The notes under the pieces are model-generated. The model was not told where the DNA came from, did no database searches, and saw only the letters and a program-made list of their open reading frames with translations. A program made the position numbers and the translations under genes. From an uncultured Pelagibacteraceae bacterium (lineage in GTDB: Bacteria > Pseudomonadota > Alphaproteobacteria > Pelagibacterales > Pelagibacteraceae): a stretch of 62,484 nt of DNA. The stretch is taken from assembly GCA_902553555.1 (NCBI GenBank), contig CACDLE010000004.1, positions 1-62,484 on the forward strand. The letters run 5' to 3'. This document shows positions 1 to 62,484 of the stretch, one piece after another. Positions within the stretch are counted from its first letter, which is position 1; the number at the start of each line of letters is the position of its first letter.

Positions 1-2168
1 CACACGGTTTAAAATTAGATGAATACTCAAAAATTAAACAATTATTGGATAGAGAGCCTAATTTTTTAGAACTTGGTATTTTTTCAGCAATGTGGAATGA
101 GCATTGCTCATATAAATCATCAAAAGTGCACTTAAAAAAACTGCCAGTTAAAAACAAAAATGTAATTCAAGGGCCAGGAGAAAATGCAGGTGTGATAGAT
201 ATTGGAGATGATGATGCAATTGTATTTAAAATAGAAAGTCACAATCACCCTTCATTTATTGAGCCTTATCAAGGCGCTGCTACAGGTGTTGGAGGTATTT
301 TAAGAGATGTTTTTACAATGGGTGCTAGACCAATAGCATTACTAAATTCAATTCACTTTGGTAGTCCTGATAATAAAAAAACAAAAAATCTTTTAAATGG
401 TGTTGTTTCAGGTATAGGCGGATATGGAAATTGTATTGGTATACCAACTGTTGCAGGAGAAACAAAATTTAATAGCACTTACAACGAAAACATATTGGTA
501 AATGCTATGGCCGTAGGTTTGGCTAATAAAAAAAAAATTTTTTATTCAAAGGCTAAAGGTCTCAATAAAGCTGTTGTATACGTTGGATCTAAGACTGGTA
601 GAGATGGAATTCACGGAGCATCTATGGCCTCTGCAGAGTTTGATGAAAATTCTGAGGATAAAAAACCTACCGTGCAAGTTGGGGATCCTTTTACTGAAAA
701 GCTTTTAATGGAAGCTTGTTTGGAGTTAATGCAAAAAGAGTCAATTATTTCTATACAAGATATGGGCGCAGCCGGTTTAACTTCATCAAGTGTTGAAATG
801 GCCCATAAAGGAAATTTAGGAATTGAATTAAATTTGGATAAAATTCCATGTAGAGAGGAAAATATGAGTCCATATGAGATGATGTTGTCAGAAAGTCAAG
901 AAAGAATGCTAATTATTTTAGAAGATGGAAAAGAAGATGAGGCAAGAGCAATTTTTAAAAAATGGGATCTCGACTTTGTTATCATAGGAAAAACTACTGA
1001 AACCAAAAATTTATCATTAAGATTTAAAACAAAAATTGTAGCTACAATTCCAATTGATGCTTTGTCCTCTAAAGCGCCATTATATGATAGAAAATGGTCG
1101 AAAAAGAATTTAAGTAAAAAGAAAACAAATATAAAAGATCTTAAAAAAATTAACTTTGACGAAGCTTTTTTTAAAATTTTATCTTCCCCTAATCATTCAA
1201 ATAAAAGATGGGTAACAGAACAATACGATCAAATGGTCATGGGTGATACTATAGAACGATCTGGTGCAAATGCTGCTATTATTAAAATACACAATAAAGA
1301 CAAAGCAATTGCTGTAACTGTAGACTCATCTGCTAATTATTGTAAATCTCATCCTCTAAGCGGGGGTAAACAAATTGTTTCGGAAAGTTGGAGAAATTTA
1401 ATATCTGTCGGTGCAAAACCAATTGCTATCACAAATTGTTTAAATTTTGGAAATCCAGAGAACCCAGAAGTGATGGGAGAGTTTGCGGAAAATATACTAG
1501 GAGTAAAAGAGGCATGTGAATTTTTAGACTATCCTGTAGTTTCTGGAAATGTTTCATTTTATAATGGCACAAATAACAATAATATCTTTCCTACACCGGT
1601 AATTGGTGGAGTTGGATTAATAAAAAATCTCAAAAAAATCCAAAACCATAGGTTTAAAAAAATTGACAGCAAAATTTTAATAATTGGAAAAACTTTTGGT
1701 CACCTTGGTCAAAGTGTTCTTATAAATGAGATGTATAATCTAAGCGATGGAATGCCTCCTGATGTAAATTTATTAAATGAGAGAAATAACGGTGAAATGG
1801 TTCTTAAATTAATTGATGAAGGTATTATAAATTCTGTACATGATATATCTACTGGGGGTATTATTTTAGCTTTGGCTGAGATGTCTTTGAGTTCACAAAT
1901 CGGCATAAAGATACTTAAACCAAAAAAATTATCTAATATGTTTGAATATTTTTTTGGTGAAGATCAAAGTAGATACATAGTTGAAGTAGATAAAAACAAT
2001 TACTCTAAAATTGAAAAATTATTGAACGACAACAATGTATATTTTGAAAATATTGGAGTTACTCAAAAAGATCATTTCGAACTGGATAAAGATTTAAAGA
2101 TAAGCGTAAAAGAGCTTTATGAGATGAATAATAAGTGGTATAATAAATTTAATGGCCTTACCAGTTGA
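1..2168 (+). CDS. purL: Phosphoribosylformylglycinamidine synthase subunit PurL (5' end outside window)
   Basis: PurL is the ATP-dependent synthetase subunit that converts FGAR to FGAM in purine biosynthesis, in the cytosol with PurS and PurQ. The reading frame is already open at base 3 ([13 protein letters not shown]...), so the TTG at 45 is not the start; roughly 15-20 N-terminal residues lie upstream. Visible family marks are [18 protein letters not shown], the SHNHPS nucleotide/metal motif, the GAATGVGGI glycine loop and a second AIRS-like half near the C-terminus with HDISTGG. The visible 721 codons match the short bacterial PurL (about 730-740 aa). It overlaps bolA by 17 nt, so the three plus-strand genes are probably one operon. 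Confidence 0.97.
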
Positions 2169-2382
2169 AGAAATTAAAAAGTATATACTTGATGCTATTC
2201 CTGACGCATCGATTGAAATAAAAGATTTAATGGGTGACAATAATCACTATTCAGCGATTATCAAATCTAAGATATTTAAGGGTATGAATAAAATTGAGCA
2301 ACATAAATTAGTTTATAAATCTTTAAAAGGTAAGATGGGTAATGAATTACATGCACTCTCATTAACCACTGAGGAAAAATAA
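2152..2382 (+). CDS. bolA: BolA/IbaG-family protein
   Basis: A 76-residue BolA-fold protein. The family pairs with monothiol CGFS glutaredoxins to bind [2Fe-2S] clusters through a conserved histidine. The C-terminal ELHALSL motif holds that histidine, and the N-terminal [19 protein letters not shown] helix-strand is typical of the short YrbA/IbaG branch. The ATG at 2152 lies inside the end of purL (17 nt overlap). The CGFS glutaredoxin gene starts 1 nt after its stop, which strongly supports the functional pairing. Confidence in the family is high; the precise target (iron sensing or cluster delivery) cannot be read from sequence. Confidence 0.94.
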
Positions 2383-2383
2383 T

Positions 2384-2701
2384 ATGGATGTTAAAACTAA
2401 TATACGGAATTTGATTGATAAAAATGATATTTGTCTTTTTATGAAAGGCACTCCTGAATCTCCACAATGTGGTTTTTCAATGACTGTTTCTAACGTTTTG
2501 AAACATTTAAATGCAAAATTTATTGGAGTTAATGTATTAGAGGATCAAAATTTAAGACAGGGTATTAAGGATTTTAGCGACTGGCCAACTATACCTCAAC
2601 TATATATAAAAGGTGAATTTATAGGTGGCTGCGACATTGTTAAAGACATGTTTGAAAAAGGTGAGCTTAAAAAGATTCTTGAGGAAAAAAAACTAATTTA
2701 A
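2384..2701 (+). CDS. grxD: Monothiol glutaredoxin, Grx4/GrxD type
   Basis: A 105-residue single-domain monothiol glutaredoxin. The active-site CGFS motif begins at Cys29, followed by the cis-proline motif WPTIPQLYI and the glutathione-binding GGCDI loop. CGFS glutaredoxins bind a shared [2Fe-2S] cluster with BolA proteins and deliver clusters in the cytosol. It lies directly behind bolA with one base between stop and start, so co-translation and partnership are likely. It converges on rpsD with no intergenic space: rpsD ends at 2702 on the other strand. Confidence 0.96.
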
Positions 2702-3319
2702 TTATCTTGAATAATATTCTATTACTAAACTTGGCTCCATAATAACTGGGTAAGGAACTTCTGAAAACTTTGGTATTCTTATAAGTTTTACAGTTTTACT
2801 TTTACCGTCCAGTTCAATGTATTCTGGTATTTCTCTTTCTTTGCTTTGAATGGAACCATCTATTATATTTAATTTTTTTGATTTATCACTAACTTCTACT
2901 TTGTCTGTATCTTTTAATAGAAAACTTGATACGTTTACTCTTTTGCTATTTACCTTTATATGTCCATGATTTATTAGTTGTCTAGCTGCAAAAACTGTTG
3001 GAGCTAGCTTCGCTCTGTAAACAACTGTGTCCAGTCTGCTTTCAAGTAAAGCTATTAAATTTTCAGATGTATCTCCTCTTTTTGATAAGGCTTTTCTATA
3101 AATATTTCTGAACTGTCGCTCGTTAATATTTCCATAATAAGCTTTTAATTTTTGTTTTGCTTGTAGCTGAATTCCGTAATCTGTGGGTTTTCCTTTTTTA
3201 TTTTGTCCATGTTGCCCAGGTGGGTATGCTCTAACATTAAATGGGCTTTTAGGTCTTCCCCATAAGTTAGCCTTCAATCTTCTATCAACTTTATGTTTTG
3301 ATTTTAATCTTTTTGTCAT
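2702..3319 (-). CDS. rpsD: 30S ribosomal protein S4
   Basis: S4 is a primary 16S rRNA binder that nucleates 30S assembly. The 205-residue product starts with the MTKRLKSKHKVDRR basic segment and carries the GRPKSPFNVRAYPPGQHG stretch of bacterial S4. The S4 RNA-binding domain follows at about residues 95-155 (ESRLDTVVYRAKLAPTVFAARQ region, then NHGHIKVN). The C-terminus PSLVIEYYSR is a normal S4 end. It is a single cistron here, convergent with grxD, and is not embedded in a ribosomal protein operon in this window. Confidence 0.98.
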   Translation of the reverse strand: MTKRLKSKHKVDRRLKANLWGRPKSPFNVRAYPPGQHGQNKKGKPTDYGIQLQAKQKLKAYYGNINERQFRNIYRKALSKRGDTSENLIALLESRLDTVVYRAKLAPTVFAARQLINHGHIKVNSKRVNVSSFLLKDTDKVEVSDKSKKLNIIDGSIQSKEREIPEYIELDGKSKTVKLIRIPKFSEVPYPVIMEPSLVIEYYSR

Positions 3320-3357
3320 TATTTGATGATGGGTTTACTAGAATTATGGGGTAAATG

Positions 3358-4086
3358 TCAATTATGCTTTTTTTTAATTTTGGCTAGAGATCCAATTAAA
3401 CTGCCTAAAATCCTTAATTCCTTATCATTTGCCTCCATTCTATAAAACAAATTGTTAATATTGGAAATCATTGACCTCTTTTTCTCTTTGGGCCTAAAGA
3501 AGTTTTTTTCTTCAAGCTTACTAAATAATAGCTTTAATAATTGATGAAGTTTAGCTTTTTTGCCAATTTCTTTTGTGAAACTTGATTGACTTATCTCTCT
3601 GAATTTTTTCATCTTAAAAATTTCGTAGCATACTAATAATATTGAGTGCGAGAGATTTAGTGATTTAAACTTAGATGAAGATGGAATTTGAATTAAGTAA
3701 TTTGAATATGATAAATCGATATTTGATAAGCCAGAAGCTTCTGGACCAAACATCAGTCCAATCTTTTTATTTTTTATTTTTTTTAAAATTTTAATAAAAC
3801 CAGACATACTTATATGTTTTTTATTAATATCTCTCCTACGTGCACTAAAAGAAAAAATGATATCGAATTTTTTTATCGCATCCTCTGTGCTTTTTAAAAT
3901 TTTGGTTTTATTTAAAACATCCACCGCTCCTACAGAAGTAGCCTGCGCTTTTACATTTGGCCAACCATCTCTAGGATTTGTTATGAGTAAATTTTTAAAC
4001 CCAAAATTCTTTAGAGCTCTTGCAGATGCACCTATATTTTCACCAAGCTGCGGGTTAATTAAAATAAAACCGTATTTATTTGTCAT
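3358..4086 (-). CDS. trmJ: SPOUT RNA methyltransferase, TrmH/TrmJ family
   Basis: A 242-residue 2'-O-ribose RNA methyltransferase of the SPOUT superfamily. It carries motif 1 (NIGASARALKNFG), the FGPEASGLSN loop and the trefoil-knot SAM loop LNLSHSILLVCYE. The C-terminal tail with FFRPKEKKRSM resembles TrmJ, which modifies position 32 of tRNA anticodon loops, so TrmJ is the best guess. Another tRNA or rRNA target cannot be excluded. The start overlaps the 3' end of cimA by 11 nt, placing it last in the cysS-cimA-trmJ run. Confidence 0.88.
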   Translation of the reverse strand: MTNKYGFILINPQLGENIGASARALKNFGFKNLLITNPRDGWPNVKAQATSVGAVDVLNKTKILKSTEDAIKKFDIIFSFSARRRDINKKHISMSGFIKILKKIKNKKIGLMFGPEASGLSNIDLSYSNYLIQIPSSSKFKSLNLSHSILLVCYEIFKMKKFREISQSSFTKEIGKKAKLHQLLKLLFSKLEEKNFFRPKEKKRSMISNINNLFYRMEANDKELRILGSLIGSLAKIKKKHN

Positions 4087-5680
4087 GAATATTTGCAGGA
4101 GCCTTTTCTTTAAATAACTTATATTCCAAACTATCTATTAAAGCCTTGAATGACGCCTCTATTATATTCTGTGAAACACCGATGGTGAACCAACTTTTTC
4201 CACTCTTATCAGTGCTTTCTATAGAGACTCTCGTTGTTGCACCAGTGCCTGTATTTAATATTCTTACTTTATAATCTAAAAGTTTTAAATCTGAAAAATA
4301 TTTGTAATATTTTTCAACTTTTTTGAAATTTGATCTAATTGCATTATCCAAAGCATTTACTGGACCATTTCCTTCTCCAGAACAGTAGATTTCTTTTCCA
4401 TCTATAATAAACGTTACTTCTGCAGTTGTTTTTAATTGTAAATCTTTTTTAACATTAACATTATAATTTTTTACCTTTAAGTATTCAGGTAAATTTCCTA
4501 ATAACTTGTTAGCTAACAATTCAAATGAGGCATCAGCTCCATCATACGAATATCCTATGAACTCTCTTTCTTTAACTTCATTTAATATTTTTTGAACTTT
4601 TGAGTCTTTTGAGTCTATCTTAATGCCATAGTTTTCTAGTCTAGACATAATATTTGATCTTCCCGCTTGATTTGAAACAATAATATTTCTGTGATTCCCG
4701 ACTTCTTTAGGGTCAATATGTTCATACGTTTTTGGATCCTTTTTTACTGCTGATACATGTAATCCACCTTTGTGTGAAAATGCTGATCCACCAACATACG
4801 CCATGCTTTTATTTGGTTTTTTATTCAATATTTCATCTAAAAATCTAGAGCACTCTGTTAGAGAGGTTAATTTTTCTTTTTTTATATTAAGATCAAACTT
4901 GTCACTAAAAGTTTTTTTTAAAAAAAGTGTTGGTATTATAGACATTAAGTTAGCATTACCACATCTTTCACCGAGCCCGTTTATTGTACCTTGTATTTGT
5001 CTAGCACCTGCTAGAACCGCTGTTAAGGAATTGCTGACTGCATTTTCAGTATCATTATGTGCGTGTATACCTAGATTTTTTCCTGGAATTATTTTAGTCA
5101 CCTCGTTTATTATTTCTCCGACTTCATTAGGTAAAGTTCCACCATTTGTATCGCATAAAACTACCCATCTGGCACCTTCATCATAAGCTTGTTTTAAACA
5201 ATCAAGAGCATAATTAGGATTATTTTTATACCCATCAAAAAAATGTTCTGCATCAAAAATAAATTCTTTTTTATTTTTTACAAAATGTTTGGCTGTTTCT
5301 TTTATATTTTTTAAATTGTCATCATTTTTTATACCTAAAGCAGTCTTTACGTGGAAATCCCAAGTTTTTCCGACAACACAAACTGTTTTACAATTGGCGT
5401 TCATTAAAGGGGATAAATTCGGATCATTATCTGCGCTTATTCCATTTTTCTTTGTCATTCCAAAAGCCGTAAATTTTGAACTTCCAAGATTTGGGGATTT
5501 ATCAAAAAATTCATTATCAACAGGATTGGCTCCAGGCCAACCGCCCTCTATATAATCAACACCTATATTAGATAAAATTTTTGCAATTTTATTCTTATCT
5601 TCAACTGAGAAATCTACACCTTCGGTCTGTGCGCCATCTCTTAATGTTGTATCGAATATATGTATCTTTTCTTTACTCAT
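4076..5680 (-). CDS. cimA: (R)-citramalate synthase
   Basis: A 534-residue enzyme of the HMG-CoA lyase/isopropylmalate synthase family. The N-terminal catalytic barrel carries FDTTLRDGAQTEG and the metal-binding HAHNDT. A C-terminal LeuA-type allosteric domain (TTAEVTFIIDGKE region onward) gives feedback control. Length and the GWPGANP motif fit the CimA/long-form group, which condenses pyruvate and acetyl-CoA to citramalate for isoleucine synthesis without threonine deaminase. The start overlaps cysS by 4 nt (ATGA), indicating translational coupling. A homocitrate or isopropylmalate activity is less likely given the long form. Confidence 0.9.
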   Translation of the reverse strand: MSKEKIHIFDTTLRDGAQTEGVDFSVEDKNKIAKILSNIGVDYIEGGWPGANPVDNEFFDKSPNLGSSKFTAFGMTKKNGISADNDPNLSPLMNANCKTVCVVGKTWDFHVKTALGIKNDDNLKNIKETAKHFVKNKKEFIFDAEHFFDGYKNNPNYALDCLKQAYDEGARWVVLCDTNGGTLPNEVGEIINEVTKIIPGKNLGIHAHNDTENAVSNSLTAVLAGARQIQGTINGLGERCGNANLMSIIPTLFLKKTFSDKFDLNIKKEKLTSLTECSRFLDEILNKKPNKSMAYVGGSAFSHKGGLHVSAVKKDPKTYEHIDPKEVGNHRNIIVSNQAGRSNIMSRLENYGIKIDSKDSKVQKILNEVKEREFIGYSYDGADASFELLANKLLGNLPEYLKVKNYNVNVKKDLQLKTTAEVTFIIDGKEIYCSGEGNGPVNALDNAIRSNFKKVEKYYKYFSDLKLLDYKVRILNTGTGATTRVSIESTDKSGKSWFTIGVSQNIIEASFKALIDSLEYKLFKEKAPANIHDK

Positions 5681-7029
5681 TTATATTTCCAAGTCGTTTT
5701 ACCTTTTTCGTCTTTTATATCAATACCTTCTTTATTTAAATCATTTCTAATTTTATCAGCAAGTTTGTAATCCCCCACTTTTTTAGCTTCTTCGCGGTCT
5801 TTAATTTTACTTATTATATTATCTTCAGAAATTTTGACTTTACTTTTTTTATATTCTGCTCTTTTTTCAATAGTTTCATTAAATAAACCAATTAATCGAC
5901 ATGCTTTGTTAAATTCTTTTTTTTTATCGTTATCTCCATTTTGTGATTGTTGAAATAACTCATGTAGCTTAGAAATATAAAGTGGAGTATTCATGTCATC
6001 TAATAAATCATTAAAGCAATCAGGTGTTTTTTGACTTACATCAGGGGAATACATTGAGTACCATTTTTCTAATGTTTTGGATTGTTCCATGAGCAAATCG
6101 TTATTCCAGTCCAATGGTTGTTTATATTGAGCACTTAAGAGAGATAAACGAACCACTTGTCCTGAGTATTTTTTGGTTGCGTCCTCTATTGTAGTTATGT
6201 TGCCAAGTGATTTTGACATTTTTTCTTTATTCATAGTTACAAAACCGTTGTGTACCCAATAGTTAGCAAATTTATCTGTTCCATTATAAACACACGATTG
6301 AGCAATCTCATTTTCATGATGTGGAAAAATTAAATCTAATCCTCCACCATGTATATCAAAGTTTTTACCTAAATATTTTTCACTCATAACCGAGCACTCT
6401 AAATGCCATCCTGGTCTACCTTTTCCCCACGGCGATTCCCAACCAGGATCATTATTATTCGAAGGTTTCCAAAGAACAAAATCTAGAGGATCATTTTTTA
6501 ATTTTGATACTTCTACTCTAGCACCTGCTTTAAGATCATCTGGATTTTTATTTGAAAGTTTACCATATTTTTTAAATGATGTTACTGCAAAAAAAACATG
6601 TCCTTCTTTTTCGTAAGCAGCATTTTTTTCAATTAGTTCTTTCGTCATGTTTATCATACCTTCAACATGATCGGTTGCTTTTGGTTCTTTGGTTGGATTT
6701 AAACAAAATAAAATTTTGCAATCTTTATGAAATTTTTCTGTTACAGATTTTGTTAAATCTGAAATATCTATTTTTTTTCTTTTTGCGGCTTCAATAATTT
6801 TATCATCTATATCCGTTATATTTCTTACATATGTAACTTTTTTCTCCCCATAAAGCTCGATGAGTATTCGAAAAAGAAGATCAAAAACTACTAGTGCACG
6901 AGCGTTCCCAACATGGGGATTGTCGTACACAGTTGGTCCACATGCATATAAGGAAACTTTATCTTTATTTATTGGGTTAAAAATTTCTTTTTTATTTGTA
7001 AGTGAGTTAGTTAATTGTAAATTATTCAT
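5677..7029 (-). CDS. cysS: Cysteinyl-tRNA synthetase
   Basis: A 450-residue class I aminoacyl-tRNA synthetase charging tRNA-Cys. The zinc ligand and signature start YACGPTVYDNPHVGNAR includes the HIGH-like HVGN. The second zinc cysteine is in LECSVMS, the remaining ligands are in HHENEIAQS, and the catalytic loop is KMSKSLGN. Length is typical. It overlaps the nadE remnant by 8 nt and cimA by 4 nt, so it belongs to a minus-strand operon whose upstream neighbour is the broken nadE. Confidence 0.98.
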   Translation of the reverse strand: MNNLQLTNSLTNKKEIFNPINKDKVSLYACGPTVYDNPHVGNARALVVFDLLFRILIELYGEKKVTYVRNITDIDDKIIEAAKRKKIDISDLTKSVTEKFHKDCKILFCLNPTKEPKATDHVEGMINMTKELIEKNAAYEKEGHVFFAVTSFKKYGKLSNKNPDDLKAGARVEVSKLKNDPLDFVLWKPSNNNDPGWESPWGKGRPGWHLECSVMSEKYLGKNFDIHGGGLDLIFPHHENEIAQSCVYNGTDKFANYWVHNGFVTMNKEKMSKSLGNITTIEDATKKYSGQVVRLSLLSAQYKQPLDWNNDLLMEQSKTLEKWYSMYSPDVSQKTPDCFNDLLDDMNTPLYISKLHELFQQSQNGDNDKKKEFNKACRLIGLFNETIEKRAEYKKSKVKISEDNIISKIKDREEAKKVGDYKLADKIRNDLNKEGIDIKDEKGKTTWKYK

Positions 7030-7641
7030 TGAATTTGCAAACTGGTATAGGATTCATTTTGTGTAAGTTCTTTTCTCTTATCTTTAAATATTTCTGATAG
7101 TTTGGATCATTTTTATTTTCCATAGCCTTTTCAAGGTCCTCATAGCTCATTCCTAATTGTTGGACATCGTTTCTTCCATCATCCCACAATCCATCTGTTG
7201 GTTGAGAATTTATAATTTCTTCTGAAACTCCAAGATATTTACCTAATTCCCACACTTGAGTTTTTGTACAATCAGCTATTGGAGATATATCTACACCCCC
7301 ATCACCATATTTAGTATAAAAGCCAACGCCAAAGTCCTCAACTTTATTCCCTGTTCCAACTACAATACCAGAATTAGCTGCTGCGACCTGATAAAGGGTT
7401 GCCATTCTTAATCTGGCTCTTGAATTTGCAAATCCATGTTCATTATCAAAGTTATTTAAAACTTGAGAAAATGATCCATAAATTTTGTCCATTTCGATTA
7501 AGTGATGTTCAACGTTTTTAAACTTATCTTTCAACCATTTTGCATGTTTCAAGCTTAAGTCATGTTGGGATTTAACGATGTGGTTTCACAATAATTGTTG
7601 ATCCAATCAGTGATAATTTTAGCTCTATTTTTTACTTCCAT
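7022..7641 (-). pseudogene. nadE: NAD synthetase (NH3-dependent), P-loop segment deleted and frame shifted
   Basis: NadE amidates nicotinic acid adenine dinucleotide to NAD. A good ribosome site (GAGGAGGT, 7651-7658) precedes an ATG at 7641. From there 28 codons (MEVKNRAKIITDWINN...NPNMT) read as the NadE N-terminal helix and then meet TAA at 7555. A second frame continues as QHDLSLKHAKWL and runs intact to 7022, with family motifs NSRARLRMATLYQVAA, GTGNKVEDFGVGF and the KYGDGGVDISPI loop. The expected SGG(I/K)DS ATP-pyrophosphate loop and the beta strand after it, about 40-45 codons by family comparison, are absent. The remnant cannot bind ATP normally. The lesion may be a real deletion or an assembly fault at a short repeat. 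The rest is well conserved, so the event is recent or artificial. Confidence 0.88.
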
Positions 7642-7650
7642 AACTAATAC

Positions 7651-7658
7651 ACCTCCTC
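7651..7658 (-). promoter_or_regulatory. Strong Shine-Dalgarno site for nadE
   Basis: On the minus strand GAGGAGGT lies 9 nt before the ATG at 7641. Most genes in this window have weak or no such site. It fixes the true nadE start upstream of the truncated frame and argues that 7641, not the TTG at 7552, was the original initiation codon. Confidence 0.75.
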
Positions 7659-7670
7659 TTTTAAGGTCAT

Positions 7671-7699
7671 GTCTTAATAATTACAATAATTATTAAGAC
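7671..7699. repeat. Perfect 13-bp inverted repeat at aroG 3' end
   Basis: Arms 7671-7683 and 7687-7699 are perfect reverse complements around a 3-nt loop (CAA on the plus strand). The stem includes the aroG stop codon and lies between aroG and the nadE ribosome site. Neither side carries the T-run of an intrinsic terminator, so an RNA-end-protecting or translation-modulating hairpin is as likely as a terminator. Confidence 0.75.
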
Positions 7700-9069
7700 G
7701 CGGCTTGAATAATTTTTTTTGAATATTTTGAGTTTTTCTTAATTTCCTCAGAAATTAGAAAAGCTAACTCTAACGCTTGATCAGCATTCAATCTTGGGTC
7801 GCAATGCGTTCTGTACCTATTAGATAAGTCATTTTCTGATATTTTCTGCGCACCGCCTGTGCATTCAGTCACATCTTGACCAGTCATTTCTACGTGCAAT
7901 CCTCCAGCGTAGCTTCCTTCAGATTGATGTACACCAAAAAAGTTTTTTACCTCTTTTAATACATTATCAAATGGTCTTGTTTTAAATCCTGTGGCTGCTT
8001 TGATCGTGTTACCGTGCATAGGATCACAAGACCATATTACATTTAATCCTTCTTTTTTAATTACTTTTATTAATTTGGGCAAATATTTTTCTACGCTGTC
8101 AGCACCAAATCTTGAAATCAAGGTCATTCTACCAGGCTCATTATCTGGATTTAAAATATTACATAGTTTTACAAGTTCTTCTGGTTTTAAAGTCGGTCCA
8201 CATTTTAAACCTAAAGGGTTTTTAATACCTCTGCAAAATTCAACATGAGCTCCGTCTGGCTGTCTCGTTCTATCTCCTATCCACACAAAGTGTGCAGATG
8301 TATCGTGATACTCTCCAGTTGTTGAGTCGACTCTTGTCATGGCTTCTTCAAATGGTAATAGAAGAGCTTCGTGAGAAGTATAAAAATTAACAGTTCTTAA
8401 TCTTCTATTATTATCAGAATTAATTCCACAAGCTTGCATAAACGCTAAAGCGTCACTAATTTTATCTTCAATCTCTTTGTATTTGCCTTTGGTTTTGTCT
8501 TTTATAAATCCTAAATTCCATAAATGAACTTGTCTTAAATCAGCAAAACCCCCTTGAGAAAAAGCTCTTAATAAGTTTAAAGTTGATGCTGATTGTGAGT
8601 ATGCTCTGAACAACCTTTTTGCATCTGGAACTCTTGCTTTCTCGTTAAAATCCATTCCATTAATATTGTCGCCTAAATAACTTGGCAATTCTTTTCCATC
8701 TTTTTTTTCTGTTGGGGCACTTCTTGGTTTAGAAAATTGTCCAGCTATTCTTCCAACTTTAACGACTGGTACTGAAGCTGAAGCTGTTAAAACTAGCGAC
8801 ATCTGTAAAATTACTTTGAAAGTATCTCTAATATTGTCAGGATGGAATTCTGCGAAACTTTCTGCACAATCACCACCTTGAAGAAGAAAGGCTTTGCCTT
8901 CAACTACTTCTGCTAACGCTTTTTTTAAAGATCTTGTTTCTCCAGCAAAAACTAGTGGCGGGTATTTTTGTATTTTACTTAAAACTAAATCCAGCTCTTT
9001 CTTATCTAAATAAGTAGGTAGATGTTTTGCAGGAAATTTACTCCAGCTATTTAATGTCCATTTTTTCAT
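7693..9069 (-). CDS. aroG: 3-deoxy-7-phosphoheptulonate synthase, class II
   Basis: The plant-type (class II) DAHP synthase condenses phosphoenolpyruvate and erythrose 4-phosphate, the first step to aromatic amino acids. Family marks are the N-terminal [17 protein letters not shown], the [11 protein letters not shown] loop, [29 protein letters not shown] and SCDPMHGNT. The ATG at 9069 (MKKWTLNSW) matches family N-termini; the frame stays open to 9108, but those 13 residues look unrelated. The product is 458 aa, the usual length. It lies 63 nt from glmS and is followed by a perfect hairpin, then nadE. Confidence 0.95.
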
Positions 9070-9132
9070 AATCAACCTGTGATATGTATATAGAGTATAG
9101 AGATTCAATTTCCAATAGTTAAATTAGAAAAT

Positions 9133-10950
9133 TTACTCAACAGTTACAGATTTAGCCAAGTTTCTTGGTTTATCTATATCACATTTTTTTAGTAAGGCCA
9201 CATGATAAGCTAATAATTGAAGTGGTATGGTTAATAAAAAAGGATTTAAAAGTTCATCAATAAAAGGCATTTCAATTTTAAATCTTATATTTTCATTTAT
9301 TACCTCATCATGTTTATCTGATATTAATAAAACCTTTCCACCTCTTGCTATAACTTCTTGCATATTAGAAATAGTTTTTTCAAAATATTTATCTTTTGGA
9401 GCCAAAATAATCACAGGTAAACCATCTTCGATCAAAGCTAGTGGACCATGTTTCATTTCCCCAGCGGGGTAACCTTCAGCGTGAAGATAAGACAATTCTT
9501 TCAATTTTAATGCTCCCTCTAATGCTATAGGGAATGATGATCCTCTCCCTAAAAACATTGATCCTTTGGCTGATAAAAAGTCTTTAGCAAATATTTGAAT
9601 TAGTTCCTCGGTCTTTAATGAGTTCTCAATTTCTTGAGGTAAATTTTTAAGATTTTTAATTTTTTCAATATAATTTTTATCATCAATATTCCCTCTTATT
9701 TTAGATATCTTTAAACTCATGATATACAAAACTAACATTTGGCCTATAAAAGCTTTTGTAGATGCTACGCCTATTTCTGGGCCCGCATGAATAGGGACGA
9801 CCCAATCAGAATTCCTAGCTATTGAGCTTTCTACCACATTAATAACAGAACAAGTTTTCATTTTATTTTTTTTAGCTATTTCTAAAGCTGCTGCTGTATC
9901 TGCTGTTTCTCCAGACTGAGACACAAATATATATAAGGTATTAGGGTTAAATCTTATCTTTCTATATCTAAATTCTGAAGCAACCTCAGTTTCTACGTTT
10001 AAATCTGTTAATTCTTCTATCCAATATTTAGCAACTTGGCATGAATGATAAGCAGTACCACATCCAACAAGGAATATTTTATTAATTTTTTTTGGGTTAA
10101 TAGGAAAATCATAAAGATTTATATCATTTCTTATTTTGTCTATATATTCGTTCAAACAATTTTTAATAGTAGTGGGTTGCTCAAATATTTCTTTAGACAT
10201 AAAATTTTTATAATCACCTAACTTTGCTTCATTTTTGTCTTCAGATAAAACTAATATTTTTTTATTAATTTTATTTTTAGAAACATCAAAAAATTCAACA
10301 CTATCTTTTGTTATCTTGCATATTTCTCCGTCATCCAAATAAGAAATTTTATTTGTCATAGCTTTAAGTGCATATGAGTCGGAACCCAAATAATTTTCAT
10401 TTTTTGAGTATCCAACAGCAAGCGGGCTGCCACGTCTAGCTCCAATAATAATATCAGATTGATCTTTAAATAATATCCCTAGTGCAAAACTTCCTTCAAG
10501 AAATTCTAAAGACTTTAATACTGCATCAATTGGGTTTGAGTCTTTTAAATATTTTGTTATCAATAATGTTATAACTTCAGTATCAGTTTGAGATTTAAAT
10601 TTGTATCCCTCTTTTTCCAGCTTCTTTTTTAGAGAATTAGAATTTTCAATTATTCCATTATGAACCACCGAAACTATTTCAGAAGAATGTGGGTGAGCAT
10701 TGACTTCGTTTGGTATGCCGTGAGTAGCCCATCTCACGTGGCCAATTCCTATGTTACCTTGAGCGGGAGAATTAAATAATATTTTTTCAAGCTCTTCAAC
10801 TCTTCCAGAGCATTTCTTTTCATTAAGATTTTTTTTAGAGATTGTCGCAATACCAGCGGAGTCATATCCTCTATATTCCAATCTTTTTAAAGAATTAATA
10901 ATATTTGAGGTAACAGACTTATTGCTCGCAATACCAATTATCCCGCACAT
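9133..10950 (-). CDS. glmS: Glutamine--fructose-6-phosphate aminotransferase (isomerizing)
   Basis: GlmS makes glucosamine 6-phosphate from fructose 6-phosphate and glutamine, the entry to UDP-GlcNAc for peptidoglycan and LPS. The Ntn-type glutaminase domain begins MCGIIG with Cys2 as nucleophile, followed by YRGYDSAG and HVRWATHG. Two SIS domains follow (SQSGETADT at mid-protein; GRGSSFPIALEGALKLKE later) and the C-terminus is KPRNLAKSVTVE. The 605-residue length is normal. Its start shares a base with the stop of the upstream GlmU-like gene, so the two steps of UDP-GlcNAc synthesis are translationally coupled. No glmS ribozyme-like leader is visible. Confidence 0.98.
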   Translation of the reverse strand: MCGIIGIASNKSVTSNIINSLKRLEYRGYDSAGIATISKKNLNEKKCSGRVEELEKILFNSPAQGNIGIGHVRWATHGIPNEVNAHPHSSEIVSVVHNGIIENSNSLKKKLEKEGYKFKSQTDTEVITLLITKYLKDSNPIDAVLKSLEFLEGSFALGILFKDQSDIIIGARRGSPLAVGYSKNENYLGSDSYALKAMTNKISYLDDGEICKITKDSVEFFDVSKNKINKKILVLSEDKNEAKLGDYKNFMSKEIFEQPTTIKNCLNEYIDKIRNDINLYDFPINPKKINKIFLVGCGTAYHSCQVAKYWIEELTDLNVETEVASEFRYRKIRFNPNTLYIFVSQSGETADTAAALEIAKKNKMKTCSVINVVESSIARNSDWVVPIHAGPEIGVASTKAFIGQMLVLYIMSLKISKIRGNIDDKNYIEKIKNLKNLPQEIENSLKTEELIQIFAKDFLSAKGSMFLGRGSSFPIALEGALKLKELSYLHAEGYPAGEMKHGPLALIEDGLPVIILAPKDKYFEKTISNMQEVIARGGKVLLISDKHDEVINENIRFKIEMPFIDELLNPFLLTIPLQLLAYHVALLKKCDIDKPRNLAKSVTVE

Positions 10951-11594
10951 TATTTTTTTTTCCTTTTGTAATTTTTTTTTGTAATTTGAGGAGATCTAGT
11001 CAGGGCTAAAGAATTTTTTTTAATACTTTTAGTAATGACAGATCCTGCACCTATCACAGAGTTTTCTTCAATAACCAGTGGTGCTACTAAAGAAGAATTA
11101 GACCCTACAAATACATTTTTTTTAATTTTAGTTTTATACTTTTTAATCCCGTCATAATTACAAGTAATAGTACCTGCCCCGATATTACTGTTTTCCCCAA
11201 CTACTGTATCTCCAATATAAGACAAATGATTAACTTTACTTTTTGAATTTATTTTAGAATTTTTTGTTTCTACAAAATTACCTATTTTTGAGTCTGGTAA
11301 AAAATGTGATCCTGGTCTTATTCTCGCATATGGACCAACTGTAACATTTTTTTCTAATTTAGCCCCTTCTAAATGAGAAAAAGATTTAATGGTAACATTG
11401 TTTCCAATTTTAACTTTTGATCCAATAACTACATAAGGTTCAATTTTAACGTTTTTTCCAAATTTTGTATCTTTTGAAAGAAAAATAGTTTCTGGTGCAA
11501 TTAAATCTACACCTTTGTTTAAGGCTTTTATTCTTAAATTATCTTGTTCAGATCTTAGTTTAATCGCTTTTTTAAGTTTTAAATTTGTCTTCAT
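10950..11594 (-). CDS. glmU: Stand-alone GlmU acetyltransferase (left-handed beta-helix) domain
   Basis: This 214-residue protein matches only the C-terminal half of GlmU, which acetylates glucosamine 1-phosphate with acetyl-CoA. Hexapeptide repeats run from about residue 40 to 195. Acetyltransferase residues are in place: the ARIRPG arginines near 91-93, Lys111 (VETKNS), His123 and Tyr126 (NHLSYIGD), Asn137, and Asn146-Tyr147 (CNYDG). The N-terminal pyrophosphorylase domain with its LAAGxGTRM motif is missing. Only about 70 nt separate this gene from the divergent gph gene, so the missing half is not hidden upstream. Either the uridylyltransferase is a separate gene elsewhere or the gene was truncated at its 5' end. 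Confidence 0.88.
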   Translation of the reverse strand: MKTNLKLKKAIKLRSEQDNLRIKALNKGVDLIAPETIFLSKDTKFGKNVKIEPYVVIGSKVKIGNNVTIKSFSHLEGAKLEKNVTVGPYARIRPGSHFLPDSKIGNFVETKNSKINSKSKVNHLSYIGDTVVGENSNIGAGTITCNYDGIKKYKTKIKKNVFVGSNSSLVAPLVIEENSVIGAGSVITKSIKKNSLALTRSPQITKKNYKRKKK

Positions 11595-11664
11595 AAAAAG
11601 TTCTCTTTACATTAGAAATGGATTATAAATAAGTCACAAAATATTTCTTTTTAAAACTTTAAAA

Positions 11665-12327
11665 ATGACTCAAAACCTAACTATTTTATTCGATCTAGAC
11701 GGAACAATTGTTAACACTGCTCCGGATTTAATGTCTGCACATAACCACGTAATGAGAAAATTTGGTTTTGAAGAAAAAAAAATGGAAGATATAAAATCAC
11801 TGGCTGGTAAAGGTGCATGGGTAATGATGCAAAGATCTTTTAAAGAAGAAATTAAAAGTGAAGAAACTAAAAAAGCAATGACTAAAGAGTTTATTGATTT
11901 TTACTCTAAAAATATTGATACGCATAGTAAGCCATTAAAAGGACTAGTTAAATTTTTAGATTGGGCAAAAAACAAAAATATCTCAATGGCCGTTTGTACA
12001 AATAAACAAGAGCGTTTAGCAATTGATTTGTTGAAGAAATTAAATATTTATAAATATTTTGAATATGTGGCAGGATCGGACACTTTTGCATTTAATAAAC
12101 CTGATCCTAGACATTTAACAGATGTCGTTGAAATTATTGGTGGAGATTTAAATAAAACAATAATGATTGGTGACAGTGAGGTTGATGAGATGTCTGCTCA
12201 CAATGCTAAATTACCTTTTATTTTAGTAAAAGATGGCTACACAGAAAAATCTGAAAATGAAATCAAGCATGACGCTTTAATTTCAGATTTTGTTGGTTTC
12301 GAAAAAGTCATAGAAAAATATTTATGA
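11665..12327 (+). CDS. gph: Phosphoglycolate phosphatase-like HAD hydrolase
   Basis: A 220-residue HAD-superfamily phosphatase. Motif I is LFDLDGTIVNT (nucleophile Asp and acid/base Asp), motif II is in AVCTNK, and motif III/IV comprises Lys and GDSEVDEMSA. A C1 cap domain lies between residues about 20 and 90. The NTAPDLMSAHNHVM stretch after motif I resembles phosphoglycolate phosphatases, which remove 2-phosphoglycolate from DNA repair or oxygenation reactions. HAD substrate assignments from sequence are unreliable. It is divergent from glmU and overlaps the next gene by 4 nt. Confidence 0.82.
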   Translation: MTQNLTILFDLDGTIVNTAPDLMSAHNHVMRKFGFEEKKMEDIKSLAGKGAWVMMQRSFKEEIKSEETKKAMTKEFIDFYSKNIDTHSKPLKGLVKFLDWAKNKNISMAVCTNKQERLAIDLLKKLNIYKYFEYVAGSDTFAFNKPDPRHLTDVVEIIGGDLNKTIMIGDSEVDEMSAHNAKLPFILVKDGYTEKSENEIKHDALISDFVGFEKVIEKYL

Positions 12328-12923
12328 TAACTTTTGCCCTATTCTCGGCGCTAGCAACTTTTTATTTTACTATGTTTATAACTCCTGGCCCAAATAATGC
12401 TATGTTAACTGCCTCTGGATTAAAATTTGGTTTTTTTAGAACCTTGCCTCACGTAATAGGAATTCCACTTGGTCATATATTTCAAATAGGATTAACTTGT
12501 TTTGGTTTAGCAAATTTATTTTTAATTTATCCTCAGGTTCAATTTTATATGAAAATTTTATGTTTTTTATATTTACTTTATCTAGCTAAAACAATGATCG
12601 GTTCTTTTAGTATGATTCAAAAAGAAACAGGTAGACCTCTAAAATTTTATGAGGCTTCTATTTTTCAATTTGTAAATCCCAAAGCGTGGTCTATAGCTGT
12701 AACAGTAGCTTCAGGTTTTTTTCCTACCGAAGAAAATATTTTTATAGGTGTTGCATTTGTCACAATTACTGCGGCAGTAATTTGCTTTCCATCAATATGT
12801 GTTTGGGCTTTATTTGGTAGTGGTTTAAGAAAGTTTGTTACAAATTTGAAGATTAAAAAAACAATCGAATATTTACTTGCAATAATGTTAATTTTAACAG
12901 GCTTATTTATTTTACTTAAATAA
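12324..12923 (+). CDS. LysE/RhtB-family amino-acid exporter
   Basis: A 199-residue inner-membrane protein with about six hydrophobic segments. The N-terminal motif TPGPNNAMLTASGLKFG is the hallmark of the LysE/RhtB translocator superfamily, whose members export amino acids and derivatives using the proton gradient. FQFVNPKAWSIAV is a second family motif. The exported substrate cannot be told from sequence. The ATG overlaps the gph stop by 4 nt (ATGA), so both are probably translated from one message. Confidence 0.87.
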   Translation: MITFALFSALATFYFTMFITPGPNNAMLTASGLKFGFFRTLPHVIGIPLGHIFQIGLTCFGLANLFLIYPQVQFYMKILCFLYLLYLAKTMIGSFSMIQKETGRPLKFYEASIFQFVNPKAWSIAVTVASGFFPTEENIFIGVAFVTITAAVICFPSICVWALFGSGLRKFVTNLKIKKTIEYLLAIMLILTGLFILLK

Positions 12924-12965
12924 TCTTTGATTTTTATACTCTGCTCTAATATACAGTTTTGATAA

Positions 12966-13862
12966 ATGCACTTTACAAAAAAAACAGTAGCAGAAAAAAG
13001 ATCTAATTTAATAAGTAAATTACAATCAAAAAAATTACTGAGGTTTCCAGGTGCTTACAATCCTTTGTGTGCGAAATTAATTGCTGAAATTGGTTTCGAC
13101 GGTGTCTATGTTTCTGGAGGGGTAATGTCAAATGACTTAGGTCTACCTGACATAGGTCTAACCTCGTTAGATCAAGTGAGCTATAGAAGTGGTCAAATAG
13201 CAAGGGTTACAGATTTACCCACGATAGTGGATATCGATACAGGTTTTGGCAATTGTAAAAAAACAATTGAAGTCTTTGAGGCTAAAGGTTTAGCTGGTTG
13301 TCATCTTGAAGATCAAGTTGCTGAAAAAAGGTGCGGTCACTTAGATAATAAAGAACTTATTTCTTTAAAGGAAATGGTTAAAAAAATTGAAGAATGTGTC
13401 AAATCAAGAAAAGACAAAAACTTTTTAATTATAGCTAGAACAGATGCTAATACGGTTGAAGGTCTAGATAAGACAATTAATAGAATAAAAGCATATGAGA
13501 GCGCAGGTGCTGATATGATATTTCCAGAAGCTTTGAAAGATGAGAATGAATTTGAAAAAGTAAGAAAAAATTCAAAAGGCTATTTGCTAGCCAACATGAC
13601 TGAGTTTGGTAAATCTAAACTATTAGATAAAAAACAACTTGAAAATTTAGGATATAACTTGGTTATTTATCCGGTTACAACTCAAAGATTAGCTATGAAA
13701 AATACAGAAGAAGGTCTGAGATCTATTTTTAAAGATGGTCACCAAAATAATGTTATAGACAAAATGCAGACTAGAAAAAGGTTGTATGAGCTCGTAGAAT
13801 ATGAGAAATACAATACGCCAGACAAGAAAATTACAGATTTTTCTACTGAGGGACACGAATAA
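12966..13862 (+). CDS. prpB: 2-methylisocitrate lyase
   Basis: A 298-residue member of the isocitrate lyase/PEP mutase family. Supporting motifs are FPGAYNPLCAKLI, the metal-binding DIDTGFG, the catalytic-loop KRCGH and the ARTDA sequence. Methylisocitrate lyase splits 2-methylisocitrate to pyruvate and succinate at the end of the methylcitrate route for propionyl-CoA. Immediate coupling to prpC (start shares a base with this stop) supports that over isocitrate lyase or phosphonopyruvate hydrolase. A prpD or acnD-type dehydratase is not adjacent. Confidence 0.9.
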   Translation: MHFTKKTVAEKRSNLISKLQSKKLLRFPGAYNPLCAKLIAEIGFDGVYVSGGVMSNDLGLPDIGLTSLDQVSYRSGQIARVTDLPTIVDIDTGFGNCKKTIEVFEAKGLAGCHLEDQVAEKRCGHLDNKELISLKEMVKKIEECVKSRKDKNFLIIARTDANTVEGLDKTINRIKAYESAGADMIFPEALKDENEFEKVRKNSKGYLLANMTEFGKSKLLDKKQLENLGYNLVIYPVTTQRLAMKNTEEGLRSIFKDGHQNNVIDKMQTRKRLYELVEYEKYNTPDKKITDFSTEGHE

Positions 13863-14986
13863 TGAGTGAAGAAATTAAAAAAGGTTTATTAGGAATAGTA
13901 GTTGATGAAACTACAATATCACACGTAGTGCCAGAATTGAGCACGCTTACTTACAGGGGTTATACTGTTCAAGAATTATGTGACAAATGTGATTTTGAGG
14001 AGGTGGCCTATTTAGTTTTACACGGGGAATTACCAAACAAAAAACAATTAAAAAAATTTATTAAAGCTGAAAGATCAGAAAGAAAACTTTCAAAACAAAT
14101 TTTAAAAGATATTCAAAAAATGCCAAAGACCGCACATCCTATGGATGTAATTAGAACTTGTGTGAGCTTGATGGCCTTAGAGGACAAAGACACAAAAGAT
14201 AACTCTCCTAAAGCTAATATGAGAAAAGCAATGAGAATTTTTGCTAAGACGCCTACAGCGGTTGCGGCCTATTTTAGGTATCGAAAAGGTAAAAAAATTA
14301 TTTCTCCAGACAAAAAATTGTCATTTTCAGAAAATTTTTTTAAAATGATGTTTAATAAAGTACCTGATAAAGAAATTGTTAGGGCTTTTGATATTTCCCT
14401 AATTCTTTATGCTGAACATAGTTTTAATGTTTCGACTTTTACTGCAAGAACAATAACAAGCAGCTTATCAGATTTACACGGTGCTATTACAGGAGCGATA
14501 GCTTCACTTAAAGGTCCTTTACACGGCGGAGCTAATGAAGCTGTAATGCACATGATGAAGGAAATAAAAAAACCAGAAAAGGCTAAAACTTGGATTGAAA
14601 ATGCCTTAAATAAGAAAAAGGTTATTATGGGATTTGGTCACAGAGTTTATAGAACGGGAGACTCGAGAGTACCTACAATGAAACATTATATGTTTAAAGT
14701 GGCAAAGCTTTTAAAAAAAGAGAAATATACTCAAATATACGAAATATTAGAAAAAGTTATGTTAGAGAAAAAGAATATACACCCTAATGTAGATTTTCCA
14801 TGTGGACCCACTTATTACATGATGGGAATAGATATAGATTTTTACACTCCCATATTTGTAATGTCTAGAATTACAGGTTGGTCAGCTCATATTATGGAAC
14901 AACATGCTTCAAACAAATTGATTAGACCTTTATCAAAATATAAAGGACAAGAAGTAAGAGAAGTAATGTTATTGAATCAAAGATAA
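13862..14986 (+). CDS. prpC: 2-methylcitrate synthase (citrate synthase family)
   Basis: A 374-residue citrate-synthase-fold enzyme of the short type II/PrpC branch. The catalytic histidines are in PLHGGANEAV and GFGHRVYRTGDSR, and the catalytic aspartate is in HPNVDFPCG. The N-terminus GLLGIVVDETTISHV and YRGYTVQEL are typical. Pairing with prpB argues for propionyl-CoA plus oxaloacetate condensation; many such enzymes also use acetyl-CoA. It converges with no gap on the methyltransferase gene ending at 14987. Confidence 0.92.
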   Translation: MSEEIKKGLLGIVVDETTISHVVPELSTLTYRGYTVQELCDKCDFEEVAYLVLHGELPNKKQLKKFIKAERSERKLSKQILKDIQKMPKTAHPMDVIRTCVSLMALEDKDTKDNSPKANMRKAMRIFAKTPTAVAAYFRYRKGKKIISPDKKLSFSENFFKMMFNKVPDKEIVRAFDISLILYAEHSFNVSTFTARTITSSLSDLHGAITGAIASLKGPLHGGANEAVMHMMKEIKKPEKAKTWIENALNKKKVIMGFGHRVYRTGDSRVPTMKHYMFKVAKLLKKEKYTQIYEILEKVMLEKKNIHPNVDFPCGPTYYMMGIDIDFYTPIFVMSRITGWSAHIMEQHASNKLIRPLSKYKGQEVREVMLLNQR

Positions 14987-15631
14987 TTAAATTTCGATTA
15001 CTGCAAACTTGCCTTCTATGAGCCTTAAAGACAAATTTTCTTTTTTAACATAATAGTCAATAGCTTTCTTAACATCTGTTATATAAGAGGCATCTTGGTA
15101 GTCGTCACAAACAATTGTTCCCTTCCTACCTTTCATATTTTGATGAACAGCTTCAATATCATTTAATGTCGTTTGATAACTATGGCCACCATCAATAAAA
15201 GCAAAATCAATATTTTTAATATCTAAATGTTTGAGTAATTTGTTAGAATTGCCTTTGTAAAGATTAACTTTGTTTCCAAACTTTTGCAAAAACTTTTTTA
15301 CACTATCTATAGAGTTTAAATTTTCTTTCAAATACAAATTATAATAAATATGTTTAAACGGGTTAGAAAATTTTTGATTAGTTACGTACGATGGCTTTAC
15401 CTCTTTGTTATCTTCAATTTCATCTCCAAAAAGATCTATACCCGTATAAGTAAAATTTCCTCGATGGATTAGATTTAGTAATTCGCAGATGTTTCTAGAA
15501 GTTACGCCACAAAAAACGCCAATTTCTAAAAAATGATTAGGTTTTTTTTGTTTTACAATTTCAACTAGTTCGTTTCCCCATTTAAGGTTTAAACCAGTTT
15601 TTCGCCAATATTTTTTGAATTTAAAATCCAA
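14987..15631 (-). CDS. Class I SAM-dependent methyltransferase (Methyltransf_24-like)
   Basis: A 214-residue Rossmann-type methyltransferase. Motif I reads FLEIGVFCGVTSRNI, a post-I acidic residue is in YTGIDLFGD, and FAFIDGGHSYQTTLNDIE is the family's characteristic motif for class I enzymes near sugar or cephalosporin-type O-methyltransferases. The substrate is unknown. It sits between prpC and nrdB, 6 nt downstream of nrdB on the same strand, so it may be read through from nrdAB, although the functions look unrelated. Confidence 0.75.
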   Translation of the reverse strand: MDFKFKKYWRKTGLNLKWGNELVEIVKQKKPNHFLEIGVFCGVTSRNICELLNLIHRGNFTYTGIDLFGDEIEDNKEVKPSYVTNQKFSNPFKHIYYNLYLKENLNSIDSVKKFLQKFGNKVNLYKGNSNKLLKHLDIKNIDFAFIDGGHSYQTTLNDIEAVHQNMKGRKGTIVCDDYQDASYITDVKKAIDYYVKKENLSLRLIEGKFAVIEI

Positions 15632-15637
15632 TAAATT

Positions 15638-16648
15638 TTATGAAAAAGCCTCGACCCAAGTTCCTTTAGTTGAAGCTTTAGAATATTCTGTGGCTCTACC
15701 CTCAAAAAAGTTCATGTGTTCAACTGCATTAAGCATAGTATCTAACCACGTTAATGGATTTTTCTTAACATCATATATAGGCTCTAATCCTAACTGAACT
15801 AATCTTCTGTTACCAATAAACCTAATATAATCTTTCACTTCTTGGGCTGTTAAACCTTTCATTGGTCCCATTTCAAATGCTAAATCAATAAAAGCGTCTT
15901 CATGCTCAACAATTGTTCTGCAAGCTTCATAAAGTTCTTTCTTTAATTTAGGTGTCCAGATTTCTGGATTTTCTTTAATAAACTCCTTAAATATTCTAAT
16001 CATTGAATTACAGTGTAAAGTTTCGTCTCTTACAGACCAAGTTACTATTTGGCCCATACCTTTGAGCTTATTATGTCTTGGAAAATTTAAGAGAATGGCA
16101 AAACTGGCAAATAACTGTAATCCTTCTGTGAAAGCGCTAAAGACAGCTACGGTTTTAGCAATATCCTCTTTTGAATTAACATTAAAACCTTGCATGTAAT
16201 CGTATTTATCCTTCATTTCTTTGTACTTCATGAATGCAGAATATTCAGACTCTGGCATGCCTATTGTGTCTAGCAAATGCGAGTATGCAGCTACGTGAAC
16301 AGTCTCCATCGATGCAAAAGCAGTCATCATCATCAATACTTCTGTAGGTTTAAAAACTGTTGTGTAATGTCTTAAGTAGCAATTGTTAACTTCTACATCT
16401 GCTTGAGTAAAAAATCTAAAAATTTGTGTGACTAGATTTTTTTCAGGTTGAGATAAATTTTTTTGCCAATCCCTTACATCATCACCAAGTGGCACTTCCT
16501 CTGGTAACCAATGAATTCTTTGTTGTGTTAGCCATGCGTCGTAACACCATGGATATCTAAATGGTTTATAAACCGGATTTTCTACCAATAATCCCATTTT
16601 TTTCGGCTCTATAATTTTCTTACTGTTTTCTTTTTTTGCTACTGACAT
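15638..16648 (-). CDS. nrdB: Ribonucleoside-diphosphate reductase, beta subunit (class Ia)
   Basis: The radical-generating subunit of aerobic ribonucleotide reductase. Diiron ligands and the radical tyrosine are visible in METVHVAAYSHLL (Glu, His, Tyr with canonical E-x2-H-x3-Y spacing), and the later ligands in VRDETLHCNSM. The ATG at 16648 (MSVAKKENSKK) overlaps the nrdA stop by 10 nt; the GTG at 16657 is possible but less likely. The product of 336 aa is within the family range. The presence of the tyrosine argues against radical-site variants such as class Ic. Confidence 0.96.
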   Translation of the reverse strand: MSVAKKENSKKIIEPKKMGLLVENPVYKPFRYPWCYDAWLTQQRIHWLPEEVPLGDDVRDWQKNLSQPEKNLVTQIFRFFTQADVEVNNCYLRHYTTVFKPTEVLMMMTAFASMETVHVAAYSHLLDTIGMPESEYSAFMKYKEMKDKYDYMQGFNVNSKEDIAKTVAVFSAFTEGLQLFASFAILLNFPRHNKLKGMGQIVTWSVRDETLHCNSMIRIFKEFIKENPEIWTPKLKKELYEACRTIVEHEDAFIDLAFEMGPMKGLTAQEVKDYIRFIGNRRLVQLGLEPIYDVKKNPLTWLDTMLNAVEHMNFFEGRATEYSKASTKGTWVEAFS

Positions 16649-18588
16649 GATAAACACTCCTCGTATTTGTTTTCTTCATTAGTTGATTCTTTGTTAGCTT
16701 TATAAACGTTTTTTGTCACATCTGTTGAAGATCCAGTGTTAACGTTTTCGGCTCTTTGTATTGATTTTGATCTGCAATAATACAGACTCTTCAATCCTTT
16801 TTTCCATGCTTGAAAATGTATTTGATGTAAATCTTTTTTATGAATGTCAGCTGGAACAAAAACATTTATAGACTGAGCTTGAGATATATTCGGCGTTCTA
16901 TCTGCTCCAAGTTCGACAATCCATCTTTGGTCTATCTCAAAGGCAGTTTTAAAAGTATCTTTTTCAATATCTGTTAAGAAATCTAAATGCGAAACGGATC
17001 CTTGGTTAGTCGTAATAGAAGACCATGTTTCATCGTCATTTTTGCCATGTTTTTCTAAAATCTTAGCTAAATATTTATTTCTCACATTGAATGAGCCAGA
17101 TAAAGTTTTGTGGGTGTAGCTATTTGCAGCAATAGGTTCAATCCCTGGTGATGCACCTCCACAAATAACTGAAATTGAAGCAGTTGGGGCTATCGCGGTC
17201 TTATTAGAAAATCTCTCTTTTATTCCATACTCCTCGGCATCAGGGCACGGACCTCTCTCTTCAGCTAGTTTTACCGAAGCTTGATCAGCTTTTTCTTGTA
17301 TGTGTTTAAATATTTTTTGATTCCAAATTTTACTCATTACTGAGCCAAAAGGAATACTTTTTTGTTGAAAAAAAGAATGCAGTCCCATAACACCTAAACC
17401 GACGCTTCTTTCTCTCATAGCAGAATACTTTGCATTACTAAAACTATCTGGAGCCCTGTTTATAAAATCAGACATTACATTATCTAAAAATCTCATTACA
17501 TCTTCTATAAACATTGTGTCGTCTTTCCACTCATCGTAAGTTTCAATATTTAAAGAAGATAAACAACAGACAGCTGTTCTCTCTTTTCCAGTATTATCAA
17601 TTCCAGTTGGTAATGTAATTTCACTACATAAATTTGATGTTTTAACTTTTAATCCTGCAAGTTTATGATGTTGAGGAATTTGTCTATTAACTGTATCAAT
17701 AAAAACTATGTACGGTTCTCCCGTTTCAACTCTAGCTGTTAATAGTCTAATCCACAAATTTCTAGCAGGTAGTGTAGATTGAACAGACCCATCTTTAGGG
17801 CTCCTTAAGGCCCATTGGCCGTCAGTCTCAACTGCTCTCATAAAATCGTCTGAAACTAAAACACCATGATGCAAATTTAAAGATCTTCTATTTACATCGC
17901 CACCTGTCGGTCTTCTCATTTCAATAAATTCTTCTATCTCCGGATGATCGATTGGAAGATAACAAGCGGCAGATCCTCTTCTTAAAGATCCTTGGCTAAT
18001 TGCCAACGTTAAAGAGTCCATAACCTTTATAAAAGGAATAATTCCTGATGTTTTTCCTACTTTACCAATTTTTTCTCCAATTGATCTTAAGTTTCCCCAA
18101 TAACTTCCAATGCCACCTCCTCTAGCAGCCAACCAAACATTCTCACTCCAAAGACCGAGTATACCTTCTAAACTATCTCCAGCTTCATTTAAAAAACATG
18201 ATATAGGCAATCCCCTCTCAGTTCCGCCGTTAGATAATACTGGGGTAGCAGGCATGAACCACAAATTACTTATGTAGTTATATAATCTTTGTGCGTGCAG
18301 GTTATCGTCAGCATAAGTACTAGCAACTCTTGCAAAAAGATCTTGAAAAGATTCATTTTGACCTAAATATCTATCTAGCAAAGTAGCTTTGCCAAAATCT
18401 GTAAGATTTGCATCCCTAGATCTATCAATTTTTAATGTGATGCCTTTGTCGTTTTGAAATAATTCTGTTTCCCCTGATAGAGAGAATAAATCTGGTTTTT
18501 TTGGACCCTTTAAATAGAGGTCATTTTGGTTCAACTGGCTTATGTTGCCCATAGCTTTTTTTATTGCCAAAGATACGTTTTTACTCAT
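16639..18588 (-). CDS. nrdA: Ribonucleoside-diphosphate reductase, alpha subunit (short form without ATP-cone)
   Basis: The catalytic subunit that reduces ribonucleotides to deoxyribonucleotides. Visible motifs include ATPVLSNGGT, the active-site NLCSEI cysteine, PTASIS, and a C-terminal redox pair CLSC two residues before the stop. At 649 aa it is shorter than enterobacterial NrdA and has no recognisable N-terminal ATP-cone of about 90 residues. It should therefore lack the overall-activity dATP switch, although specificity sites may remain. It is expressed with nrdB through a 10-nt overlap. Upstream, two NrdR-box-like elements suggest repression by NrdR. Confidence 0.96.
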   Translation of the reverse strand: MSKNVSLAIKKAMGNISQLNQNDLYLKGPKKPDLFSLSGETELFQNDKGITLKIDRSRDANLTDFGKATLLDRYLGQNESFQDLFARVASTYADDNLHAQRLYNYISNLWFMPATPVLSNGGTERGLPISCFLNEAGDSLEGILGLWSENVWLAARGGGIGSYWGNLRSIGEKIGKVGKTSGIIPFIKVMDSLTLAISQGSLRRGSAACYLPIDHPEIEEFIEMRRPTGGDVNRRSLNLHHGVLVSDDFMRAVETDGQWALRSPKDGSVQSTLPARNLWIRLLTARVETGEPYIVFIDTVNRQIPQHHKLAGLKVKTSNLCSEITLPTGIDNTGKERTAVCCLSSLNIETYDEWKDDTMFIEDVMRFLDNVMSDFINRAPDSFSNAKYSAMRERSVGLGVMGLHSFFQQKSIPFGSVMSKIWNQKIFKHIQEKADQASVKLAEERGPCPDAEEYGIKERFSNKTAIAPTASISVICGGASPGIEPIAANSYTHKTLSGSFNVRNKYLAKILEKHGKNDDETWSSITTNQGSVSHLDFLTDIEKDTFKTAFEIDQRWIVELGADRTPNISQAQSINVFVPADIHKKDLHQIHFQAWKKGLKSLYYCRSKSIQRAENVNTGSSTDVTKNVYKANKESTNEENKYEECLSCQ

Positions 18589-18623
18589 AATTTTACTTGT
18601 TTTCTTAGTTAATTGTTAACAAA

Positions 18624-18670
18624 CAACTACATGTTGTGTTACATTTAAGTTAATATACTATATAACACAT
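18624..18670. promoter_or_regulatory. Candidate paired NrdR boxes upstream of nrdA
   Basis: Two elements resemble the NrdR consensus core CwAnATnTwG. The first is 18624-18639 (core CTACATGTTG, all eight fixed core positions fit) and the second 18655-18670 (CTATATAACA, left half fits, right half poor). Their centres are 31 bp apart, the three-turn spacing known for NrdR operators. They lie 36-82 bp before the nrdA start. The 187-nt gap 18589-18775 also serves the divergent phosphohexomutase gene. Confidence 0.5.
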
Positions 18671-18775
18671 AAATCAATAGAACATTATAAGAACATCTGT
18701 TTATTTTTGCAAGTGGAAAATTTTGTTAATAAACATTTAATAACAAATGCCTTTATTCTTTAGTATTTATAGCTA

Positions 18776-20218
18776 ATGAAAATCAATCCAAATGGTTTTA
18801 GAGAGTACGATGCAAGATGGATCTTTGAAAAAGAGATCGATTTAGAGGGAATCACAAATTTAGGCAAGGGCCTAGGCACTCAGATTATAAATCATACAAA
18901 AAAAATTAATCCAAGAGTTATAGTTGGTCACGACTATAGATCGTACAGCAAAAAAATTAAACAGGCTCTTATGGAGGGTTTGATTTCAACAGGATGCAAT
19001 GTTGAAGATTTGGGTTTATCTCTTTCTCCAATGGTTTATTTCGCACAATTTAACTTAAACTCTGATGCGATTGCAATGGTAACTGCAAGTCATAATGAAA
19101 ATGGTTGGACTGGAGTAAAAATGGGGATCAAAAAAGGACTAACACATGCCCCAGAAGAAATGTCCGAGCTAAAAGATATAACCTTATCTAATAAATTTAA
19201 ATCTGGAAAAGGTAGTGCAAAAAAAATTGATAATTTTAAAAATATTTACATGCAAGAATTAATAAACAAAAATCAACTAAAAAATAAAATTAAGGCTGTT
19301 GTAGCATGTGGAAATGGAACAGCAGGGGTTTTTGCACCAAACATTTTAGAAGGTATAGGTTGTGAAGTAGTAAAACTAGATTGTGAATTAGATTGGTCAT
19401 TCCCAAAATATAATCCTAATCCTGAAGATCTCAAAATGCTTCGTGCTATATCTAAAGCAGTTAAAACTAATAATGCAGATATAGGATTTGGTTTTGATGG
19501 TGACGGAGATAGATGTGGTGTAATTGACGAAAAAGGAAATGAAATTTTTTCTGACAAGATTGGTTTATTGATAGCTAGGAACTTAGCGCCAAAACATAAA
19601 AATTCTATATTTATTGTAGATGTTAAGTCAACAGGTCTTTACTCGAAAGATAAAATTTTAACGGACAATCAATGTAAAACTATTTATTGGAAAACAGGAC
19701 ATTCACACATTAAAAGAAAAGTTAATACGGAAAAAGCTTTAGCGGGTTTTGAGAAAAGCGGCCATTTCTTTTTTAATCAACCTTTGGGATACGGTTATGA
19801 TGATGGCATAAATTCTGCAATACAAGTTTGTCATTTATTAGATGATCAAAATAAAAAAATGAGTGTGTTGATGAAAAAATTACCTAATACATATCAAACT
19901 CCTACAATGGCTCCTTTCTGTAAAGATGAAGAAAAATACAAAGTTGTTGATGACATGGTAAAAGAAGTTCAAAAACTCCAAAAGGAAAATATTAAAATTG
20001 ATAATCAAAAAATCACAGAAGTTTTGACTGTTAATGGTGTAAGATTTTCTTTAGAAGATGGATCTTGGGGTCTAATTAGAGCTTCATCAAATAAACCTTC
20101 CCTAGTTGTGGTAACAGAGAGTCCATCTTCAGATGATTGTAAAAAGAAAATATTTGAATTCATCGATGGTCTATTGCAAAAGACTGGTAAAATCGGAGAA
20201 TATGATCAAAAGATTTAA
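18776..20218 (+). CDS. manB: Phosphomannomutase/phosphoglucomutase
   Basis: A 480-residue alpha-D-phosphohexomutase that interconverts hexose 6- and 1-phosphates, feeding GDP-mannose or UDP/dTDP-glucose synthesis. The phosphoserine loop is TASHNENGWTGVKMG, the metal-binding loop is GFDGDGDRCGVID, and the sugar-binding loop is GFEKSGHFFF; a C-terminal phosphate-binding domain follows (SNKPSLVVVTES). The domain order and length fit the AlgC/ManB group. The glycan genes at 36-56 kb, including gmd and rfbA, would need its products. It converges with the next gene by a 4-nt overlap. Confidence 0.92.
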   Translation: MKINPNGFREYDARWIFEKEIDLEGITNLGKGLGTQIINHTKKINPRVIVGHDYRSYSKKIKQALMEGLISTGCNVEDLGLSLSPMVYFAQFNLNSDAIAMVTASHNENGWTGVKMGIKKGLTHAPEEMSELKDITLSNKFKSGKGSAKKIDNFKNIYMQELINKNQLKNKIKAVVACGNGTAGVFAPNILEGIGCEVVKLDCELDWSFPKYNPNPEDLKMLRAISKAVKTNNADIGFGFDGDGDRCGVIDEKGNEIFSDKIGLLIARNLAPKHKNSIFIVDVKSTGLYSKDKILTDNQCKTIYWKTGHSHIKRKVNTEKALAGFEKSGHFFFNQPLGYGYDDGINSAIQVCHLLDDQNKKMSVLMKKLPNTYQTPTMAPFCKDEEKYKVVDDMVKEVQKLQKENIKIDNQKITEVLTVNGVRFSLEDGSWGLIRASSNKPSLVVVTESPSSDDCKKKIFEFIDGLLQKTGKIGEYDQKI

Positions 20219-21045
20219 AGTGAAAAATATTCGTAAAGAAATCTTGTCCCTATAAAAACTAAAAATAAACCAAAGTACTTTGTCATTTTCTTTTTATTAA
20301 TTCTATGACTAGCTTTAGCCCCTAACCTAGCCATGAAAGCAGTTATTGGAAAAAAAATAAGAAAAGCTGGGATATTTAAAAAACCAATGCTTAAAGGCAA
20401 TTGAGCATTTAGATACGAGCCAGATATTAAAAATCCTATAGCGCCGAACAATGCAATAATAAAACCAATGGCCGCGGCACTTCCAATCGCTTTATTTATT
20501 GGGTAACCAAAGAACTTCAAAATTGGAACATTCATAACTGCTCCTCCTATACCCATCGGTGCAGATATAAAACCACTAACGACTCCAGCAATTACCCTTG
20601 CTGATAAACTCATTTTTACATCTAAGTTTTCCTCTTTCTCTTTAAGAAACAGTAAATAAAAAGCTAAAACGTAAACAACAATTGTGAAAAATAAAATTAA
20701 AGGTTTTGTTTTTAAACTTGCTGCTAAAATTGTTCCTAGAATAACTCCAGTAGCTACAAATATCCCGTAACCTTTAACAACATTAAAATCTACTGCTTTA
20801 TGTTGATGGTGGGTCATAACAGAAACTATAGAGGTTGGAATTATTATACCAAATGAAGTTCCTACTGCTAAATGCATTAAATAACCTGGTTCTATTCCCG
20901 ATGTGCTAAAAATATAAAATAAAATTGGAACTGTAATTAATCCGCCACCTATTCCAAACAGTCCAGCAGCAAAACCAGCAGGTATTGCGGTAATTATCAT
21001 AATAAAAATTAAATAAGTAATTTCTGGTTGAGAAAGAATATCCAA
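20215..21045 (-). CDS. TauE/SafE-family sulfite/organic-anion exporter
   Basis: A 276-residue integral membrane protein with about eight hydrophobic segments. The AGLFGIGGGLITVPILF loop near the N-terminus and GFISAPMGIGGAVMNVP in the second half are the two internal-repeat motifs of the TauE/SafE (DUF81) family. The family exports sulfite, sulfoacetate or other anions. The window also encodes a taurine-type transporter about 36 kb away, so sulfite export is possible, but no direct link is seen. It lies 2 nt downstream of dusA on the same strand. Confidence 0.87.
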   Translation of the reverse strand: MDILSQPEITYLIFIMIITAIPAGFAAGLFGIGGGLITVPILFYIFSTSGIEPGYLMHLAVGTSFGIIIPTSIVSVMTHHQHKAVDFNVVKGYGIFVATGVILGTILAASLKTKPLILFFTIVVYVLAFYLLFLKEKEENLDVKMSLSARVIAGVVSGFISAPMGIGGAVMNVPILKFFGYPINKAIGSAAAIGFIIALFGAIGFLISGSYLNAQLPLSIGFLNIPAFLIFFPITAFMARLGAKASHRINKKKMTKYFGLFLVFIGTRFLYEYFSL

Positions 21046-21047
21046 AA

Positions 21048-22031
21048 TTATCTTTCTAAAGAAACTGGATTTGTTTTTTTAACCTGATCCATTATATGAT
21101 TAACTTTTTGAATATCAGCATCTCTAATACACATGTTTTTTGAAAGGTATTGCTTCCAAACTCTAGAGCCATTTTGTCCATGAAATAAACCTACTGTATG
21201 TCTCATGATGTGATTTAGCTGAGTTCCCTTTGAAGTTTCTTCTTGTATATAAGGAATTAAATTTTCCATTACCTCAGATCTTGTTGGAATATTTTTGTTA
21301 TTAAAAACTTCTTTTTCTATGTCAGCTAATAAATAAGGAGAATGGTAGATAGCTCTACCAATCATAACACCATCAACTTTACTTAAATGGTTTTTTATTT
21401 CTTCTGTTGTTTTAATGCCTCCATTAATAATAATTTCATCATTTTTAAAATTATTTTTGAGCCTATAGACGAAATCATATTTTAAAGGCGGAATATTTAG
21501 ATTTTCTTTAGGACTAAGTTTTTTAAGTAATGCTTTTCTTGCATGAATAATAAATTTTTTTGAGCCAGCATCTTTAGTTGTTTGAATAAATGATTTTAAG
21601 AATTCAAAGTCTTCAACCTCGTTGTAACCAATTCTTGTCTTAATAGTTATTGGAAGTTTTGTTGCATGAGACATTGCTTCAATACATCTTGCTACTAGAT
21701 CAGGTTCTTGCATTAAACATGCTCCAAATTTATTTTTCTGAACCTTTTTACTTGGACATCCTAAATTTAAGTTAATTTCTTTATAACCATAACCCTCAGC
21801 AATTTTACAAGCTTCGGCTAAATCTTTAGGATTCGAACCTCCTAGTTGTAACGACACTGGATTTGAAATTTTTTTAAATGATAATAATTTATTTCGATTT
21901 CCCCTAATTATTGCGTTAGCAACTATCATTTCAGTATATAAGTGAACATTTTTACTAATTAGACTTAAGAAGAAAATTTCATGTTTGTCAGTGCAGTCCA
22001 TCATGGGTGCGACTGAAATTGATTTTATCAT
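21048..22031 (-). CDS. dusA: tRNA-dihydrouridine synthase A
   Basis: A 327-residue flavin-dependent enzyme that reduces specific uridines in the tRNA D-loop. The N-terminus VAPMMDCTDKHEIFF corresponds to the DusA start, the catalytic cysteine is in LNLGCPSKKVQKNKFGACLM, and INGGIKTTEEIKNHL plus DGVMIGRAIYHSPYLL are flavin-site motifs. The ALLKKLSPKENLNIPPLKY region is typical of DusA rather than DusB/C. The gene starts next to the rpoZ stop, so the two are co-transcribed. Confidence 0.95.
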   Translation of the reverse strand: MIKSISVAPMMDCTDKHEIFFLSLISKNVHLYTEMIVANAIIRGNRNKLLSFKKISNPVSLQLGGSNPKDLAEACKIAEGYGYKEINLNLGCPSKKVQKNKFGACLMQEPDLVARCIEAMSHATKLPITIKTRIGYNEVEDFEFLKSFIQTTKDAGSKKFIIHARKALLKKLSPKENLNIPPLKYDFVYRLKNNFKNDEIIINGGIKTTEEIKNHLSKVDGVMIGRAIYHSPYLLADIEKEVFNNKNIPTRSEVMENLIPYIQEETSKGTQLNHIMRHTVGLFHGQNGSRVWKQYLSKNMCIRDADIQKVNHIMDQVKKTNPVSLER

Positions 22032-22517
22032 TTATTTCTCTTCGGGTTTTTTGACTTCTTCTTTAAGTTCGAGCGGTTGTTCAAGGTTTTCTTCTTTTAT
22101 CTCTGGTTGTTCCGCTTTAAGTTCAGATAAAGCTTCTCGGGCTAAATTGCTTGTAGATTTTTGATCTGGGGCTCTTCTTGTTCTTTTTGATGGAAGCACG
22201 GCAACTCCACTTTTTGAAACTTGGCCTTTATATAATTTTTCAAAATCATCATTTACTTCTTCTTCGGTTTCCTCAAGCTCTTCAACTTCATCAGGTTCTT
22301 TTCTCAATCTAGTTATTGCGTTTTTCTCTAAATCATTAATTGAAAGTTTGCCATCTCCAATTTCTCTAAGAGCTATTATAGTTTTTTTATCATTATCTTC
22401 TTCAACTAACATTGGCGATCCTGAATTTAATTGTGTAGTTCTCTCTTTAGCCAACAATACAAGATCGTATTGGTTGTCGATTTTTTCCAAGCAGTCTTCT
22501 ACGGTAATTCTTGCCAT
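22032..22517 (-). CDS. rpoZ: RNA polymerase omega subunit with long charged tail
   Basis: The first 60 or so residues are a clear omega subunit: MARITVEDCLEKIDNQYDLVLLAKER and KKTIIALREIGDGKLS. Omega binds the beta' C-terminus and aids RNA polymerase assembly. The product is 161 aa because a long hydrophilic tail follows: an acidic stretch (EVEELEETEEEVNDDFE), a basic patch (SKRTRRAP) and a Glu/Lys-rich end. The tail is probably disordered. Alphaproteobacterial omegas often carry extensions, but this one is at the long end. dusA follows immediately. Confidence 0.94.
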   Translation of the reverse strand: MARITVEDCLEKIDNQYDLVLLAKERTTQLNSGSPMLVEEDNDKKTIIALREIGDGKLSINDLEKNAITRLRKEPDEVEELEETEEEVNDDFEKLYKGQVSKSGVAVLPSKRTRRAPDQKSTSNLAREALSELKAEQPEIKEENLEQPLELKEEVKKPEEK

Positions 22518-22561
22518 GATGGGATTATTTATTCAATATATCCAAATAAATCAAGTATATT

Positions 22562-23770
22562 CTATAAATCTACTGGCTTAAGTCTTTTTCTAAAAATTAG
22601 TAATAAAACTAAAGATACAACAATATATATTGCACTAATTAGAGCGATACCTACAATAGAAAAACCTCGGTCAATTAATATACCAAATAAGGCAGTACCA
22701 AAAGCTGTTGAAAATACCATTAAGGCTGTTGTTAAGGCTTTAATACTGCCAATAAACTTTACTCCGTAAATTTCTGCCCAAGTAGAGGAGCCAAGAACAT
22801 TTGCTAAGCCATTTGTTATTCCTATTAAGCCTAAAAATATAAAAGCACTTAAATCGTGTTCAAAAAAAATAAGTGTTATCATTGACAATAATAAAGGAAT
22901 ATTAACAACTGGAATCAGTTTTCTGCTAGTAAATTTATCTACTAAAAAGCCTGATAGGATTAATGATAATATTGATATAATTGAGTAAAACATAAAGGCT
23001 TTTGGTATAACAAATACATTCCAACCTTTTGCTTCTGAAATAAAAGATTGATAAATAAATATTCCAGTTATTATCCAAGGTCCAGCTAACATATTGAGTG
23101 ATACAATATAAAATTTGTAATCTTTAATTACTTCAAGACGGGTCCATTGTTTGATATGATCTTTTTTATCACTAGATAATTCTTCTTCTCTTGAGTCTAA
23201 TTTAATAGTTTGAATACATTTGAATATTATAATAGGTAGTAAAATTATTGTAAGTAAAGCTATACCCTGCCAAACTATTCTCCAAGAGTATAAAAATGTT
23301 AGATAAGTTATAAAAACTGGTAAAATAAATTCTGCTGTTGACAAACCAAACCATATAGTGCTTAAAGCTTTTCCTCTAGACTTGTCAAAGAATCTTGAAA
23401 TAGCCGTTGTTGACGTATGACTCATTAAACCTTGGCCAGAAAATCTCATAAGAAATATTCCAACTGCTAAAAAATAAATATTATTGATGAAAGAAAAAAA
23501 TAACGAGGATATCGAGAGTAAAACTACTACAAATAATGAATAATATAATAGTTTAAAGTCATCGATTTTCTTTCCTACCCATATTAACAATAAACTTGAA
23601 CATATTGTTGCTGAAGCATAAATTGTTCCAAACTGCCCGTGTGAGATGTCTAGTTCTTTTCGAATTGGTGCGTTAAACAATCCCAAAAAAAAACTCTGTC
23701 CAAAACTTGAAAAAAATGTAAATATAAATCCAAATATAATTACTTTTTTATTAAGAGAGAGATTAATCAT
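22562..23770 (-). CDS. Major facilitator superfamily transporter
   Basis: A 402-residue membrane protein with about twelve hydrophobic segments and a central hydrophilic loop near residues 190-215 (SREEELSSDKKDHIKQW). The segment SSFGQSFFLGLF and the NAPIRKELDISHGQFGTIYASA stretch resemble MFS carriers of the oxalate/formate or monocarboxylate type, and RFFDKSRGKALS is the cytoplasmic-loop motif. The substrate is unknown. It is divergent from the dehydrogenase at 23773 with only 2 nt between start codons, so promoters must lie inside coding sequence. Confidence 0.85.
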   Translation of the reverse strand: MINLSLNKKVIIFGFIFTFFSSFGQSFFLGLFNAPIRKELDISHGQFGTIYASATICSSLLLIWVGKKIDDFKLLYYSLFVVVLLSISSLFFSFINNIYFLAVGIFLMRFSGQGLMSHTSTTAISRFFDKSRGKALSTIWFGLSTAEFILPVFITYLTFLYSWRIVWQGIALLTIILLPIIIFKCIQTIKLDSREEELSSDKKDHIKQWTRLEVIKDYKFYIVSLNMLAGPWIITGIFIYQSFISEAKGWNVFVIPKAFMFYSIISILSLILSGFLVDKFTSRKLIPVVNIPLLLSMITLIFFEHDLSAFIFLGLIGITNGLANVLGSSTWAEIYGVKFIGSIKALTTALMVFSTAFGTALFGILIDRGFSIVGIALISAIYIVVSLVLLLIFRKRLKPVDL

Positions 23771-23772
23771 TT

Positions 23773-24642
23773 ATGAGTTGTAAAGTTTCATTCATTGGCT
23801 TAGGTGTAATGGGATACCCTATGGCAGGATTTATATCAAAAGCTGGGCATAATGTAACTGTTTATAATAGAACTAAATCTAAAGCTGAAAAATGGATTAA
23901 AGAATACAAAGGTAATCTTGCCGAAACTCCAATGGATGCTGCTAAAGATTGTGATTATATTTTTACATGTGTTGGCAATGATAATGATTTAAGAGAAGTA
24001 ACGCTGGGCGATAAAGGTTTGTTTAAAACTGCTAAGAATGGTTCAATTTACATAGACAATACAACTGCTTCAGCAAATATCGCAAGGGAATTATATAAAC
24101 AAGCTAAATCTAGGGGATTTGATTTCTTAGATGCTCCTATTTCAGGTGGACAAGCTGGGGCTGAGGGTGGAACACTCACTGTAATGGTTGGCGGCGACGA
24201 GGCCCCGTTCAAAAAAGCTGAGCAAGTGATAGATTGTTATAGTAAGAAAATTAAACTTTTAGGTCCTTCGGGAAGTGGTCAATTAACTAAAATGGTAAAT
24301 CAAATTTGTATAGCTGGATTGGTTCAAGGATTATCTGAAGCAATAAATTTTGGAATAAATGCAGGATTAAATATGCATGATGTAATTGAAGTAATATCAA
24401 AAGGTGCGGCTCAGTCTTGGCAAATGGAAAATAGACATAAGACTATGATAGAGGATAAATTTGATTATGGTTTCGCTGTCGATTGGATGAGAAAAGATTT
24501 AAAAATTGCAATAGACGAGTCCAAAAAAAATAACTCCCCCCTTCCAATAACAAAAATAATAGATGAATATTATGCTGAAGTTCAAAAAATGGGTGGACAA
24601 AGATGGGACACGTCTAGCTTAATAAAGAGATTTAGAAAATAG
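23773..24642 (+). CDS. NAD(P)-dependent beta-hydroxyacid dehydrogenase (GarR/MmsB family)
   Basis: A 289-residue member of the 3-hydroxyisobutyrate/tartronate-semialdehyde reductase family. The nucleotide-binding fold is GLGVMGYPMA, substrate binding is DAPISGGQAGAEGGTLTVMVGG, and the catalytic lysine lies in GQLTKMVNQ. GarR-type 2-hydroxy-3-oxopropionate reductase and 3-hydroxyisobutyrate dehydrogenase are both possible. The neighbours (MFS carrier, flavin oxidase family protein) do not decide the substrate. It shares one base with the following GTG start. Confidence 0.86.
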   Translation: MSCKVSFIGLGVMGYPMAGFISKAGHNVTVYNRTKSKAEKWIKEYKGNLAETPMDAAKDCDYIFTCVGNDNDLREVTLGDKGLFKTAKNGSIYIDNTTASANIARELYKQAKSRGFDFLDAPISGGQAGAEGGTLTVMVGGDEAPFKKAEQVIDCYSKKIKLLGPSGSGQLTKMVNQICIAGLVQGLSEAINFGINAGLNMHDVIEVISKGAAQSWQMENRHKTMIEDKFDYGFAVDWMRKDLKIAIDESKKNNSPLPITKIIDEYYAEVQKMGGQRWDTSSLIKRFRK

Positions 24643-25253
24643 TGTCAGTAGAAAACGTTAGTTATTACGAAGACTTCAAAGAAATTGAAAAAAAATTATG
24701 GGCTTTGCTTACAAGAGCAGTGAATGATCGAAATTCGGAATTTAGAACGCCCGTATTTATTTGTGGAGATGAAAAAAACTTAGATGGAAGAGTTGTTGTG
24801 CTAAGAAAATCAGATGAGCAAAATATATCTCTTCAATTTCATAGTGATATAAGATCAACAAAAATTGATACTATTAAAAAAAATCCCAATAGCTCTCTCC
24901 TATTTTATGGAAAAAAAGAAAAAATACAACTTAGGATGAAAGTGGAAAGTAAATTGCATTATAACGATGAAGTAACAAAAGAATCTTGGGATAAAACAGG
25001 GCATATAAGTAGAAAATGTTATTTAGTAATTAATGGCCCAGGTACAAAATCTGAAAAACCAACTTCAGGGTTAGATAAAAAATTTGATAACTTTGATTTT
25101 ACTAAAGAAGAAAGTGAAGCAGGTTATAAAAATTTTTGCGTTATTAAGTGTAAAATTAAAAGTATTGAATGGTTATATCTTGCTGCCAAAGGTCATCGTA
25201 GAGCTTTAATTGAGTTTCAGGGATCAAAAAAATTTTCTTGGTTAATTCCCTAA
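24642..25253 (+). CDS. Pyridoxamine 5'-phosphate oxidase family flavoprotein
   Basis: A 203-residue split-barrel FMN-binding protein. The order of strands RTPVFICGDEKNLDGRVVVLRKSD, LQFHSDIRSTKIDTIKKNPNSSLLFYGKKEKIQLRMK (given here in pieces, matching PdxH phosphate and FMN contacts) and IEWLYLAAKGHRRALIEF fits the PdxH-like family. True PdxH is about 210-220 aa with an RxxR..P C-terminus, which this lacks, so general PNPOx-like oxidase is the safer call. The GTG at 24642 overlaps the previous stop by one base and gives the family-length product. Confidence 0.72.
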   Translation: MSVENVSYYEDFKEIEKKLWALLTRAVNDRNSEFRTPVFICGDEKNLDGRVVVLRKSDEQNISLQFHSDIRSTKIDTIKKNPNSSLLFYGKKEKIQLRMKVESKLHYNDEVTKESWDKTGHISRKCYLVINGPGTKSEKPTSGLDKKFDNFDFTKEESEAGYKNFCVIKCKIKSIEWLYLAAKGHRRALIEFQGSKKFSWLIP

Positions 25254-25754
25254 ATTTTTGTATTTTTTATAATTATTTACGTAGTGTGCAGCGTTTTCTC
25301 TAATATGTTTAATTTCTTCATCTGTAACTTGTCTTATCACTTTACCAGGGCTTCCGATTACTAAGGATCTTTCTGGAATTACTTTATTTTCGGTAATTAA
25401 GGCATTAGCTCCTATAATTGAATTTTTTCCAATTCTAGCTTTGTTAAGAATCGTACTCCCTATTCCAATTAAACAGTCGTCCTCAATTATACATCCATGC
25501 AACATCACTAAATGTCCAACAGTAACATTTTTGCCTATAGTTGCTGGGCAGCCTGGGTCAGTATGAATAACGCTTCCATCTTGAATATTTGAACCCTCTC
25601 CAATTGTAATTGGTTCTACATCGCCTCTTAAAGTTGCGTTAAACCAAACGTTCGCATCTTTTTTAAGAGTAACATTACCTATTAAAACTGAATTAGGTGC
25701 AAACCAACTATCCTTGTCTATTTTTGGACTTAAATTGTTGAAATTATAAATCAT
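25242..25754 (-). CDS. Gamma-class carbonic anhydrase-like hexapeptide protein
   Basis: A left-handed beta-helix protein of about 170 residues. Metal-ligand histidines are suggested by IHTDPGCPATIG and VGHLVMLHGCIIED, spaced as in the YrdA/PaaY/CaiE branch of the gamma carbonic anhydrase superfamily. A C-terminal helix (EEIKHIRENAAHYVNNYKKY) is typical. The ATG at 25754 matches family starts; the open frame reaches 25787 but would overlap the divergent thioredoxin-like gene. Many family members lack demonstrated carbonic anhydrase activity. Confidence 0.87.
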   Translation of the reverse strand: MIYNFNNLSPKIDKDSWFAPNSVLIGNVTLKKDANVWFNATLRGDVEPITIGEGSNIQDGSVIHTDPGCPATIGKNVTVGHLVMLHGCIIEDDCLIGIGSTILNKARIGKNSIIGANALITENKVIPERSLVIGSPGKVIRQVTDEEIKHIRENAAHYVNNYKKYKNLGN

Positions 25755-25774
25755 TAATATATTTATAATACAAT

Positions 25775-26329
25775 ATGGTTCTAACAAAAACCCCCATTTG
25801 TAACTTTGGTGAAAAAGCTCATGATTTTGATTTAAGAGGTATCGATGGAAAAAATTACAATCTTAAAGACTGTATGGGCAAAAATGGTATGTTAATTAAG
25901 TTTATTTGCAATCATTGTCCCTATGTAAAAGCAATTATCAAAGACTTGGTTAAAGAAATAAACGATCTAATGAATTTTGGTATCAATTCAGTCGCAATCA
26001 TGTCAAATGATACGAAAAATTATCCCGATGACTCTTTCGAAAATATGAAATTATTTGCAGAAGTAAATAATTTTAATTTTCCATATTTAATTGACGAAAC
26101 GCAGGAAATTGCTAAAAAATATGGAGCAGTATGCACACCAGACTTTTTTGGTTACAATCGTGAATTAAGACTACAATATAGAGGTAGGTTCAGAGAATTA
26201 AGGGAATTAAAACCAGTAATAAAAGGTGATAGCGACTTAAAATTAGCGATGAAATTAATTTCTAAATCACAAAATGGTCCTAAAGTACAAATACCAAGTA
26301 TGGGCTGTAATATAAAGTGGATTAAATAA
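25775..26329 (+). CDS. Thioredoxin-family / peroxiredoxin-like redox protein
   Basis: A 184-residue thioredoxin-fold protein with the motif FICNHCPYVKAI, a C-x-x-C variant (CNHC) found in a conserved cytosolic group annotated as thioredoxin family or AhpC/TSA-like. A cis-proline region is in YGAVCTPDFFGYN. It has no signal peptide or membrane segment. Function in disulfide exchange or peroxide reduction is inferred from fold. Its stop shares a base with the start of the next glycosyltransferase gene. Confidence 0.85.
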   Translation: MVLTKTPICNFGEKAHDFDLRGIDGKNYNLKDCMGKNGMLIKFICNHCPYVKAIIKDLVKEINDLMNFGINSVAIMSNDTKNYPDDSFENMKLFAEVNNFNFPYLIDETQEIAKKYGAVCTPDFFGYNRELRLQYRGRFRELRELKPVIKGDSDLKLAMKLISKSQNGPKVQIPSMGCNIKWIK

Positions 26330-27420
26330 TGTTTGTAATCTCTACAAGAAATTTTCCACCAGAAATCGGTGGAATACAAAGTTTAATGGGTGGGTTATCA
26401 TTGTCATTATTAAAACACGGGCCAGTAAAAGTTTTTGCGGAAAAAACAAGTGAAGATAATAACTTCGATAAAAATAATGGTATTGATGTTACTAGGGTAT
26501 CTGGTTTCAAGATTTTTAGAAAGTATAGAAAAGCAAACTTAATTAGAGAATTTTCTCTTAAAAATTCAGTTAGAGCATTTTTTTTCGATCACTGGAAAAG
26601 TATAGAAAAAATAGACGATAAAATCTTACGTAACACAACTTCTTTTTGTCTTATTCATTCCAAAGAAATTAATCATATCCAAGGAAGTTTTACAAACAAA
26701 AGGATGCTTAAGGCTTTGAATAAAGCTAAATTCGTTATTTCAAATTCTGAGTTTACAAAGAGACTTGCAATTAAAAATGGTCTAAGTGAAAATAAAATTC
26801 AAATTATTCACCCAGGATGTAACTATCCTATAAAAACAGATATTAAAAGCATTGATAAAGCAAAAGATTTATATAGAAATTGTTTTCCAAAAATTATTAC
26901 AGTGGCCAGACTTGACAAAAGAAAAAGTCATCAAAATATTTTAATGACTATTAAAAATTTAAAACCTAGATTTCCAAATATAAAATACATTTCAATCGGA
27001 GATGGTGAGGAAATGCAAAATCTTGAAAATTTAAAAAATGAATTGGGACTTGGTAACGAAGTCCTCCTTTTAAAAGATACAACCGAACTTTTAAAGGTAG
27101 CGCTTTTAGAGCAGGCAGATCTTTTTTTGATGCCGTCAGTAATTTATAAAAAATCTGTCGAAGGTTTCGGGATATCATTTATAGAGGCTGCCGCGTACGG
27201 AACAGGTTCTATTGGAGGAATAATCGGTGGTGCTTCAGATGCTATACAAAATGGTATTTCAGGATATTTGTGTGATGGTGATGATTTAAATTCTATATAT
27301 GAGACGATTGTAAAATTTTTTGACAATGAGAATTTTAAACAATTAGGTAAAAACGCTTTAATTTTTTCGAAAAATTTTAATTGGGATAAAATCATAAAAA
27401 AATATATAAAACTAATCTAA
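26329..27420 (+). CDS. GT4-family glycosyltransferase
   Basis: A 363-residue GT-B glycosyltransferase. The N-terminal domain starts FVISTRNFPPEIGGIQSLMGGLS, the classic acceptor-domain loop. The hinge/donor motif is IIHPGCNYP and TVARLDKRKSHQNIL. The donor-domain E-x7-E-like element is in EGFGISFIEAAAYGTGSIGG. It probably adds a hexose to an envelope glycan or lipid core at the cytosolic face of the inner membrane. It starts on the stop of the thioredoxin-like gene and converges on a GT9 gene with a 9-nt overlap. Confidence 0.9.
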   Translation: MFVISTRNFPPEIGGIQSLMGGLSLSLLKHGPVKVFAEKTSEDNNFDKNNGIDVTRVSGFKIFRKYRKANLIREFSLKNSVRAFFFDHWKSIEKIDDKILRNTTSFCLIHSKEINHIQGSFTNKRMLKALNKAKFVISNSEFTKRLAIKNGLSENKIQIIHPGCNYPIKTDIKSIDKAKDLYRNCFPKIITVARLDKRKSHQNILMTIKNLKPRFPNIKYISIGDGEEMQNLENLKNELGLGNEVLLLKDTTELLKVALLEQADLFLMPSVIYKKSVEGFGISFIEAAAYGTGSIGGIIGGASDAIQNGISGYLCDGDDLNSIYETIVKFFDNENFKQLGKNALIFSKNFNWDKIIKKYIKLI

Positions 27421-28344
27421 ATCATTTTTAATATTTTCAATTACTTCATTAACTTTTAATTGCGAAAGTTGATTTACAGTTACGGTTTTAAAATTAGTAC
27501 TCCCTATATTTACTTTTTTTGCTGTTGTATGGTTTCCAAATAAAGCTATTCCTTTTTTATTTAAGTGAGTACAAATATGCGCGGGCCCTGTATCATTTGA
27601 GATAATATATTTTGCCGAATTAATTAAAGAAACTAAAAAACTTAGATCTATTGATTTATTATCGTTTAAAACAATTTTTGCTTTCATTTTTTTTGCTTCA
27701 ATTATTTCATTTGGTCCTGGCGCTATTAAAATTGGGTATTTATTTTTATAAATTTCTTTAATTTTGATTATTAATTCTTGAAAATAAGGCCATTTTTTTT
27801 GAATATGCTTTTTTGAGCAAAAAGGAAAAATTAAAATATATTCCCCATTCGTATATTGTTTCAAATTTCTTGAAATATCTTTAATACTCCAAGTTAAATT
27901 TATTTTTTTTGTATTTTTAATAATAATATCGCTTTTTTTTAATTGCTTTTCCATTCTGTTTAAAACAGAATCTTCATTAAAATCTGATAATTTTTCTCCT
28001 TCATTAAGAGAAGTTTCTGATGAAGACCATATAGGTTTTTTTAGTATATATTTTTTATAAAATTTAGTTCTTTTTGAATTTTGTAAATCAAAAACATGGG
28101 AAAAATTATATCTTGATAATAGGTTTCTTAAATCATTTAAATAAAATAAATTCCATCTTGGAAGTCTTTTATCTAGAAGCACCCCATCTATATAAGGGCA
28201 CGCTGACATAAATTCTAAATACGCTCTTGTTGTTAAAAGCAGAACCTTAGAAGTTTTAAAAGAATTTTTAATGTCTTGTATAGCCCCATTTGCTTGAATT
28301 AAATCACCGAGCGATCCGTGTTTTATTATTAAGATATTTGACAT
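27412..28344 (-). CDS. GT9-family (heptosyltransferase-like) glycosyltransferase
   Basis: The ATG at 28344 gives MSNILIIKHGSLGDLIQANGAIQ, the standard GT9 N-terminus with the phosphate-binding GSLGD loop. The second domain has LIAPGPNE and ISNDTGPAHICTHLNKKGIALFG, matching the ADP-heptose binding motif of WaaC/WaaF/WaaQ. It probably transfers heptose or another sugar to lipid A core. The open frame runs to 28383, but the extra 13 residues are not family-like. A divergent DUF6165 gene starts 50 nt away; co-occurrence with LPS glycosyltransferases suggests a shared role. Confidence 0.9.
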   Translation of the reverse strand: MSNILIIKHGSLGDLIQANGAIQDIKNSFKTSKVLLLTTRAYLEFMSACPYIDGVLLDKRLPRWNLFYLNDLRNLLSRYNFSHVFDLQNSKRTKFYKKYILKKPIWSSSETSLNEGEKLSDFNEDSVLNRMEKQLKKSDIIIKNTKKINLTWSIKDISRNLKQYTNGEYILIFPFCSKKHIQKKWPYFQELIIKIKEIYKNKYPILIAPGPNEIIEAKKMKAKIVLNDNKSIDLSFLVSLINSAKYIISNDTGPAHICTHLNKKGIALFGNHTTAKKVNIGSTNFKTVTVNQLSQLKVNEVIENIKNDLD

Positions 28345-28394
28345 AATTTTAACTTTATATAATGGATTATTTAGTATAATCAAAAAAAAACTTT

Positions 28395-28790
28395 ATGAAT
28401 ACAAAATTAAATCAAATACTTGCTGAGATATCTGCTGGAGAATTGCTAGATAAGATAACTATTCTTGAAATAAAAAAAGAAAAAATAAATGATATTCAAA
28501 AATTAAAGGATATTGAAAAAGAACTTTCGTCTTTAACGACTACTTCAGAAGATCAAATTCCAGATAAAAGTAAAATTGAAGGTCTTATACAAAGTTTAAA
28601 AAAAATAAATCTCAAATTGTGGGATATTGAAGAAAATAAGAGAAAAGCTGAGAAAAATAAAAAGTTTGATGAAGCTTTTATTAAGCTATCAAGAGATGTC
28701 TATAAGTCTAATGATGAAAGAGCTAAAATTAAATTAAAAATTAATGAGATTTTAGGATCTAACATTAAAGAAGTAAAATCACACTATTAA
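28395..28790 (+). CDS. DUF6165 coiled-coil protein
   Basis: A 131-residue protein rich in Lys, Glu and Ile with predicted coiled-coil helices over most of its length. The N-terminal ISAGELLDKITILEIKK sequence is the signature I associate with DUF6165, a family of unknown function often found beside LPS glycosyltransferase genes. No membrane segment or signal peptide is visible. A scaffold or accessory role with the neighbouring GT9 enzyme is a guess from position. It overlaps the convergent nitrilase gene by 4 nt. Confidence 0.7.
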   Translation: MNTKLNQILAEISAGELLDKITILEIKKEKINDIQKLKDIEKELSSLTTTSEDQIPDKSKIEGLIQSLKKINLKLWDIEENKRKAEKNKKFDEAFIKLSRDVYKSNDERAKIKLKINEILGSNIKEVKSHY

Positions 28791-29581
28791 TCATAATAAA
28801 CACTTGGAATAGTTTTTCTCAAAACTAAAGGAGTTTTGGGATTAATGGTTGCTGTGATAACTCCTTCTCGTTTTCCTAATTCTCTTAAAATTTTTCCATC
28901 TGGTGACACAATCATAGAATGTCCATAAGTTTTTCTACCATTGCAGTGTTTTCCACCTTGGCCTGGGGCAAATACATATGAAAAATTTTCTATTGCTCTA
29001 GCTTTTAATAAAGTATGCCAATGTCTTTTGCCTGTAGTCTCTGTAAATGCAGATGGTATACTTAAAAATATTGCACCTTTTTTTGACATTTTTCTGTACA
29101 TGTTTGGAAATCTTAAATCGTAACAAATAGATAAACCTAATTTGCCCCAAGGTAAATTTACGATTTTAATCTTTTTCCCTGGCTTAAAAGTTTTTGACTC
29201 TCTATACTTCTCAGATTTGCTTAGCTTAGCATCATACATATGAATTTTGTCGTAATATGTATTTATTTTTCCCTTAGGATTAATCAATACGGATCTATTA
29301 GCAAGTTTGTTTTTATTTTTTATTATTAATGATCCAATTAAAATCCATTTTTTATATTTTTTTGCTAATAACTTTATTCCTTTTAAATAACGGTCTTGTT
29401 GCATTGACGTTGCTATTGTGAGCAATTTTTTTTTATTTAATGAAAATTTAGATGATACCTCCGGGGTAATAATAAGGTCTGTTTTTTGTTTTACAGCCTT
29501 TTTTATTAGAGCTGTAGTTCTTTTAAGATTATCTTTATCACAATCTGTAGAGCACAATTGTATACAAGAAACTTTAAACAT
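28787..29581 (-). CDS. Carbon-nitrogen hydrolase (nitrilase superfamily, Nit-like)
   Basis: A 264-residue CN-hydrolase with the full catalytic triad context: glutamate in LIITPEVSSKF, lysine in YDKIHMYDAKL and cysteine in LGLSICYDLRFPNMY. The sequence resembles Nit1/Nit2-type amidases, for example deaminated-glutathione amidase or omega-amidase, more than true nitrilases. Its start shares a base with the stop of the amino-acid ABC permease, so it is in the same transcript; an amide-hydrolysing role on imported nitrogen compounds is possible but not shown. Confidence 0.86.
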   Translation of the reverse strand: MFKVSCIQLCSTDCDKDNLKRTTALIKKAVKQKTDLIITPEVSSKFSLNKKKLLTIATSMQQDRYLKGIKLLAKKYKKWILIGSLIIKNKNKLANRSVLINPKGKINTYYDKIHMYDAKLSKSEKYRESKTFKPGKKIKIVNLPWGKLGLSICYDLRFPNMYRKMSKKGAIFLSIPSAFTETTGKRHWHTLLKARAIENFSYVFAPGQGGKHCNGRKTYGHSMIVSPDGKILRELGKREGVITATINPKTPLVLRKTIPSVYYD

Positions 29582-30249
29582 TAGTAGTACCTAAACTTTC
29601 TTTCTAAATATTTAACAAAAGTATGTATTAAAAAGGTAAAAAACAAGTAAATAGAACCTACAAAAACAAATACTTCTACGGGATTAAAGTGAGTTGAAAT
29701 TATGTATTTGGCTGTTCCAGTTAAATCAAGAAGCGTAACTGTGCTAGCTAGAGAAGTGCCTTTTAACATTAAAATCATCTCATTTCCATATGCTGGTATA
29801 GATCTTTTGATACCAATTGGAAGAGTTATAGTCAGAAAAATTTTTAACTTATTTAATCCTAATGAATTTGCAGCTTCAATTAAATTTTTATCTATTTTTT
29901 CAAAACCTGATCTAAATATTTCAGATGTGTAAGCACCAGTATTTAATGCAAATGCAATGATTGCACACCAATATGGTTTTTTTAAAACTATCCATAAAAA
30001 TGATTCTCTTATGAATTCTAGTTGTGCTAAACCAAAATAAATAATAAAAATTTGTACAAAAAGTGGAGTTCCTCTGAACACAAAAGAATAATAGTAAGAA
30101 AAATAAAATAATAATTTATTTCTACTTATTCTCATTAAAGCAAAAATAAAACCAATTACTAGTCCAATTAATATAGATAAAACTGTAAGTTCAATTGTTA
30201 ATAATGCAGACTTCATAATATCAGGAAAATTGTCTATAAGTGGTTTCAT
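29581..30249 (-). CDS. Polar amino-acid ABC transporter permease (HisM/ArtM type)
   Basis: A 222-residue inner-membrane permease of the His/Glu/Gln/Arg/opine family. Several hydrophobic segments are visible, with an EAA-type loop in EAANSLGLNKLKIFLTITLPIGIKRSIPAY that contacts the ATPase. The HRxPLFVQIF-like stretch appears as FRGTPLFVQIFIIYF. It follows the second permease without a gap and shares a base with the nitrilase start. An ATPase partner is not encoded nearby. Confidence 0.9.
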   Translation of the reverse strand: MKPLIDNFPDIMKSALLTIELTVLSILIGLVIGFIFALMRISRNKLLFYFSYYYSFVFRGTPLFVQIFIIYFGLAQLEFIRESFLWIVLKKPYWCAIIAFALNTGAYTSEIFRSGFEKIDKNLIEAANSLGLNKLKIFLTITLPIGIKRSIPAYGNEMILMLKGTSLASTVTLLDLTGTAKYIISTHFNPVEVFVFVGSIYLFFTFLIHTFVKYLERKFRYY

Positions 30250-30942
30250 TTAAGTGCGAAAATTATATTTTTTTTCTAATTTATTAAAATATTTGAGACT
30301 AATAGTTGTTAAAATTAAATATAAAAAGGCTGCAAAACAATAAAATAAAAGAGGGTTTCTAGTAACTCCCGATGCAATATAAGATTGTCTCATAATTTCA
30401 ACAAGTCCTGTTACTGAAATCAGTGCAGTATCTTTAAGAGTTAACTGCCAAACATTGCTCAAGTTAGGTAATGATAAACGTAAAACCTGTGGAGCGATTA
30501 CAAAAACATAATACGTAGTTTTTTTTAACCCAAGTGACTTAGCTCCATCAAATTGACCTTTGTTAATTGACTCAATGGCACCCCTTAGAACTTCAGTAGT
30601 ATAAGCGCCAGAAATTAAACCTATTGAAACAGAGCCTGTAAGGAAAGCGTTGATTTCAATAAATTCTTTATAACCAAATATTTTTGCAACAAACATAACT
30701 GCGCTGCTTCCTCCAAAAAAAAGTAGGTAAATTACTAAAAGTTCTGGAACACCCCTAAATATTGTTGTGTACGTATTACCTAGGTATTTTAAAATTTTTT
30801 TGTTTGATAGTTTTAATGGAACTATTAAGAAAGAGACTAAAAAACCGAATAAAAAAGCCACTATAGCAACCAATAGTGTCATAAAGGTTGCTCTTAATAA
30901 TTCATCCCCCCAACCTGTGTCTCCAAATGATAATAATTCCAT
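30250..30942 (-). CDS. Polar amino-acid ABC transporter permease (HisQ/ArtQ type)
   Basis: A 230-residue permease paired with the gene downstream. FRGVPELLVIYLLFFGG and the cytoplasmic loop GAKSLGLKKTTYYVFVIAPQVLRLSLPNL carry the family's hallmark features. The two permeases would form the heterodimeric channel. The gene lies 39 nt downstream of the binding-protein gene, and that gap holds a GC-rich hairpin that probably sets lower expression for the permeases than for the binding protein. Confidence 0.91.
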   Translation of the reverse strand: MELLSFGDTGWGDELLRATFMTLLVAIVAFLFGFLVSFLIVPLKLSNKKILKYLGNTYTTIFRGVPELLVIYLLFFGGSSAVMFVAKIFGYKEFIEINAFLTGSVSIGLISGAYTTEVLRGAIESINKGQFDGAKSLGLKKTTYYVFVIAPQVLRLSLPNLSNVWQLTLKDTALISVTGLVEIMRQSYIASGVTRNPLLFYCFAAFLYLILTTISLKYFNKLEKKYNFRT

Positions 30943-30947
30943 TTTAG

Positions 30948-30974
30948 TTAGGCGGCAATTAATTTGCCGCCTAA
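30948..30974 (-). repeat. Intercistronic GC-rich hairpin between binding protein and permease
   Basis: Perfect 11-bp arms (30948-30958 and 30964-30974, TTAGGCGGCAA and its complement) around a 5-nt loop. It stands out as one of the most GC-rich elements of the window. No T-run follows on the minus strand, so it more likely stabilises the upstream binding-protein mRNA 3' end, or attenuates partly, than terminates fully. Confidence 0.8.
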
Positions 30975-30981
30975 AGATATT

Positions 30982-31809
30982 TTACATAGAAGCGTCAAAG
31001 CCAAAATGTTTAATTGCTAATTTTTTAATAATACCTTTTTGTCTTGCAGTATCTATCGCAGAATTAAAATCACTTAATAAACTACTATCAGCTTTTCTAA
31101 TTCCAACTCCAACACCGTTTCCAAAAGTACCACCTGAAAAAGTCGGTCCAACTAATTTTAATTTTGAACCTGCCTTAGCATTATAGTCCTCAAAAGCTAC
31201 CGCTGCTGCTAGTGCTGCATCGATTCTTCCAGATGCTAAATCAAGATTTACTTCATCTTGAGTTTTGTAAGTCCATACATTTACTTTTCCGATTAAACCT
31301 GATTTTAAAAAATTTTGATGAATAGTACCTGTTTGAACGCCTATAATCTTTCCTTCAAAAGCTTTTTTTAAGGCATCTAATGTTTTTTGATCATTAGAGT
31401 CTATGTTCGCTAAGCTAATCGATTTTGGAGTTTTAGGTTTTATACTTGAACCTTTTAAAACCGCAAATGATGCTACTTCATCTGCATATCCTTGAGAAAA
31501 ATTAATTTTTTGTTTTCTTTCATCTGTAATAGACATACCAGCCATAATCGCATCGAATTTTCCAGATTGTAGAGCAGGAATCATTCCGTCCCAATCTTGT
31601 TCAACCAAAGTACAACTATGTTTCATAATTTTGCAAAGCTCCATAGCTAAATCCACCTCAAATCCTATTAACTTGCCCGAGGCATCTTTTGCATTCCATG
31701 GAGGGTAAGCACCTTCAGTACCAATTTTTACATTATCAGAATAAAGATTATTAACTGACAAGAAGAAAAAGGTTAAGAAAGTAACTAATATATTCTTTAT
31801 TTCTTTCAT
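30982..31809 (-). CDS. Polar amino-acid ABC transporter substrate-binding protein
   Basis: A 275-residue periplasmic protein with a signal peptide (MKEIKNILVTFLTFFFLSVNNLYS). The SBP_bac_3 fold begins VKIGTEGAYPPWNAKD and continues GFEVDLAMELCK, QDWDGMIPALQSGKFDAIMAGMSITDERK. These are the sequences of the Lys/Arg/Orn/His/octopine group, so a basic amino acid or opine-like ligand is likely. Cysteines near residues 59 and 66 (LCKIMKHSC) could form the short disulfide loop of that group. It is first in the SBP-permease-permease-nitrilase run. Confidence 0.92.
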   Translation of the reverse strand: MKEIKNILVTFLTFFFLSVNNLYSDNVKIGTEGAYPPWNAKDASGKLIGFEVDLAMELCKIMKHSCTLVEQDWDGMIPALQSGKFDAIMAGMSITDERKQKINFSQGYADEVASFAVLKGSSIKPKTPKSISLANIDSNDQKTLDALKKAFEGKIIGVQTGTIHQNFLKSGLIGKVNVWTYKTQDEVNLDLASGRIDAALAAAVAFEDYNAKAGSKLKLVGPTFSGGTFGNGVGVGIRKADSSLLSDFNSAIDTARQKGIIKKLAIKHFGFDASM

Positions 31810-31887
31810 AAGTCTCCTATTGTTTTTAAATATTGTAAGTAAAATAAATGGATTATGCTAGTATTTAATTTTACGAATAATTGAGGG

Positions 31888-32928
31888 CTATCGCATAATG
31901 GAAGACGCAAAATTCCATTTACAATCAAAACTTGGTACATATACACCTGAAAGTTTTACATTTCCAAAATTTTTCTCGAGAACGTTGCACCATTTATCGA
32001 CTTGCTTTGGTTTTTTGTCTTGACTACCTACTTGAGCGGTAATTACTCCACCTTTTTTGAGAATTCTCTTTAAATCTTTCATGTTTTTTTTTGCTAAATC
32101 AATACAATATTGATCATCGTTTAAATCTACAAATATTTTATCATACTTAGAATTTTCTACTCCTTTTATGCTTTTGAAAGCATCTCCCCAAAAAGTTTTA
32201 ATTTTGTTACTTTTTTTTACTTTTGAACACACTTTTGGCAAATGCTTGTAACATGCGTCTACTATTTCTGGATCTAGCTCAAACCAATCAATGAAGTTTG
32301 AATTATTTTCTAAGCACGCTCTAGCGACACCACCGTCTCCCCCGCCAATAATTGCTACGTTATTATTTTTTTTGCTTAAGTCATAACTAGACTTGAAAAA
32401 ATTTGAACTATAAATTTTTTCATCCTTTTCAGCTACTTGTATTTCATGATCAATAAATAAAGCATGCCCAAATTCTTCTAAATCCATTATTTCAACAAAT
32501 TGACCAACTTTAGATGTAAATTTTTCTAAAACATTTTTAACTACATAATATTTTTTTTGTCCTGGGGTGCTATAAATATCATCATAAAGGCCAATACTAC
32601 TTCTATCGAAAGCATTAGTTACAACTCTTTCATGTTGGATTTCTTTTCTTAAAATTTTTAAAGCAACTTTTGGATTAACTTTTCCGCAAGTAAAAAAATC
32701 AAAGCTAATTACACCTTTTTCTGGAAACGTATGAAAACTAAAGTGACTTTCAGCTAATAATGCAACTAGTGTAAAACCTTGAGGTTGAAAGCGATGTGAT
32801 GACACGTTTAAAATTTCAACTTTAGCAGCTTTAGCAATTGTATATATAATTTTTTCATAAAATTCAGGTGTGTAGTCTTTTTTTACACCGAGAAAATCTA
32901 TCGTTATATGCTCACCAACTTTAACCAT
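31888..32928 (-). CDS. speDE: Fused S-adenosylmethionine decarboxylase - aminopropyltransferase (SpeD-SpeE)
   Basis: One continuous 346-residue frame joins two enzymes. Residues 1 to about 120 are a class 1 bacterial AdoMet decarboxylase: self-cleavage site Glu60-Ser61 (the serine becomes pyruvoyl), His66 and Cys81 in the expected places. Residues from about 135 on are a spermidine-synthase fold with IIGGGDGGVARAC and FELDPEIVDACYKHLP. The usual DSTDP(V)GP loop is replaced by VDLNDDQY, so the amine specificity may be atypical. Cleavage would separate a short beta chain from an alpha chain carrying the transferase. Such fusions have been described, to my recollection including from Pelagibacter. 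It follows the class II aldolase by 6 nt; its by-product MTA feeds mtnP. Confidence 0.93.
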   Translation of the reverse strand: MVKVGEHITIDFLGVKKDYTPEFYEKIIYTIAKAAKVEILNVSSHRFQPQGFTLVALLAESHFSFHTFPEKGVISFDFFTCGKVNPKVALKILRKEIQHERVVTNAFDRSSIGLYDDIYSTPGQKKYYVVKNVLEKFTSKVGQFVEIMDLEEFGHALFIDHEIQVAEKDEKIYSSNFFKSSYDLSKKNNNVAIIGGGDGGVARACLENNSNFIDWFELDPEIVDACYKHLPKVCSKVKKSNKIKTFWGDAFKSIKGVENSKYDKIFVDLNDDQYCIDLAKKNMKDLKRILKKGGVITAQVGSQDKKPKQVDKWCNVLEKNFGNVKLSGVYVPSFDCKWNFASSIMR

Positions 32929-32934
32929 AAAAAA

Positions 32935-33579
32935 TCAACCTTTTTTATAATTTTTAAACTTAGCTAAGACTATTTTCATTTCTTTTTTTGAAAGAATCTT
33001 AGGTATCCCGATTCTTATGGCATTAATGTATTGATGGCAAATATTTTCGATCTCTTGTGCAAGCTCAAAAGTGTTTTCCAAATTTTCACCAAAAGCAACT
33101 TGACCGTGATTAGCAATCAAACATGCTGACCTATTTTTTAAAGCTTTAATAATATTTTTAGAGAGAGTTTTAGTTCCAAAAGTTGCATATTTAGTGCATT
33201 TAATGTCTTCTCCGCCCGCAACTGCAACCATATAGTGAAAAGCTGGAATATTTTTTTGATGTGAAGATACTGCTGTAGCACAAGTTGAATGAGCATGCAC
33301 TATTGCTTTAGCATCTTTTTTATTCACATAAATATCTTGATGAAATCTCCATTCTGATGAAGGTTTCCCTTTTTTTTTATTGTAGACTCCTTTTAAAGAA
33401 ACAAAGACTATGTCTTTAGGTTTTAACGATGAATATTTCCTTCCAGAAGGAGTAATATAAAAACCTTCTATACCTTTATCTTTTGTTCTAACTGATATAT
33501 TTCCAGATCTTAAAGCAGATAAATTGGTAAAATTTAATTTTTTTGAATATTTGATTACATCTGCTTTAAGTTTGCTCAC
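32935..33579 (-). CDS. Class II (FucA-like) aldolase, probable methylthioribulose-1-phosphate aldolase
   Basis: A 214-residue zinc-dependent class II aldolase/adducin-family enzyme. Zinc ligands appear in HAHS (about residues 93-95) and NHG (about 158); the catalytic Glu lies in SSEWRFH, and AGGEDIKCTKYATFG closely parallels fuculose-phosphate aldolase. It overlaps mtnA by 4 nt and precedes speDE by 6 nt. In that setting it is likely to cleave 5-methylthioribulose 1-phosphate to DHAP and methylthioacetaldehyde (the Ald2/DHAP-shunt reaction). An MtnB-type dehydratase is the alternative; no mtnC/mtnD genes are nearby. Confidence 0.78.
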   Translation of the reverse strand: MSKLKADVIKYSKKLNFTNLSALRSGNISVRTKDKGIEGFYITPSGRKYSSLKPKDIVFVSLKGVYNKKKGKPSSEWRFHQDIYVNKKDAKAIVHAHSTCATAVSSHQKNIPAFHYMVAVAGGEDIKCTKYATFGTKTLSKNIIKALKNRSACLIANHGQVAFGENLENTFELAQEIENICHQYINAIRIGIPKILSKKEMKIVLAKFKNYKKG

Positions 33580-34646
33580 TTAAATAATCCTTTTAACCCT
33601 TGTTCTGAAGCTTCACAAATACCTTTTTCAGTAATTAATCCAGTAACTAGTTTAGCAGGCGTTACATCAAAGGCTAGGTTTAGAGACTTACTTTTCTGTG
33701 GGTAAATTCTAACTTTTCTTATATTATTATGTTCATCAACTCCCTCAACATGAGATAATTCTTCAGGGTTTCTCTCCTCAATTGGTATTTTATTGTGATC
33801 TTTAATATTCCAGTCAATTGTTGAGCTTGGTAATGCAACATAAAAAGGAATGTTATTATCTTTCGCAGACAATGCTTTTAAATAAGTACCTATTTTATTA
33901 CATACATCACCATTTGATAAAGTTCTATCGGTTCCTACAATACACAAATCAATCTTTCCTCTTTGCATTAAAATGCCTCCAGTATTATCTGTAATAATAG
34001 TATTAGGAATTTTTTCCTCGTTAAGTTCATAAGAAGTTAAATTAGCTCCCTGATTTCTAGGTCTTGTCTCATCAACCCAAACATGCACCTTTATCCCTTT
34101 TTGATGAGCGTGATAAATTGGTGAAGTTGCTGTACCCCAGTCTATTGTAGCTAGCCATCCTGCATTACAATGAGTTAAAATATTTACTACGTCTTTTTTC
34201 TTTTGATATATCTTTTCAATAATTTTTAACCCATTAATACCTATATTTTTACAAAACCCTACATCTTCTTCAGTAATTGCTTTTGCCTCATCTAAAGCTA
34301 TTTTTAAAATATCATTGTTATTTACTCCCGATAACTTTTTCATCATACGGTCTACTGCCCATCTCAAATTTATTGCTGTAGGCCTTGAGGCAATTAAGTC
34401 TTCACTTGATTTTTTTAAAAATGATGAGTCATTTTTTTCAATTATAGACAAAACCAATCCAAAAGCCGCTGTTGCTCCAATAAGAGGTGCCCCTCTTACC
34501 TCCATGATTTTTATTGCATTAATTGCATCTTTTATTGTTTTTAAACTTTTAATTATAAATTTATGTGGAAGTTTTGTTTGATCAATAATTTTAATTTCAT
34601 TATTTTCAAACCAAATTGTTCGGTAATTCTTACCTTCAATTTTCAT
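33576..34646 (-). CDS. mtnA: Methylthioribose-1-phosphate isomerase
   Basis: A 356-residue enzyme of the eIF2B-like isomerase family that converts 5-methylthioribose 1-phosphate to the ribulose form. Key motifs are RGAPLIGATAAFG, the catalytic-cysteine region THCNAGWLAT, and GTDRTLSNGDVCNKIGTY with the catalytic aspartate. The length is typical. It overlaps mtnP and the aldolase gene by 4 nt on either side, so the three steps are translationally coupled. Confidence 0.95.
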   Translation of the reverse strand: MKIEGKNYRTIWFENNEIKIIDQTKLPHKFIIKSLKTIKDAINAIKIMEVRGAPLIGATAAFGLVLSIIEKNDSSFLKKSSEDLIASRPTAINLRWAVDRMMKKLSGVNNNDILKIALDEAKAITEEDVGFCKNIGINGLKIIEKIYQKKKDVVNILTHCNAGWLATIDWGTATSPIYHAHQKGIKVHVWVDETRPRNQGANLTSYELNEEKIPNTIITDNTGGILMQRGKIDLCIVGTDRTLSNGDVCNKIGTYLKALSAKDNNIPFYVALPSSTIDWNIKDHNKIPIEERNPEELSHVEGVDEHNNIRKVRIYPQKSKSLNLAFDVTPAKLVTGLITEKGICEASEQGLKGLFK

Positions 34647-35515
34647 TTTTTCAAAACTCTACCCGCGATGTGTTTTAACTTTTTGACCGTGCTTTTTGTT
34701 TGAAATTTTTTTGGTGTAATTATTGCAGTATCTAAACAGTCGTTAGCAGGATCTCCTTTTGTATTAAAAGATTCAAAAGTTTTTATTATTTCAATAATCA
34801 TATTTTGAGCATTAGAAGCATTCTGTTGCAAAGTTTTTATAACTGTTGGAACATCAACTACATCATGATCTGGATGCCAACAATCAAAGTCAGTTACCAT
34901 TGCAACAGAACAATATCTAATTTCTGCTTCCCTTGCTAATTTAGCTTCTGGCATGTTTGTCATACCGATCACATCAGCCTTCCATGTTCTATACATTTTG
35001 GACTCTGCTAAACTTGAAAATTGAGGACCTTCCATAACTAGATATGTTCCACCTACTTGATGAGGTATTTGACATTTCACCAAAGCTGACTCACAGCATT
35101 TCATTAAAGCAGGACTTGTTGGTTTAGCCATCGAAACATGAGCTACTATCTCTTTATCAAAAAAAGTTTTAATTCTTGCAAAAGTTCTATCTATAAATTG
35201 ATCAACTACTATGAATGATCCTGGTTTTAAATGCTCCTGAAGAGAACCGACGGCCGAAACTGAAATAATATCTGTTACTCCCATTTTTTTAAGAGCCTCT
35301 ATGTTGGCTCTAAAGTTAATATTTGATGGACTGATTCTATGACCGCGCTTATGTCTTGGTATAAAATAGAGTTCCTTTTTATTTAATGTTGCTGACAAAA
35401 TTCTATCTGAAGGCTCACCCCAAGATGTATTTACCTTTTTCCACTTTATATTTTCTAAACCTTCTATTTGATAAAGGCCACTTCCACCAATTATCCCGAG
35501 AATTCTTTTTTTCAT
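34643..35515 (-). CDS. mtnP: S-methyl-5'-thioadenosine phosphorylase
   Basis: A 290-residue purine nucleoside phosphorylase-family trimeric MTAP. It phosphorolyses MTA, the by-product of spermidine synthesis, to adenine and methylthioribose 1-phosphate. Motifs: GIIGGSGLYQIEGL phosphate loop, PRHKRGHRISPSNINFRAN, YLVMEGPQFSS, and TNMPEAKLAREAEI followed by MVTDFDCW, which select 6-amino purines. First gene of the mtnP-mtnA-aldolase-speDE run; the divergent apt gene starts 43 nt away. Confidence 0.95.
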   Translation of the reverse strand: MKKRILGIIGGSGLYQIEGLENIKWKKVNTSWGEPSDRILSATLNKKELYFIPRHKRGHRISPSNINFRANIEALKKMGVTDIISVSAVGSLQEHLKPGSFIVVDQFIDRTFARIKTFFDKEIVAHVSMAKPTSPALMKCCESALVKCQIPHQVGGTYLVMEGPQFSSLAESKMYRTWKADVIGMTNMPEAKLAREAEIRYCSVAMVTDFDCWHPDHDVVDVPTVIKTLQQNASNAQNMIIEIIKTFESFNTKGDPANDCLDTAIITPKKFQTKSTVKKLKHIAGRVLKK

Positions 35516-35558
35516 TATTTAAAATCTAGCCTTTTTTTGTTAGATATTGAAGCTAAAT

Positions 35559-36086
35559 ATGGATTTAAAAAAATATATTAGATCAATTCCTGATTATCCA
35601 AAAAAAGGAATACTATTTAGAGATATTACAACTCTTATAAAGAGCCCAGAAGCATTTAATTATACTATTGATAAGATAATTGAGATTTCAAAAAAAGTTG
35701 ATTTTGATAAAGTTTCTGCTATTGAATCTCGCGGTTTTGTTTTTGCCTCTGTTGTATCTTATGTTCTAAAGAAACCCTTGGTACTTCTAAGAAAAAAAAA
35801 TAAATTACCCGCAGACAGACATTCAGTGGATTTTAAATTAGAATACGGCGAGGCAACAATTGAAGTACATAAAGATTCTATAAATAAAGACGAAAAAATT
35901 TTAGTAATTGACGATCTAATAGCAACAGGAGGAACGGCAGAGGCAGCAGCTAAACTGATAGAAATATCTGGGGGGTCAGTTGCAGGATTTATTTTCGTGA
36001 TAAACTTATTTGACCTACCTGGAAACAACTTACTTAAAAAAAGATCATATTTCACAGAGAGTATTATTGAATTTCCAGGACATTAA
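35559..36086 (+). CDS. apt: Adenine phosphoribosyltransferase
   Basis: A 175-residue PRTase that turns adenine and PRPP into AMP. MDLKKYIRSIPDYPKKGILFRDIT is the Apt N-terminus, AIESRGFVFASV is conserved, and the PRPP loop is VIDDLIATGGTAEAA. ATG 35559 is preferred over an in-frame TTG at 35547 because it gives the family start. Its divergent placement next to mtnP links it to recycling adenine from MTA. It overlaps the first glycan-region gene by 4 nt at the 3' ends. Confidence 0.95.
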   Translation: MDLKKYIRSIPDYPKKGILFRDITTLIKSPEAFNYTIDKIIEISKKVDFDKVSAIESRGFVFASVVSYVLKKPLVLLRKKNKLPADRHSVDFKLEYGEATIEVHKDSINKDEKILVIDDLIATGGTAEAAAKLIEISGGSVAGFIFVINLFDLPGNNLLKKRSYFTESIIEFPGH

Positions 36087-37099
36087 ATTTCTTTATTTTT
36101 CCAAGTATCTGGTGTCAATTCATTGTCTATTTCAAGGTCAATATGATACTCAAATGGTTTCACGCCTCTTTTTTTAATATATTCATAAGTTCTTTTAATA
36201 CCCTCATTTAAACTTACCTGAGTTTTATAATTTAAAAGTTTTCTGGCTTTATCTGCTGAACAAATTGCATGTTTCACCTCTTTAGGCCTATCCTTTTTAT
36301 AAATTGGTGGAAGATTTATGCCAGTAATATTTGAGCATAATTCGGCAACTTTATTAATAGTAACAAATTCCTCATCTGGACCTATATTTATTATTTGCTT
36401 ATTTAGACTTTTTTTATCCAACATTGGAATTAAACAACTTAAACAATCGTCTATGTATGAAAAACATCTTGTTTGTTTTCCATCACCGTAAATAATTGGA
36501 GCTTTACCTTGTAACATTCTATTTATCATAATTGAAACTACATTTCTAAATGGATCATCGTATTTTTGTTTTGGTCCTATAATATTGTGTGGTACCGCTA
36601 TCACCCACTCAATTTTATTAAGCTCACATAAATTTATTAATACTTGCTCTGCTGCCACTTTTGAAATAGCGTAGGGATCTACTGGTTTTGGATCCATAGA
36701 CTCTATGAATGGATATTTTTGTGAACCATATCTAGCCATAGACGAACAAAATATTATTCTTTTTACTTTTTCATTTACAGCTGCAGAAAAAATCGAAACT
36801 GAGGCTAAATAATTATTTTTTGTAATCTCAAAAGGAGAAAATACTGACAATCCTTCGTGAGCAGTAGCAGCACAGTGATAAACGATATCTACTCCTTTCA
36901 TAATATTCTTAATTTTATTGAAATCACAACAATCGATGTTGTGAAATTCTATTTCTTTAGGAATATTATCTTTATACCCACCTATCATATTATCTATACC
37001 TATAATTTTATGACCTAATTTAGATAGTTCTTCCGACAAATGTGAGCCAAGAAATCCTGCAACGCCTGTTACTAATATTTTGTATTGATTTTTTTTCAC
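36083..37099 (-). CDS. NAD-dependent nucleotide-sugar epimerase/dehydratase
   Basis: A 338-residue extended short-chain dehydrogenase. The NAD loop is VTGVAGFLGSHLSEEL, the catalytic dyad is in PYAISKVAAE, and serine is in FCSSMARYG. PHNIIGPKQKYDDPFRNVVS and GDGKQTRCFSYIDDC fit UDP-glucose/UDP-GlcNAc 4-epimerase or related dehydratases. The C-terminal extension after residue 310 is unusual. Exact substrate is unknown. It lies 38 nt downstream of a GT2 gene on the same strand. Confidence 0.84.
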   Translation of the reverse strand: MKKNQYKILVTGVAGFLGSHLSEELSKLGHKIIGIDNMIGGYKDNIPKEIEFHNIDCCDFNKIKNIMKGVDIVYHCAATAHEGLSVFSPFEITKNNYLASVSIFSAAVNEKVKRIIFCSSMARYGSQKYPFIESMDPKPVDPYAISKVAAEQVLINLCELNKIEWVIAVPHNIIGPKQKYDDPFRNVVSIMINRMLQGKAPIIYGDGKQTRCFSYIDDCLSCLIPMLDKKSLNKQIINIGPDEEFVTINKVAELCSNITGINLPPIYKKDRPKEVKHAICSADKARKLLNYKTQVSLNEGIKRTYEYIKKRGVKPFEYHIDLEIDNELTPDTWKNKEI

Positions 37100-37137
37100 T
37101 GAAAAAGTTTTATATTTTTAATTGTAATAAATCAACT

Positions 37138-37983
37138 TTAATTAATTTTAGGCCTATACCAAGATCTTTTAAGTAACATTGAATTAAAAATCCCTGAGAA
37201 CCTGCAATAATAAATGCTGACTTTTTTTTTATTTAATAAAATTGAAAAAAATATAATTTTTAAAATTGCTGAAATAAATTTTGGAAAAATTTTTATTAAA
37301 GATATTAAATAACCTTGGTGTTTTTTATGGAAGTAAAAAGAAGACCACATCCAATGCCAATTTCTTGATTTTTCCATTTCGAAATTTATTTCTTCGTCAT
37401 GAGAGCTACCTCCTGAGTGAAATACATTAATAGTTGGGTCTAAGAATATTTTTTTCCCATTTGAGACGAGTCTCTTGCACAAATCGATTTCCTCGAAATA
37501 AATAAAAAATTTGTCATCAAAATATCCAACGTCTTTAAATTGATCCAAGTTAAGAAACATTGCAAAACCTTTTACATTTTTAACCTCTATCATTTTTTTA
37601 TCTAATTTTTTCTCATCGATAATTTTATCATTCTCTTGTATATAGGGTCCTATTATTGCAAAATTTGGATATTTGCTTGCAGATACAAAAAATCTTTCAA
37701 GACTATTATTATACAGTTTTGCATCAGGATTTATAATCAAAGCATATTTTGTTTTGATTAAAGATAAGCCAAGATTGTTCCCCTTGGCATATCCTAAATT
37801 TTCTTCAGACAGTACACATTTTAAATTAGGATAAAGACTTTCTAATTTTTTCTTGAGTGTTAAATCATTAGAATTTTCTATAACCAAAATAGGAGTATTT
37901 TGGCCTATCGATTGTAAGCATGGAATTATTTTTTTTTCACTTTTAAAGGAAGTTATTATAATTGTTATATCTTGATTATTCAT
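37138..37983 (-). CDS. GT2-family glycosyltransferase
   Basis: A 281-residue GT-A glycosyltransferase. It starts ITIIITSFKSEKKIIPCLQSI, has the donor-binding NLGYAKGNNLGL and the metal site in LIINPDAKLYNN, and FIYFEEIDLCKRL is the rhamnosyltransferase-like catalytic region. A hydrophobic stretch around residues 228-250 may anchor it to the membrane. The last 20 residues (FNSMLLKRSWYRPK) match the end of the other GT2 protein at 40770, so the two look like paralogues. Confidence 0.88.
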   Translation of the reverse strand: MNNQDITIIITSFKSEKKIIPCLQSIGQNTPILVIENSNDLTLKKKLESLYPNLKCVLSEENLGYAKGNNLGLSLIKTKYALIINPDAKLYNNSLERFFVSASKYPNFAIIGPYIQENDKIIDEKKLDKKMIEVKNVKGFAMFLNLDQFKDVGYFDDKFFIYFEEIDLCKRLVSNGKKIFLDPTINVFHSGGSSHDEEINFEMEKSRNWHWMWSSFYFHKKHQGYLISLIKIFPKFISAILKIIFFSILLNKKKVSIYYCRFSGIFNSMLLKRSWYRPKIN

Positions 37984-38060
37984 TTTTGTTGTTATTAATT
38001 GATTTTATATAATAATTCTTTTATTAATTTACCACAATACGAGTAATTTTCTAAATTCTT

Positions 38061-39083
38061 ATGAAAAAAATTATTGTAACTGGTGGGTCGGGTTTTATTG
38101 GGAGTAATTTAGTCCATTATCTTATAAAGAAAAAATATTTTGTGATTAATATTGATAAAATGACTTATTCTTCAAATAACTTTTATAAAAAAAAAATCAA
38201 AAAGAATTTTTTTAGATTTTATAAAATTGACTTAAACAACAAAAAAAAATTGCAAAAAATTATCAATAAATACAAACCTAAAGCTATATTTAATCTTGCT
38301 GCAGAAACTCATGTAGACAGATCAATTGATTCTCCAAATCAATTTATAAACTCAAATATATTGGGAGTTTTTAATTTACTAGAAATTATAAGAAAAAATA
38401 AAAAAATTAAAAAAAATATAAAATTAATTCATATTTCAACCGATGAAGTATATGGTGACATTAAAAAAAAGAGATCAAATGAAAATTTTCCATACAACCC
38501 AAGTTCACCATATTCAGCCACAAAAGCAAGTGCTGACCATTTAATTAAATCTTATGTTCGAACTTTTGGAATACCAGCTATTATTTCGAATTGTTGTAAT
38601 AATTACGGACCATTTCAATTTCCAGAAAAATTAATTCCTAAAATGATAACCAATATAATTCAAAATAAAGCTCTTCCTATTTATTCAAAAGGTTTAAACT
38701 CTAGAGAGTGGATTTTCGTGGAAGATCATTGTGAAGCTTTGCTCAAAATTTTTAAGAAAGGAAAAATAGGTGAAAGTTACAACGTCGGTTCAGGAATAAA
38801 TATTAAAAATATAAATTTAATAAAACTTTTATTAAAGATCTTTAAACAAAAAAATTTTAAAATAGGTAAAAATGTTAAAATTAAATTTGTGAAGGACAGG
38901 CCTGGCCATGATTTTAGATATGCTTTGAATAGTAGAAAAATTTCAAAAAATCTTGGCTGGAAATCTAAAATTAAGTTAGAGAAAGGTTTAAAAGAAACAA
39001 TTGATTGGTATTTAAATAATATTGAATTTATAACATCAATATCGAAAAAACTTTATCAAAGAAGATTAGGATTAAAGTTATGA
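38061..39083 (+). CDS. rfbB: dTDP-glucose 4,6-dehydratase
   Basis: A 340-residue extended SDR. NAD loop VTGGSGFIGSNLVHYL, AAETHVDRSIDSP, the STDEVYGD sequence, YSATKASADHL catalytic dyad and NNYGPFQFPEKLIP are all RmlB signatures. It makes dTDP-4-keto-6-deoxyglucose, precursor of rhamnose, fucosamine and related sugars. It overlaps rfbA by 4 nt. The gene is notably lysine-rich, with long A-runs such as at 38186-38200. Confidence 0.96.
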   Translation: MKKIIVTGGSGFIGSNLVHYLIKKKYFVINIDKMTYSSNNFYKKKIKKNFFRFYKIDLNNKKKLQKIINKYKPKAIFNLAAETHVDRSIDSPNQFINSNILGVFNLLEIIRKNKKIKKNIKLIHISTDEVYGDIKKKRSNENFPYNPSSPYSATKASADHLIKSYVRTFGIPAIISNCCNNYGPFQFPEKLIPKMITNIIQNKALPIYSKGLNSREWIFVEDHCEALLKIFKKGKIGESYNVGSGINIKNINLIKLLLKIFKQKNFKIGKNVKIKFVKDRPGHDFRYALNSRKISKNLGWKSKIKLEKGLKETIDWYLNNIEFITSISKKLYQRRLGLKL

Positions 39084-39949
39084 TTAAAAAAGGTATTATA
39101 CTAGCTGGTGGATTAGGAACTAGAATGAGTCCAATTACTAAATCAGTAAATAAACAATTGTTACCTATTTACGATAAACCAATGATTTTTTATCCTCTCT
39201 CAATTTTAATGTTAGCTGGGATTAAAGAAATATTAATTATAGTAAATAAAGGTCAAGTTTCTCAATTTAGAAAAGTTTTAAAAAATGGTGAACATTTGGG
39301 TATCAAAATTCAGTACAAAGAACAAAGTCAACCAAATGGTCTACCTGAGGCTTTTGTAATTGGAGAAAAATTTATAAATAATCAGAATGTTGCCCTAATA
39401 CTTGGAGATAATTTTTTTTATGCTCAAAGTCTTACAAAAACTTTACAAAATTCAGTTAAACTAAAAACTGGAGCAAAAGTTTTTTTGCATCCTGTTAAAA
39501 ATCCAAAATTATATGGCATTGCTACATTAAACAAAAAAAATAAAGTTATTAAATTGATTGAAAAACCAATTAAAACAAAATCGAATTTAGCTGTTACTGG
39601 ATTATATTTTTTTGATAAAAATGTTGTAAAATTTAGTAAACAACTTAAACCATCTAAACGTAAAGAATTGGAGATAGTAGACTTGCTAAATAAATATAAA
39701 AAATTAAATAGATTAAATGCTGAATTCCTCGGACGAGGAGGTGCATGGCTTGATGCTGGGTCAATCGATGATTATTACGATACTACTGCTTTTGTTTCTG
39801 CAATAGAAAAAAGACAAGGTTTTAAAATAGCTTGTTTAGAGGAAATATCGTTCAGGAAGAAATGGATTAGTAAAAAAGAACTGGAAAAAGGTATAAAATT
39901 TTATGGCAATTGTGAGTATTCGAAATATTTAAAATTACTTTTGACCTAA
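39080..39949 (+). CDS. rfbA: Glucose-1-phosphate thymidylyltransferase
   Basis: A 289-residue nucleotidyltransferase that makes dTDP-glucose from dTTP and glucose 1-phosphate. The N-terminal GIILAGGLGTRMSPITKSVNKQLLPIYDKPMI region is the RmlA signature (G-x-G-T-R-x9-K). Further family marks are LGDNFFY and RGGAWLDAGS. Length is typical. It is coupled to rfbB by a 4-nt overlap and converges on the DUF4422 gene with a 15-nt overlap of coding ends. Confidence 0.96.
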   Translation: MIKKGIILAGGLGTRMSPITKSVNKQLLPIYDKPMIFYPLSILMLAGIKEILIIVNKGQVSQFRKVLKNGEHLGIKIQYKEQSQPNGLPEAFVIGEKFINNQNVALILGDNFFYAQSLTKTLQNSVKLKTGAKVFLHPVKNPKLYGIATLNKKNKVIKLIEKPIKTKSNLAVTGLYFFDKNVVKFSKQLKPSKRKELEIVDLLNKYKKLNRLNAEFLGRGGAWLDAGSIDDYYDTTAFVSAIEKRQGFKIACLEEISFRKKWISKKELEKGIKFYGNCEYSKYLKLLLT

Positions 39950-40765
39950 GTCATTGTTTATATCGTAAAATAAGATTGGTATTTCAACATATTTTGCATT
40001 TTTTTTGAACCAATAAGACATAAATCTTTCAGCTAAAAAACCGTATATTCTTGTCATGCCATAACCTTTTAATTTTTCGAAACCAAAAATATCTTCACAT
40101 AAACTTAACCATTTAAAAATATCTTCATAATATCTTCTAAGAAGATTTTTAGATTTACAAATAAACATATTGTGCGGATTAAAAGAATATTCAGTTGAAA
40201 CAAAATGCTGAAAATCTTTTTTATTTTCATCATCAAGTAGCTCTATAGCTTTTTTTAAGTTATTTCTGCCATGCATTAAATCAAAATGAAATTTAATAGT
40301 CCTTGATTTTTCATCAAATAAATATTTAGGATTAGATAGTATCAATTTGAAACCTTTTTTTAAAAATTTCATTGTTCTTCTTTGGTTTATATAAAAAGGT
40401 TTTCCAAGTATTACGTCGTATTTTTCAAATTTACTTGGTATTTCTTTTAAAGATATTTCTTTTAATTTTCTTAAAGAAAGATCTTCGAAATTAACATCAT
40501 TAAGAGACCAAAACTTTCTATATTGGCAGAAACCCAGCCATTTATTTTCCTCTAAATTTTTAAAATAGTTTTTCCATAACCAGTAGTGAAAAGTGTACTC
40601 TCCATAATATTTATTTTTACTCGAAATATTTTCACCCGTTTTGTCACCGAAACAATTAATTGATGGCTTTTTTTCACCAAGAACAACTGGATCGTAGTCT
40701 AAACTTTTTATCAAATCTATATGAGATGGTTCTAAAGTAATACAAAACATTTTGAGATTTTTCAT
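39935..40765 (-). CDS. DUF4422-type glycosyltransferase
   Basis: A 276-residue protein resembling the DUF4422 family of putative glycosyltransferases. Conserved elements are the YGEYTFHYWLWKNY block, WLGFCQYRKFW, and the C-terminal RIYGFLAERFMSYWF. No signal peptide is visible. The family is common in capsule and LPS clusters; the transferred sugar is unknown. It sits 4 nt after a GT2 gene on the same strand, consistent with a shared transcript. Confidence 0.78.
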   Translation of the reverse strand: MKNLKMFCITLEPSHIDLIKSLDYDPVVLGEKKPSINCFGDKTGENISSKNKYYGEYTFHYWLWKNYFKNLEENKWLGFCQYRKFWSLNDVNFEDLSLRKLKEISLKEIPSKFEKYDVILGKPFYINQRRTMKFLKKGFKLILSNPKYLFDEKSRTIKFHFDLMHGRNNLKKAIELLDDENKKDFQHFVSTEYSFNPHNMFICKSKNLLRRYYEDIFKWLSLCEDIFGFEKLKGYGMTRIYGFLAERFMSYWFKKNAKYVEIPILFYDINNDLGQK

Positions 40766-40769
40766 AAAT

Positions 40770-41645
40770 TTAATTATCTTTAATATTTGGTCTAAAGTGT
40801 GATTTTTTCAGAAAGATACCATTGATAATGCCAGAAATGCTATGTAGATGTAAATTTATTTCATTCAAATTCATTTTAAAAAATGAAATTATTATACCTT
40901 TAATACCTTGATATATATTTGGAGAGATTTTCTTTAAAGCATAAAAATAATTATTATTCTTTTTAAAATAATAAAATTTTGACCAACTAAAGTGCCAGTT
41001 TCTATTTAACATTATTGCATCGTTAAATTTATTGTCAGATGAACTTGTCCCAAGATGATCAAATTTTAATCCTTTGATGATATACATTTTATGTCTTTTT
41101 GAAAATAAATGTCTACAAAGATCCATTGTCTCAAAATACAGAAAATAATTTTCGTCTAATATATTTTTATCTTTAAATTTCAACTTATTGATAACACAAA
41201 AGCACCAATCTATATCTTTAACTTCTTGTAACTTAAATTTTGATATATTTTTTTCTTTAATCCTTTTTTCCCCTGCATGGATATAATTTTTATAAATTTT
41301 TTGATTTTTGTATTCTGGAGCTATTAATGTAAAATTTTTAAAAGATTTAATAATTTTAATTATCTGATTTATTAAATTTGAGTTGATGATAACATCAGGA
41401 GTCAAAGACAAAACGTAATTATTTTTACTTTTTTTGAAACCTAAGTTAAAAGCTGAAGCATAGCCTAAATTTTTGGCAGGTATAATGACTTTAGTATTAT
41501 TATATTTTTTTTCAAAATCTTTTTTTACATCAACTTTGAGTGAATTTTCAATAATGATTATTTCATTTTCTTTTGGTATTTTTTTAATAATTTTATTTAG
41601 TAATTTCTCACTGTTATATGAAACTATAATTATAGATAAATTCAT
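40770..41645 (-). CDS. GT2-family glycosyltransferase (paralogue of the 37138 gene)
   Basis: A 291-residue GT-A glycosyltransferase starting LSIIIVSYNSEKLLNKII. NLGYASAFNLGF and TPDVIINSNL mark the donor/metal site, although the usual D-x-D is reduced to TPD. YFLYFETMDLCRHLF matches the catalytic region of rhamnosyltransferase-like enzymes. The NWHFSWSKFYYF and GIFLKKSHFRPN blocks closely parallel the GT2 protein encoded at 37138. It starts 17 nt downstream of the tRNA-Met on the same strand. Confidence 0.87.
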   Translation of the reverse strand: MNLSIIIVSYNSEKLLNKIIKKIPKENEIIIIENSLKVDVKKDFEKKYNNTKVIIPAKNLGYASAFNLGFKKSKNNYVLSLTPDVIINSNLINQIIKIIKSFKNFTLIAPEYKNQKIYKNYIHAGEKRIKEKNISKFKLQEVKDIDWCFCVINKLKFKDKNILDENYFLYFETMDLCRHLFSKRHKMYIIKGLKFDHLGTSSSDNKFNDAIMLNRNWHFSWSKFYYFKKNNNYFYALKKISPNIYQGIKGIIISFFKMNLNEINLHLHSISGIINGIFLKKSHFRPNIKDN

Positions 41646-41662
41646 AATAGAATATAAACTTA

Positions 41663-41739
41663 TGGTAGCGAGGGGCGGATTCGAACCGCCGACCCCAGGC
41701 TTATGAGTCCTGTGCTCTAACCAACTGAGCTACCTCGCC
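41663..41739 (-). tRNA. tRNA-Met (anticodon CAT), elongator type
   Basis: The reverse complement folds as a 77-nt tRNA with encoded CCA. Acceptor 5' GGCGAGG pairs with 3' CCTCGCT (G1 faces U72, a wobble). D-arm is AGCTCAGTTGGTTAGAGC, the anticodon loop ACTCATAA gives CAT, and the T-arm is GGCGG-TTCGAAT-CCGCC. The loops match elongator tRNA-Met rather than the initiator, which would have three G-C pairs in the anticodon stem (here AGGCT-type) and an unpaired position 1. A lysidine-modified tRNA-Ile(CAT) is less likely but not excluded. It lies within the glycan region between two minus-strand genes. Confidence 0.93.
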
Positions 41740-41826
41740 TTGCATTCTTGTGTGTCCAAAAATAAATATATCAAATTAATCTTATTTAATAAACATGTAG
41801 TATTTTAATATAAAAAAATCAATAAC

Positions 41827-43068
41827 TTACAAAAACTTATCAATTTTTAGCAATTTATCTGTAAGGTAATTTAATTTATCTAAGCTAATTTTTTCTGTTG
41901 GTAGACCTATAAAAAAACCTCTATCTTCAATTTCTTGTGCGGATTTAAACTTTTCATTTTTTTTATTAAGTTTATATAATTTAATGCTCGGTTGATTAAG
42001 AAAATTTCCACTTATTATTGGTCTTGTCTCAATCTTGTTTTTATTAAGAAAATTTAAAAAATTTTTCTTAGTTTTTATATATCTTCCTTTAAGAAGTATT
42101 GGTAATCCGAACCAGCTCGGTTTAAGATATTTGACTGGATCAATAAATTGAAATTGGTCACTCCATGTTTTTGATCGTAATAATTTCTTGATTATTAAGT
42201 CTCTATTGAAAGATCTATTTTTTTTAAATTTATTTAATTTTCTAAGCTGATTTAATGCTATTGAAGCAGTTATATCCATAGGACGTAAATTAAAACCTGA
42301 ATTTATAAAGTTGAAATTCTTATTATTTTTTTTATTTAATCCCCTATCCCAACCATGAGCTCTAAGTGAATGTAATATTTCATAGTCTTTTTTATCATTA
42401 CAAACTATCATACCTCCCTCACCTGATGTAATTTGGTGTGAAACGTAAAAAGAAAATGTTCCAAATCTTCCGAAAGTACCGAGAGATTTATTTTTAAATT
42501 TTGAACCAAGAGACTCGCAAGTATCCTCAATGATTTGTAAATTTTTATTTTTTGAAATTTTTATTAATTCAGTCATATTTGTTGAATTTCCTAAAATATG
42601 AACAGCCATTATAGCTTTAGTTTTTTTGCTAATTTTTTTTTTCAAATCTTTAAGATTCATATTTAAAGTTTTTACATCTACATCAACAAATTTTGGTTTT
42701 AAACCGCTTTGCAATATAGGCCATAGAGAAGTTGACCAACAAAGTGAGGGTATTAAGCATTCGTCTCCTCTCCTTAATTTTTGTTTTGCTTTAGGATTTA
42801 CTAAGCAGAAAAATGCCAATAGATTTGCTGACGAGCCAGAGTTTACCATTAACGCATACTTTGAACCTACATATCTTGCAAATTCTTTTTCAAATTTTTT
42901 AGTTATCTCAGACATAGTTAATCTTCCACTTATCATCACTTTTATTCCTGAAATTAAATCATCGATTGCAAAGGTATCAGAAGCTAAAGGATAGTTTTTA
43001 ATACTATTCCCCTTCATAAATTTTTTTTTAATTAATTTTTTTAAAAAAATATTTTCAGACGATTTCAT
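41827..43068 (-). CDS. PLP-dependent sugar 3-dehydratase (ColD/RfbH-like DegT family)
   Basis: A 413-residue DegT/DnrJ/EryC1/StrS-fold protein. The PLP-phosphate and ring contacts are in NSGSSANLLAF and IEDTCESLGSKF (Asp182). At the usual Schiff-base lysine the sequence reads SFYVSHQITSGEGGM, with His211 in its place. This Lys-to-His swap is the mark of 3-dehydratases such as ColD (GDP-4-keto-6-deoxymannose) and RfbH (CDP sugars), and LRAHGWDRGL is also ColD-like. With gmd nearby, ColD-type chemistry toward a 3,6-dideoxyhexose is likely. It ends 88 nt upstream of the tRNA. Confidence 0.85.
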   Translation of the reverse strand: MKSSENIFLKKLIKKKFMKGNSIKNYPLASDTFAIDDLISGIKVMISGRLTMSEITKKFEKEFARYVGSKYALMVNSGSSANLLAFFCLVNPKAKQKLRRGDECLIPSLCWSTSLWPILQSGLKPKFVDVDVKTLNMNLKDLKKKISKKTKAIMAVHILGNSTNMTELIKISKNKNLQIIEDTCESLGSKFKNKSLGTFGRFGTFSFYVSHQITSGEGGMIVCNDKKDYEILHSLRAHGWDRGLNKKNNKNFNFINSGFNLRPMDITASIALNQLRKLNKFKKNRSFNRDLIIKKLLRSKTWSDQFQFIDPVKYLKPSWFGLPILLKGRYIKTKKNFLNFLNKNKIETRPIISGNFLNQPSIKLYKLNKKNEKFKSAQEIEDRGFFIGLPTEKISLDKLNYLTDKLLKIDKFL

Positions 43069-43073
43069 TTTAT

Positions 43074-43985
43074 TTAATCACCTTTTGTTTGGTATAATAT
43101 CTTAAAAAATTTTTCGAAATGTGGCTGGTAATAAAAATCATATGCATTTTTTCCTATTGGTTGTACTACAGGAAAAAATGGTTCGGCTTCTAACAATCTT
43201 GGGACTTTAAGCGCTTCAGCCATTGGATAAGCAATCGATTGATTTCCAATAAAAAATTTTGAAGACTTAATTATTTGGGCCATCTCTAAAAAATCTTTAC
43301 ATTCATATATCATCAAATTTGGTACCTCTTTTTTTAAATCTAAATATTCATCATTAGTACCAATAAAATACAAATCATCAAAGTTTTTTAAAAATTTATA
43401 ATTTATAAACTGATTACGATGTCTAAATGTTCTATGAATAATAATCTTATCTTTTAGTTCATTATGTTCATCTACCTCTAAGTAAGGAGTAGATAAATCA
43501 ACTTGCACACCGGTGATATGGAAATACCATCTTGGTGAATTAAAACAAATATTAACTGGAAGAGTTCTAAATAAATTTAAATCAATATCAATTTCTTGAT
43601 TAGTATATTTTTCAATTTTAGTTATAAATGTTTGTTTCTGTATTAAAGGCAAAAATAAATTCAGCATTCTTTCGTCAATATAGTATCCGTTAGCTGGATG
43701 TTTAAAATATTCTATAGGGATTTTTTTATTTGTTTGTATAAAAAAATTACATTTATGTGTTTTAGACAATTCCTGTATAACTGAAAATGAATATATCAAA
43801 TCACCTAAATTTCCTGAATGTAAAAAATTAAGGGAAGACTGGTTTTTAATTGCTTTTTGTATGTTTAATATTTTTTCTTCATGATATTTCTTAAAAGAGA
43901 TTATTGATTGTTTTATTTTTTCTTCAGATTTAAGATTTAAGTAATTTTTTCTATTAAAATACTTTGTAATATATTTTTTAAACAT
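43074..43985 (-). CDS. GT9-like (heptosyltransferase-fold) protein
   Basis: A 303-residue protein with GT-B features. NFLHSGNLGDLIYSFSVIQEL parallels the N-terminal GDxI/L loop of GT9 transferases, but it is preceded by about 50 extra helical residues. The C-terminal half has FFIGNQSIAYPMAEALKVPRLLEAE, which resembles the SNDTGPxHxAAALG donor-site motif. The substrate is unknown and overall similarity is weak, so it could be a divergent glycosyltransferase or a related sugar-binding protein. Spacing to neighbours is 2 and 5 nt. Confidence 0.62.
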   Translation of the reverse strand: MFKKYITKYFNRKNYLNLKSEEKIKQSIISFKKYHEEKILNIQKAIKNQSSLNFLHSGNLGDLIYSFSVIQELSKTHKCNFFIQTNKKIPIEYFKHPANGYYIDERMLNLFLPLIQKQTFITKIEKYTNQEIDIDLNLFRTLPVNICFNSPRWYFHITGVQVDLSTPYLEVDEHNELKDKIIIHRTFRHRNQFINYKFLKNFDDLYFIGTNDEYLDLKKEVPNLMIYECKDFLEMAQIIKSSKFFIGNQSIAYPMAEALKVPRLLEAEPFFPVVQPIGKNAYDFYYQPHFEKFFKILYQTKGD

Positions 43986-43987
43986 AG

Positions 43988-44590
43988 TTAATTGATAAAG
44001 GTTCTATTGCAATTTTCGACTGCAAAACAATATTTTGAAAATCTTATTCTTTGAAAAGGAAATAAATTGACTAATTCATCACTATCTTTATCAGCAGAAG
44101 TCTTAAGTTCAATAATGCAATTTTTTTCTTTTTGGTAATAATTTGTTTTAAAATTTTCATATTTTATATTTTTATCAATTGAAATTCTGACATCATCAAT
44201 AATCATATATTCTCTATCGTATGTTACATAAAAATTTGGCATACATACTCCATATTTATTATCAAAACAGCCTGCTCTTTTATAAAAATCAACAGTTTTA
44301 TTATCAATAATTTTTCTAGTTTTAAATCTTCCCTCTACAGATGAATATTTTATCTCAAGATAGTTTTTTTTATCTTCTGAATTAGGATAATTCCTAATTC
44401 TAATTTTTTTTCTTGGAACAATTCCTTCAACAGAGTCATTATACATGTCTAGATTTGAGTTATCAAAATAAAGACTTTTTATTTTTCTTGGCTTATGTAT
44501 TTTTTTCCCCGAACGGTTGAAAATAAATTTTTTAAAATCAATTAAGTTTTCTTGTCTTATGTAAAGTTTCTCCTCAGTTCTAAAACTCAT
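43988..44590 (-). CDS. VTC-domain (TTM-fold) polyphosphate polymerase-like protein
   Basis: A 200-residue triphosphate-tunnel protein of the VTC family. The expected charged residues are all visible: RTEEKLYI at the start, KIRIRNY (62-68), EIK (79-81), YDREY (124-128), RISID (135-139), ELK (161-163) and FSKY (184-187). In yeast VTC4 these line the tunnel that makes polyphosphate from ATP. Unlike eukaryotic VTC proteins it has no SPX domain or membrane segment. It overlaps the CotH-like gene by 4 nt, and a DUF4956 gene follows upstream; that gene trio recurs in other bacteria, to my knowledge. Polyphosphate or phosphoryl transfer to a surface polymer is inference. Confidence 0.85.
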   Translation of the reverse strand: MSFRTEEKLYIRQENLIDFKKFIFNRSGKKIHKPRKIKSLYFDNSNLDMYNDSVEGIVPRKKIRIRNYPNSEDKKNYLEIKYSSVEGRFKTRKIIDNKTVDFYKRAGCFDNKYGVCMPNFYVTYDREYMIIDDVRISIDKNIKYENFKTNYYQKEKNCIIELKTSADKDSDELVNLFPFQRIRFSKYCFAVENCNRTFIN

Positions 44591-46941
44591 TGGTTAAATT
44601 TTCCTTGTTTAGTTATTTCTGAAAATTTATCAATTTCAAACTTGTTTACAAAATTATCGCAAATTATCTCGTTTTCAAATTTAATAACCCCTCCATTGAA
44701 CTCCTGTTTTTTATTATAAGCCGAAAGACAACTTTTAACATTATTAAAATTAAGATTATTTAAAAAAACTGTCGAACTATCTTTTGAGGCTATACCAATT
44801 TGAGAATTTTTGCCCTCAATGTATTTTATATAAATCGTCGAAGACTCACCTGCTGATAAAGCTTTATCCCCACAATTATTTAAAATTAGTAAGTCTAATT
44901 TATACTCGCCTGCTGAAAAATCAACACAATCATTTTTTGAAGAATTTATAAATATTTTATCTATATGCAAATTTGAAAAGTCTACATCCAAACCGTCACT
45001 GAAAGAGTTTTCGATCGTAATTTTTTTAATTTGGCCAGTGGTATTTATAAAATTAATAGCATCTTCACAATTAGTATTTTTTGAGTCTATTACTATATTT
45101 TCAACGCTTAAATTTATAAAGGATAAGCAGCCAGTCAAGCCATTCATGTCATTGGGATAATTTTTAGGAGTATTATTTTTTAAAAGAGCTTGCCCCTGGT
45201 ATTGGATGTTGAAATTCTTTAAGTTACCTCCTATGAAATATGCTCTAGATCCTACCTCTGTTTGTATTATTTTTAAATTTAAATTATCATAGTTAGGCTT
45301 TATAATTATTCCATCCTCAAAATAAAGCGTAGAACTTCCAAATTTCATTTTGTTAAAGTTTCTATATTTTTTGATATTTTCAAAATTTAAAGTATTTCCT
45401 AAATATTGATATAAATTTTCATTAAGCACAAGTTCACCCTCTAATAAGTCTGTTAAATCATTTTGCGTAAAATTATAATCTTGGCAACTTGATAAAAATA
45501 TTCTACATCTTTGTAAACTTCCGTTTTGAGCATTTTGTTTAACCAACATAACATTAGAATCTATATCATTTAGTGTGTCGTTAAATTTTTTTAAAATATT
45601 TTCTATTGGTTTAAATCTATTATGTTCTAAAAGTTCATCATCATTAATATTTTGATAAACTTTTTCAATTCTATTTAAATTTTCTATTATTCTATTTATT
45701 TTACTCGATACCTCGTTACTACTTATGTTTAACCCTGACAAATTTATATTATTCTTTATTATTTCCTTATTAGTATTTTTAAGCTTTATCTTAAGAGAAT
45801 TAAAAGAAGAAAAAAAATTTTCTGATATTGGTAATCTATACGCAACAGTAGTAGTTGTAGGATTGTTCAAAACTATATTTGGATTTGAGTCATAGTTAAT
45901 AGGTTCAAAATAATTTTCTAATGAATTCCAATAAAATTTTCGATTGTTTGCTGCTAATCCATGCTGACTATTAGTTGCTTGAATTAAAAGATTGTAAATA
46001 TCTAATTTAAGAATATTTTTAGGATCAAAAAAACCTAAAAGTGTATTATCTAAATCGTAATCAAAATAATGAAAATTGTTTTTTTCGTCTTGGAACTTAT
46101 TAGAATAATATAAATAAATTAGGTTAAGGTTTGTGGTAGCATTAAATGACATTTTTTTTAATCCTTCACTTTTATTTATGATATTTGAGTTAACTTGTTT
46201 TGCTAGTAAATGCTTAATGCTATTGTTCATAATCGGGACAACTCCAATTTCCCAATTACTTTTTTGGTTTGAGGGTAACTTTTCAACTGCTTTGAAAAAA
46301 AATCTTTCGTCCCCTTCGAGTATTGGACCCTCTCTTCTATTATTATACTCTAATAATTCTTTTGCAGCTTTTTCTTGAAAAATCATAGTTGAATTAGCTT
46401 TATTTATTCTTGCATCAACTTTTGCTGTTCGAGGTGCCAAATAATTTAAATTTCTTAACAATTCTGTTAAAAAAATTTCATCGGCGAGCCTTCCTCTTGT
46501 ATTGGGTCTTAATAGTTTAAATCTTGTAATACCCTTAATATTTCCAACTTCAAGATGAACATCAATACTTTGAATGATAGTGTTTCCTAATAAATCGATA
46601 TGGTCCTTTTCATCTCCATGATGACGTATCCTAGCACTGTACATACATTTTGTGCCATCACTATATTTAACTAAGACTGTAGCGTCGTATCTTTGTTTAA
46701 AATTTTCTGAAACATATCTTGATCTACTTGTTAGTATTCTAACGCTATTTACTATCCAATTTCTGTAATTGTGTACATCAATTTCAATTTTATCAATTTT
46801 AAGTGAGTCAAATTTTTTTGGTATAACTTCTGAAACTTCGTTAACACACCCAGAAAAGTTCTGTAACGGTTTGTTAATATTCGATAGTGTTATTTGAGGG
46901 AAGAATAAAAAGAAGGAAAAATAAATTAATATTAATCTCAT
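44587..46941 (-). CDS. Secreted CotH-kinase-like protein with C-terminal beta-helix
   Basis: A 784-residue exported protein with a signal peptide (first about 20 residues, MRLILIYFSFFLFF...). Residues about 45-360 resemble the CotH spore-coat kinase fold: strand and loop RIRHHGD (104-110), the basic KLLRPNTRGR (142-151), Glu190 in FQEK, and acidic sites DYDLD (294-298) and NYDSN (349-353). A helical linker with coiled-coil character follows (about 380-510). Residues about 520-770 form a repetitive strand pattern (IDKIFINSS, LDLLILNNC, IYIKYIEGK) typical of a right-handed beta-helix. It would act in the periplasm or on the surface. The gene lies between DUF4956 and VTC genes. Kinase activity is not provable from sequence. 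Confidence 0.8.
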   Translation of the reverse strand: MRLILIYFSFFLFFPQITLSNINKPLQNFSGCVNEVSEVIPKKFDSLKIDKIEIDVHNYRNWIVNSVRILTSRSRYVSENFKQRYDATVLVKYSDGTKCMYSARIRHHGDEKDHIDLLGNTIIQSIDVHLEVGNIKGITRFKLLRPNTRGRLADEIFLTELLRNLNYLAPRTAKVDARINKANSTMIFQEKAAKELLEYNNRREGPILEGDERFFFKAVEKLPSNQKSNWEIGVVPIMNNSIKHLLAKQVNSNIINKSEGLKKMSFNATTNLNLIYLYYSNKFQDEKNNFHYFDYDLDNTLLGFFDPKNILKLDIYNLLIQATNSQHGLAANNRKFYWNSLENYFEPINYDSNPNIVLNNPTTTTVAYRLPISENFFSSFNSLKIKLKNTNKEIIKNNINLSGLNISSNEVSSKINRIIENLNRIEKVYQNINDDELLEHNRFKPIENILKKFNDTLNDIDSNVMLVKQNAQNGSLQRCRIFLSSCQDYNFTQNDLTDLLEGELVLNENLYQYLGNTLNFENIKKYRNFNKMKFGSSTLYFEDGIIIKPNYDNLNLKIIQTEVGSRAYFIGGNLKNFNIQYQGQALLKNNTPKNYPNDMNGLTGCLSFINLSVENIVIDSKNTNCEDAINFINTTGQIKKITIENSFSDGLDVDFSNLHIDKIFINSSKNDCVDFSAGEYKLDLLILNNCGDKALSAGESSTIYIKYIEGKNSQIGIASKDSSTVFLNNLNFNNVKSCLSAYNKKQEFNGGVIKFENEIICDNFVNKFEIDKFSEITKQGKFNQ

Positions 46942-46944
46942 TAA

Positions 46945-47562
46945 CTAGTTAAAGTTTACATTGACTTTGTGAATATTTTTTTCTTCCTCAATTTTTTTCT
47001 TAAACTCTTGTAGCTCTTTTTTGTTGTTAAAGCTCAGTCTATAAATATATTCATTTTGAGATTGATCTATAAGTGAATTAGCTAAAAAATCACTGTTTTC
47101 TATAAAGTCTATTTTTTTTTTTGATGTGATTTCAAGTGTGTTGCTTGTATTACCCTCATTGAATGACATATTGTAAAATGATTTACCAGATTTTTTAAAG
47201 ATTTTTTGTAAAATTTTTACAGCAAAAATTATTATTACAGTGCATAAAACTAATTGGATTGCCCACTTTGTTCTTACACTTGTAGCAATACCGACAGTGA
47301 TTAAATCAAAATAAATTATTAATTCTAAAGCACTTTTGACTGGGTGTCTAAACCTGACTATTGAAAGAGCGCCAATCATTCCAAGTGATAAAGCTATATT
47401 TCCAGCAATTGTTTTAGTAATAACGTAAGTGATGACTGGTAAAATCATGAAAGCAACTGTTTGGGCATGTGATTTAGCCCAGGCTTGCCCTGTTAATGTA
47501 AGGGAGTATCTAATTATCAATCCACTTGATATTAGTAAAATTAAAGATTTTATTTCATCCAT
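46945..47562 (-). CDS. DUF4956 membrane protein
   Basis: A 205-residue protein with about four hydrophobic segments in the first 120 residues (LILLISSGLIIRYS, VAFMILPVITYVI, LELIIYFDLITVGIA, IQLVLCTVIIIFAV) and a cytoplasmic C-terminal domain. The GMIGALSIVRFRHPVKSALELIIYFDLI region is the DUF4956 signature. Its genes frequently neighbour VTC-domain and CotH-like genes in other bacteria. It could anchor or gate the VTC protein at the membrane, as the VTC1-like subunits do in yeast; this is inference. It is 3 nt upstream of the CotH-like gene. Confidence 0.85.
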   Translation of the reverse strand: MDEIKSLILLISSGLIIRYSLTLTGQAWAKSHAQTVAFMILPVITYVITKTIAGNIALSLGMIGALSIVRFRHPVKSALELIIYFDLITVGIATSVRTKWAIQLVLCTVIIIFAVKILQKIFKKSGKSFYNMSFNEGNTSNTLEITSKKKIDFIENSDFLANSLIDQSQNEYIYRLSFNNKKELQEFKKKIEEEKNIHKVNVNFN

Positions 47563-47590
47563 TATTTTTAAATTATTATCAAATCAATTT

Positions 47591-48706
47591 TCATAAGTCA
47601 CTTAATTTATTTTTAAGTAAGTTAATGTCAACATTGATATGACCCATTTGGTTATTAGCAGCGTATTTTTCAGGTACCACAGAAATACAATCGTATTCTA
47701 AATTACATTTTTTTGCTAAATTTTCATACATTAAGCCTGCTGTTGATGGTTTTAATTCTAATGTTTTTGTTCCAGAACTACAAAAAACGAAATTTGCAAA
47801 TCCTGCACCGTGGAGACCAACAATCTCTTTTGCATTATAGAAAAATTTTATTTGTTCTTTAAAACTATAATTCGAAAGAACTATACGTTTATAATTTTTA
47901 CTTTGAACCAAATTAATCACCTCTTTTTCATTTGTTATTTTTCTTAATATTTGGATATTTGGAGAGGCATCAGATCTTTCAATATAAATTTTATCTGGAA
48001 ATTTATTATCTTTTAAATCAAAATTGGAAGTTAAGGTTTTTTTTAACCATTTGATAATCCAAATCGGTAGATTTTGAATTTCATTAGTTGCATCATTTTT
48101 AATAACCCACGGATGATCGGTAGATATAATCTCATCACATTCAATATGCCTATAGATTGAGCTAGATAATCTTTTTTTTGATAGAATACCAAAAATATCA
48201 AGTGTTTCTTTTTGAAATTTTTTTTTAAGATCGGGTAACAAAAAATAATCAATTTCATTAATATTTGTGACATTGCTTAATATCTTTAATCTAGGAAGCA
48301 CATCAAACAACCAGTGGAAGTAATTATAGTTCCCAGCTCCTCCTGTTAACATAGCAAAAACCCGGCCTTTTATTTTTTTTTTTAATCTTGGAGTTCCTTT
48401 GTTAAAAACTATGTTAGTATTAATTTTGTCAAATTTAACATTTCTAATTTGAAAAGATGGTCCTTCTACAATTTTATTTTCTTGAATAATAGCAGTATCG
48501 TTAATTGTATCTGTATACAAACGTGCTTTCTGCACTTTATATACTTTATAGATAAAGTTATTATCCAGATTAGACTTTAAGACTTCAGAACTTTCATCAT
48601 TTCCCGCAGGCTTAAAATCCTTTATTTCGCCATAAAGTAATTTAAAAAGACCATAGGATAATCTTTTAAATAGTAATTGTAATTTTTTTTTTATAGTATG
48701 TATCAA
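47591..48706 (-). CDS. GT61-family (DUF563) glycosyltransferase
   Basis: A 371-residue protein of the DUF563/GT61 family. Its marks are GGAGNYNYFHWLFDVLPRLKIL, IYIERSDASPNIQILRKITNEKEV and the C-terminal IVGLHGAGFANFVFCSSGTKTLEL. Such enzymes transfer pentoses, GlcNAc or other sugars to surface glycans. It appears to be the first gene of the minus-strand run continuing through DUF4956, CotH and VTC. A divergent gmd gene starts 34 nt away, so a common promoter gap of 34 nt is shared. Confidence 0.85.
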   Translation of the reverse strand: MIHTIKKKLQLLFKRLSYGLFKLLYGEIKDFKPAGNDESSEVLKSNLDNNFIYKVYKVQKARLYTDTINDTAIIQENKIVEGPSFQIRNVKFDKINTNIVFNKGTPRLKKKIKGRVFAMLTGGAGNYNYFHWLFDVLPRLKILSNVTNINEIDYFLLPDLKKKFQKETLDIFGILSKKRLSSSIYRHIECDEIISTDHPWVIKNDATNEIQNLPIWIIKWLKKTLTSNFDLKDNKFPDKIYIERSDASPNIQILRKITNEKEVINLVQSKNYKRIVLSNYSFKEQIKFFYNAKEIVGLHGAGFANFVFCSSGTKTLELKPSTAGLMYENLAKKCNLEYDCISVVPEKYAANNQMGHINVDINLLKNKLSDL

Positions 48707-48740
48707 AATTTTAGATTAATAACATTTAATTTCGAAAAAG

Positions 48741-49724
48741 ATGAGTAAAAAAGCTTTAATTACAGGTATAACTGGTCAAGACGGTTCTTATTTGACTGAA
48801 TTTTTGTTAAAAAAAAAATACAAAGTTCATGGTCTAGTAAGGAGAGTAGCTTTAGAAGATAAAAGTCATCGTCTTTGGCGACTAAGGCATGTGCTTAACA
48901 AAATTACATTACATCCAGGTTCTTTGGAAAGTTACGCAAGCTTGGTAAAACTGATTCAAAAAATTAAACCTGATGAGGTTTACCATTTAGGTGCTCAAAG
49001 TTATGTTGATTACTCATTTAAAGATGAATTTTCAACTTTGAACACAAATATGAATGGGACCCATTATATTTTATCTGCTTTAAAAGAGTTTTTACCTTCA
49101 GCTAGATTTTACTTTGCGGGTTCATCTGAGATGTTTGGAAAAGTAAGAGAAGTCCCACAAACTGAAAAAACACCTTTTTACCCAAGATCAGTTTATGGAA
49201 TATCTAAAGTTGCTGGTTATGATCTTACAAGAAATTATCGAGAAGCTTACAATATGTATTGTTGTAGTGGAATTCTTTTTAATCATGAGTCTCCAAGAAG
49301 AGGATTTGAATTTGTAACTAGAAAAATAACACACGCAGTTGCTAGAATTAAATTTGGTATACAGAAGGATTTAAAACTAGGAAACATAGATGCAAAACGA
49401 GATTGGGGTCATGCAAAAGATTACGTTGAAGCTATGTGGTTAATGCTTAATAAAAAAAAACCAGAGGATTATGTTATTAGCACAGGGAAGCAGTACTCTG
49501 TAAGAGATTTTGTTAAATTAGCATTTAGTTTAGTGGATTTAGATTACAAAAAATATGTTAAAATTGATAAAAAACTTTATAGGCCTTCAGAGGTGAAAAG
49601 TTTACTTGGAGATTGTAGAAAAGCTAAAAGAGAGCTTAAATGGAAACAAAAATATACTTTTAAAAAGTTAGTTGAAGATATGGTCAAATCAGATTTGGAT
49701 TTTGTAAAAAAACAAGGGTATTAG
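48741..49724 (+). CDS. gmd: GDP-mannose 4,6-dehydratase
   Basis: A 327-residue extended SDR. ITGITGQDGSYLTEFLL is the NADP loop, LVRRVALEDKSHRLWRL and LGAQSYVDYSF are substrate/NADP contacts, and SVYGISKVAGY carries the catalytic Tyr-Lys. NHESPRRGFEFVTRKI is the Gmd tetramer/substrate motif. It makes GDP-4-keto-6-deoxymannose, the substrate for a ColD-type 3-dehydratase, fucose synthase or aminotransferase. The ColD-like gene at 41827 could be its next step. Confidence 0.95.
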   Translation: MSKKALITGITGQDGSYLTEFLLKKKYKVHGLVRRVALEDKSHRLWRLRHVLNKITLHPGSLESYASLVKLIQKIKPDEVYHLGAQSYVDYSFKDEFSTLNTNMNGTHYILSALKEFLPSARFYFAGSSEMFGKVREVPQTEKTPFYPRSVYGISKVAGYDLTRNYREAYNMYCCSGILFNHESPRRGFEFVTRKITHAVARIKFGIQKDLKLGNIDAKRDWGHAKDYVEAMWLMLNKKKPEDYVISTGKQYSVRDFVKLAFSLVDLDYKKYVKIDKKLYRPSEVKSLLGDCRKAKRELKWKQKYTFKKLVEDMVKSDLDFVKKQGY

Positions 49725-49725
49725 G

Positions 49726-50943
49726 TTAAATAATATTTAATTTTGGTAAAGGAAAAATAAACTTAACACCTTTTTTTCTTGTTTTTATTTCTCTTTTCAA
49801 TATTTCTCTTCTAAAATGCCATGGTAACACAAGAAAATAATCTGGATTTAAAGATCTTGAATATTTCTCAGAAACTATTTTAATTTTAGAGCCTGGAGTA
49901 TAATAGCCATATTTATTTTTATTTCTCTCTGCAGCATAGTCAATTAATTTATAATCTATATTATAATATTGAAGAAGAACATTTCCTTTTGTAGAAGCTC
50001 CATAACAATGAATTGTTTTATGATTATTTTTAAGATGAACAAGTTTTTTATAGAGTTGTGATTTTGACTTATTAATATGTTTGATAAAATTTTTATACGT
50101 AATTATTTTATCTAATTTTTGTTTCTTCTCAATTTTTAAAATCTTTACAATTTTTTTTGTATTTGATTTTATTTTTGAATTATTATGACAAATTAGATAT
50201 TGTTTACTTCCTCCATTAATATCATTTTGTTTAATATCAAAAACTCTTAAATTGTGTTTTTTTGTTAAATCACAAATTACTTTTGAACTATAATATTCAA
50301 GATGTTCATGACAAATTGTATCAAACATTTTTAATTTTATAATAGATGAAAGGTCAGCAAACTCTAGTAAAAAAATACCATCTTTGTCTAATATTTTTTT
50401 TACATCTAAAATAAATTTGTTTGGATTTTTAGCGTCATAAAAAACTGACAAAGCTGTAATAATCTTAAATTTTTTTTTTGTTATGCCCCTTATTTTACTT
50501 GCTGAAAAAAAATCAGGTAAACAGTAGTTTATATTCTTATAGTTTTTTTTATACTTTTTTAGAATAGGATCAATCCCAAAAGTAATTATATCTTTTTTAT
50601 AGAAATTTAAAAGAGATCCATCATTGCTAGCAATGTCTAAAACTATATCATTTTTTTTTAAAGTTATTTTTTTGGATAAAATTTTTGTAATGTTTTTAAC
50701 ATGATTTAGCATAGTTTTGTTTATTCCTGTTCGGTATCCATAATCAGGTCCATATAAATATTTTAAATTAAAATTATGTGCTAACTGAACTAGTTGGCAA
50801 TTTTTGCACAAAATAAGTTTAATAGGTTCTTTTTTGATAATTTGTTTCTTAGATGGAAATTTTCCAGTAAAACACAGCTTGCCTAAAGAAAATAAATTAA
50901 CTAATTTAGAAGAGTTGCAAATTCTACATTTATTTATTTTCAT
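49726..50943 (-). CDS. Sugar C-methyltransferase-like protein (Zn ribbon, Methyltransf_13/14)
   Basis: A 405-residue three-part protein. The N-terminal zinc-binding segment has CRICNSS and CKNCQLVQLAHNF. A class I methyltransferase core follows with VLDIASNDGSLLNFY and the HEHLEYYS motif. A C-terminal alpha/beta domain has CYGASTKGNVLLQYY. This layout is that of C-methyltransferases acting on dTDP-keto sugars such as TylC3/NovU. A paralogue with the same layout lies at 54452. It is convergent with gmd, with 1 nt between stops. Confidence 0.86.
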   Translation of the reverse strand: MKINKCRICNSSKLVNLFSLGKLCFTGKFPSKKQIIKKEPIKLILCKNCQLVQLAHNFNLKYLYGPDYGYRTGINKTMLNHVKNITKILSKKITLKKNDIVLDIASNDGSLLNFYKKDIITFGIDPILKKYKKNYKNINYCLPDFFSASKIRGITKKKFKIITALSVFYDAKNPNKFILDVKKILDKDGIFLLEFADLSSIIKLKMFDTICHEHLEYYSSKVICDLTKKHNLRVFDIKQNDINGGSKQYLICHNNSKIKSNTKKIVKILKIEKKQKLDKIITYKNFIKHINKSKSQLYKKLVHLKNNHKTIHCYGASTKGNVLLQYYNIDYKLIDYAAERNKNKYGYYTPGSKIKIVSEKYSRSLNPDYFLVLPWHFRREILKREIKTRKKGVKFIFPLPKLNII

Positions 50944-51034
50944 CAGAAAGTTATATCAATGCTAAAATACAATTAAAATCTTTCTTATATAGAAGAAATT
51001 GAGTTATTAGCTTTGATTTTATGAATATATATTG

Positions 51035-51238
51035 TTAAAGCGTAAGAATTATACCAAAAACTGTTACTGCTGAGATAGCAGCAGCAGACAAAATAATGTT
51101 GCTCTTTCTCTCTTGTTTTTTACTTTCATTCATCCTTGCAACGAGATCGTTAACATCAACTCTGCTACTATGAGAAGGGTTATCCTTACCTACGTCTGAA
51201 TAGAAGTTTTGCTCTTTTTCTTTAGGTTGTGCACTCAT
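51035..51238 (-). CDS. Small single-span membrane protein, uncharacterised
   Basis: A 67-residue protein with a charged N-terminal 45 residues (SAQPKEKEQNFYSDVG, DVNDLVARMNESKKQERK) and one C-terminal hydrophobic helix (NIILSAAAISAVTVFGIILTL) ending at the C-terminus, so it looks tail-anchored. ATG at 51238, stop at 51035. Normal codon use and the clean helix argue that it is real. No known family is recognised. It is flanked by 91 and 129 nt gaps in which nothing else is seen, and sits between the glycan genes and ald. Confidence 0.65.
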   Translation of the reverse strand: MSAQPKEKEQNFYSDVGKDNPSHSSRVDVNDLVARMNESKKQERKSNIILSAAAISAVTVFGIILTL

Positions 51239-51367
51239 ACTTATCGATCATTTAATCATAAAATAACTAAGTTGTAATGGTTTATCAGTTCATACTGGGG
51301 TTTATTACACCAAGCTTTTAAATGCAAAATACTTTAAATTTTGTAATAACGACCGCTTTGGGTTTTA

Positions 51368-52486
51368 TCAAGATAGTAGTGCTTTTTCAGCAGGCATATA
51401 TTGTAACTTGAGTGCATCAGCAACACCTTTGTAAGTGACCGCACCCTTAAATATGTTAAGGCCTGATAAATAATTCTTATTTTCTAACAAGGTTTTTCTG
51501 TAACCTTGATCAGCAATTTTTTCTAAAAGAGGCAAAGTTGCTTTATTTAAAGCAATAGTTGAAGTTCTAGGAACGCCGCCTGGCATATTGGCTACACAGT
51601 AATGAACCACTCCATCTACTACATACGTTGGGTTAGCATGCGTGGTTGGTTTACTTGTCTCTACGCAGCCCCCTTGATCAATTGCAACATCTACGATTAC
51701 TGAGCCTTTTTTCATTAATTTAATCATGTTCTTAGTAATTAATTTTGGTGCTTCAGCTCCAGGTATTAAAACTCCACCTACTAATAAATCACATTCTGCT
51801 ATAAGTTTTTTGAGATCTGCTTTGTCACTTTCAGTTGGAATAATTTTATCTCCAAACATTTTATGAAGTTGTTCTAATCTTTCTTTCGATTTATCTACAA
51901 TATAAACTTTGCCTTTCATACCAGTGGCAATTACTGCAGCATTTTCCCCAACAACTCCTCCCCCTAAAATTACTATATTTGCTGGATCAACACCAGGTGC
52001 GCCACCTAATAATAAACCTCTTCCTTTTTGATTTTTTTCAAGAGAATGAGCCCCTGCTTGAATGGACATTCGTCCTGCTACTGCGCTCATAGGAGCTAAT
52101 AAAGGTAATCTACCTTTATCATCAGTTACAGTTTCGTAAGCTATGCATATTGATTTTGTTTTAATCAAACCCTCTGTAAGTTCTTTTGCAGCGGCTAAAT
52201 GTAAATAAGTAAAAATTATTTGATTTTCTCTAATCATTTTTACTTCTTCCATTTGGGGTTCCTTTACTTTAACAATTATTTCTGCATCTTTAAAAATAGA
52301 ATTTGCGCTATTATGAATTATCGCTCCAGCTCTTTGATAATCTTGATCAGTAAACCCTGCTTCTAAACCACCTTTTGTTTGTACTAATACTTTATGACCC
52401 TTTTCGTGTAATATTTTAACACTTTCAGGTGTAAGGCCAATTCTATGTTCTTGAAGCTTAATCTCTTTTGGTACTCCGATAATCAT
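51368..52486 (-). CDS. ald: Alanine dehydrogenase
   Basis: A 372-residue NAD-dependent enzyme that interconverts alanine and pyruvate plus ammonia. The N-terminus MIIGVPKEIKLQEHRIGLTPESV, the substrate-binding EIIVKVKEPQ, and ILGGGVVGENAAVIA NAD loop are diagnostic; the catalytic His is in FTYLHLAAAKE. It is one nucleotide downstream of the transaminase gene, so the pair can deaminate an amino donor while recycling pyruvate. Confidence 0.97.
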   Translation of the reverse strand: MIIGVPKEIKLQEHRIGLTPESVKILHEKGHKVLVQTKGGLEAGFTDQDYQRAGAIIHNSANSIFKDAEIIVKVKEPQMEEVKMIRENQIIFTYLHLAAAKELTEGLIKTKSICIAYETVTDDKGRLPLLAPMSAVAGRMSIQAGAHSLEKNQKGRGLLLGGAPGVDPANIVILGGGVVGENAAVIATGMKGKVYIVDKSKERLEQLHKMFGDKIIPTESDKADLKKLIAECDLLVGGVLIPGAEAPKLITKNMIKLMKKGSVIVDVAIDQGGCVETSKPTTHANPTYVVDGVVHYCVANMPGGVPRTSTIALNKATLPLLEKIADQGYRKTLLENKNYLSGLNIFKGAVTYKGVADALKLQYMPAEKALLS

Positions 52487-53827
52487 TTAAGATTTAGTAT
52501 AATTTGATATTCCGATTCTTAATTTATCTATAATTTCATCTATATGTTTTTTTTCACAAATAAATTGCGGAGCAATGATTAAGGTATCTCCAGTATTTTT
52601 AAAATTCACTCCAGCATCATAGCAGTGTTTAAATGTTTGAAATCCTGATTTTCCAGGTTTCTCTTTCATTCTCATTTCTATACCGCCCATCATCCCATAA
52701 CCTCTGATACTTACCACTTCTTTGAGATCTTTCAATGAGTGTAAACCATCTTGAAAATAAGGAGACATTTCTTTTGCTCTTTTAAAAATTTCTTCTTTAT
52801 CAAAAATATCTTGAACTGCTAACGCTGCTGCTACAGCTACTGGTATGCCAGAGTACGTATATCCATGGAATAATTCTGGAGTTCCTTCAGGGGCTTTTGA
52901 AGCGTCTAGTACTGTATCGTACATTTCCTCTTTTACAGCAACGACTCCCATTGGAACAACTCCATTCGTAGTCGCTTTAGCCATAGTCATAATATCTGGA
53001 GTAACTCCCCACTCTTGAGCTGCAAATGCAGAGCCAGTTCTTCCCCAGCCTGTAATTACTTCGTCAAATATTAATAGTATTCCATGTTTATCACATATTT
53101 CCCTTAACCTTTTAAGATAACCTTTTGGAGGAACGAGAGTTCCTGTCGATCCAGCTATTGGTTCAACAATACATGCCGCGATGTTTTCCCCTCCAAAATT
53201 CATTGCTATTCTCTCTAAATCTTCTGCTAGCTCTACTCCGGTTTCTGGCTGACCTTTAACAAACTTATGTTCTGGTAAATGAGTGTGTCTCATGTGTTGT
53301 ACACCTGGCATTAATACACTGGCAAAAGTTTTTACATTATTAATCATTCCACCAACTGTAGTAGCTCCAATGTTCATACCGTGATATCCTCTTTCTCTTC
53401 CAACAAATCTAAATCTTTTTGAATCCCCTTTTGCTCTATGATAAGCGATTGCAATTTTAATCGCCGTTTCAACAGCAGTAGATCCACAAATAGTGTAAAA
53501 AATTCTGTTAATTCCCTCTGGTGTTTTTTTTGCAATTCTTGTTGCTAATTCAAAAGAGCCTCCAAATCCTTGGTTGAAAGGTTGACAGTAATCTAATTTG
53601 TCTAATTGTTTTGAAACAGCTTCAGTTATTTCTTTTCTTCCGTGTCCTAAGGGATTACAAAATAATCCTGAACTAGCATCAATCATTTTTTTTCCTAAAT
53701 GATTTGTTAAATATACCCCTTTAGCATCAGTAATTAATCTAGGATTTTTTTTGAATGATTTGTTATCTGAAAATGGCATCCAGTGCTCATTTAAAGAATT
53801 TGGTATGTTTGTTCTTTGTGAACTCAT
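52487..53827 (-). CDS. Class III omega-amino acid--pyruvate aminotransferase
   Basis: A 446-residue PLP enzyme. The N-terminus HWMPFSDNKSFKKNPRL resembles beta-alanine:pyruvate transaminases, GSTAVETAIKIA binds the PLP phosphate, LLIFDEVITGWGRTG carries the aspartate, and the Schiff-base lysine is in MAKATTNGVVPMG. Beta-alanine and taurine are the likely omega-amino donors; pairing with ald and nearness to a taurine-type transporter (from 56494) favour a taurine-type route. Sequence alone cannot choose. Confidence 0.87.
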   Translation of the reverse strand: MSSQRTNIPNSLNEHWMPFSDNKSFKKNPRLITDAKGVYLTNHLGKKMIDASSGLFCNPLGHGRKEITEAVSKQLDKLDYCQPFNQGFGGSFELATRIAKKTPEGINRIFYTICGSTAVETAIKIAIAYHRAKGDSKRFRFVGRERGYHGMNIGATTVGGMINNVKTFASVLMPGVQHMRHTHLPEHKFVKGQPETGVELAEDLERIAMNFGGENIAACIVEPIAGSTGTLVPPKGYLKRLREICDKHGILLIFDEVITGWGRTGSAFAAQEWGVTPDIMTMAKATTNGVVPMGVVAVKEEMYDTVLDASKAPEGTPELFHGYTYSGIPVAVAAALAVQDIFDKEEIFKRAKEMSPYFQDGLHSLKDLKEVVSIRGYGMMGGIEMRMKEKPGKSGFQTFKHCYDAGVNFKNTGDTLIIAPQFICEKKHIDEIIDKLRIGISNYTKS

Positions 53828-53925
53828 AATAATAAAATTTTTAGACTATTGCTTACCTAAAACAACTAAATTATATACAACTAATAGTGGTATTTAATTT
53901 TAAAATATATATCGTATAAAAAATA

Positions 53926-54450
53926 ATGCAAATTAAAAAAACTAAGTTTAAAGGCCTCAAGATAGTCACTAATAAAATCTACAAGGATTCAAGAGGTTAT
54001 TTTAAAGAAGATTTTAAACAAGCATTATTTAAAGGTTCTAAATTTATTTTTTCATGCACATCAAAGTCTAAGAAGAATGTTTTAAGAGGCCTACATATGC
54101 AAACAAAAAAAAAACAAGGAAAGTTTGTTTCTGTTCTAAAAGGTTCAATTTTAGATGTAGTAGTTGATCTGAGAAAAAACTCAAAAACATTTGGTAAACA
54201 TTTTAAAATAGAACTTACTGATAAAAATGGAAAATCAATTTTTATTCCACCTGGATTTGCACATGGTTTTTTAACAAAAGAAAAGGAAAATATAGTTCAT
54301 TATTATAATACAAATTATAGATCTTCAGGTAATGAAATTGGGATAATGTGGAACGATGCAACATTGAAAATTAAATGGCCAATAAAAAAACCAATACTCT
54401 CAAAAAAAGATAAAAAAAATTTAACTTTTAAACAATTTCAAAAAAAATAA
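53926..54450 (+). CDS. rfbC: dTDP-4-dehydrorhamnose 3,5-epimerase
   Basis: A 174-residue cupin. The catalytic His lies in RGLHMQTKKKQGKFV, the substrate phosphate contacts are in DSRGYFKEDF and LDVVVDLRKNSKTFGK, and FIPPGFAHGF is conserved. It epimerises dTDP-4-keto-6-deoxyglucose from RfbB at C3 and C5. It lies about 14 kb from rfbBA and begins a plus-strand trio with a C-methyltransferase and an RfbD-like reductase. Confidence 0.94.
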   Translation: MQIKKTKFKGLKIVTNKIYKDSRGYFKEDFKQALFKGSKFIFSCTSKSKKNVLRGLHMQTKKKQGKFVSVLKGSILDVVVDLRKNSKTFGKHFKIELTDKNGKSIFIPPGFAHGFLTKEKENIVHYYNTNYRSSGNEIGIMWNDATLKIKWPIKKPILSKKDKKNLTFKQFQKK

Positions 54451-54451
54451 A

Positions 54452-55651
54452 ATGAAATGTAAAATTACTGGTGACAAACTCAATCCCTTTATGTCTTTTG
54501 GTAAAATGCCATCCGCAAATGGCTTTTTAGACAAAAAAGATTTTGATAAGGAATTTTTTTATGAAATGGAGGTAGGATTTTCTGAAAAAGTATCTCTTTT
54601 ACAATTAAATGAATTTTCAAATCCCGTAAAAGTGCATAATGAAAGGTATCCTTTTTATACTAGTAGTTCGCAGAATATGAAAAAACATTTTAATCAATTT
54701 GCACATTGGTTAAAAGAAAAATACTTACAAGATGGATCTAAACTAATTGAAGTTGGGTCTAACGACGGGACTTTATTAGAAAATTTTAAAAACTCTAATA
54801 TCAATGTAATTGGTTTTGAGCCTTCTAAAACAATAGCTGAGCTTGCAAACAAAAAAAGTATCAAAACTTTAAATAAATTTTTTAATTCCAAAAATTTAGA
54901 AGAAATAAAAAGTTTTCACTCTTCTGTTGATGTTATATGTTCTGCAAATGTAATAGCACATATCCCTGATCTCATAGATGTTATTAAAAGTGTTGATAAA
55001 TTATTATCTTCAAAAGGTTTGCTTATTTTTGAAGAGCCTTATCTAGGATCAATGTTTTCAAAGATTTCTTATGATCAAATTTATGATGAACACATTTTCA
55101 TGTTTTCTATTAGTTCAATAAACAAAATTTTTGATTTATTCGATTTTCAACTAGTAGATGCGCTGCCGCAGGTTACTCATGGAGGATCAATGAGATATGT
55201 AATTGGAAGAAAAAATAAACATAAAAAAAGCGAAATAATTTCAAAATATCTCGATGAAGAACAAAAAAAGAAATTAGACACAATTGAGTCATGTTTAGAT
55301 TTTAAAAAGGCATGTGAGTTATCAAAAAAAATGACTTTAGAAAAATTAAATAAATTTAAAGCTAATAATAAAAAAATTTGTGGTTATGCTGCTACAGCTA
55401 AAAGTACAACAGTTTTAAACTATTGCGATATAGGAAATGATATAATTGATTATATCTGTGATACTACAAACGAAAAAATTGGAAAATTTTCACCTGGCAC
55501 GCATATACCTATTGTCTCTATGAATTATTTTAAAAAAAATATTCCAGATATAGCTTTCTTATTTGCTTGGAATCACAAGGAGGAAATTTTTTTAAAAGAA
55601 AAAGAATTTGAAGAAAATGGAGGTACTTGGTTTTCCCATGTTGCTTTATAA
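54452..55651 (+). CDS. Sugar C-methyltransferase-like protein (paralogue of 49726 gene)
   Basis: A 399-residue protein with the same three-part plan as the gene at 49726. Here the N-terminal segment starts CKITGDKLNPFMSFGKMPSANGF with fewer cysteines, so zinc binding may be weak. The SAM-binding core is LIEVGSNDGTLLENF, with EHIFMFSISS; the C-terminal domain has CGYAATAKSTTVLNYC. It probably methylates a dTDP- or GDP-keto sugar. It is 1 nt after rfbC and overlaps the next gene by 14 nt. Confidence 0.84.
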   Translation: MKCKITGDKLNPFMSFGKMPSANGFLDKKDFDKEFFYEMEVGFSEKVSLLQLNEFSNPVKVHNERYPFYTSSSQNMKKHFNQFAHWLKEKYLQDGSKLIEVGSNDGTLLENFKNSNINVIGFEPSKTIAELANKKSIKTLNKFFNSKNLEEIKSFHSSVDVICSANVIAHIPDLIDVIKSVDKLLSSKGLLIFEEPYLGSMFSKISYDQIYDEHIFMFSISSINKIFDLFDFQLVDALPQVTHGGSMRYVIGRKNKHKKSEIISKYLDEEQKKKLDTIESCLDFKKACELSKKMTLEKLNKFKANNKKICGYAATAKSTTVLNYCDIGNDIIDYICDTTNEKIGKFSPGTHIPIVSMNYFKKNIPDIAFLFAWNHKEEIFLKEKEFEENGGTWFSHVAL

Positions 55652-56351
55652 TAATCGGATAGTAGTTACAGGTGGTACTGGTAGATTTGCTTCATCTCTT
55701 AAAAAAGTAAAATCTAAATATTCTGTCTTCTTCCCTTCTAAGTCAAATTTAAACATACTTAAAGACAACTCAATTCTTAAATATTTAAAAAAGAAAAAAC
55801 CAAAATATTTAATTCACTTAGCTGGTTTGTCCAGACCTATGTCAGTACATAACAAGGATATAAAGAAGAGTATTGATTTAAATATAATTGGGACTGCAAA
55901 CGTTGTTAAAATTTGCGAAAAATTGAATATTAAACTTATCTATTTTTCATCAAGTTACGTATATCCAGGAAAAAAAGGTGGCTATAAAGAAAATGATCCT
56001 GTTTTACCAATAAATAATTATGCTTGGTCTAAATTAGGAGGTGAATGTTCCGTAAGGCTGTATAGAAATTCTTTAATTGTTAGAGCTTCTATGACAGAAA
56101 AACCATTTGTACATAAAGCGGCTTTTAGTGATTTTTTTACGAATTTTGTTTTCCACGAGGATATTGCTCCTAAGGTTTTTAAAATTTTAAATCTTAAAGG
56201 AATAATAAATTTTGGTGGCAAAGCTCAAAGTGTTTTTAAATTTGCAAAAAAATATAATCCTAAAATTAAAAAGATTTCTTATAAAAAAGTTTTCGGCAAA
56301 ACTTATCCATCTAATACCTCTATGAATTTAAAAAAATTCAAAAGAATTTAA
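55638..56351 (+). CDS. RfbD-like NAD-dependent reductase/epimerase
   Basis: An atypical SDR of about 237 residues. The nucleotide loop VTGGTGRFASSL is RmlD-like, and NYAWSKLGGE supplies the Tyr-Lys pair. LNIIGTANVVKIC and FSSSYVYPG fit the family. It is shorter than RmlD (about 290 aa) and lacks the last substrate-binding part. The ATG at 55638 overlaps the methyltransferase stop by 14 nt and starts just before the strand; the frame also contains an earlier ATG at 55608. Position in the rfbC trio suggests it reduces a 4-keto sugar, but an epimerase role is possible. Confidence 0.75.
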   Translation: MLLYNNRIVVTGGTGRFASSLKKVKSKYSVFFPSKSNLNILKDNSILKYLKKKKPKYLIHLAGLSRPMSVHNKDIKKSIDLNIIGTANVVKICEKLNIKLIYFSSSYVYPGKKGGYKENDPVLPINNYAWSKLGGECSVRLYRNSLIVRASMTEKPFVHKAAFSDFFTNFVFHEDIAPKVFKILNLKGIINFGGKAQSVFKFAKKYNPKIKKISYKKVFGKTYPSNTSMNLKKFKRI

Positions 56352-56484
56352 AAAAATTAGTATTGATTTTGATTTCAACCTACAATTGATTATTTATCTA
56401 AACATCGCCTATTATTGAACACTCTAGGTATTTACTTACGACTAAAATTCATTTTTAATCTTCATTAATTAACAAACTATATAT

Positions 56485-56490
56485 AGGAGA
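56485..56490 (+). promoter_or_regulatory. Strong ribosome-binding site for tauA
   Basis: AGGAGA three bases before the ATG at 56494. Few genes here have such a site; it fits high synthesis of a periplasmic binding protein. The 142-nt gap 56352-56493 before it holds no gene; a TTGATT-17-CTATTA promoter-like pair near 56387 is weak. Confidence 0.65.
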
Positions 56491-56493
56491 ACT

Positions 56494-57432
56494 ATGAAAA
56501 AAATAATAAGCACAGTTCTTGGGATGATTTTGGCTTTTTCTCTTTACTCTTCAGTAGCAAACTCTGCTGCAAAAGAAGTAAGAGTTGCGTACTTTTTAGA
56601 GTGGCCATCTCCTAATCTTGAGGACATGAACAAAAAAGCATACGATAAAGCTCTTGGTGTTCCTGTTAAGTGGACTAACTTTACTAACGGTGTTGCTATG
56701 ACAGACGCCATGTTGGCTGGAGACATTGATATCTCTTACTCACAAGGTTTAATGCCTTACATTAATGCTGTTAAAGCAAAAGCACCTATTAGTTTAGTTG
56801 ACGTTGCTATGGAATACGGAATGGGAGGAACAACATGTGTTACTTCTAATAAATCTGGTATTACAAAAGCTAATGCGTCAGAGCTTGAAGGTAAAAAAGT
56901 CGCTGTTCCACTAGGAACTATGGCCGAATATGTTTTTACTGAAAGTATGAAAATAGTTGGAGCTGACAGAAAAAAAATGAATATTATTGCTATGGATCCT
57001 GAAGAAGGTGCAGCTGCACTAGTAAGCGGTGATGTTGTAATGGCATGTTTATTTGGTGGTAATTCTATTAAGTCTGCAACATCAGTTGGAAAAAGACTTC
57101 TAACTGTAGATGAAGCACGTGCTGGTGGAATTATGGGTATTGATATCGTTTCTGTTACAAACAAATTCATGAAAGAAAACCCAGGAATGTTAAAATCATT
57201 TGTTGAGTTAACTCATGAAGCTAACGAAAGATACAGAAAAGGTGGAAGTGATATGAAAGCTATGTCTAAAGAGTCGGAAATGAAAGTTGCTGACATGAAA
57301 GACACTTTAAGTGGTTTCAAATTTTTAACACCGAAAGAAACAAAAAAATCTATGAAGAGTGGTAACCTTGCTAAGTTTTTAAAAGGATTTGACACTCCTA
57401 GAGGTACGGTAACTACTAAGTTTTTACCGTAG
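56494..57432 (+). CDS. tauA: Taurine-type ABC transporter substrate-binding protein
   Basis: A 312-residue periplasmic binding protein with a signal peptide (MKKIISTVLGMILAFSLYSSVANSA). The fold begins EVRVAYFLEWPSPNLEDMNK, followed by the lobe-2 KVAVPLGTMAEYVFTESMK and DVVMACLFGGNS. These fit the SsuA/TauA (NMT1-like) group. Composition differs from neighbours, with few A-runs and preferred codons, suggesting high expression. Ligand is taurine by analogy; alkanesulfonates or other amines are possible. A terminator-like hairpin follows, then tauB. Confidence 0.88.
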   Translation: MKKIISTVLGMILAFSLYSSVANSAAKEVRVAYFLEWPSPNLEDMNKKAYDKALGVPVKWTNFTNGVAMTDAMLAGDIDISYSQGLMPYINAVKAKAPISLVDVAMEYGMGGTTCVTSNKSGITKANASELEGKKVAVPLGTMAEYVFTESMKIVGADRKKMNIIAMDPEEGAAALVSGDVVMACLFGGNSIKSATSVGKRLLTVDEARAGGIMGIDIVSVTNKFMKENPGMLKSFVELTHEANERYRKGGSDMKAMSKESEMKVADMKDTLSGFKFLTPKETKKSMKSGNLAKFLKGFDTPRGTVTTKFLP

Positions 57433-57450
57433 TTTAAGAAATCAAATTAG

Positions 57451-57486
57451 TAGGCGCCAATTTATATAATTGGTGCCTATTTTTTT
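57451..57486 (+). terminator. Rho-independent terminator/attenuator after tauA
   Basis: Arms TAGGCGCCAATT (57451-57462) and AATTGGTGCCTA (57468-57479) form a 12-bp stem with one G-T wobble and a 5-nt loop TATAT, followed by a seven-T run (57480-57486). It lies between tauA and tauB, so it probably lowers tauBC relative to tauA rather than ending all transcription. Confidence 0.86.
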
Positions 57487-57512
57487 AATTAAATATCTAA
57501 TATAATTATTAT

Positions 57513-58310
57513 ATGAGCGACTTAATTTCACAAAACTTAAATATGATTTTTAAAACTCCAAAAGGAGAAACGGTGCATGCGCTCAAAGATTTAAATTTCA
57601 CAATAAAAAAAGGAGAATTACTAACCGTTCTTGGTCCATCAGGATGTGGAAAAACAACTTTATTAAATATTACAGCAGGATTTATAAGGCCATCTTCAGG
57701 AAAAATTACTTTAAATAATAAAGAAATTAATGGACCAGGTGTAGATAGAGGCATGGTTTTTCAGCAGGGCGCTTTATTTGAATGGTTGACTGTTGCTGAG
57801 AATGTAAATTTTGGTTTGAGAATGAAGGAAGAAGACGCTGTTCAAACACAAAAGAAAGTTGACGAATGGTTGGATATAGTTGGTTTAAAAGGTTTTGGTA
57901 ATACTCCTACTTACCAATTATCAGGGGGTATGCAGCAAAGAGTAGCTTTAGCTAGATGCTTAATAAATGATCCTGATTTAATTTTAATGGATGAACCGCT
58001 TGGGGCTTTAGATGCATTGACGAGAGAAAAAATGCAGTCGCTAGTTCTTAAAATTTGGAAAGAAACAGGTAAAACAATTATTTTAATAACCCACTCGGTT
58101 GAAGAGGCGTTATTGCTTGGAGAAAAAGTTTACGTCATGGCTCCAAGACCTGGAAGAATTCATAAAGAATATAAGTTACCCTTTGCATCAATGGGTCTAA
58201 ACGGTGATTTAAGGGAAATCAAAAACAACAAAGAATTTGTTTCAAAAAGGGAAGAAATTCTCTCTATGATTTGGGATATGGAAGAGGAAATAATGGGTAA
58301 AGATAATTAA
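57513..58310 (+). CDS. tauB: Taurine-type ABC transporter ATP-binding protein
   Basis: A 265-residue ABC ATPase of the NitT/SsuB/TauB family. Walker A is LGPSGCGKTTLLN, the signature LSGGMQQRVALARCL, Walker B LILMDEPLGALD and the switch histidine is in LITHSVEEALLL. It drives uptake with the TauC channel. No clear ribosome site precedes the ATG at 57513 and it begins 27 nt after the T-run of the terminator hairpin, so it may have its own promoter at the TATAAT-like stretch near 57501. It shares a base with tauC. Confidence 0.95.
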   Translation: MSDLISQNLNMIFKTPKGETVHALKDLNFTIKKGELLTVLGPSGCGKTTLLNITAGFIRPSSGKITLNNKEINGPGVDRGMVFQQGALFEWLTVAENVNFGLRMKEEDAVQTQKKVDEWLDIVGLKGFGNTPTYQLSGGMQQRVALARCLINDPDLILMDEPLGALDALTREKMQSLVLKIWKETGKTIILITHSVEEALLLGEKVYVMAPRPGRIHKEYKLPFASMGLNGDLREIKNNKEFVSKREEILSMIWDMEEEIMGKDN

Positions 58311-60220
58311 TGATCACAGCTTTTTTAACTTTTGTATTTTTCTTTGCTATCGTTGGATGTGTTTTATACGGTAGGAAATTAATTAAAACAGAAAAAGTTG
58401 ATGCTGTTTTTGGAAATCCAGAGAGGGCTCAAGGTGGAATTCATTGGGTAATTGTTGGTAGCAGTTTCTTATTATTAGTTTGGCTTTATTATTCATGGGA
58501 TATTGCAAAATCTTTCTTTCCAAAATCTGCTAATGAACTTTGTCAAGTTGGAAAGGTAAATGAGTCCCTTCTTTCTCTTAAGTACCTTTTTCCAATTGAA
58601 GAACGTCAACTTAAAAGTACATCTGTAATTGAAACTGAGACAGAAAATTTAAATAAAATAATTATTGAAATTGAAAAATCAGAAGAAGTAAAAAGTCAAG
58701 ATAAAAACAAATTATTAAATTTTGTTTTACAAACTAAAAATACAATTCCTTTATTAACTAATGAAAAACTTTTAAATAATGAAACAAAAGAACAAATTAA
58801 AATAATTAATAATAAAATTATAAATTTAACTGAAAATTTTAGAAAAAAAGATTACCCGAATGAGAGTGCTGAACAAGAAATAGAAAGAATTGAAGCTGCA
58901 AAAGAAGAAGGTAATTGGAAAGCTTCAAGTACATCGATTGAAAATACCATTGAAATACCTTCAATACCAAAAACAAAAAGGGGTTTAAAATTTCAAGCAG
59001 CTGCTGAGGAGCTTAATTTAATTAGCGACGAGTTCTTCGAGCTTCGTAACCATAATAGTCAATATACTTCAGCATTGGAAAAGCTAAAAAAAGAGATTAA
59101 GGATTTCAGAACTAATCTTGGCTCTTCAGAGGAGATTTCTTCCTCGTTTGCAAAAGATATCTTAAAAATTGCACGAAGAATTGAATACGCAAGTATATTT
59201 CCACCAAATACTTTGAAAGACATGCAGCTTTCAATAATTAATTTTGATAAAGCACAGAAAAAAGAACAGGGCACTTTAAGATGGGTTGATATACTTTTGT
59301 TTCCGTCTGGTACCATTATTTCTAGTGGGCCAAGTTGTTCAGAGCAAGGATCAGGTAGATGGCTACCGAAGCCTTCAGATACAATTAATAAATTTACATT
59401 AATGCTTAACCCTAACGTTGGTTACAAACAAATTCCACTAATTTGGTATGAAATGATGGACGTGAGTAAGATTATTGGTTTCTTAATTCCTGATTGGTTT
59501 GCGGATGTTTTGCCTGGTGAATACCCAGTTCATAACGAGCAGGGAGAAGTTAAACCCAACTTTAAAAGTAAAATATTAAGTTTTGTTACAGGAGACTTCA
59601 ATTTATTTAAAATTCCAATACCAACTGGTCATATATGGGACTCATTTTTAAGAGTGTTCCTTGGTCTTGTAGCAGGAATTATTGTAGGAGTACCTTTAGG
59701 GCTATTCATGGGATTAAATAGATTTGCAAAAGGATTTTTTGATCCTTTAATTGAACTTTACAGGCCTGTGCCACCACTAGCATGGGCACCATTAGTAATT
59801 TCAGTTCTTGGTATTGATAACCTTGGCAAAGTGTTCTTGTTATTTATGGTCTCGCTATCAATAATGATTATTTCGGCTAGAGCTGGGGCTTCAGGAACTC
59901 AATTATCTAAAATTCACGCCGCCCATTCTCTTGGCGCATCTAAGTGGCAAATATTAAGACATGTTATTTTTCCAAATTCTTTGCCAGAAATTCTTACTGG
60001 TATAAGAGTGGCAACAGGAATGTGTTGGGGAACTTTAGTAGCTGCAGAATTTTTAGCCGGGACTACAGGAGTTGGATTCGTAGAAAATGTCGCTAAAAAA
60101 TATTTTCAATATGAAGTAATATGGATAACTATATTTATTATGGGAATGTTAGGTTTATTATTTGATATTACAATAAGAAAAATTATTGATAAAACGATTC
60201 CTTGGCGAGGAAAAGGTTAG
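58310..60220 (+). CDS. tauC: Taurine-type ABC transporter permease with large coiled-coil insert
   Basis: A 636-residue membrane protein. Only about residues 435-636 match a TauC/SsuC permease: IPTGHIWDSFLRVFLGLV, PVPPLAWAPLVISVLG, and the ATPase-contact loop HAAHSLGASKWQILRHVIFPNSLPEI. Two hydrophobic helices lie at the N-terminus (1-22 and about 47-66). Between them and the permease is a long charged, mostly helical region (about 80-350: TETENLNKIIIEIEKSEEVK, NFRKKDYPNES) with coiled-coil character. Typical TauC is about 275 aa. The extra region looks like a real domain in one frame, not a split gene. The insert's role is unknown. Confidence 0.9.
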   Translation: MITAFLTFVFFFAIVGCVLYGRKLIKTEKVDAVFGNPERAQGGIHWVIVGSSFLLLVWLYYSWDIAKSFFPKSANELCQVGKVNESLLSLKYLFPIEERQLKSTSVIETETENLNKIIIEIEKSEEVKSQDKNKLLNFVLQTKNTIPLLTNEKLLNNETKEQIKIINNKIINLTENFRKKDYPNESAEQEIERIEAAKEEGNWKASSTSIENTIEIPSIPKTKRGLKFQAAAEELNLISDEFFELRNHNSQYTSALEKLKKEIKDFRTNLGSSEEISSSFAKDILKIARRIEYASIFPPNTLKDMQLSIINFDKAQKKEQGTLRWVDILLFPSGTIISSGPSCSEQGSGRWLPKPSDTINKFTLMLNPNVGYKQIPLIWYEMMDVSKIIGFLIPDWFADVLPGEYPVHNEQGEVKPNFKSKILSFVTGDFNLFKIPIPTGHIWDSFLRVFLGLVAGIIVGVPLGLFMGLNRFAKGFFDPLIELYRPVPPLAWAPLVISVLGIDNLGKVFLLFMVSLSIMIISARAGASGTQLSKIHAAHSLGASKWQILRHVIFPNSLPEILTGIRVATGMCWGTLVAAEFLAGTTGVGFVENVAKKYFQYEVIWITIFIMGMLGLLFDITIRKIIDKTIPWRGKG

Positions 60221-60226
60221 TCATTA

Positions 60227-60664
60227 ATGAAAAGGCTTTTGACCATAGTATTTATTTTTCTTCTGCCAGCATCCATCTTCGCTGACGAAAAAGTAAAAGA
60301 AAAAAAAGTAGCTAAATACATCATGGAAAACATTCAAAAAGATTATTTAGATTGTTACAGTTTTTATAAGGTTGCGGCAGAAAGTTTTAAAAAAGCAGGG
60401 AAAGATCAGGGAATTGTAAAAAATTTAGAAAATAGTGCAGATGTTTCATTAAAGTATAATTATGATTTAGGGGAAATTATGGGATTAAATCCTGAAGTTA
60501 TGGCTGAGATGACCAAGACAAAAATAGATGCATTTGTAAAAATGGCAAACAAAGATTTTTCATCTTTAGCTAAAAAATATGGTCTCATGTGTAAGAGTTT
60601 GGTCGAGAATCCAGAACAAAGAACAAATTACTGGGAACAAAAAGGTTCTAAAATTATTAAGTGA
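60227..60664 (+). CDS. Small secreted helical protein, uncharacterised
   Basis: A 145-residue protein with a clear signal peptide (MKRLLTIVFIFLLPASIFADE). The mature part is helical and highly charged, with two cysteines (YLDCYSF and GLMCKSL) that could form a disulfide. No known family is recognised. It starts 6 nt after tauC, and its stop overlaps the GTG of the next gene by 4 nt (GTGA), so it belongs to the tau transcript. An accessory periplasmic role in uptake is a guess from position. Confidence 0.7.
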   Translation: MKRLLTIVFIFLLPASIFADEKVKEKKVAKYIMENIQKDYLDCYSFYKVAAESFKKAGKDQGIVKNLENSADVSLKYNYDLGEIMGLNPEVMAEMTKTKIDAFVKMANKDFSSLAKKYGLMCKSLVENPEQRTNYWEQKGSKIIK

Positions 60665-61671
60665 AAAAAAAAGTAATACTTTCAAAACTTCAGAGAATTT
60701 TTAAAAAACATAATCTTCCAAACAGTCACTCCAGGATTTGTGCTGATTATTTACTAAAAGCTGAACTTATAAATGCACAGTCTCATGGTTTAGCAAGATT
60801 AAAGATGTATTGCGATAGATTGAAAAAAGGTCTTATAAATTCAAAACCAAAAATAAAAATAAAAAAAATAAGTTCATCTATCTCGCACATTAATGCAGAT
60901 AATAGTATTGGTTTTGTTGCTGCAGATATAGGTATTAAAGTAGCTATTAAAAATGCAAAAAAAACTGGAATTGGTCTTGTAGCTATTAATAAAAGTGGTC
61001 ATTACGGATTATCTAGTTTTTATGCCGAGCAAGCTGTAAAGAAAAATTTAATAGTGTTTTGTTTTACTAATGCTCCTCCTGCGTTAGCGCCACATGGAGC
61101 AAAAAAATCTTTGTTCGGAACTAATCCTATTTGCTTTGGAGCGCCAACAGGTAATACACCTTTTATATTCGACTCTTCAGCTTCAATGATTAATCGAGGT
61201 AAAATACGAAGAGCAGAAAAGTTGGGTTTAAAAATTCCTTTCGGTGTTGCTCTTAATAAAAAAGGAAAAATAACGACAAATGCTAAACAAGCCTTACAAG
61301 GTACGCAACTACCTATAGCAGGATTTAAAGGTTCAGGTTTAGCTTGGATGGTTGATATACTAAGTGGTGTTTTGACTGGAAGCAGCCATGGCGGAAAAAC
61401 AAAAGATCCTTTTGATGACTTTTCAGGACCACAAAACGTAGGACATCTATTCATTACGATTAATCCTAATGTTTTTTCAGGAAATAGTTTTTTAAAAGAG
61501 ATGAAAAAAAATATCAAATTAGTTAAAAAACTTCCTAAAGCAAAAGGATTTAGCTCAATAATGTATCCTGGAGAAAGAAAAAATAAGATATATAAAAAAA
61601 ATATAAATAAAGATATATCTATACCTTCAAAAATACTGAAAGAAATGGAAGACCTTGATGCTAACGAATAA
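60661..61671 (+). CDS. Ldh_2-family (malate/lactate/sulfolactate) dehydrogenase
   Basis: A 336-residue NAD(P)-dependent reductase of the Ldh_2 family (MDH/ComC/ureidoglycolate dehydrogenase group), not the Rossmann LDH. The catalytic-site sequence INKSGHYGLSSFYAEQAV carries the His, TNAPPALAPHGAKKSLFGTNPICFGAP is the substrate/NAD loop, and IAGFKGSGLAWMVDILSGVLTG is the late family motif. GTG at 60661 gives KKKVILSKLQRIF. Neighbouring tau genes suggest a sulfonate such as sulfolactate, but malate or lactate are equally possible. Confidence 0.84.
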   Translation: MKKKVILSKLQRIFKKHNLPNSHSRICADYLLKAELINAQSHGLARLKMYCDRLKKGLINSKPKIKIKKISSSISHINADNSIGFVAADIGIKVAIKNAKKTGIGLVAINKSGHYGLSSFYAEQAVKKNLIVFCFTNAPPALAPHGAKKSLFGTNPICFGAPTGNTPFIFDSSASMINRGKIRRAEKLGLKIPFGVALNKKGKITTNAKQALQGTQLPIAGFKGSGLAWMVDILSGVLTGSSHGGKTKDPFDDFSGPQNVGHLFITINPNVFSGNSFLKEMKKNIKLVKKLPKAKGFSSIMYPGERKNKIYKKNINKDISIPSKILKEMEDLDANE

Positions 61672-62484
61672 AAACATAGTTTGTCCTGAAAATCTTTTAA
61701 GAATTGCAAAAGGTAAAGGTCCAGTAAAAGCTGTAATAGTAAATGCTGTAAAAAAGGTTGCAGTAGAGTCGGCTAAGCAAGCAGTTGAGGCAAATTTAAT
61801 AACACCATTGTTTGTTGGAGATAAATCAATAATCGAAAAAATTTCAAAAGAAATTAATTGGGATATTTCAAAATATGAAATTGTTCATGAGCCTGATGAA
61901 AATAGTACTGCTCCGATTGCTGCAAAATTAGCTAGTGAAGGAAAAGTAAAAATAATAGTTAAAGGTCATATTCACACAGATGTTTTAATGAAAGCAGTGC
62001 TAAAAAGAGATTTAAATCTGATAGGTAAAAAAAGATTGAGTCATATATGGCACATGACACTAGAAAAAAATGATAAGCCATTCATCATTACTGATGGCGC
62101 GTTAAACGTGTTACCTAAATTAGAAACTAAAATGCATATTCTAAAAAACTCTGTAGATTTCGCAAATAGAATAGGTATTGAAAAACCTAAAGTTTCAATT
62201 TTATCTGCTACAGAAGAAGTTTTAGAAAGTGTGCCAAGTTCTGTTGAAGCTAAAGAATTAACAAAAAGAGCTAAAGAGGAAGGTATTAAAGCTGATGTCT
62301 TTGGTCCTATGGCATTCGATAATTCAGTTTCCGAAAAAGCTGCTCAAATAAAAGGAATAAAAAATGCTGTTGCAGGAAAAACAGATATTCTATTGGTGCC
62401 AAATGTAGAAGCAGGTAATGGATTAGTTAAAATGATGATATTTTTTATGGGCGCTTGTGCTGCGGGAGTAGTTGTGGGCGGTAA
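61658..62484 (+). CDS. pta: Phosphate acetyl/butyryl transferase (3' end outside window)
   Basis: At least 275 codons of a PTA_PTB-family acyltransferase, with the stop beyond the right edge. ATG at 61658 overlaps the Ldh_2 stop by 14 nt. Motifs include AVEANLITPLFVGDK, IIVKGHIHTDVLMKAVLKRD, SHIWHMTLEKNDKPFIITDGALN, and the GKTDILLVPNVEAGNGLVKMM segment near the edge, which are the family's CoA and acyl-phosphate binding sequences. In taurine degradation such an enzyme turns acetyl phosphate (from Xsc) into acetyl-CoA; whether xsc follows cannot be seen. Confidence 0.9.
   Translation, partial: MLTNKNIVCPENLLRIAKGKGPVKAVIVNAVKKVAVESAKQAVEANLITPLFVGDKSIIEKISKEINWDISKYEIVHEPDENSTAPIAAKLASEGKVKIIVKGHIHTDVLMKAVLKRDLNLIGKKRLSHIWHMTLEKNDKPFIITDGALNVLPKLETKMHILKNSVDFANRIGIEKPKVSILSATEEVLESVPSSVEAKELTKRAKEEGIKADVFGPMAFDNSVSEKAAQIKGIKNAVAGKTDILLVPNVEAGNGLVKMMIFFMGACAAGVVVGG

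Follow-up and report, generated by a model that had tools for sequence, protein, structure and literature searches.

Introduction

Genes of the DUF4956, VTC and CotH families have been published as accessory genes (cotH, PPP and DUF4956) of the Pel loci of Gram-positive bacteria, and the three families lie side by side in Streptococcus intermedius as SIR_1592-1594 (PMC7112168, PMC12345266). The latter paper describes the DUF4956 protein SIR_1592 as an MgtC-like transmembrane part with an ACT tail and CotH as secreted, and reports the arrangement in Pel loci only. In the same study, deletion of CotH lowered both aggregation and Pel, deletion of DUF4956 lowered aggregation and raised Pel, and no effect on aggregation or Pel level is reported for deletion of the VTC gene, SIR_1593 (PMC12345266). 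Yeast VTC makes the polymer in the cytosol and, in a coupled step, moves it through a channel that contains basic residues; the enzyme is primed by pyrophosphate and impaired by R264A/R266A/E426N (PMC9911596). For the spore-coat kinase CotH (structures 5jd9 and 5jda), roles have been assigned to D228 and D251, and D228Q and D251A of the Bacillus subtilis protein are reported as inactive (PMC7821199).

Here we analyze a DUF4956-CotH-VTC trio within a 62,484-nt stretch (the window) from an uncultured Pelagibacteraceae bacterium. Like the Pel accessory genes, the trio places the same three families next to one another; unlike them, it has no PelG that we could find, its CotH carries a beta-helix and a His in place of an Asp, some related loci include an export-type pyrophosphatase, and the arrangement extends over many phyla and archaea. 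As in the eukaryotic VTC complex (Vtc1/3/4), a charged tunnel domain is accompanied by a putative membrane partner, and coupled synthesis and translocation may offer a parallel for VTC and DUF4956; however, the VTC protein here is predicted to be soluble and separate from the membrane protein, and no SPX domain was found. The CotH-fold protein shares the kinase fold and the metal-binding Asp (D251) of the spore-coat enzyme but is predicted to be exported, is joined to a beta-helix and has His for D228. That beta-helix has the fold of polysaccharide enzymes (PL3 pectate lyase, AlgG/AlgE epimerases, GH28), with a weak PL3 match in relatives, yet its class has its own Asp/Lys/Glu ladder and fits no specific enzyme family. 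A limited search of open-access articles found no description of the trio outside Pel loci and no function for DUF4956.

Results

Organization of the locus

A sequence-only reading of the window had placed three adjacent minus-strand genes with spacings of 3 and -4 nt, and the coordinates in the ORF list agree exactly: DUF4956 and CotH are separated by 3 nt, and CotH and VTC overlap by 4 nt. A protein of the same cluster as the flanking glycosyltransferase 61 is present in 6 of 21 stretches of the family. The 303-aa protein on the other side bears a very weak likeness to heptosyltransferases (TIGR04414, E 0.035, far below the cut-off). NCBIfam, searched at E up to 1, gave no family for any of the three window proteins.

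Table 1 Features of the trio and its neighbors in the window
Feature	Positions	Strand	Basis
DUF4956 membrane protein	46945-47562	minus	205 aa ORF; PF16316 match
Predicted exported CotH-fold and beta-helix protein	44587-46941	minus	784 aa ORF; model and Foldseek
CotH kinase-fold domain, residues 48-430	45652..46800	minus	VIA-align to 5jd9
H327 codon (position of CotH D228)	45961-45963	minus	residue mapping
D351 codon (position of CotH D251)	45889-45891	minus	residue mapping
Right-handed beta-helix, residues about 529-780	44602..45357	minus	model; conserved Asp/Lys/Glu ladder
200-aa protein with a VTC (triphosphate-tunnel) domain, predicted to be soluble	43988-44590	minus	PF09359 match
Glycosyltransferase 61	47591..48706	minus	PF04577 E 4.1e-26; 28 nt upstream of DUF4956
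303-aa protein, no credible family	43074..43985	minus	2 nt downstream of VTC
DegT-family sugar aminotransferase	41827..43068	minus	PF01041 E 4.5e-75; 5 nt beyond 303-aa gene

The VTC and DUF4956 proteins

The family names first given to the two smaller proteins were both borne out over curated cut-offs: PF09359 for VTC (E 1.5e-22, 80.7 bits against 23) and PF16316 for DUF4956 (E 9.6e-11, 42.1 bits against 30.6). When a profile of 14 VTC relatives was compared with the PDB, all matches below E 0.05 were VTC subunits (best E 7.5e-9), and the window sequence by itself found just two VTC subunits among solved structures (E 0.2 and 0.5). All 18 surveyed charge positions are kept in the window protein, and none of them is kept in fewer than 93 of 101 sequences; R64, R66, E79, K81, R126, R135, E161, K163 and K186 are kept in 99-101 of 101. 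Yeast R264 and R266 were placed through the alignment of the relatives' profile to PDB VTC; yeast E426 probably corresponds to E161, judging by profile position. VTC is the one Pfam family over cut-off in this protein, with neither SPX nor a joined transmembrane domain, and crude hydropathy showed a hydrophobic N-terminus or TM-like stretch in 0 of 101 relatives. The protein is predicted to be soluble, with its tunnel charges in place, as first proposed. An apparent 787-aa VTC fusion in one genome (G635) is probably an artifactual long reading frame of GC-rich DNA that ends in the VTC gene.

DUF4956 is modeled as about five helices followed by an ACT/ferredoxin-like tail (pLDDT 79.8). The window protein contains the motif GALSIVRFR, and G64, R70, R72 and G91 occur in 114 of 114 aligned sequences (one place, L038 and L074, being counted twice). 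Foldseek returned ACT/Lrp-type tails only (best E 4e-3), and the membrane part of the model matched no solved fold. The MgtC family was absent among the Pfam matches of the window proteins, and the searches made revealed no relation between DUF4956 and the membrane domains of VTC.

The trio is a general module

The sequence-only reading had made co-occurrence beyond this strain a test of its proposal. Among 80 loci chosen by DUF4956 alone, from many phyla including archaea, 52 have all three families together, a count that, like the 120-stretch, topology, ladder, His and E190/N333/D351 counts, may double one place (L036 and L073 coincide, as do L038 and L074); in a set of 20, 17 were full trios. 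Gene order is shuffled between loci, and 48 of 79 have the trio as a single chain of same-strand genes arranged in various orders. The incomplete chains among these 79 (DUF4956-VTC without CotH in 14, CotH without VTC in 13, DUF4956 alone in 4) are partly due to contig ends. In L076 and L077, DUF4956 and CotH are separated by a gene that has no Pfam family at E up to 0.01.

VTC and DUF4956 are also paired across whole genomes. Of 349 genomes of the window's phylum (Pseudomonadota), 8 carry DUF4956 and 7 carry a VTC over cut-off, and both are present in 7 (hypergeometric 7e-14, with genomes taken as independent); in 148 genomes of the phylum of Dokdonia (Bacteroidota), VTC occurs in 29, DUF4956 in 45 and both in 29 (hypergeometric 1e-19). 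Every genome with VTC over cut-off therefore carries DUF4956 in both samples (7/7 and 29/29), while DUF4956 lacks a VTC over cut-off in 1 of 8 and 16 of 45 genomes, respectively. DUF4956 lies on the same strand within 4 kb of 32 of the 33 VTC places in the Bacteroidota sample, the 33rd being a partial match on another contig. Among 14 control genomes, the same 3 match both families; in one genome (G312), DUF4956 is missing and VTC matches below the cut-off. Corynebacterium glutamicum and Methanosarcina acetivorans are among the species that match both VTC and DUF4956. Protein distances of the three families also correlate over 72 loci (r 0.85, 0.59 and 0.57, with species relatedness not removed), and 0 of 999 permutations reached values as high. 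These results show that the trio is a module found generally in bacteria, and in some archaea, rather than a peculiarity of one strain, and they contradict the Pel-only distribution given in PMC12345266.

A putative split polyphosphate synthase and translocase

We tentatively propose, at somewhat under an even chance, that the trio is a split VTC-like polyphosphate synthase/translocase that feeds an extracytoplasmic phosphoryl reaction on glycans. The cytosolic VTC protein would polymerize phosphate from ATP, and DUF4956, its near-obligate membrane partner, would carry the growing chain over the inner membrane. The two together would then do in prokaryotes, as separate proteins, what the VTC synthase/translocase does in eukaryotes. 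ATP is not expected outside the cytoplasm; there, the CotH-fold protein would spend polyphosphate on the phosphorylation or some other modification of a surface glycan that its beta-helix holds, and in some lineages an exported pyrophosphatase would clear left-over pyrophosphate. We infer that the product is polyphosphate, that it passes through DUF4956, that CotH uses it and that the acceptor is a glycan.

The CotH-fold protein and its beta-helix

In Pfam searches at E up to 1, the 784-aa protein lacks a PF08757 match, a chance SesA match (E 0.047) being all that appeared. Its identity as CotH comes from PF08757 matches in relatives (2 of 15 family members, best E 3.9e-10) and from its own structure model (pLDDT 83, pTM 0.84), whose top Foldseek matches are 5jda and 5jd9 of B. 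cereus CotH (E 3e-9 and 8e-9) and whose residues 48-430 align to 5jd9 with Z 18.2 (307 aligned, rmsd 4.3). A hydrophobic N-terminus is present in 89 of 102 CotH proteins by crude hydropathy, and the protein is predicted to be exported, in line with the secreted CotH-like protein first proposed; the model confirms its beta-helix tail. Single-sequence searches of solved structures gave nothing for this protein and nothing for a canonical CotH from L071, and residues were for the latter reason mapped with L164; B. subtilis CotH numbers were placed on B. cereus CotH by an equal spacing of 23.

The catalytic pair is half retained: H327 stands for D228, and D351 is kept for D251. Thus, the expectation of intact catalytic residues held for VTC and failed for half of CotH. 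Because the catalytic Asp is His and the canonical-pocket Lys is Ile, the window protein is not a plain CotH kinase, and with H327 in the catalytic position, kinase activity of the beta-helix class is doubtful. The beta-helix is the best-conserved part: an alignment of 15 proteins of the family has 28 invariant columns, of which 22 fall in residues 604-774, and 11 Asp/Lys/Glu ladder positions are kept in 74-90 of 107 CotH-like proteins. We quote conservation from these two sets since another 20 beta-helix sequences were preselected for at least 10 of the 11 ladder residues, which makes their 17 invariant columns partly a selection effect. The pectate lyase family PF03211 matched 3 of 20 sequences (best E 7e-4), and in model comparison the beta-helix scored Z 16.9-20.0 against epimerases, polygalacturonases, lyases and tailspikes. 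A beta-helix profile search found no credible solved relative, and seven beta-helix CotH proteins matched no NCBIfam family at E up to 0.01.

These features raise the alternative that the kinase fold is a pseudokinase, that the work outside falls to the beta-helix, which would cleave (lyase), epimerize or bind glycans, and that DUF4956-VTC senses a phosphate or energy signal and regulates it. His replaces D228 in 66 of 74 beta-class proteins, which fits this alternative, as do the pocket Ile, the conserved helix with its PL3 and GH28/AlgG-type fold matches, the ACT-type tail of DUF4956 and the lowered Pel on CotH deletion (PMC12345266). However, E190 (71/74), N333 (58/74) and D351 (65/74) are mostly kept in the kinase fold, a complete VTC tunnel would be superfluous in a regulator, and the linked export-type pyrophosphatase and PHO4 (below) favor real phosphate chemistry. 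We consider this alternative rather unlikely.

Pyrophosphatases and phosphate transporters near the trio

Family I pyrophosphatase (PF00719) was found in 3 of 147 relatives, each time inside the trio: fused to CotH in L037 (E 1.7e-30), between CotH and VTC in L078, and directly after VTC in L052. Each has a signal-like, export-type N-terminus. We ruled out that the L037 domain is a displaced housekeeping gene, as 144 of 147 relatives lack PF00719, the family searched. In Bacteroidota L138 and L163, a lipoprotein-like pyrophosphatase lies on the trio's strand run, and each genome has a second pyrophosphatase (176-181 aa). Over 120 stretches, a pyrophosphatase is present at 6, one of them about 8.6 kb off and on the other strand; PF00719 was not found in the window's genome, an assembly that is 62.7% complete. 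In L078, DUF4956 also has a 340-aa neighbor, an ordinary ketol-acid reductoisomerase. A PHO4 phosphate transporter lies beside DUF4956-VTC in L064 and L065, and no PHO4-sized gene adjoins the pair in L066.

The PHO4 neighbors would also suit a second alternative, in which DUF4956-VTC serves phosphate homeostasis or storage (a polyphosphate reserve kept or secreted), the exported pyrophosphatase is a scavenger and CotH, a surface protein, is tied to the pair only loosely; Bacteroidota pairs that lack CotH, some with DUF2490, point the same way. Against this, where a locus has 6 kb or more of sequence on both sides (37 loci), CotH shares the chain of DUF4956 and VTC in 28, the distances of the three proteins correlate, and the pyrophosphatase can be fused to CotH. 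We regard storage as improbable.

Discussion

The polyphosphate-export model is favored by VTC-DUF4956 pairing, trio linkage, the distance correlation, predicted topology, the pyrophosphatase, PHO4 and the yeast VTC precedent. H327, the unmatched membrane fold of DUF4956, DUF4956 genomes without VTC, incomplete chains and the rarity of the pyrophosphatase count against it. A simple chain from VTC through DUF4956 to CotH would also predict like deletion phenotypes, and the differing phenotypes in S. intermedius argue against the model. As judged from sequence, the envelope phosphoryl system first suggested is partly supported: its parts, predicted topology, intact VTC charges and co-occurrence hold, and the plain CotH kinase does not. 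The sequences add VTC-DUF4956 pairing, trio linkage across phyla, an independent link to export-type pyrophosphatase within trios and the likeness of the beta-helix to polysaccharide enzymes.

The fullest form of the model is a dedicated prokaryotic machine in which VTC-DUF4956 sends high-energy phosphate out of the cytoplasm in the form of polyphosphate, a His-type CotH/beta-helix enzyme spends it on phosphorylating surface glycans and the pyrophosphatase pulls the reaction forward; in all these particulars it is doubtful. If true, it would explain in general terms what powers phosphorylation in places that lack ATP, and would give a function to DUF4956, prokaryotic VTC proteins and a large class of exported CotH-like proteins together. 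Since the module is general beyond Pel loci, it can be tested in tractable organisms.

That the trio is instead a regulatory accessory of polysaccharide synthesis with an ordinary ATP-dependent CotH kinase, as proposed for Pel loci, would agree with its publication as Pel accessory genes and with two Chloroflexota CotH proteins that keep the canonical Asp, but is very unlikely given a CotH that is predicted to be exported to where ATP is not expected, the loss of this Asp in the beta class, and the absence of PelG both from the window's genome (62.7% complete) and from the 19 families found in 43 PelG-sized multi-span ORFs near 79 trio loci, many cut by contig ends. No relative of the window CotH was found in phages, and DUF4956 occurs in three plasmid records.

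The DUF4956-CotH-VTC trio lies in a glycan gene run

The sequence-only reading placed three adjacent genes on the minus strand with spacings of 3 and -4 nt, and the coordinates agree exactly: a 3-nt gap is followed by a 4-nt overlap. Same-strand glycan genes flank the trio on both sides. Downstream of the trio, the glycan gene run goes on through genes for DUF4422 and a GT2-family glycosyltransferase. The source assembly spans 715 kb and is 62.7% complete; GC content of the window is 29.6%.

Features of the window and of compared loci (L, DNA stretches; G, genomes)
Feature	Location	Strand	Remark
DUF4956 gene	46945-47562	minus	Pfam cut-off passed
784-aa CotH-like protein gene	44587-46941	minus	predicted exported
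VTC gene	43988-44590	minus	Pfam cut-off passed
Glycosyltransferase 61 gene	28 nt upstream of DUF4956	minus	
303-aa protein gene	2 nt past VTC	minus	without credible family
DegT aminotransferase gene	5 nt beyond 303-aa protein gene	minus	
GT2-family glycosyltransferase gene	40770-41645	minus	
DUF4422 gene	39935-40765	minus	
CotH/beta-helix + pyrophosphatase fusion	L037 6122-9109	plus	genome G068
CotH protein	L040 7732-10119	minus	C-terminal stretch resembles last part of pyrophosphatase domain, by eye
~340-aa protein	L076 11013-12041	minus	between DUF4956 and CotH or adjoining CotH
Related-looking ~340-aa protein	L077 5822-6844	plus	same neighbourhood type
Related-looking protein	L080 11174-11950	minus	cut short; same neighbourhood type
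Histidine kinase + LytTR response regulator	L163 14385-17436	plus	Dokdonia pacifica

The trio is linked across many phyla

CotH matches were found in 26 of 147 genomes of Pelagibacteraceae relatives (the family), and VTC in 24, every one among the 26. The two CotH genomes without VTC were G010, whose weak CotH match (L083) had no trio gene, and G119, where the contig is cut inside CotH. Of the 20 first-fetched stretches, 17 carried the complete trio, arranged DUF4956-CotH-VTC; the exceptions were L038 and L044, which end at contig ends, and L049 (VTC-CotH without DUF4956). Among nine further places, the trio was complete in L075, L079 and L081, had one gene between members in L076, L077 and L078, was cut in L080 and L082, and was missing from L083. 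Besides the trio, no gene cluster exceeded 12 of 21 compared stretches.

We then analysed the best 80 of 577 relatives from a named-genome scan with a DUF4956 alignment. These best 80 loci held all three families in 52 cases, DUF4956 and CotH in 12, DUF4956 and VTC in 11, DUF4956 only in 4 and VTC only in 1, as called with in-house profiles over four iteration rounds, in which some CotH calls may be wrong. Full trios included records titled as Calditrichaeota (L084), Anaerolineae (L088), Acidimicrobiia (L089), Planctomycetota (L090), Saprospiraceae (L091), Gammaproteobacteria (L100), Omnitrophota (L102), Verrucomicrobia (L106), Pelagibacteraceae (L134) and Vallitaleaceae (L136), and in archaeal records of Methanosarcina (L120) and Woesearchaeota (L122, L124). 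The co-occurrence on which the sequence-only reading depended thus extends beyond the strain to many phyla and archaea. One-chain orders among 79 loci were DUF-CotH-VTC (20), CotH-DUF-VTC (17), DUF-VTC-CotH with or without a second CotH (9) and VTC-DUF-CotH (2), which indicates that linkage is conserved and order is not. Two annotated plasmids carry the trio (Planococcus and Pseudobutyrivibrio, the latter within a polysaccharide-type cluster). Across 72 loci, the pairwise distances in each of the three proteins correlate with those in the others, with the effect of species relatedness left in.

VTC pairs with DUF4956

The protein read as a VTC fold with retained tunnel charges proved to be so: it passed the Pfam cut-off, and no fewer than 93 of 101 VTC proteins retained any one of the 18 surveyed residues (including R-x-R, E-x-K, R126, R135, E161/K163 and S185/K186). 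A profile built from 14 VTC proteins of the family matched only VTC subunits in the PDB below E 0.05. In 349 Pseudomonadota genomes, VTC exceeded the cut-off in seven, all with DUF4956 (P 7e-14, genomes taken as independent). In the same sample, G396 had DUF4956 but no VTC, and G312 had a VTC match below the cut-off but no DUF4956. VTC adjoined eight and CotH five of the nine DUF4956 places outside the family in this sample (DUF4956 called by Pfam only in L065 and L066; CotH by Pfam in L071). Among 148 Bacteroidota genomes, 29 had VTC, 45 had DUF4956 and 29 had both (P 1e-19, genomes likewise taken as independent).

The predicted DUF4956 model has about five helices followed by an ACT-like tail, and Foldseek returned no structural match for its membrane part. 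R70 and R72 were present in 114 of 114 aligned sequences, and position 76 was either Lys (109) or Arg (5); all three fall in the best conserved DUF4956 stretch. Seven loci, most of them Chloroflexota and one Acidimicrobiia (L088, L089, L092, L098, L103, L108 and L113; genes of 448-527 aa), encode a DUF4956 with an extra N-terminal region of at least ~220 aa that has a signal-like start, suggesting an outward-facing N-terminus for the membrane part. This region could be a glycan-binding domain.

A His-type CotH fold is joined to a beta-helix

A Pfam search gave the 784-aa window protein a chance match only. Its predicted model (pLDDT 83, pTM 0.84) nevertheless bears out a CotH-kinase-like protein with a beta-helix tail: the top Foldseek match was B. 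cereus CotH (E 3e-9; residues 48-430, Z 18.2 over 307 residues, rmsd 4.3), and residues ~529-780 resemble right-handed beta-helix enzymes and tailspikes (Z 16.9-20.0, re-scoring Foldseek's own list). Conservation is highest in the beta-helix: of 28 columns invariant among 15 family proteins, 22 fall at residues 604-774. Each of 11 ladder positions was kept in 74-90 of 107 aligned CotH-like proteins, and 74 of the 107 keep at least 8 (the beta class). A weak PL3 pectate lyase profile match appeared in 3 of 20 proteins (best E 7e-4). Judged by its fold, the protein would work on or with a glycan.

B. subtilis CotH activity depends on both D228 and D251 (PMC7821199). The B. cereus alignment has two Asp 23 residues apart (FD ... 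PWD; counted by eye), a spacing that fits this pair. D228 is replaced by His in 66 of 74 beta-class proteins (H327 in the window), and the D251 position is mostly Asp (65 of 74; D351 in the window). Catalytic residues are thus partly missing: D228 is lost but D251 is kept, and the VTC residues are retained. His also occupies the D228 position in 8 of 26 proteins with fewer than four ladder residues, some ending at contig ends, and two Chloroflexota CotH proteins retain the canonical Asp. Of the beta-class proteins outside the family, 35 of 46 have a pocket Lys, versus 6 of 28 inside it (Ile in the window).

Export-type pyrophosphatases accompany some trios

In L037, the CotH/beta-helix protein is fused to a family I pyrophosphatase (PF00719, E 1.7e-30), which covers profile positions 1-152 of 153. 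In L078, CotH and VTC are separated by a pyrophosphatase gene whose product has a signal-like start, and in L052 another directly follows VTC; these three are the only PF00719 matches among the 147 family genomes. In Bacteroidota, lipoprotein-like pyrophosphatases occur just upstream of DUF4956 (L138) and in a same-strand run after VTC (L163), and each of these genomes holds another copy elsewhere (176-181 aa); in L144 the pyrophosphatase is ~8.6 kb off on the opposite strand. Pyrophosphatases thus occur in 6 of 120 stretches (118 distinct places), and all six are predicted export types, judged by the hydrophobicity of their N-termini and by lipoboxes identified by eye.

The other 144 family genomes gave no PF00719 match. 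Cytosolic pyrophosphate there must be cleared by another route, perhaps a membrane pyrophosphatase.

A possible polyphosphate synthase and its user

The yeast VTC complex synthesizes polyphosphate in the cytosol and transfers the chain to the vacuole; basic residues line the channel of the complex, and pyrophosphate is the primer (PMC9911596). The presence of DUF4956 in every over-cut-off VTC genome of two samples, together with the invariant Arg pair and basic residue, led us to read VTC and DUF4956 as a putative synthase/translocase for polyphosphate, split into two separate proteins. CotH, predicted to be exported and at many loci carrying a glycan-type beta-helix, would use the chain, and exported pyrophosphatase would remove the end product.

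If VTC fed CotH, VTC loss should resemble CotH loss, barring a substitute polyphosphate source. S. intermedius speaks against this: deletion of the VTC gene has no reported effect, and Pel is raised by DUF4956 deletion and lowered by CotH deletion (PMC12345266). With His in place of catalytic D228 in the beta class, the kinase fold of His-type CotH may also be inactive. Another point against the model is that the window's own genome (62.7% complete) has no PF00719 match.

The same gene set is already published as accessory genes of Gram-positive Pel polysaccharide loci (PMC7112168; PMC12345266), and the latter reports the trio as not found outside Pel. Here, in contrast, no PelG was found in the window's genome (62.7% complete) or among 43 multi-span proteins encoded close to 79 trio loci. 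Judged against the open-access literature searched, four points are new: the occurrence of the trio in archaea and away from Pel loci, the near-obligate pairing of VTC with DUF4956, the class of His-type CotH/beta-helix proteins, and the association with export-type pyrophosphatases.

Other neighbours of the trio

The commonest families in the 111 operon neighbours scanned are glycosyltransferases, with five members each. The ~340-aa-type proteins of L076, L077 and L080 had no Pfam match up to E 0.01. A PHO4 phosphate transporter adjoins DUF4956-VTC in L064 and L065, and HlyD-type proteins lie beside the pair in L071, L168 and L170. DUF2490, which we take to be a possible outer-membrane partner, follows CotH-less VTC-DUF4956 pairs in Bacteroidota L167, L171 and L173. 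In L163, the histidine kinase and LytTR response regulator separate the trio from the lipoprotein-like pyrophosphatase, and it is possible that they regulate the trio module.
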